From a virus: a DNA stretch of 22,295 nt. Under the pieces are notes generated by a model. That model worked only from the letters and a program-made list of their open reading frames with translations. It was not told the origin of the DNA and made no database searches. Below, piece after piece: positions 1 to 22,295 of the stretch (within the stretch, counting starts at the first letter, position 1; each line of letters opens with the position of its first letter). Location of the stretch: the IMG/VR virus record IMGVR_UViG_3300044701_003263, positions 1 through 22,295 of that record. One strand, 5' to 3'. The position numbers were made by a program, and so were the translations under genes.

Positions 1-512
1 GTTAATCCACCACCGCCACCAGATCCTCCTCTAGCACCTGCTACGCTACTGAATCTTCCACTTGCTCCACCTCCAATTGCTGTAATACTATTGAATATAC
101 TATTTTGTCCGTTGGTTGCGAAAATAGTTCCAGAATCTACACCAGCTCTACCACCGCCTCCTATTATAACGTTGTAGTTAGTTCCAGTTAAATACATAGT
201 ACCGGTTAATACCCCACCAGCTCCTCCACCTCCAGATCCATCGAAGTTTGAACCACCTCCACCTGCTACAATTAAATAATCTATAGATAAATTTGGCTCG
301 CTAAGTGTAAACGTTCCAGAGGATGTAAATGTATGTACTGTATAAACATTACCTGCAGATGTAAATTCTGTTATAGTACCACCAGATGCGGAAATAACTG
401 GTGATGGAACCGGAATAACACCACCGAATTGATATATCAAAGAATCACCTCGATATATTTTATCAATGATCGAGCTATTATAATAGGCTTTGTTAAAAAT
501 TTCAAATAACAT
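1..512 (-). CDS. Glycine-rich tail fibre/adhesin protein, 3' end outside window (partial)
   Basis: The frame starts at ATG 512 and stays open to the window edge (170 codons seen, C-terminus missing). Residues 15-30 carry the motif IIDKIYRGDSLIYQF, which matches the N-terminus of the repeat protein at 1398-3566 (IQKIYYGDKLIYLF), so both probably dock to the same virion site. From about residue 80 the protein becomes very glycine-rich: YLIVAGGGG, then GGGGAGG, IIGGGG, IGGGASG and GGSGGGGG. This style is common in phage distal fibre adhesins and in T4 gp38-type polyglycine sandwiches; the resemblance is in composition, not a verified homology. The start lies just after the stop of the upstream gene (517). 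A second ATG at 517 runs into a stop after 26 codons, so 512 is preferred. Likely a receptor-recognition fibre. Confidence 0.75.
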   Translation of the reverse strand, partial: MLFEIFNKAYYNSSIIDKIYRGDSLIYQFGGVIPVPSPVISASGGTITEFTSAGNVYTVHTFTSSGTFTLSEPNLSIDYLIVAGGGGSNFDGSGGGGAGGVLTGTMYLTGTNYNVIIGGGGRAGVDSGTIFATNGQNSIFNSITAIGGGASGRFSSVAGARGGSGGGGGL

Positions 513-516
513 ATCA

Positions 517-1371
517 TTAACCAGATACTATGAAATATAAAGTTGATGGGTTTTTAATGCTTAAAGAATCGTATGTAGATTGAGTCAATACTATAAAATT
601 GTTTACAGTACTTAAACCAGTTGTCGGTGTTTCTAAATTCGGGTTACTTTGTATCCAATAAGAAGAATTGGTTTGAACTGTGGTATAGACGGATTGCCAA
701 TTACCAGACAACGGCCCTATTCCAGTTGCCCAAGAACCGGAATTATTTTGAACGGTGGTATAAGTTGAGGTCCATTGATCAGAGTTTGCTACTGTATTGG
801 CATTATAAACTATTTCAATTCGTTTAAAAAATGGATTGATAGTTATATAATTGCTTGTAGGATTAGACAGGTCTTTAAAATAAAAATAACCACCTTCTTC
901 GTAAGGTAATTCTAAAACGTTTATATCTGAACGAATAAATGCTAGTGGTGCTCCAAACCTGCCTAAATTTATACGCCAAGTATCACTATATAAGTCATCT
1001 GATACAAGAGTGTTTGTTTTAAATTCACCGTTAACAAATAAATTGCCGTTAATAATTCCACCGGTTGAAGGTATATAACTTTGAGCAACAAATTCTTGTG
1101 TTACATAATTTATACGACCGTATTGTTTTTGTAAATTTTCAACAAATAAAGGAAAGTTAAAATTTTGTGTTACTTCGTAAATGTCATCTCCAACGTTTAC
1201 TGTTTGCTTTTTATTTAAAGTGATTAAATTTTGATCCTGGTTATTTGGTGTGCTATATACAAGACTAACTGAGCTAACAGGTTGTTGTTGGGGAGTTGTA
1301 AATGATGATGAAGCAGTATTACCACTAGATACTTCATTGAATAGTGTTTGATATATAGAAGTGGTAACCAT
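517..1371 (-). CDS. Tail fibre protein with Trp-stalk repeats and conserved C-terminal ending
   Basis: 284 residues. The N-terminal half is unfamiliar. A typical fibre segment, GGIINGNLFVNGEF, lies around residue 105. Residues 200-239 hold two Trp-stalk units (W200, W214, W225, W239) of the form W-STYTTVQ-NS--W seen throughout this locus. The last 30 residues (VNNFIVLTQSTYDSLSIKNP, then STLYFIV) match the end of the 3566-5665 protein, and endings of the YD-L--K-P-TLY-I type recur in many phage tail proteins. The gene lies 26 bases downstream of the DUF285-like fibre gene and has no Shine-Dalgarno; a CATAAATA element ends 6 bases before its ATG. The role as a fibre or fibre-associated subunit is inferred from modules and position; the receptor is unknown. 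Confidence 0.75.
   Translation of the reverse strand: MVTTSIYQTLFNEVSSGNTASSSFTTPQQQPVSSVSLVYSTPNNQDQNLITLNKKQTVNVGDDIYEVTQNFNFPLFVENLQKQYGRINYVTQEFVAQSYIPSTGGIINGNLFVNGEFKTNTLVSDDLYSDTWRINLGRFGAPLAFIRSDINVLELPYEEGGYFYFKDLSNPTSNYITINPFFKRIEIVYNANTVANSDQWTSTYTTVQNNSGSWATGIGPLSGNWQSVYTTVQTNSSYWIQSNPNLETPTTGLSTVNNFIVLTQSTYDSLSIKNPSTLYFIVSG
655..774 (-). repeat. Two Trp-stalk units in the 284-residue fibre protein
   Basis: Coding repeat, residues 200-239, with Trp at 200, 214, 225 and 239. It is the shortest version of the locus-wide stalk repeat and has a shortened linker (ATGIGPLSGN) between the two Trp pairs. Confidence 0.8.
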
Positions 1372-1377
1372 TTTATG

Positions 1378-1385
1378 TATTTATG
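1378..1385 (-). promoter_or_regulatory. Candidate T4-like late promoter element CATAAATA
   Basis: On the minus strand CATAAATA is followed by 6 bases (CATAAA) and the ATG of the gene at 517-1371. It matches the T4-type late promoter core (TATAAATA, or NATAAATA in relatives). If it is a promoter, the transcript would start at or next to the ATG. Such 8-mers are common by chance in DNA this AT-rich. Confidence 0.3.
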
Positions 1386-1397
1386 ATAGAATGTAAA

Positions 1398-3566
1398 TTA
1401 TTCCGGACCACCATCTGTAATGATCCAGCTTCTTCCTCCTAAAGAAGAAAGCGTTGTCAAATAGTTATACGCAGAAGAGCCAGCCGTATTTCTCTTACTA
1501 TTGCCTCCGTGAAATCTTACACCCAAATTATTATTAGCTGCAGATATAGAAGTTAAAATCGAAGACCAAGTTTCTGTAGGTAATGTGACGTTTAAAAAAC
1601 AATTTCTGCCATCGCTCATTTTTGAAAACATATTTTCAAAAAAATTAAAATTTTCCAAACTGCTACAACCATTCCAAGCACTATTAAAACTAGTTGCTCG
1701 TGGGCAATTGATTGCTGGAAAAGAAGATAAAGACCTACATCCTGCCCATGTCGACTCAAAACCTGTGGCTCCGGAAAAATCTATAGTATTAAAAGATGTT
1801 AAAGAAAAACAATTTGCCCATGTGTCTCTGAAAATAATACCAGACAAGCAGTTAATTGAAGGAAATTCGGCTAATTTAAAACAATTATACCACGATCTTT
1901 CAAATCCCGTGGATTTAGGAAAAGATAGCGCCGGGAAAGATGTTAACGATGCGCAATTTTGCCAAGCATAAGAAATTGTTGTTACCTCTGGACAGCTTAT
2001 TGGTGGAAATTCTGTCAAGGCTAAACAATTATACCAAGTTTCAAATAAACGAGTTGCTTTAGGCATCGACAAGGCAGAAAATCTGGGAAGTAAAGTGCAG
2101 TTGTACCAACATCTTTCAAAATCTAATCCTTCTGGAAAATTAGACGGTGAAAAAGATGTTAAAGGATTTTGTCGCCAAGTTTCTCTAAAATTGGTACCTT
2201 TAGGGAATAATATGTTTGGAAATTCAACTAATTGATTATTACCCCAAGCATTACGAAAATTAATTCCTTCTGGTAAATCTAAAAGAGGAAATGTTATAAA
2301 TCTACTATTACTCCAGGATTGGTTAAATCCAGTGGCTACAGGAAAATAAGACATTTTGAAAGAAGATAATGCTGTGATGTTCCAGCAAAAGTCGACCTCT
2401 AAAGCGCTTAAAAAATTTGTTAAGTTAAATGAAGTTAAGCGAGAATTATTACTCCAACATCCATTAAAAAATTGAACTTTAGGAAAATGACATTCACTAA
2501 ATTCTTGGATATTGGAAAATGCCCAGCATGAATTTAAAACAGTTGCTTCTAAAGCTGTTATAGAGGGAAATTTATTTATCCAGCCACTGCTCCAAGCAAA
2601 ATTAAAATTTGTCGTTTTTGGAAAAAATTTGGTATTAAAAACAGATAAGCTATTACAAACAGACCATGCGGAAGAAACATCTTCAACTTTTGGTATATTG
2701 ATATCTGGAAATTCTCCTATATTAGAATTATACCAGGCAAGTTTTAAAGAGGTTGCTTCTGGAAATTCTGTTGTATTAAATGTTTGCATCTGTAAAGTAC
2801 GGTGCCAAGCAGATTCAAAATTTTTAGCTAATGGCCAATTGCATTTAGGAAAATGTTGTAATCTTTGAGCTCCGGTAATAAGTCCATCCTGACTCCAGGC
2901 ATCTGAAAAAGAAATAGCTTTGGGAAAATTTGTTGTTTTAAAAAATCTTAATTTTTCGGTGTTTTTCCAAGCACTGTCGAAATTTATGGCTTCGGGAACG
3001 TCTATCTGTTCAAATGTAGTTAAGTTTGTGCTATTTTCCCAAGCGCTTTTAAAATTTATAGCTTTAGGGAATTTTATAGGTCGAAATAGTGAAAAAAGAG
3101 TATTTCTCCAAGCATTTTCACAATCAATTACTTCTGGAAACTCTAAAGCGTTAAATTCTAATAAAGAGGTACCATAAAAAGCGTTTTTTAAAGTTTTAAA
3201 ATATACAGTTCTACCATGGAACTGACTTATTGTAAATGGTGTATTGTTGTAATATAAAGCTGGAAACCCTCCAGTAGGTGATTGAAATATGGTAATAGTT
3301 TTAACGCTATTAAAAGGTGGTCCGTATGAATGAGATATTGTAGAAGAATTTGAAAAATTAAAAGTTTCTTTGACATTATCTCCCCAGCTTATTCTAAAAT
3401 CATAAGGTGTATTAGAAGATAAGGGTATAGATAAGGTTCCTCCAGGGCTAGTTTGTATTTTTAATACAATTCTATCAAACAAATATATTAATTTATCTCC
3501 ATAATATATTTTTTGAATAAAGTCTTTACCTTGTAGGTATAAATCTGCGTTTTGACTGATATACAT
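1398..3566 (-). CDS. Large fibre/adhesin with 21 Trp-type DUF285 (BspA-like) repeats
   Basis: 722 residues. Residues 16-30 (FIQKIYYGDKLIYLF) form an N-terminal motif shared with the gene at 1-512. Residues 59-94 (ISWGDNVKETF...HSY) look like the PKD-like strand pair that precedes DUF285 repeats. Residues 138-639 form about 21 repeats of 23-24 residues with the pattern F-P-x-I-x-F-P-x-A-T-x-F-x-x-A-W-x-N-C-x-x-L-x-x; the Trp is present in every copy. This is the phage-type relative of BspA/PARCEL (DUF285) leucine-rich-like repeats, which form extended solenoids used in surface binding. The C-terminus (SSLGGRSWIITDGG) is the usual closing strand of such phage proteins. The ATG at 3566 overlaps the stop of the upstream YadA-like fibre gene (TAATG), so the two are translationally coupled. 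Probable receptor-binding fibre; the ligand is unknown. Confidence 0.8.
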   Translation of the reverse strand: MYISQNADLYLQGKDFIQKIYYGDKLIYLFDRIVLKIQTSPGGTLSIPLSSNTPYDFRISWGDNVKETFNFSNSSTISHSYGPPFNSVKTITIFQSPTGGFPALYYNNTPFTISQFHGRTVYFKTLKNAFYGTSLLEFNALEFPEVIDCENAWRNTLFSLFRPIKFPKAINFKSAWENSTNLTTFEQIDVPEAINFDSAWKNTEKLRFFKTTNFPKAISFSDAWSQDGLITGAQRLQHFPKCNWPLAKNFESAWHRTLQMQTFNTTEFPEATSLKLAWYNSNIGEFPDINIPKVEDVSSAWSVCNSLSVFNTKFFPKTTNFNFAWSSGWINKFPSITALEATVLNSCWAFSNIQEFSECHFPKVQFFNGCWSNNSRLTSFNLTNFLSALEVDFCWNITALSSFKMSYFPVATGFNQSWSNSRFITFPLLDLPEGINFRNAWGNNQLVEFPNILFPKGTNFRETWRQNPLTSFSPSNFPEGLDFERCWYNCTLLPRFSALSMPKATRLFETWYNCLALTEFPPISCPEVTTISYAWQNCASLTSFPALSFPKSTGFERSWYNCFKLAEFPSINCLSGIIFRDTWANCFSLTSFNTIDFSGATGFESTWAGCRSLSSFPAINCPRATSFNSAWNGCSSLENFNFFENMFSKMSDGRNCFLNVTLPTETWSSILTSISAANNNLGVRFHGGNSKRNTAGSSAYNYLTTLSSLGGRSWIITDGGPE
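1650..3155 (-). repeat. 21 tandem 23-24-residue Trp/DUF285-like repeats (about 72-nt period)
   Basis: Coding repeat covering residues 138-639. Each unit has an invariant Trp, usually as AW, plus a leading Phe and a central Pro-x-A/G. The C-terminal copies are the most regular and carry Cys in the AWxNC position. The N-terminal copies have drifted, and the fourth carries a longer insert (QDGLITGAQRLQH). Confidence 0.85.
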
Positions 3567-5665
3567 TAGACAATTATATAAAAAGTATTTGGGTTTTTAA
3601 CAACTAAATCATCATAAGAAGACTGATATAATACAACCATGTTTTTTACTGCACTAATACCCGTTACAGGTGATTCCAGGGTTAAATTGCTTCGAACTAT
3701 ATCATTAGCAGATGTGGATTGATATGCAGAGTTCCAATTAGCTGATGTGTTTTGAACCGTAGTATAAGTTGATTCCCAATTACCAGATAATGCTCGAACT
3801 CCGAGGTCTATAGAGTTGTCTGTATTCCAATTAGCTGATGTATTTTGAACCGTAGTATAAGTTGACTCCCAATTACCAGACAACGATCTAACACCAAGAT
3901 CAATTGAATTATCTACATTCCAATTGGCTGATGAGTTTAAAACTGTAGTATATGTAGATTCCCAATTACCAGACAACGATCTAACTTCGAGGTCTATAGA
4001 GTTGTCTGTATTCCATTGCGCAGATGTATTTTGAACTGTTGTGTACGTAGATTGCCAATTGCCGCTTAAAGCACGAACTTCTAAATCAATGGAGTTATCT
4101 GTGTTCCAATTAGCTGAATTTGCCAAAACTGTAGTATAAGTTGAATACCATAAATTAGATGTACCATAATCTACAGTACTAATAAGACCATTAACTGTTA
4201 AAGCATTATCTATTGAATCAGTTCCGATGCCAACTTTACCAGGTATAAAAACTCCGTTGGACGCTGATATCATATATTGGCCGGTTCTAGTTGAAGAAAT
4301 AAAATTTGAAAAAGATAATGTTCCAAGATTGCCATCACTCCAAGCATATGAATTACCAAGAGCAGCCGCTTGGTAACCTGCTGCATGGCTATGTTGTCCT
4401 CCTGCGACAGTTCTGTGTCCTTCTGCGTGGCTGTATTGTCCAGTAGCTATTGATGCAAATCCTTCTGCATGGCTTCCAAACCCTCTAGCTTCTGTATAAT
4501 AACCTTCTGCATGACTAGCTGTGCCAGATGCAGATGTAAACCATCCTTCTGCGTGACTGATGGTTCCGCCCGCTATTGTTGATTGGCCTTCTGCGTGAGA
4601 GCCATTGCCGATAGCTTTTGATCCGTTTCCTTCAGAGTGACTTGCCTCACCTTCTGCAACTGTTTGAACTCCTTCTGCGTGACTTGTATTTCCTTGTGCG
4701 ATAGTGACAGCCCCTTCTGCGTGACTATAAAGACCGGATGCTGTTGTAATAGAACCTTCAGCATGACTTGCTATACCTATTGCGGATACACCTTGCCCTT
4801 CTGTATGACTATAAGACCCATCGGCTAAAGTTTCAAATCCTTCTGCGTGACTTGCTGTACCTTCTGCTCTTGTGCTAAGTCCTTCTGCATGACTTGCAGT
4901 TCCTAGTGCTGTTGTGACGGACCCTTCTGCATGGGAAGCAGCACCACTAGCTTCTGTTCGATCTCCTTCTGCATGACTGTAAGAAGCTAGAGCCTGAGAT
5001 TGAAATCCTTCTGCATGACTTCCTTGAGCTATTGCGTCTGTTTGAACTCCACTTGCAAAAGAAGCTATACCTGTTGCGCTAGTGCCAGACCCTTGCATAA
5101 ACGCTGTTGAAGGTGTTATACGCAAATAATATAAATTTGTATCTTTATTGTAAATGTTAAATTCGGCATTAGGATTGCTTACCCTAAATTCAGCGCGTGT
5201 AAATACGGTGTCTGGAGTTATATCTAATCTGCCATCTGTGATTAATAAACGGGATAAAGCTAAACCAAATTCTCCTGGAAAAAATTGAGCGGCGCTTAAA
5301 GCAACTAAACCTCCTAAATGACTATGAAGAATTAAAGAGTTTGTTACATTGGATATACTAGATATACCTAGATTTCCAGTCAATAATCCTCCAGATAAAG
5401 GAAGATAACTGGTTATACTAGAAGCTGGAAAGTAATTTGAAATACTAGAAACTGGAAAATAATTGGTAATACCAGAAGCTGGAAAGTAATTTGAAATGCT
5501 AGAAGCCGGAAAATAAAAACCGAGAGAACTTAGAACAAAATTTTTAGAAGCATAGTCAGATAAATCTGGTTCTTCTACGTCTCCTGATAATAGAACATTG
5601 ATAGTTCTATAATCCGCTTCGTTAGCAAGGATTTCTTTATTGAAAATATCTAACTTAAATGGCAT
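3566..5665 (-). CDS. Tail fibre with YadA-like SHAEG beta-roll and Trp-stalk repeats
   Basis: 699 residues. Residues 51-90 are four 10-residue repeats (SNYFPASSI type), followed by LPLSGGLLTGNL, a frequent phage-fibre join. Residues 216-439 are 16 copies of a 14-residue repeat starting SHAEG, the signature of YadA/Hia head domains, which form trimeric left-handed beta-rolls in bacterial adhesins and also occur in phage fibres. Residues 476-493 (GKVGIGTDSIDNALTVNG) form another common fibre connector. Residues 506-644 are five Trp-stalk units. The C-terminus (KNMVVLYQSSYDDLVVKNP, then NTFYIIV) matches the end of the 517-1371 protein. The start has one of the few Shine-Dalgarno sequences here (TTAGGTAA), inside a possible hairpin. 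Likely a trimeric fibre with an adhesive beta-roll. Confidence 0.82.
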   Translation of the reverse strand: MPFKLDIFNKEILANEADYRTINVLLSGDVEEPDLSDYASKNFVLSSLGFYFPASSISNYFPASGITNYFPVSSISNYFPASSITSYLPLSGGLLTGNLGISSISNVTNSLILHSHLGGLVALSAAQFFPGEFGLALSRLLITDGRLDITPDTVFTRAEFRVSNPNAEFNIYNKDTNLYYLRITPSTAFMQGSGTSATGIASFASGVQTDAIAQGSHAEGFQSQALASYSHAEGDRTEASGAASHAEGSVTTALGTASHAEGLSTRAEGTASHAEGFETLADGSYSHTEGQGVSAIGIASHAEGSITTASGLYSHAEGAVTIAQGNTSHAEGVQTVAEGEASHSEGNGSKAIGNGSHAEGQSTIAGGTISHAEGWFTSASGTASHAEGYYTEARGFGSHAEGFASIATGQYSHAEGHRTVAGGQHSHAAGYQAAALGNSYAWSDGNLGTLSFSNFISSTRTGQYMISASNGVFIPGKVGIGTDSIDNALTVNGLISTVDYGTSNLWYSTYTTVLANSANWNTDNSIDLEVRALSGNWQSTYTTVQNTSAQWNTDNSIDLEVRSLSGNWESTYTTVLNSSANWNVDNSIDLGVRSLSGNWESTYTTVQNTSANWNTDNSIDLGVRALSGNWESTYTTVQNTSANWNSAYQSTSANDIVRSNLTLESPVTGISAVKNMVVLYQSSYDDLVVKNPNTFYIIV
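3734..4150 (-). repeat. Five Trp-stalk units, 31-residue (93-nt) period, in the YadA-like fibre
   Basis: Residues 506-644 have Trp at 506, 520, 537, 551, 568, 582, 599, 613, 630 and 644, an exact 31-residue spacing with a second Trp 14 residues after the first. Each unit reads SGNWESTYTTVQNTSANW followed by NTDNSIDLGVRAL. Confidence 0.9.
4349..5020 (-). repeat. 16 tandem SHAEG repeats (14 residues, 42 nt) of YadA head type
   Basis: Residues 216-439. The first five residues of each copy are S-H-A-E-G with rare changes (SHTEG, SHSEG, SHAAG); the other nine vary. At DNA level the copies share a CCTTCTGCATGACT-like core on the plus strand. Confidence 0.9.
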
Positions 5666-5670
5666 ATTGG

Positions 5671-5703
5671 TTACCTAATACAATTTATATTATATTTAGG
5701 TAA
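5671..5703 (-). promoter_or_regulatory. Inverted repeat covering the ribosome binding site of the YadA-like fibre gene
   Basis: On the minus strand TTACCTAA (5703-5696) and TTAGGTAA (5678-5671) form perfect 8-base arms around a 17-base AT-rich loop. The second arm holds the AGG of the Shine-Dalgarno, 8 bases before the ATG at 5665. Pairing would hide the ribosome site. The stem is short and the loop long, so the structure may be marginal. Confidence 0.4.
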
Positions 5704-5710
5704 AAATATA

Positions 5711-5727
5711 AATTCTTTTTAAGAATT
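5711..5727 (-). terminator. Weak hairpin at the end of the 150-residue gene, possible terminator
   Basis: AATTCTT and AAGAATT are perfect 7-base arms around a 3-base loop, overlapping the stop codon of the gene at 5719-6171. On the minus strand a run of T (TATATTTTT) follows. The stem is AT-rich with only one G-C pair, so termination would be weak at best. Confidence 0.25.
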
Positions 5728-6171
5728 AGATAATAGACTGATAACTTCTGCTGATACTTCAGCAAAAGTGTAAGGGGTCGGAGGCCAGTTATTTGATTTA
5801 AGATCTGGGTCAACTGATGCAGTTAAAATTATATTGTTTATCCAAGCTCTAACATTGTTTAATTTTGGGGAAACTTTATTTAAAACTGTTAATTTATTTT
5901 CAAAATCTAAACAAGTAAGAAGGCGGATTGGTGAATATGATTGGTTATTCAGCCATTCTTCTGCTGAGAAAAGAGTTTGCACTGGAGTAATTTCTTCAAA
6001 TTTTTCAAATCCATTGGTTTTACTATAATTAAAAACATAATCTCCATTTTCTAGAGCATATAATTCTGGTAATTCTATTACTTGGTTGTTTCTATATAAT
6101 AAAACAACAGGTTCTACATTTACAACTTGATACGGTGCTGGAATTAATTCGCTTAAATTATTTGGTTTCAT
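5719..6171 (-). CDS. Unknown 150-residue protein between fibre genes
   Basis: I do not recognise a family. The protein has no signal peptide or membrane segment. The first half (VEPVVLLYRNNQVIELPELY) looks like beta strands; the second half (NVRAWINNIILTASVDPDL) looks helical and ends with a Trp-Pro-Pro-rich stretch (SNNWPPTPYTFAEV). Its ATG at 6171 overlaps the stop of the upstream fibre gene by 4 bases (ATGA), so expression is coupled to it. Small genes placed directly after fibre genes are often fibre-assembly chaperones (T4 gp38/gp57A, Caudo_TAP proteins), which makes that a reasonable but unproven guess; a virion subunit is equally possible. Confidence 0.65.
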   Translation of the reverse strand: MKPNNLSELIPAPYQVVNVEPVVLLYRNNQVIELPELYALENGDYVFNYSKTNGFEKFEEITPVQTLFSAEEWLNNQSYSPIRLLTCLDFENKLTVLNKVSPKLNNVRAWINNIILTASVDPDLKSNNWPPTPYTFAEVSAEVISLLSNS

Positions 6172-6812
6172 GATACGTAAAATATAAGAACTACATCTTG
6201 TATAGTTGCTCCATTTGACCCTCCGCTAGGTCCATAAGCAGCAAATTCTGCATTGTAATAAGCTTGGGTGTTATCTATAGCTATATCGTTAGATGTTGAA
6301 AAATAAATTCTTTCTGCACCTCCAACCCCTCCTCCAAAGTCTTCTAATCCAGATACTATTGAAGATCCTCCACTGGTAATTCTTTTAAGACGACAATGAA
6401 CTGAATCATTAAAACTACTAGTTACTCTTACAACCATTGTTATTTTATAAGTTTTGGCGAATGGAGTAGTTTGTGTTAATAAGCTTGATGGATTAAACCA
6501 ATAAAAATTAGCTAAACTGGCGCTACCCAATTCTGTATTACCTGCCGATCCGGTAGCGGCAAAAAAACCAGCTTTAGTAACCGGATCATATCCACTATTA
6601 GAAAATGAAGCGGCTGCAAATCTTAATAAAGTAACTGGACCAAAAGAATTGATAGGATCAAACCATGTTGCGGAATTAGAAGAAACAAAAGTAGATACTG
6701 GTAAATTTTGAAGGGTGACTTTTTTAGTTGAGCCAGAATTAACAATAGGAATAACATCAGATGTCGCTGGGGTTATTAATTCTGGTAATTGAGATATGCG
6801 TAAATCGGCCAT
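6168..6812 (-). CDS. Short tail fibre/virion protein with beta-sandwich-like C-terminus
   Basis: 214 residues. The N-terminus, MADLRISQLPELITPATSDV followed by IPIVNSGSTKKVTLQNL, is the widespread phage fibre start of the form I-x-L-P...D-x-x-P-I-V-x-x-G-x-T-K-K-V-T. The remainder is rich in beta-type residues, with a glycine-rich turn (GGGVGGAE) and an ending (GATIQDVVLIFYVS) resembling that of the 621-residue fibre upstream (TRIRKAILEFYTVT). It has no Trp-stalk repeat, so it may be a short fibre or a cap related to the terminal domain of its neighbour. A GATAAATA element lies 6 bases before the ATG. Followed by the 150-residue gene in a 4-base overlap. Confidence 0.72.
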   Translation of the reverse strand: MADLRISQLPELITPATSDVIPIVNSGSTKKVTLQNLPVSTFVSSNSATWFDPINSFGPVTLLRFAAASFSNSGYDPVTKAGFFAATGSAGNTELGSASLANFYWFNPSSLLTQTTPFAKTYKITMVVRVTSSFNDSVHCRLKRITSGGSSIVSGLEDFGGGVGGAERIYFSTSNDIAIDNTQAYYNAEFAAYGPSGGSNGATIQDVVLIFYVS

Positions 6813-6818
6813 TTGTAA

Positions 6819-6826
6819 TATTTATC
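6819..6826 (-). promoter_or_regulatory. Candidate T4-like late promoter element GATAAATA
   Basis: GATAAATA on the minus strand, 6 bases (TTACAA) before the ATG at 6812. The spacing equals that of the CATAAATA element at 1378-1385. It could be a -10-type late promoter giving a nearly leaderless transcript, or GGA within it could act as a poor ribosome site. Confidence 0.35.
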
Positions 6827-6852
6827 CAAAAAAGAATTTTTATAAATAAGTG

Positions 6853-7065
6853 TTATTTTAAAGATTCATATAAAGAAACAATATCTTCTTTATTTTGTAT
6901 CAAAAGTTGTTCGTAGGGTTCTGCAGTGATTGGGTTATAAGGGCCTTGAACTCCTTCAAAGCAATTTAACAATATATCTGTTGTTGCAGTATTAAGGTTT
7001 ACCCATTTATCAAAATTAGAAGCAAACCAACCATAAGCTGTATTTAATTGAGTGTCTGTTATCAT
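6853..7065 (-). CDS. Unknown 70-residue protein downstream of a fibre gene
   Basis: Small acidic, probably helical protein (ITDTQLNTAYGWFASNFDKW near the start, NKEDIVSLYESLK at the end). Its ATG at 7065 overlaps the stop of the 621-residue fibre gene by 4 bases, which supports it being a real coupled gene. No family recognised. By position it could be a fibre-assembly factor, but nothing in the sequence proves this. Confidence 0.6.
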   Translation of the reverse strand: MITDTQLNTAYGWFASNFDKWVNLNTATTDILLNCFEGVQGPYNPITAEPYEQLLIQNKEDIVSLYESLK

Positions 7066-8927
7066 GTTACTGTATAAAATTCTAATATCGCCTTTCTAAT
7101 TCTTGTTTGACCAGCAGAACCTCGTTGAGCTTCTAGTCTAAAGAATGACGAGGTTACGCTGGCAGAATATGGAACCCAACTAGTTGCTACAGTCTCTGTT
7201 GCTCCATTAGCCGGACCACCAGTGTTAATTACACTACGACTTGCTGGTGTTAGTGTAGTATCAGATACGGTGTCCCCGCCGGAATAATATACTTGTAGTC
7301 TATATTGTGTGTCTCCTCCATATTCTTGAGATACTATAATTCTTGCACTGCAAGACACAGATGCTAATGTGAAATCTGTGCTTTGGTGAATTGTAGCTGA
7401 TGGAAGGCCTATATACATTGGATCTAAAGGAGTCCAAAAAGTATTATTTAAATCAAATGGTGTATAACTATCAAAATACACTGGAATTGAAAATATTTTT
7501 GGATTAGGTCTCCAAGTTGCACTTTGAGATTGAACCGTGGTATAGGTTGATTCCCAGTTACCAGACAATGCTCTAACTCCTAAATCAATAGTTGATCCGC
7601 TACCTCCTCCCCAAGAACCTGAAGTATTTTGAACTGTTGTGTATGTTGATTCCCAATTGCTGGTTAGAGCTCTAACTCCAGTATCTATTGTAGAACTACT
7701 TGCTCCCCAAGAAGCCGAGGTGTTGTATACAGTTGTGTATGTTGATTCCCAATTACCGGATAATGCTCTTACTCCTAAATCTACAACTGTTGAGGTTACT
7801 CCCCAAGAAGCCGAGGTGTTGTATACAGTTGTGTATGTTGATTCCCAATTGCTGGTTAGAGCTCTAACTCCAGTATCTATTGTAGAACTACTTGCACCCC
7901 AAGAACCGGAAGTGTTTTGAACTGTTGTATATACCGAGCTCCATAAATTAGAATTACCACCAGAAGTGTATACAATTCCAAGAGAAGATATATTTCCAGT
8001 TGTTGTAATTTTTTCATTAGGAGAGGTAGTTCCAACTCCTAATCTATCGTCTATTAAAAATGTATCTTCGGTTCTCCAGGTGTTGGTTGTTGCTCTGTAT
8101 AATGTTGTGTCTCCTCCTATTGCAATGCCTACTCCTGCATTGGTGTTTGTAAGTCTTAAACTTGATTGACCTCCGTTATAACCTATGTTCAGAGATGCAT
8201 TGTTTATATTTAAAACATCCATTCCGGATCTAGTAAGTGTAATGTCATTAGCTTGACCAAATTTAATAGCTGACATTATAACTGTATTCGTTGAAAGATA
8301 ATTTGTAACTGTTGAAAGTTGTATTCCACCTCCTGTATTCCATGTGCCAGAATTGGTTTGAACTGTTGAGTATGTTGACTCCCAATTACCAGATAAAGTT
8401 CTAACACCCAAATCAATTGAATTATCAGTATTCCAATTGGCAGAATTGGTTTGAACTGTTGAGTATGTTGACTCCCAATTACCAGATAATGCTCTAACTC
8501 CTAAATCGATAGAATTGTCTATATTCCAATTAGTAGATACATTTTGAACGGTAGTATAAGTTGATTGCCAATTGGCAGATAATGATCTAACCCCTAAATC
8601 GATTGAATTATCTGTATTCCATGCCGCTGAAGTATTTTGAACTGTGGTATAAGTTGATTGCCAATTACCGCTTAAAGCTCTGACACCATTGTCTATAGTA
8701 GAATCTACTAAAGCACTTAAAGATACTGTATTACCATTTGAAATAGATAAATTTTTATTACTTTCATTAAATGAAAGAGTTTGAGCATCTGTAGCATTAA
8801 CCAAATCTGTGATTTGTTTAACAGTAGCTCTGATTTCTTGAGAACCATCTTGTTTATATCCTACAATATAATCTCCAGATGTAAGCGGTGAAACTGTATT
8901 AAATTGGGTAAAATTGATGGTTGCCAT
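7062..8927 (-). CDS. Tail fibre with two Trp-stalk arrays and a beta-rich head
   Basis: 621 residues. The N-terminus (SGDYIVGYKQDGSQEIRATV) is of the phage fibre attachment type. Residues 49-72 (QTLSFNESNKNLSISNGNTV) form a module shared with the two upstream fibre genes. Residues 77-197 hold the first Trp-stalk array (31-residue period). A middle domain (about 205-325) contains the connector LGVGTTSPNEKITTTGNIS. Residues 328-472 hold a second array of five units with a 32-residue period and different linkers (GASSSTIDTGVRALTSN). Residues 475-621 are a non-repetitive beta-rich terminal domain, probably the tip. Stalk-joint-stalk-tip is a plausible trimeric fibre layout. A GATAAATA element lies 30 bases before the ATG, and no Shine-Dalgarno is visible. 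Confidence 0.8.
   Translation of the reverse strand: MATINFTQFNTVSPLTSGDYIVGYKQDGSQEIRATVKQITDLVNATDAQTLSFNESNKNLSISNGNTVSLSALVDSTIDNGVRALSGNWQSTYTTVQNTSAAWNTDNSIDLGVRSLSANWQSTYTTVQNVSTNWNIDNSIDLGVRALSGNWESTYSTVQTNSANWNTDNSIDLGVRTLSGNWESTYSTVQTNSGTWNTGGGIQLSTVTNYLSTNTVIMSAIKFGQANDITLTRSGMDVLNINNASLNIGYNGGQSSLRLTNTNAGVGIAIGGDTTLYRATTNTWRTEDTFLIDDRLGVGTTSPNEKITTTGNISSLGIVYTSGGNSNLWSSVYTTVQNTSGSWGASSSTIDTGVRALTSNWESTYTTVYNTSASWGVTSTVVDLGVRALSGNWESTYTTVYNTSASWGASSSTIDTGVRALTSNWESTYTTVQNTSGSWGGGSGSTIDLGVRALSGNWESTYTTVQSQSATWRPNPKIFSIPVYFDSYTPFDLNNTFWTPLDPMYIGLPSATIHQSTDFTLASVSCSARIIVSQEYGGDTQYRLQVYYSGGDTVSDTTLTPASRSVINTGGPANGATETVATSWVPYSASVTSSFFRLEAQRGSAGQTRIRKAILEFYTVT
7512..7946 (-). repeat. 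Second Trp-stalk array, five units, 32-residue (96-nt) period, with near-identical DNA copies
   Basis: Residues 328-472, Trp pairs at 329/343, 361/375, 393/407, 425/439 and 458/472. DNA 7636-7703 is repeated exactly at 7828-7895 (offset 192 = two units), and 7704-7754 is repeated exactly at 7800-7850 (offset 96). This points to recent duplication. Confidence 0.88.
8337..8699 (-). repeat. First Trp-stalk array, four units, 31-residue period
   Basis: Residues 77-197 with Trp at 89, 103, 120, 134, 151, 165, 182 and 196. The sequence is of the same class as the arrays in the YadA-like fibre (3734-4150) and the 800-residue protein (11321-11755). Confidence 0.88.
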
Positions 8928-8957
8928 GTTATTATATATTTAGAAGCAATGTGTAGA

Positions 8958-8965
8958 TATTTATC
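8958..8965 (-). promoter_or_regulatory. Candidate T4-like late promoter element GATAAATA
   Basis: On the minus strand the element overlaps the stop codon of the upstream gene and ends 30 bases before the ATG at 8927. This spacing is usual for a promoter with a short leader. Confidence 0.35.
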
Positions 8966-10031
8966 AAATTTCTATTATATTGTCGCCTCCTATAGACAAT
9001 AATATATCACCAGTTAAGGTTACTAACTGTTCTGCAGAAGAAACTAAAATATAACTACCATCTTCTTGTTTAAGATAACCAAAAACTCCGTCTAAAAGCA
9101 TAGATCCGTCTATCGGTTGCGTTGTTTGAGTTGCATTTATAGGAATAACATTTGCAGTTCCTATATAGGAATTTCCTACATTTTGCAATACAACTTTTGT
9201 CGCATAACCTTCAAAAGTAAATGCTATATTACCTTCGCCAGCTTTATTTAAAAATGTCGTAAAAGGAAAATAGTGCCTTTCATAGAATTGATGATCTGCA
9301 CTAAGATATATAGTTATTGTTTGGCCAGATAAAAAATTAGAAAATAAAAAGTTGTTGGAAGATGTAACTTTTTTAACAAAAGATGTATAATTTTTAACAT
9401 CTAATGTAGATTCTTCTTCTGCTAAAATTTTAATATTATTTGTAACAAACGTACTGCTTATATTACTGTAAGCTGTGGATATATCATAAGCGTCATTCCA
9501 GTTGCTAGATAAATTTGATACGGTGTTATATACACTTTCGTAATTGCTAGAATTGGCTGCAAAGGTTGAATTAATGGAAGATAAGCTAACAGAATTTCCG
9601 TTAGAAATGGATAAAGTATAGCTAGAGGCTGTGAAAGATAAAGTTTGAGAATCTGTTTCTTGCGTTAAGAATATATTTTCTAAAGGGACACCTCCTGATA
9701 AAATTTTTGTAAAAACATTAACAGAACTAATTAAAACTAAATTTGTCGATAGATAATTTGTTACAGTCGGAATTATATCTTCTGGTGTTATAGAACTGGT
9801 TTTTAGAACTAAATCACCGTCTTGTATTCCATCTTTATACCAATATTCTGTTACTCCTTCTACCCCGGAAACTGCTACTGTTAATCCTACCTCTCTTACT
9901 AAACTGCTAAAAGCAGTTAAAGCATGAGATAATGTAGGCCATGGACCGTATCTGGCATCTAAATTAGCTACAGGATTGACTATACCTACTCTTTTTGTTA
10001 ATGGAAATGTGTCGAAAGGATAATTGCTCAT
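8964..10031 (-). CDS. Tail fibre/baseplate-attached protein sharing an 80-residue module with its upstream neighbour
   Basis: 355 residues. The N-terminus (FPLTKRVGIVNPVANLDARY, then GPW) and the domain to about residue 78 (EGVTEYWYKDGIQDGDLVLK) are of a type I associate with phage fibre/baseplate proteins from environmental phages. Residues 93-170 (NYLSTNLVLISSVN, KILSGGVPLENIF, SYTLSISNGNSVSLSSIN) closely match residues 150-236 of the 800-residue protein. Residues 163-185 hold a degenerate Trp-stalk unit. The C-terminal half is unfamiliar, ending ILLSIGGDNIIEI. The ATG at 10031 overlaps the upstream stop by 4 bases. Its length and lack of a long stalk suggest an adaptor or short fibre rather than a long fibre. 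Confidence 0.75.
   Translation of the reverse strand: MSNYPFDTFPLTKRVGIVNPVANLDARYGPWPTLSHALTAFSSLVREVGLTVAVSGVEGVTEYWYKDGIQDGDLVLKTSSITPEDIIPTVTNYLSTNLVLISSVNVFTKILSGGVPLENIFLTQETDSQTLSFTASSYTLSISNGNSVSLSSINSTFAANSSNYESVYNTVSNLSSNWNDAYDISTAYSNISSTFVTNNIKILAEEESTLDVKNYTSFVKKVTSSNNFLFSNFLSGQTITIYLSADHQFYERHYFPFTTFLNKAGEGNIAFTFEGYATKVVLQNVGNSYIGTANVIPINATQTTQPIDGSMLLDGVFGYLKQEDGSYILVSSAEQLVTLTGDILLSIGGDNIIEI
9522..9755 (-). repeat. Paralogous module shared with 11723-11983
   Basis: Coding segment (residues 93-170) with the shared pattern YLST---L-SS-N---KILSGGV-L--IF, SQTL, L-ISNGN-V-LSSIN-TFA-NS--YESVY. The second copy is in the gene at 10028-12430. Most conserved positions lie in the ISNGN-V-LSSIN part, which also appears in reduced form in the 621-residue fibre. 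Confidence 0.75.
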
Positions 10032-12430
10032 GATATAGTTGCAGTTGTTAGGTTAGCATTTAATGGTAATGCAGTTTCAAGATAATATAATTTATACGGT
10101 CTTCCTGTACCACTAGCGTCTTGAATTTGAACACTTGATAGTGTAAATTGAGAAGTTAAGTTTTCATTAGCTTCTGTAATAACAGAAACTAGTGTTCGAG
10201 TGTTTGGAATTGCTATTAATATAAATTTATTGCTTATATAAATTGGTGATGCTACGGAAGCTAAAGTTGTATTTGTGTCTAAAGAACTTGATAAACTAAT
10301 AGTGCGTATATCATTTGCATTACTAGGTATCGAAGGCCAACTGCCAATCCATCTACGATAATATCCAATATAGGATTGGCTTGTTGTAATAGAACCAGCT
10401 GTTATTTGTCCTCTAGGGTCAGGAAATCCTAATACGTTATTTTTAATAAGTCCAGAACCATAACTGGCAGACATTTGATATGTTGTTGTTCCTAAAACTG
10501 CTGATTCACTAACTACATATGTTTGTGGTAAACTACCATAAGATGCTACAGTTGAGCTACCTTTACGAAGTATACTACCGGTTAAAGGTCCGGCATCATT
10601 TTGAGTCCAATTTTGAGTCAACGAACGACTTACTGTAGCTCCTAATTCAAAGGTACTGGGACTAAAATTTGTTAAAGATAAAGACGGTGATGAGTAACTT
10701 GGGGCTGGTGATAATAATTGCAAAGCAGCAGTGACTGCACTATTTTGAACTGTATTGGTTGAAGTAGGACTTAATGTACTGTCTTGAGCTTGACCATATA
10801 ATACGCCAGAAGCTGATATATTACCGTTTATAGTTAAACTATTAGCTCTTACAGATTCTGTAACGTTTAAGGCTCCATAAACCGTTCTGTTGCCGTATAT
10901 ATCTCCGTAAAATTTTGCGGATAAAGGTTCTAAAACAATACCTTGTTGATACCATTCTACATTTAATGCAGATAAGGGTTCAGAAGTTGCTCCACTAAAT
11001 AAAGTCCATATTTTATTATCAGATCTTCTTACTAATCCACCATGTTGATATCCTGTAGGATAACCTGGTGGATTTGTCCAGGAAGCCATTATACCTATAT
11101 CTAAAATATCTGTTTGATTACCTTCTGCTATATAAATGATAGGATCTTTAACTATAAGATCTTGAGCATTAACATAAACTGAGGTTCCTGCTATGTATAG
11201 ACTTGAAAGTACGTATAAATTTCCTTCAATAGTAACTGGTCCTTTAATAACTCCTCCAGATATAGGATAATAATAATTTTGAGAATAAAGTTTTGAAGCC
11301 TCAAAAGCTGATGAAGAAGCGGAATACCAATTATTCGCACCAGCTTGAACTACTTGATATGTATTCTCCCAATTGGCAGTTAAAGCTTTGATGTCGGTTC
11401 CTTGATAATTCCATAATCCCGATGTATTTAAAACTGTCGAATATGTTGATTCCCAATTACCACTTAACGCTCTAACTCCTAGATCAATAGAATTGTCTGT
11501 ATTCCATTGTGCAGATGTATTTTGAACTGTTGTATATGTAGATTCCCAATTACCGCTTAAAGCTCTGACACCTGAATCAATTGAGTTATCTGTATTCCAA
11601 TTAGCTGATACATTTTGAACTGTTGTATAGGTTGATTCCCAATTAGCTGTTAAAGCTTTAATATCAGTTCCTTGATAATTCCATAAAGCAGAAGTTGTTT
11701 GAACTGTATTGTAAACAGAATTCCAATTACCAGATGAAAATGAAGAAGAACTATATACACTTTCATATTTTGCCGAATTGCTAGCAAAGGTTGCGTTAAT
11801 CGAAGACAAATTAACCGTGTTGCCGTTTGATATAGTTAAATTGTAAGAAGATGGGTTGTATATAAGGGTTTGGGAACCTGCAAAAGATGTAGAAAATATA
11901 TCAAAAAGATCAACACCTCCTGATAGAATTTTGCCTTGAGTGTTTGTTGAACTTAAAATTAATGGAGTGGTAGATAGATAATTTAAAAAAGCTGAAAATA
12001 CTTGATCAGATCCTCCCCAAAACGATGAATTATTTTGGACTATCGTTGAAGTATTATAAGCAAAATCCCAATTAGATGAACTATTTTGGAGTATTGTTGA
12101 AATGTTGTAAGCAGTGTTCCAATTTGCTGAGTTATTGTTTACTGTTGAGTATACAGAATTCCAAAAAGATGAAGAGGCTAATACTAATGAAAATGATTGA
12201 AGAGCTGTAAGTGTAGCGTAAGAAATTGGTTTTAACCAATCACTAGTATTATCAACGTTGCCTAATCCAATATCTTCTTTTGTTAATAAGACAACACCAG
12301 TTTTACCATTAACAGAAATTACACCATACAAAGTCCCGGCAACACTAATGTTTTCTGGTGATGTAGAAACATTAACATTGATAGGATCCGGTTGAGTCGG
12401 GGTGATATTAATGACGATGTTGTCACTCAT
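10028..12430 (-). CDS. Large tail fibre/baseplate protein with GKTGVV domain and Trp-stalk array
   Basis: 800 residues. Residues 36-65 (GVISVNGKTGVVLLTKEDIG, then LGNVDNTSD) are the well-known GKTG-V-LTK-D-GLGNVDNTSD domain of phage fibres and baseplate-linked proteins. Residues 90-140 hold loose Trp repeats. Residues 150-236 form the module shared with the next gene. Residues 226-370 hold the regular Trp-stalk array with two linker types, NTDNSIDLGVRALSGN and NYQGTDIKALTAN. Residues 385-480 (YYYPISGGVIKGPVTIEGNL, LIVKDPIIYIAEGNQ, HGGLVRRSDNKIWTLFSG) are typical fibre shaft and head segments. The last 220 residues are a beta-rich terminal domain. It is the first fibre gene after the portal and 116-residue genes. 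Likely a long, baseplate-proximal fibre. Confidence 0.8.
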   Translation of the reverse strand: MSDNIVINITPTQPDPINVNVSTSPENISVAGTLYGVISVNGKTGVVLLTKEDIGLGNVDNTSDWLKPISYATLTALQSFSLVLASSSFWNSVYSTVNNNSANWNTAYNISTILQNSSSNWDFAYNTSTIVQNNSSFWGGSDQVFSAFLNYLSTTPLILSSTNTQGKILSGGVDLFDIFSTSFAGSQTLIYNPSSYNLTISNGNTVNLSSINATFASNSAKYESVYSSSSFSSGNWNSVYNTVQTTSALWNYQGTDIKALTANWESTYTTVQNVSANWNTDNSIDSGVRALSGNWESTYTTVQNTSAQWNTDNSIDLGVRALSGNWESTYSTVLNTSGLWNYQGTDIKALTANWENTYQVVQAGANNWYSASSSAFEASKLYSQNYYYPISGGVIKGPVTIEGNLYVLSSLYIAGTSVYVNAQDLIVKDPIIYIAEGNQTDILDIGIMASWTNPPGYPTGYQHGGLVRRSDNKIWTLFSGATSEPLSALNVEWYQQGIVLEPLSAKFYGDIYGNRTVYGALNVTESVRANSLTINGNISASGVLYGQAQDSTLSPTSTNTVQNSAVTAALQLLSPAPSYSSPSLSLTNFSPSTFELGATVSRSLTQNWTQNDAGPLTGSILRKGSSTVASYGSLPQTYVVSESAVLGTTTYQMSASYGSGLIKNNVLGFPDPRGQITAGSITTSQSYIGYYRRWIGSWPSIPSNANDIRTISLSSSLDTNTTLASVASPIYISNKFILIAIPNTRTLVSVITEANENLTSQFTLSSVQIQDASGTGRPYKLYYLETALPLNANLTTATIS
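11321..11755 (-). repeat. Trp-stalk array with two alternating linker types
   Basis: Residues 226-370. Trp pairs are joined either by NTDNSIDLGVRALSGN (31-residue unit) or by the shorter NYQGTDIKALTAN. The short linker flanks the array on both sides, giving a symmetrical order short-long-long-short. Confidence 0.85.
11723..11983 (-). repeat. Paralogous module shared with 9522-9755
   Basis: Residues 150-236 (NYLSTTPLILSSTN, KILSGGVDLFDIF, SYNLTISNGNTVNLSSIN, KYESVY). See the partner entry for the shared pattern. The copies lie in neighbouring genes, consistent with duplication within the fibre locus. Confidence 0.75.
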
Positions 12431-12431
12431 T

Positions 12432-12782
12432 TTAATAACGTTCTAAAGGAATATTAGGGACAATTCTCCAAGTACCCATTAAATAAGTTTTAGTTTCTCC
12501 AGATTCTAATACAAATTTTAGATACCATTTATAATCTCCTGGTGGTATCTCTACTAAAGCGGGTGGTATTGAAATTGCTCCAGCCGTGGTTGGTGCGGTT
12601 AAGGTTATACCACTGTTAACGGTTGTTAAGGTTAATACAGGAGGACTTGCTATAGTATATTTTACACCCATTTCTACATAGGCGTTAGTAAGATCTATAG
12701 CTGAGTTATTTCTATAAAAACTTATAGAATTTATTCCATCCCAAGTATCCCCAGAAACGTGAGCAGGTATAGTGTAAGTCAT
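12432..12782 (-). CDS. Small beta-sandwich phage protein linked to tail fibres
   Basis: 116 residues, almost entirely beta-type. It begins MTYTIPAHVSGDTWDGINSI; a middle segment (DLTNAYVEMGVKYTIASPPV) is followed by GITLTAPTTAGAISIPPALV and a final ESGETKTYLMGTWRI. The form D-W-G---F...LTNA-V-M...G--ISIPP--V-IPPG-Y-W-L-F-L-SG--K-YL-G-W-I is one I recognise from many small proteins beside phage fibre or baseplate genes; it may be an Ig-like baseplate adaptor of the BppU N-terminal type. The exact function is unknown. It lies one base upstream of the 800-residue fibre gene and just after the portal. Confidence 0.68.
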   Translation of the reverse strand: MTYTIPAHVSGDTWDGINSISFYRNNSAIDLTNAYVEMGVKYTIASPPVLTLTTVNSGITLTAPTTAGAISIPPALVEIPPGDYKWYLKFVLESGETKTYLMGTWRIVPNIPLERY

Positions 12783-12803
12783 ATCTCTATGACTTACTTA
12801 TGT

Positions 12804-14681
12804 TTAAGTTGGCGATTCTGGTGTAGGAGTTTCCGGAGCTTCTGCTCCAGCTGCCGGAGCTTCTTCTGGCGTGGTTGTTGGTGCTTCTTCGGGTGCAGTT
12901 TCTTCTGGTGCAGTGCTGCCAAATTCTGGTATTTCTGATATTGAAGAAGGTGATCCCCCTCCACCCATACTTGACGCAGCTGATTCAGCACTTTTAGCAG
13001 CATTTTCTGCTGCCTCTTGGTGTTCTCTCCAGTTAGGTCCAAGATTTTCTATTTGATTCAACTCCCATTTAAGAGACGCGTCTTTACGTTTCCATTCCAT
13101 GTTTTCGCTAATTTTTTGATCGGAATAATCTAAATAATGCCTTTGAGCAAATGTGTTTGAAATACCATCATTTTGACTCATGTCATTGAAATTTTTAAAT
13201 TTCAATTCAAATAATTGTTGTTGGCGTATAGCAAAAAAGTTTGAAGGTGGATTAAAATTAAGATTTAAATAAGATTCGTGTAATCTAAATTCTTTCCACC
13301 ATCCTCTTAATTTGAGGTGTGTAATAAACGCTTGTTTAAGACCTGCGGAAAATTGTTGCTGTATTTGTATAATAAATTTAGCAAATTTTAACTCTTGTCT
13401 TAATATTTCCGATCCATCTCTAAATGGTTCATTTGGATTTAATCTAGTTAAAGGAACTTTAAGGCTGGTATAAAGTTTGTTTACAAAATACATTAAATCG
13501 TCTAATTGACCTAAATTGGCTCCGCCAGGCATGGTTTCTACGTCAGAGCCTTGCTCACCTGCTCGACGGGCAAACCAATAACTATCTAACATAGATTGTG
13601 GGTTATATATGTTGCCTGCTCCTGGAGTTGATGAATTGGAATTATATGTTTGTTTATTCCAATATTGTTGCATTAATTGTTTTAAATATGCTTCGGCTTT
13701 TGCTGGTGGCATATTTCCAACATCAATTTTAAATTTTAATCTTTCTGGCGCTCTTACCATGCGGTAGATGACTATCGCATCTTCTAGTAAAGATAGTTGT
13801 TTATAGGCTCTGCGGCAATTTTCTATAAACGGGATACGGATCGACATATCTTCATTCCACATGCCGGAATGTATATATGTAACCTGATTACCTTGTAAGG
13901 TTATAATTTGTTGTTGTAAAGTATTAACAGGACTAACATTGGCTCTTGGCTGAGCTAATGCATCTGCGGGATTGACATTAGTTAAACTAACTGGTTTTTG
14001 AAACACAAAATTTTGAATAACATTATTTTGTACATTGTCATATACTGGGTTTATTAATTCACCTGGTATACTTAGAGTGCCTATAACACCGTAATCTTCT
14101 CTCTTATTGTGAACTATATTTTCAAAAAATAATTCACCTTCTGTTAAAAGCTGGCGACAGTATCCCCAACCTTTGTGTTCTAAATCATATATGTTAATAA
14201 ATTTACTAAATTCTTTTTTAAGCTCAGACTTAACATCTTGATCTAATTTTGCAAAATTTGAAAAATTTAAATGAATAATTTCATTTTGTTCGTCTTTAAC
14301 AATAAATTCATCGCAAATTTGATCCAAACAATCTGATACCTCGGCAAATGCTGCCATTCTACGATATTCTGACAGTCTTCTAATTTTATCAGAATCTACA
14401 TTAGCGTATATGTATCTATGATAAGCTTGGTCGTTAATGAATGAACCTGGGTTGTAGTAATCATAGTATTCATTACGCATGTAGGGTCCGGTAATAACGG
14501 ACTGCTGCATTATTCTTAATTCTTGCCTTTTTGCCAAACGGTCAAATAGCTCATATTTCGGATTGCTATCATCAGCATCATATACATCTGCTACGTAAGG
14601 CAATCTTTGTAAGATTTGAGACACAAATGAATTACGATTTGTCTCAGGTGTTCTATTTTGGGTTGGAAGTAGATCGGCCAT
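12804..14681 (-). CDS. 20: Portal protein, T4 gp20-like
   Basis: 625 residues (T4 gp20 is 524). It forms the dodecameric ring at the capsid vertex through which DNA enters and leaves and to which the tail joins. Hallmarks visible: residues 97-126 (DKIRRLSEYRRMAAFAEVSD region), 306-314 YRMVRAPER, 320-333 DVGNMPPAKAEAYL, 384-396 MPGGANLGQLDDL and 407-414 LKVPLTRL, all in the order and spacing of gp20. The last ~70 residues are an added tail: an Ala-rich segment (AAENAAKSAESAASS), a Gly/Ser spacer and a stretch of Pro/Glu/Ala/Thr (EEAPTTTPEEAPAAG), probably disordered. A GATAAATA element ends 38 bases before the ATG. No Shine-Dalgarno is visible. Confidence 0.95.
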   Translation of the reverse strand: MADLLPTQNRTPETNRNSFVSQILQRLPYVADVYDADDSNPKYELFDRLAKRQELRIMQQSVITGPYMRNEYYDYYNPGSFINDQAYHRYIYANVDSDKIRRLSEYRRMAAFAEVSDCLDQICDEFIVKDEQNEIIHLNFSNFAKLDQDVKSELKKEFSKFINIYDLEHKGWGYCRQLLTEGELFFENIVHNKREDYGVIGTLSIPGELINPVYDNVQNNVIQNFVFQKPVSLTNVNPADALAQPRANVSPVNTLQQQIITLQGNQVTYIHSGMWNEDMSIRIPFIENCRRAYKQLSLLEDAIVIYRMVRAPERLKFKIDVGNMPPAKAEAYLKQLMQQYWNKQTYNSNSSTPGAGNIYNPQSMLDSYWFARRAGEQGSDVETMPGGANLGQLDDLMYFVNKLYTSLKVPLTRLNPNEPFRDGSEILRQELKFAKFIIQIQQQFSAGLKQAFITHLKLRGWWKEFRLHESYLNLNFNPPSNFFAIRQQQLFELKFKNFNDMSQNDGISNTFAQRHYLDYSDQKISENMEWKRKDASLKWELNQIENLGPNWREHQEAAENAAKSAESAASSMGGGGSPSSISEIPEFGSTAPEETAPEEAPTTTPEEAPAAGAEAPETPTPESPT

Positions 14682-14719
14682 TATATATAATTAGTTAAAA
14701 ATTTAAACTATCAATAACA

Positions 14720-14727
14720 TATTTATC
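14720..14727 (-). promoter_or_regulatory. Candidate T4-like late promoter element for the portal gene
   Basis: GATAAATA on the minus strand, 38 bases before the portal ATG, in the only sizeable gap (46 bases) of the head-tail gene block. Position and sequence fit a T4-type late promoter; the match is to the core only. Confidence 0.45.
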
Positions 14728-15201
14728 TTAAATGATAATTTCAATTTGTACACCAGACACTGTAGGAAATTGTTGAGCTGTAAAACCGCTCCAAGAACTA
14801 ACGTAATTGCGAAAACTTCCGGTTGTCAATTTTCCATATCCAGATTCATTTTCAACTATAACATCTAAAAATCCGTTTGTTTTAGGTGTTTGAGGCAGTG
14901 TAAATGTAATTGCTTTGTCATTAAATAAAGTAAATTCCGGAATAACTACTGCAAAAAAACCTGGATTTGACGGGTATAAATTAGGAATTGCCGAAAACGG
15001 ATTAAAAAATATTCCATTATCAAACATTCCAGGATCTGAACCGCTAATGTATACATTGCGTATGTTAAAGAAATATTCACCCCTTAAATTTATATTTAAA
15101 TTATTTGTTGAGGATAATACGTTTGTTTCTGGGTATAAATTAAGCTTATAAGGTACTCCAGTTTTGATATTAGGTTTTGCGTATATAAAAAATCTTTCCA
15201 T
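14728..15201 (-). CDS. Unknown virion-type protein, 157 residues, beta-rich (IPT/TIG-like style)
   Basis: No family firmly recognised. The protein is beta-rich with no membrane segment. The segment FTLPQTPKTNGFLDVIVENE SGYG (split here) around residues 100-122 resembles IPT/TIG-type folds where a strand 'G-LDVIVEN-GYG' is followed by a closing strand, and the C-terminus reads QQFPTVSGVQIEIII. It starts one base after the stop of the gp15-like gene and precedes the portal, so it is co-transcribed with head-tail joining genes. A neck, sheath-terminator or baseplate-linked protein is possible. The start has no Shine-Dalgarno and probably relies on coupling. Confidence 0.65.
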   Translation of the reverse strand: MERFFIYAKPNIKTGVPYKLNLYPETNVLSSTNNLNINLRGEYFFNIRNVYISGSDPGMFDNGIFFNPFSAIPNLYPSNPGFFAVVIPEFTLFNDKAITFTLPQTPKTNGFLDVIVENESGYGKLTTGSFRNYVSSWSGFTAQQFPTVSGVQIEIII

Positions 15202-15202
15202 A

Positions 15203-15916
15203 TCAATTTAAATAAGTTAATAAATTACCGTCTGTTTGTGGTTCATCTGATACAAAATAATCAGATTGGATGGTATATATTTTGTTTACAGTTTCTTCCA
15301 TTTTCTTAAACAACCATCCTTTAATAGTAAATGTCGTTTCTGCAGAGATTCTAAAAGGTTGACTACCTTGTAAATCTGTTGGATATGTTACATTAACGTT
15401 ACCCGACCATAAAACTTCTGTTCTAATTTCATGAGGTATTTGAGATTGCTTTATACCAGGCAATTTCCAAGATATTATAATATAAGGATCACAATACGGA
15501 ATAAAATTAGTAATAATTTGGTCCATGTCTGATTGGTATTTCGTTACTATGGTCATAGCAACATTAATATTAACAGGCACTGGTTGGGGTATTTTTTTAA
15601 CAAAGTCTGCTGGTGTTTGTGATGTACTATAGGGAATGTTGAAACCTGATATCTTGTTGTAAACTCTTGACGAATCTCTAGATATTCCGGTTATATTAAC
15701 AGCTACTGCCGGTACAGTAATACCACCTGGCGCTGGTGTTGTTAAATTTTCATATAATCTTTGTTTAGGTGCGTATACAAAATTAACTTTAAAACCGCTT
15801 GATGGAGGTGTTAAAGTTCCATTATTATCATATCTTTTAATAATAATGTCATTAAAAGCTCCAACAAACTGTTCTAAAAGGGTTTGTATTTCAAAATTAA
15901 AAGTATAGTTTTTAAT
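15203..15916 (-). CDS. 15: Tail sheath stabiliser/completion protein, gp15-like, apparent ATT start
   Basis: The conventional frame beginning at GTG 15580 (125 residues) is only the C-terminal half. The same frame is open upstream to the helicase stop (15946-15944) and encodes family-like sequence: FVGAFNDIIIKRYDNNG, FKVNFVYAPKQRLYENL, TGISRDSSRVYNKISGF, then PVNINVAMTIVTKYQSDMDQ, WSGNVNVTYPTDLQG and FTIKGWLF. This is the order of T4-type gp15 (DNDI/FNDI, YAP, TKYQ-DMDQI, FTIKGWLF). No ATG, GTG or TTG precedes the conserved part. An ATT at 15916-15914 sits 7 bases after GGAG (15927-15924) and would give 237 residues with an N-terminus of family-like length (T4 gp15: 272). The protein would cap the contractile sheath at the neck. 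Alternative: a sequencing error in an ATG. Confidence 0.8.
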   Translation of the reverse strand: MKNYTFNFEIQTLLEQFVGAFNDIIIKRYDNNGTLTPPSSGFKVNFVYAPKQRLYENLTTPAPGGITVPAVAVNITGISRDSSRVYNKISGFNIPYSTSQTPADFVKKIPQPVPVNINVAMTIVTKYQSDMDQIITNFIPYCDPYIIISWKLPGIKQSQIPHEIRTEVLWSGNVNVTYPTDLQGSQPFRISAETTFTIKGWLFKKMEETVNKIYTIQSDYFVSDEPQTDGNLLTYLN

Positions 15917-15923
15917 AAAAAAT

Positions 15924-15927
15924 CTCC
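15924..15927 (-). promoter_or_regulatory. Shine-Dalgarno GGAG deciding the ATT start of the gp15-like gene
   Basis: GGAG within TTTGGAGA on the minus strand, 7 bases before ATT at 15916. It is one of the strongest ribosome sites in a window where most genes have none, and no other start codon lies within its reach. Confidence 0.6.
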
Positions 15928-15943
15928 AAAGGGTTATATATAT

Positions 15944-17614
15944 TTACATAAAACGTTCTAAAAAGTGCTTGGGTAAATGGTATTTGTTACTTAATATGGT
16001 TTTAACTGCAGTACCGTCTAAAATATATGTCGTCGAGAAATCATCAATTGAACGTGTACATCTACCGCTCATTTGAATGAGAGTGTCTAACATTTTCATA
16101 ACATAATGTTTTGGATTTTTTTCAAACATTTTTTTAATTCTTTTTGAACCTAAAGGTAGAAAAGGTGCTTTTATTATAATTTGAAATCTGCCTAAATCAT
16201 CATCTAAACTAATACCTGTATCTAAAGAAGGACTAACCAAAATAGTATCTTCTGTTTTTCTTAATTTATGGTCATCTATAATATTTTGATTTGTTGTACC
16301 AATTTCTCGAAACAGAAATCTAGGATTATTTCTAACTTTCTTTTTAAATTCTTCTGTAATTTGGTTTGTATGAGTGTGTATTATACCTTTTTCGCCTTTA
16401 TGCTTTTCACAAATTTCTAATGCTAATTTAATGATTTTGGGTAAATCCTTTTGCATTGTTTTGTATGACAGGTTATATTGCGTTGCACAATATATTGGTG
16501 ATTTTTGAGGTTCAAATGTTGATGGTATTTCAGTAAACCCATATTCGTCTTTTTTAATTCCTAAACTTTTTGCAAATTCTTCTGGATTACTAATAGTGGC
16601 AGACATCATTAAAATTTTTTCTGCTCCGCTAAAAATGTATTGAGCTACTGGTTTTATATCATAAGGTACAAACGTGACTCCTTCAGCGTCTTTTTTTTCT
16701 ACTAGGTACTCACATTCATCCCATTTTTCTAAAACTATACTCAAAGTGTTAACCATTTCTGTATATCTTCCTAGTCTTTGCATCTGTTTAAAATGTAGAC
16801 CAGATGGTGTATTCTTTTTAGAAGACATCAATGCCATTTTGTGTTTAAGATCTGCCCATTCATTTTTTAATTGTATAAAGATATCCTGCAACCAATGCTT
16901 TGCTTTAATACTATCATCTGTTATTAATTTTTTAAAGGTTATATTTTCTGATTGTAAAAATGAATAAGATACGTTTACAGTATATTGGCTTACCAATTCA
17001 TCTTCTAAATTACTAGCTTCATCGCAAATATAAAATTCCCTTTTTCTTAAAAACTCTGGAAGGTTAAAAAAAGCTTTATAATTCAAAATTGAATCTTGTT
17101 TAGTTAAAGCTTCATTTCGTGTTTTATAATAAGGGCATCTATTTTTGTCAAAGCATTCCTGTTTAAGCTTTGGTGAAAAGAGGCAAGGTGCGAAATTGAC
17201 AGTTAAATTCGGGTCAACTGCACACATATAATTACTTTTACCCTTAACGGATATTAGTTCTGGAAACAACGATAGGTATTGATCTTGTAATGATTTGGTA
17301 ACTGTTAATATAAATGCTCCAAACGGTTTATTATTTAAAAATAAATCTTCATGAACATAACCACCATTTTTATCTTTTTTATATATGCCATATGATTCTA
17401 TAATGTCTTTGCGTATATCATCTATAGGTGATGTAGCTCTAGCAGCGGATACTCCTATGTGAGATTTTCCAGAACCAGTCGGCAAATTTACTATAGCATA
17501 TTTTTTCCCGGAAGAAAAAATATCTTGTATTTTTTTAAATGCTTCTTTCTGTTGTTGACGTGGTGTGTCTTGTGAGGGGAAATTCTCTAAAAAATTAAAT
17601 TTGTTCTTCTCCAC
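15944..17614 (-). CDS. DinG/XPD-type superfamily 2 helicase with Fe-S cysteines
   Basis: 556 residues. Walker A is at 45-51 (PTGSGKS). Four Cys (C131, C144, C154, C160) lie between motifs I and II in the spacing of the 4Fe-4S domain of the XPD/DinG family. Motif II is DEAS (198-201) in place of DEAH. SATIS lies mid-protein (motif III region), and motif VI is QMSGRCTR (514-521). XPD/DinG enzymes unwind DNA 5'-3' using ATP. In a phage it could act in replication, recombination or R-loop removal. The GTG start at 17614 is the first start codon after an in-frame stop and overlaps the upstream gene by 20 bases. The order helicase, gp15, portal shows that DNA-metabolism and virion genes share one transcript here. 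Confidence 0.88.
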   Translation of the reverse strand: MEKNKFNFLENFPSQDTPRQQQKEAFKKIQDIFSSGKKYAIVNLPTGSGKSHIGVSAARATSPIDDIRKDIIESYGIYKKDKNGGYVHEDLFLNNKPFGAFILTVTKSLQDQYLSLFPELISVKGKSNYMCAVDPNLTVNFAPCLFSPKLKQECFDKNRCPYYKTRNEALTKQDSILNYKAFFNLPEFLRKREFYICDEASNLEDELVSQYTVNVSYSFLQSENITFKKLITDDSIKAKHWLQDIFIQLKNEWADLKHKMALMSSKKNTPSGLHFKQMQRLGRYTEMVNTLSIVLEKWDECEYLVEKKDAEGVTFVPYDIKPVAQYIFSGAEKILMMSATISNPEEFAKSLGIKKDEYGFTEIPSTFEPQKSPIYCATQYNLSYKTMQKDLPKIIKLALEICEKHKGEKGIIHTHTNQITEEFKKKVRNNPRFLFREIGTTNQNIIDDHKLRKTEDTILVSPSLDTGISLDDDLGRFQIIIKAPFLPLGSKRIKKMFEKNPKHYVMKMLDTLIQMSGRCTRSIDDFSTTYILDGTAVKTILSNKYHLPKHFLERFM

Positions 17615-17837
17615 GTTTAATTATACTAAAGTTTACTACTTTTCTCACGCACATACAAGGAATAAATCCATAATGTTGAGCATCTCTTCCTGTATATCCT
17701 CTACCGTAACATTTTTTGCAACTCGATGAAGGTTTTTTAAGAAGTGGCATTTGTCCTTCGTCTATTAAATTAATATCCGACTCAGGAAGATCGTAAAAAG
17801 TTCCTGAGAATATACTAAACATAGGTATGGTTTTCAT
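17595..17837 (-). CDS. Small zinc-finger protein (CxxCxGRGYxG, DnaJ-like finger)
   Basis: 80 residues. C40, C43, C61 and C63 in SCKKCYGRGYTGRD and IPCMCVRK form a likely single zinc site; CxxCxGRGY is the knuckle style of the DnaJ central domain, although DnaJ's J domain and other repeats are missing. Similar small proteins occur in T4-like phages, with no known role. The gene starts just after the upstream stop and overlaps the helicase gene by 20 bases, so it may work with the helicase or simply be co-expressed. Confidence 0.75.
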   Translation of the reverse strand: MKTIPMFSIFSGTFYDLPESDINLIDEGQMPLLKKPSSSCKKCYGRGYTGRDAQHYGFIPCMCVRKVVNFSIIKRGEEQI

Positions 17838-17838
17838 A

Positions 17839-18198
17839 TCAAGTGTTTGAACAGTTTATAGTTAAAATTGAATTCCAAAATTTATTATTCGAATTTCTAG
17901 AACTATATAATCTCAAATAAGTTTCTATTTCTGGTGACAGTTTTGACAAGGTTTTGATTCGATAATCGAAATATACTAAATTATCTTCTTCATGTATTTC
18001 TACACCATAAGGAATTGGTACTTCTATTTTTTCTTTTGGTTTTTTGTTTGTATCCATTACAAACATTATATAAAAATTTTTTTGATAAAATAAAATTAAT
18101 TTACCCTGTTTATATGTTTTATTACCAAATTCTAAAGACAAATTTTTTTGTAATAAAAATTTGCAAGCTTGCTCTGTAATTGACCCGTTAATTGTCAT
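17839..18198 (-). CDS. Unknown 119-residue protein
   Basis: No family recognised. It has a basic N-terminal half with aromatic beta-type strands (KLILFYQKNFYIMFVMD), a proline/lysine linker (NKKPKEKIEVPIPYG) and a C-terminal helix-like segment (YFDYRIKTLSKLSPEIETYL) followed by KFWNSILTI. Its ATG at 18198 overlaps the upstream stop, so it belongs to the same operon. No signal peptide or membrane helix is evident. Confidence 0.65.
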   Translation of the reverse strand: MTINGSITEQACKFLLQKNLSLEFGNKTYKQGKLILFYQKNFYIMFVMDTNKKPKEKIEVPIPYGVEIHEEDNLVYFDYRIKTLSKLSPEIETYLRLYSSRNSNNKFWNSILTINCSNT

Positions 18199-18572
18199 TT
18201 GCTCATAAATGCAGCTTTTTGTTGTGCTGTCATTTTACCTATAACTTTATTGAAATAATCCCAAAATTTTTCTGGTGGTCTTGATGGGACTGTAGAAACT
18301 ACTTCACAGGCGTCAACTGGTATGTTGCGCCAATCTTGAAATAAAATATCCCATACTGTTAATAAACCTTTTGATGCTGCGTTGTATGCTGCAGTTTTTG
18401 TTGGTGGTTTAAAATTTAAAATTTGTCTTCCTAATTCTGAATCTAAAATTAGAGGGTCTAATGTCGTTAACATACGTCTGGTTCTTGGTAAAACTCTTGT
18501 TCTTCGAACAAATTTTAATTCAACTATGTTAGCTTGACATAATTGTTTTAAACCGCCTATTGACAATTTCAC
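18195..18572 (-). CDS. DUF2693-like phage protein
   Basis: 125 residues. The layout VELKFVRR...TRRMLTTLDP, then LLTVWDILFQDWRNIPVDAC, resembles DUF2693 (small phage proteins with V-F-K---RTM-CTL ... VWD----WRS). The resemblance is by motif memory and should be checked by profile search. The role is unknown. The start is GTG at 18572, overlapping the stop of the GroES-like gene (GTGA), and it ends in a 4-base overlap with the next gene. The C-terminal 30 residues (FWDYFNKVIGKMTAQQKAAF) form a likely helix. Confidence 0.65.
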   Translation of the reverse strand: MKLSIGGLKQLCQANIVELKFVRRTRVLPRTRRMLTTLDPLILDSELGRQILNFKPPTKTAAYNAASKGLLTVWDILFQDWRNIPVDACEVVSTVPSRPPEKFWDYFNKVIGKMTAQQKAAFMSK

Positions 18573-18967
18573 ACGTTTGGTTTTTTAACAAATTTTGGTT
18601 CACATACACCAAAAATACGTCCCTCACTCAAGAAGACTATATTTTTAATGTCGTTTATGCTTGCAGCTTTTATTCCTTTGTCATTTGGGAAGACTACATG
18701 GTCTCCTTCCTTAACGGTTTTGCAATTAGGGCCTGCTAAAATAACTTTGCCTACCCTCCAAACAAAATTTACAGCATTGATTGGAACCCAAAGATCTCCC
18801 CTTTTAATTTCTGTTCCTTCTTCATTGACGTCTATGTATTGAACCATTAAAATATCATCTAATACTTGTGTTAATTTCCACCCATCTAATTCTAGGGCAT
18901 GTCCTTGATATTCGTCTAGTTGTACTTTTCCACCAATTTTATCTTCTAAGTTAGGTCTGGCTATCAT
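18569..18967 (-). CDS. GroES-like co-chaperonin
   Basis: 132 residues. A GroES-like core begins near residue 35: DDILMVQYIDVNEEGTEIKR, GDLWVPINAVNFVWRVGKVI, LAGPNCKTVKEGDHVVFPND, KGIKAA, then RIFGVCEP. This follows the GroES order (D-VLV..., G-V---G, V--GD-V-F). T4 encodes its own co-chaperonin, gp31, to fold capsid protein with host GroEL, so a similar role is plausible. The first 34 residues are an extra N-terminal segment. It is smaller in similarity than a true bacterial GroES, so a GroES-like fold with another job cannot be excluded. Co-transcribed with DNA-metabolism genes. Confidence 0.65.
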   Translation of the reverse strand: MIARPNLEDKIGGKVQLDEYQGHALELDGWKLTQVLDDILMVQYIDVNEEGTEIKRGDLWVPINAVNFVWRVGKVILAGPNCKTVKEGDHVVFPNDKGIKAASINDIKNIVFLSEGRIFGVCEPKFVKKPNV

Positions 18968-18971
18968 AAGG

Positions 18972-19364
18972 TTATTTAACTAAGCTCTTCATTTCGTCAA
19001 GCGTTTGATTATACAAATCAATTTCTCTTTGTGACATTTCTAATTGAGTGTTAAAATTTGATTCTTCTGTTTGTGTGTTTTCTTTTTGTTTCTTTTTTAT
19101 GTAAGACAATCTACCCGTATATTTGGGTAGTATTATTCTATAAAACTGTGCTGCAAATAGAGAATTTTTATATAAATCTGTTTTATTTAACCATCTATTA
19201 GATGTAGCATTGACAATTTGTGCAAAAGAAGAGTCTACCATTGACAGCCATCTATTAACGATAAAGCTGCTAGGCATTTGTATTGTAGATGGATCTTTTA
19301 AAGTTTTTTTAAGAATCCAATCTAAACATTCAAAAAGATTGTCATTATACTTTTTTTTGAACAT
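18972..19364 (-). CDS. Small helical protein, possibly clamp-loader small subunit (gp62-like)
   Basis: 130 residues from ATG 19364, whose first base overlaps the upstream stop (TGATG). A further upstream ATG at 19397 would add 11 residues but overlap the previous gene by 34 bases, so 19364 is preferred. The core (PSSFIVNRWLSMVDSSFAQI, FYRIILPKYTGRLSYIKKK) resembles the 'NR-LSM ... PK--RI-YIKK' pattern that I associate with small clamp-loader subunits of T4-like phages. This is a weak call. The C-terminal 40 residues are Gln/Glu-rich and probably helical. No gp44-like large subunit or clamp gene lies in the window to support it. Confidence 0.55.
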   Translation of the reverse strand: MFKKKYNDNLFECLDWILKKTLKDPSTIQMPSSFIVNRWLSMVDSSFAQIVNATSNRWLNKTDLYKNSLFAAQFYRIILPKYTGRLSYIKKKQKENTQTEESNFNTQLEMSQREIDLYNQTLDEMKSLVK

Positions 19365-19936
19365 CAAATAATAACCTTTGTTGTTGCTATAAAACAACTT
19401 TTCAAGGTTGAATAAAATAAATCTTTAACGGTTTGTGTTAGATAATTTACTTTATCATCTTCAATATTGAGAGAAAATGCAAAAGATGGAGCCTTTTCAC
19501 CTGCGTTTATATTCAAAGCAAGATGTCCTAGTGCAACATTACCGTCTACAACTTTAGTTATACTAACACTAGCTTTACCGAAATTTTCGTCATCTGGTCT
19601 ACGAATCATGATGTCGTCTCCTTCAACTATAACCTCAAAAGGACCAAACGGTCCTGATCCTAAAGTTTCTCCAATATATTGAGCGAATAGGCGTTGGAAG
19701 AAAACTGCACCTGAAGGACATAAGTTAGGAATCTCCCAACAAAAATTTAAAGCATCATCTGAATATATGTAATCATTGTTAAGTTTGTCTTCAAGGTCTA
19801 TTAAATTGTCGGTAACATCCATCTTACCGCGAAAGATTGTAATAACACCTAAAGGATTGTAATCGTCTTTAAAAAGTTCGTAACCAAATCTTTTATGGAT
19901 TAATGATCCATCATAATCTTTAATATCGTAATTCAT
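19364..19936 (-). CDS. DUF366-like protein
   Basis: 190 residues. Motifs in DUF366 order: KDYDGSLI (6-13), FRGKMDV (35-41), LIDLED (45-50), YSDDALNF (58-65), QRLF (81-84), EGDDI (105-109), KASVSI (121-126) and GHLALNIN (137-144). DUF366 proteins occur in archaea, bacteria and phages; no reaction is established to my knowledge. Conserved acidic and His residues (D60, D61, D107, D108, H138) could form an active site. It stands directly after the glutaminase and near queC, so a part in 7-deazaguanine metabolism is an attractive inference. The gap to the upstream gene is 3 bases. Confidence 0.7.
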   Translation of the reverse strand: MNYDIKDYDGSLIHKRFGYELFKDDYNPLGVITIFRGKMDVTDNLIDLEDKLNNDYIYSDDALNFCWEIPNLCPSGAVFFQRLFAQYIGETLGSGPFGPFEVIVEGDDIMIRRPDDENFGKASVSITKVVDGNVALGHLALNINAGEKAPSFAFSLNIEDDKVNYLTQTVKDLFYSTLKSCFIATTKVII

Positions 19937-19939
19937 AAA

Positions 19940-20599
19940 TTATAGTATAAAATACTTTCTTTGTCTTTTCAACCTATCACTTTCATTTTTATCTTCAAAT
20001 TTTAAAAAGTTTTGATCACTTTGATATATAGCTCCTTCTGGCATTAAATTTTTACAATCGGTGGTTTGGACAGATGAAAACGAATCCATTGCATCATTCC
20101 AAAATATACTATTATCACCTCTTCCAACAAAAATTATTCTTTCTTCTATATCATACAACCATATTGCATATGTTCCTGAAATGTGTTCTAATGTCAGTTT
20201 AAAGGAAATATAGCTGTTTTTGGTTTGTTTATAATAATTGTTATATAAAAAAGGTATCCATTGACTATCTACTACAAACTCTGTTTTCCAATTTTCTTCT
20301 AATTCTAAAGTATTTATTAAAATTCCATTATGTGCCGCTATAGCTCTTCCAATATTAAATGGGTGGTTGTAGGAAAGACCTCTGCCCTTTTCATTTGTAG
20401 TAGGTGCTCTGTTATGTCCTAAATTATAAGAAGTGGATTCAAGATATAATGTAAATTCTGGAGTGTCTTTAAATTTTTGAATAGCATATCCTTCTTTACC
20501 TATGTGTAGATAACCTACACCTTCACTTCCTCTTGACTTGTTTGTTTCGTGTAATTCGTAAAATTGTTCTGGTGTTATTGCACCGTATATACCGCACAT
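19940..20599 (-). CDS. Class II (Ntn) glutamine amidotransferase domain protein, stand-alone
   Basis: 219 residues. It begins MCGIYG, so Cys2 would be the N-terminal nucleophile after Met removal. Other class II glutaminase marks are RGSEGVG (23-29), GHNRAPT (61-67), NHPF (78-81), HNGIL (90-94) and DSQ (111-113, equivalent to the D that binds glutamine in GlmS/PurF). Only the glutaminase domain is present; there is no PRTase, SIS or synthetase domain. It would release ammonia from glutamine for a partner enzyme. QueC two genes upstream uses ammonia, and fused Gat-QueC proteins are known in phages that make 7-deazaguanine-modified DNA. The most likely partner is therefore QueC, here as a separate subunit; the DUF366 protein is another candidate. 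Confidence 0.85.
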   Translation of the reverse strand: MCGIYGAITPEQFYELHETNKSRGSEGVGYLHIGKEGYAIQKFKDTPEFTLYLESTSYNLGHNRAPTTNEKGRGLSYNHPFNIGRAIAAHNGILINTLELEENWKTEFVVDSQWIPFLYNNYYKQTKNSYISFKLTLEHISGTYAIWLYDIEERIIFVGRGDNSIFWNDAMDSFSSVQTTDCKNLMPEGAIYQSDQNFLKFEDKNESDRLKRQRKYFIL

Positions 20600-20600
20600 A

Positions 20601-21302
20601 TTATTTGTATTTTTGTTTAAATTTTTCTGCGCTTTGTTTCCAAGCTTCTGACATCATACTGTCGCCCATTCCGAAATGCACTACTTTAATAGGATATACT
20701 CCCATTTTTAATCTATTTTTATTTGCTCTTAAACAAAAAGATATATCATAATGGTGAAAATCAAAATCTTCATCAAATTTAGTATCGGTTTCAAGTAATT
20801 TTGCTACATTTACAGCTATAAACAATCCATCTAAAACTAATGTTCTTGAATCTGTTGGACCAAATACTGTAGTCCAATAATGTTTGTCTTTAGAATGGGC
20901 TACTTCTCCTACCATTTGTTCTCTTGGTGACATCAAATGCCATGCTGGCATAGGAGAATTTAAATCACAAATTTTAGCTCCAGCTAACCCCACTATGTCA
21001 TATTTTTCAAAAGCCAATGCTATTTTTTCTTCAAAAAATATGTCTTCAATTAAGACATCATCATGAATAAAAATTATTTTTTTGTGTTTATTATTTTCAT
21101 TTATAAAGGCGTTGTAATTCCAAGGTAAACCTTTTTTATTTTCGTAAATTATAGAAGCAATTTTACTTAAACCTGATTTTTGTAAAAAAAATGAAGCAGG
21201 GCTTTTATTCCAAAAGTATTCTTTTGAATGTGGAGTCGCTATGACAATTTGATATTCATTAAAATCAAAATGAGGGGTGTGTCCTAAAACTATTTCATTC
21301 AT
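20601..21302 (-). CDS. Glycosyltransferase, GT2/StrF-like
   Basis: 233 residues. GLPWNYNAFI (58-67) precedes FIHDDV (78-83), the nucleotide-sugar and metal-binding DD of GT-A folds. LDGLFIAV (157-164) and FDEDFDFHHYDISFCLRA (176-193) are typical acceptor and catalytic regions, and H209 lies in VVHFG. The whole resembles the StrF-type domain (GT2 relatives) in which a short N-terminal Rossmann part is followed by 'F-HDDV'. The ATG at 21302 overlaps the queC stop by 4 bases. Placed between queC and the glutaminase, it may glycosylate the modified base, but virion or host-surface sugar targets are also possible. Donor and acceptor cannot be read from sequence. Confidence 0.8.
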   Translation of the reverse strand: MNEIVLGHTPHFDFNEYQIVIATPHSKEYFWNKSPASFFLQKSGLSKIASIIYENKKGLPWNYNAFINENNKHKKIIFIHDDVLIEDIFFEEKIALAFEKYDIVGLAGAKICDLNSPMPAWHLMSPREQMVGEVAHSKDKHYWTTVFGPTDSRTLVLDGLFIAVNVAKLLETDTKFDEDFDFHHYDISFCLRANKNRLKMGVYPIKVVHFGMGDSMMSEAWKQSAEKFKQKYK

Positions 21303-22009
21303 GTTATTTTACAATTATATTCTTTCCAAGGTATTTCTACTGCATAAGGAATCGGATCTTTATACCCTGCTTCTATAAAACCTTGAATTCTAGAAGAACA
21401 TGAAGCACATTTACCGCATGCTTTGTCTTCTCCCTTATAACAAGTGTGTGTATATATAAAATTAACTTTGTTATCGATTCCTTCCTTGATAATATCTGCT
21501 TTTGAATAGGTTATAAAAGGAGCCTTAATACTGATTTTATTGCGTCTATTTAAACCTATAATTTTATTCATGTAATCTAAAAAATCTAATGAACAATCCC
21601 AGTGACCGCTATGGGTGTCTACTTCTGCTGCTCCATAATAGACGGTAGAGGCGTTTTCAGATTCTGCTACAGCTGTAGCTATAGATAAAAACATCATGTT
21701 GCGATTAGGAACATAGGTTATAGGTTGGGGATCACCTAAAACTTCTTTAACATCCGGTACTTTAAGGTCGGTATTTAAAAGAGACGAAGTATGTATAACG
21801 TCTTTTAAAAAAGATATATCTAACAATTTATGGGGGATATCTAAATGCATGCATTGGTATAATGCCATTTTTAGTTCTCTGCTATGTCTTTGCCCGTAAT
21901 TAAACAATAAAGCAATAGGGTTGGTTTCACGAGCTGCTTTATATAAAAGACACGTCGAGTCCAAACCTCCGCTCATCAATACAATTGATTTATCTTTTTT
22001 GCCTTCCAT
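21299..22009 (-). CDS. queC: QueC, 7-cyano-7-deazaguanine (preQ0) synthase
   Basis: 236 residues (E. coli QueC 231). SGGLDST (13-19) is the PP-loop that binds ATP; YVPNRNMMFLSIA follows; C190, C198, C201 and C204 bind zinc with the E. coli spacing (C188, C197, C200, C203). QueC converts 7-carboxy-7-deazaguanine to preQ0 through an amide intermediate, using ATP and ammonia. In phages preQ0 or its intermediates can be inserted in DNA (by DpdA) and protect against restriction, or feed tRNA queuosine. First gene of the minus-strand operon in this window; the 24-base gap to the divergent plus-strand gene holds no clear Shine-Dalgarno. Confidence 0.95.
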   Translation of the reverse strand: MEGKKDKSIVLMSGGLDSTCLLYKAARETNPIALLFNYGQRHSRELKMALYQCMHLDIPHKLLDISFLKDVIHTSSLLNTDLKVPDVKEVLGDPQPITYVPNRNMMFLSIATAVAESENASTVYYGAAEVDTHSGHWDCSLDFLDYMNKIIGLNRRNKISIKAPFITYSKADIIKEGIDNKVNFIYTHTCYKGEDKACGKCASCSSRIQGFIEAGYKDPIPYAVEIPWKEYNCKIT

Positions 22010-22011
22010 AA

Positions 22012-22019
22012 GATAAATA
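22012..22019 (+). promoter_or_regulatory. Candidate T4-like late promoter element for the plus-strand gene
   Basis: GATAAATA on the plus strand, 14 bases before the ATG at 22034, within the short divergent intergenic region. It is the same core as the minus-strand elements at 14720-14727 and 8958-8965. Confidence 0.35.
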
Positions 22020-22033
22020 TAACATATATAACA

Positions 22034-22295
22034 ATGAAATCTAGTCCAAAAAAAATAAAACTTTCTAAAAAAAATCCTTCTACTACAATTCCCGCTCCTT
22101 GTAAATGTGTTAAAAGTGAAGTTACAAGAATTTTAGCATCAAATGCGGGTGTATTAGATGAAGGTTTAGTACCCTTTGCTCGTAGTTTCCATGCAATCTT
22201 GATTAAAGAAGCAGAAGAGGATATTAACATAGATGTCAAAGAGCCATCTGAAGTTGAGAATTTTACACCAGAAAAAAATAAAGAAGATTTTGAAA
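22034..22295 (+). CDS. Unknown plus-strand protein, N-terminal part only
   Basis: ATG at 22034 is open to the window edge (87 codons). The protein is Lys-rich at the start (MKSSPKKIKLSKKNPSTTIP), has PCKCVKSEVTRILASNAGVL in the middle and is Glu-rich thereafter. The only gene on the plus strand, divergent from queC. A competing minus-strand frame (21976-22239) would overlap queC heavily and has hydrophobic low-complexity sequence, so this frame is preferred. No family recognised. Confidence 0.6.
   Translation, partial: MKSSPKKIKLSKKNPSTTIPAPCKCVKSEVTRILASNAGVLDEGLVPFARSFHAILIKEAEEDINIDVKEPSEVENFTPEKNKEDFE

Follow-up and report, generated by a model that had tools for sequence, protein, structure and literature searches.

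In Escherichia coli, infC, the gene for IF3, begins at an AUU codon that is subject to IF3 feedback and is led by a strong Shine–Dalgarno (SD) motif. To our knowledge, natural AUU starts are few and mostly occur in single genes, and the part of the literature that we covered contained no phage gene with an experimentally proven AUU start. The tail protein gp15 is present as one hexamer per phage T4 tail, and few copies of it are needed. Another non-canonical start codon, GTC, opens the Streptomyces gene sigR and is repressed by IF3 (PMC5472188). Late genes of phage T4 are transcribed from gp55-dependent TATAAATA promoters. The 8-bp TATA box of such a promoter has its first base at −13, roughly one helical turn ahead of the site where transcription begins (PMC2988020).

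Here we analyse a gp15 gene in a DNA stretch of 22,295 nucleotides (the whole of which we call the window) from an uncultured T4-like phage. This gene shares its AUU start with infC; AUU behind an SD motif is a rare type of start already known, here in a gene and a setting that are new for it. Unlike infC, it is a phage structural gene with no known feedback partner, and among its relatives AUU changes back and forth with GTG and ATG. The likeness to sigR lies in a non-canonical start that keeps one protein low and that gene callers miss; codon and gene differ, sigR is a cellular regulator, and the effect is experimental for sigR whereas we infer it for gp15.

A gp15 gene without a standard start codon

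The helicase gene upstream ends at TAA 15946–15944 on the minus strand, and the gp15-like frame continues in the same phase, open down to its own stop at 15203. Nine codons (ATA TAT ATA ACC CTT TGG AGA TTT TTT) separate the helicase stop from an ATT that follows GGAG with a spacer of 7 nt (Table 1), and the first ATG, GTG or TTG in the frame is GTG 15580, 112 codons past the ATT. The GGAG stands out because an SD-like motif precedes the first ATG in 0 of 24 window genes (control, 1). These features agree with the initial annotation, whose positions for the stop, open frame, GGAG, spacer and ATT were all correct, as were its statements that standard start codons are missing between the helicase stop and the conserved part and that SD motifs are scarce in window genes. 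Elsewhere in the window, at 19940–22009, visual inspection suggested two genes of possible 7-deazaguanine metabolism, one resembling a glutamine amidotransferase (MCGIYGAI...) and the other resembling QueC (SGGLDSTCLLY...).

Table 1 Features of the gp15 locus in the window.
Feature	Coordinates	Strand	Evidence
DNA helicase gene, upstream neighbour	15944..17614	-	phrog_2488 (2.2e-90), Helicase_C_2
TAAATA box resembling a late promoter; overlaps the stop codon of the helicase gene	15941..15946	-	Enriched upstream of genes, phased to relatives' starts
Predicted 5′ leader of ~19 nt with SD, +1 near 15935	15917..15935	-	Inferred from T4 late-promoter geometry (PMC2988020)
GGAG, Shine–Dalgarno-like motif	15924..15927	-	Sequence; only one before a window gene start
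ATT (AUU) start codon	15914..15916	-	Aligns with GTG/ATG starts of relatives; sole start candidate
gp15-like tail terminator/tail sheath stabiliser coding sequence, 237 codons from ATT	15203..15916	-	PF16724, phrog_227, PDB profile, fold
GTG, earliest standard start in the frame; rejected	15578..15580	-	Would lose 112 residues, many conserved

The protein read from the ATT matches PF16724 (T4 gp15) at residues 8–227 (5.8e-21), scoring 75.2 bits against a curated cut-off of 25, and phrog_227 across residues 2–226 (3.2e-20). A search of the PDB with the family profile retrieved T4 gp15 (4e-08) and placed profile position 37 opposite T4 residue 35, so the N-terminus that begins at the ATT has the length typical of the family; residues from 2 onward align with the starts of relatives. 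T4 gp15 likewise gave the best PDB fold matches (9mkb, E 2.6e-12; 4huh, E 3e-09) to a structural model predicted with moderate confidence (mean pLDDT 67). The two proteins share family, fold and N-terminal length, whereas their identity is low, at 18–20% in the fold alignment. Pfam, PHROGs, the PDB sequence match and the fold all identify the gene as a T4-type gp15, a tail terminator or sheath stabiliser, as first annotated from the sequence, and the family-like N-terminal length claimed there also holds.

The same annotation placed gp15-type coding sequence upstream of GTG 15580, and codon changes relative to a 74%-identical relative (L002) confirm it. Before GTG 15580, 34 synonymous and 29 nonsynonymous changes fall in 111 codons; after it, the counts are 36 and 34 in 125 codons. 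Because this pattern is the same on both sides and the PF16724 match begins at residue 8, the upstream part is coding.

Relatives carry the same AUU start

An assembly error, in which ATG was misread as ATT, had been named as the main alternative in the initial annotation. Comparison with related phages refutes this explanation. An independent contig (L001, IMG sample 3300047564) with 2 single-nucleotide differences from the window in 7,184 nt has the identical ATT, and the codon at precisely the aligned site is also ATT in ten other distinct relatives. In L002 it stands at the same place behind GGAGG; eight further relatives also combine ATT with an SD motif (L047, L090/L132, L123, L146, L209/L222, L214/L221, L216 and L223), and one has ATT without SD (L207/L217). 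The SD-like motif thus recurs in nine other distinct ATT relatives. The nearest relatives, L001 and L002, share the codon, and more distant ones have ATG (41) or GTG (98) at this site. As the nearest relatives have ATT, the ATG and GTG codons elsewhere reflect real variation in the family and no error.

A start other than ATT, whether a misassembled ATG, GTG 15580 or one of the upstream ATA codons at 15943 and 15937, is highly unlikely. AUU starts are rare, which speaks for such a reading, but the independent contig and the ten other relatives speak against it, as do the homology and the codon-change pattern seen ahead of GTG 15580. The ATA codons precede the SD motif and are missing in L002, L209, L214 and L216; in the last three an in-frame stop lies just four codons ahead of the ATT. 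AUU is the only possible start with an SD motif at normal spacing, which is 6–9 nt in the ten distinct SD-bearing ATT phages including the window. The proposed ATT start is therefore upheld by the aligned starts of relatives and by the lack of any other candidate, and we conclude with high confidence that gp15 translation starts at AUU 15916, where fMet would be incorporated.

Two other genes were considered in the same light. A PhoH-like frame in one relative (G018, 1196–1942 on the minus strand, L068) appeared to be a second ATT gene, as its first 38 codons include no standard start, and was rejected; it is probably truncated or misassembled because its relatives have another N-terminus that begins some 25 codons further upstream. 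The gp15 of Synechococcus phage S-T4 (NC_048049.1, L303) was likewise dismissed as a hidden start, since an ATG is present and merely unannotated. The gene is annotated from 1666, which leaves out about 72 codons; the ATG lies at 1450, overlaps the upstream stop and fits the homology.

A late-promoter-like box closely precedes many start codons

Genes of the window and ten relative contigs carry a TATAAATA-like box, predicted from sequence, that is overrepresented in the upstream regions and keeps a set distance from the start codons. TAAATA precedes ATG at exactly 5 nt in 97 cases and at exactly 6 nt in 71, compared with roughly 30 at other distances, and precedes GTG at these spacings in 26 and 14 cases compared with about 9; no enrichment was observed before TTG in these contigs. 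Either TAAATA or TAAGTA occurs 5–6 nt before ATG or GTG beyond chance in G003, G007, G016, G024, G019 and other relatives, and two window genes (517–1371 and 6168–6812) have this arrangement. The box would be of the −10 type that precedes late genes in T4. In the window's family, by contrast, it sits 5–6 nt before many starts, and the T4 geometry would then make +1 coincide with the start codon or adjoin it, predicting leaderless late mRNAs for GTG genes, and similarly spaced ones, of the relatives. At window gp15 the box ends 24 nt before the ATT, so the predicted leader measures about 19 nt and includes the GGAG. A search for gp55, limited to one guessed PHROG number, located none.

AUU recurs together with an SD motif

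To place the AUU start in its family, we searched viral contigs for gp15 genes and compared 156 distinct 5′ ends. The start codons are GTG (98), ATG (41), ATT (11), ATC (3), TTG (2) and ATA (1); the scan for ATT, ATC and ATA starts was a pattern scan blind to SD motifs, and a control scan for CTG found nothing. The commonest state, in contrast to window gp15, is GTG directly behind the late-promoter box: 94 of 98 GTG starts have TAARTA 5–7 nt ahead. Among ATG starts, 16 of 41 have TAARTA at 5–7 nt and 25 have another spacing. An SD motif is present in none of these 139 GTG and ATG genes. ATT starts show the opposite arrangement, with TAARTA at 5–7 nt in 0 of 11 and an SD motif in 10 of 11; both TTG starts also have an SD motif. 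The ATC and ATA starts all have TAARTA at 5–7 nt and no SD. These apparent starts, ATC in three near-copies (L208/L218/L220) and ATA in L130, stand directly behind TAAATA. Overall, SD motifs accompany ATT in 10 of 11 cases and other codons in 2 of 145 (Fisher p 4e-13 without correction for kinship).

On a 104-row gp15 tree the ATT states need 8 changes, at least 7 of them forced by well-supported branches. Independent pairs on this tree associate ATT with SD in five cases, with none against and two neutral (sign test p 0.0625), and a quick 155-row tree points in the same direction with less power. Some of these changes could be losses, and to say that ATT arose several times is safer than to count gains exactly.

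Initiation strength may be tuned to low output

Repeated emergence of ATT, nearly always with a strong ribosome-binding site, argues for selection to hold gp15 synthesis down. In the window, the late-promoter box would drive a short leader transcript on which GGAG positions the ribosome at AUU. Most relatives would instead make a leaderless or nearly leaderless mRNA from a box 5–6 nt before GUG, whereas the window's lineage and several others would have placed an SD-bearing leader between box and start and adopted AUU as the start codon. Three recurring arrangements would result, namely a leader with SD and AUU or UUG, a leaderless mRNA with GUG, and a leader without SD and with AUG, in which the stronger ribosome-binding site is paired with the weaker codon. 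If gp15 is needed in small amounts, a very weak start codon would offset a strong SD. We judge it reasonably probable that initiation is tuned in this way under selection for steady low gp15 output, with low output as the putative selected trait. The rule of compensation is loose: 16 ATG genes have leaderless spacing, L207 combines ATT with no SD, and the ATC and ATA starts also lack SD.

Drift would account for the same codon if ATT is barely harmful, SD motif and structural context carrying initiation and the weakness of the codon not being selected. Gain of an SD motif could precede and relax the codon, and ATT occurs in just 11 of 156 5′ ends. Against this, several separate changes all led to ATT, ATT is kept between 74%-identical relatives, and 0 of 139 ATG and GTG genes have an SD motif; we regard drift as rather improbable.

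Regulation as in infC is the main rival explanation, unlikely in our estimate yet less so than drift. IF3 would reject AUU, and most gp15 synthesis would await a shortage of IF3 or a change in the ribosomes late in infection, for which a bS21 encoded by the phage might be responsible. SD with AUU is the infC arrangement, and the odd codon behind an SD motif is always ATT save for two TTG, never ATA, ATC or CTG. IF3 represses non-canonical starts (PMC5472188), and bS21 genes are found in several relatives, the ATT lineage G024 among them. However, a search of 13 phage records found no IF3 gene, bS21 is also present in lineages with GTG or ATG, and close relatives get by with other start codons. 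That a late structural gene repeatedly evolved an SD–AUU start sensitive to IF3 or ribosome state, as a translational gate on neck assembly, is a doubtful proposal.

The bS21-like genes occur in six large relatives (L061, L062, L165, L166, L167 and L168), four of them above the Pfam cut-off; their sequences fall into two or more clearly distinct types, and they are found in ATT and non-ATT lineages alike. Upstream of genes in G024 (L169–L175), 7-mers containing CCTCCT, complementary to SD, are strongly enriched (9 versus 0 expected). A Bacteroidota host with a hidden anti-SD was considered and is not supported generally, as the two large relatives G007 and G024 show TTGACA-type motifs and some strong-SD genes. 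Motif counts in these two are consistent with a host that has TTGACA promoters and makes some use of SD motifs; sequence from the window's own lineage is too limited for such counts. A scan of genome contigs with the gp15 alignment for a host found no relatives.

Gene callers limited to ATG, GTG and TTG shorten window gp15 to 125 of its 237 residues or misplace its start. In this family gp15 adopted AUU on several occasions, each with a parallel shift in the ribosome-binding site in nearly all cases, and the gp15 relatives constitute a natural experiment on the trade-off among start codon, leader and SD motif.
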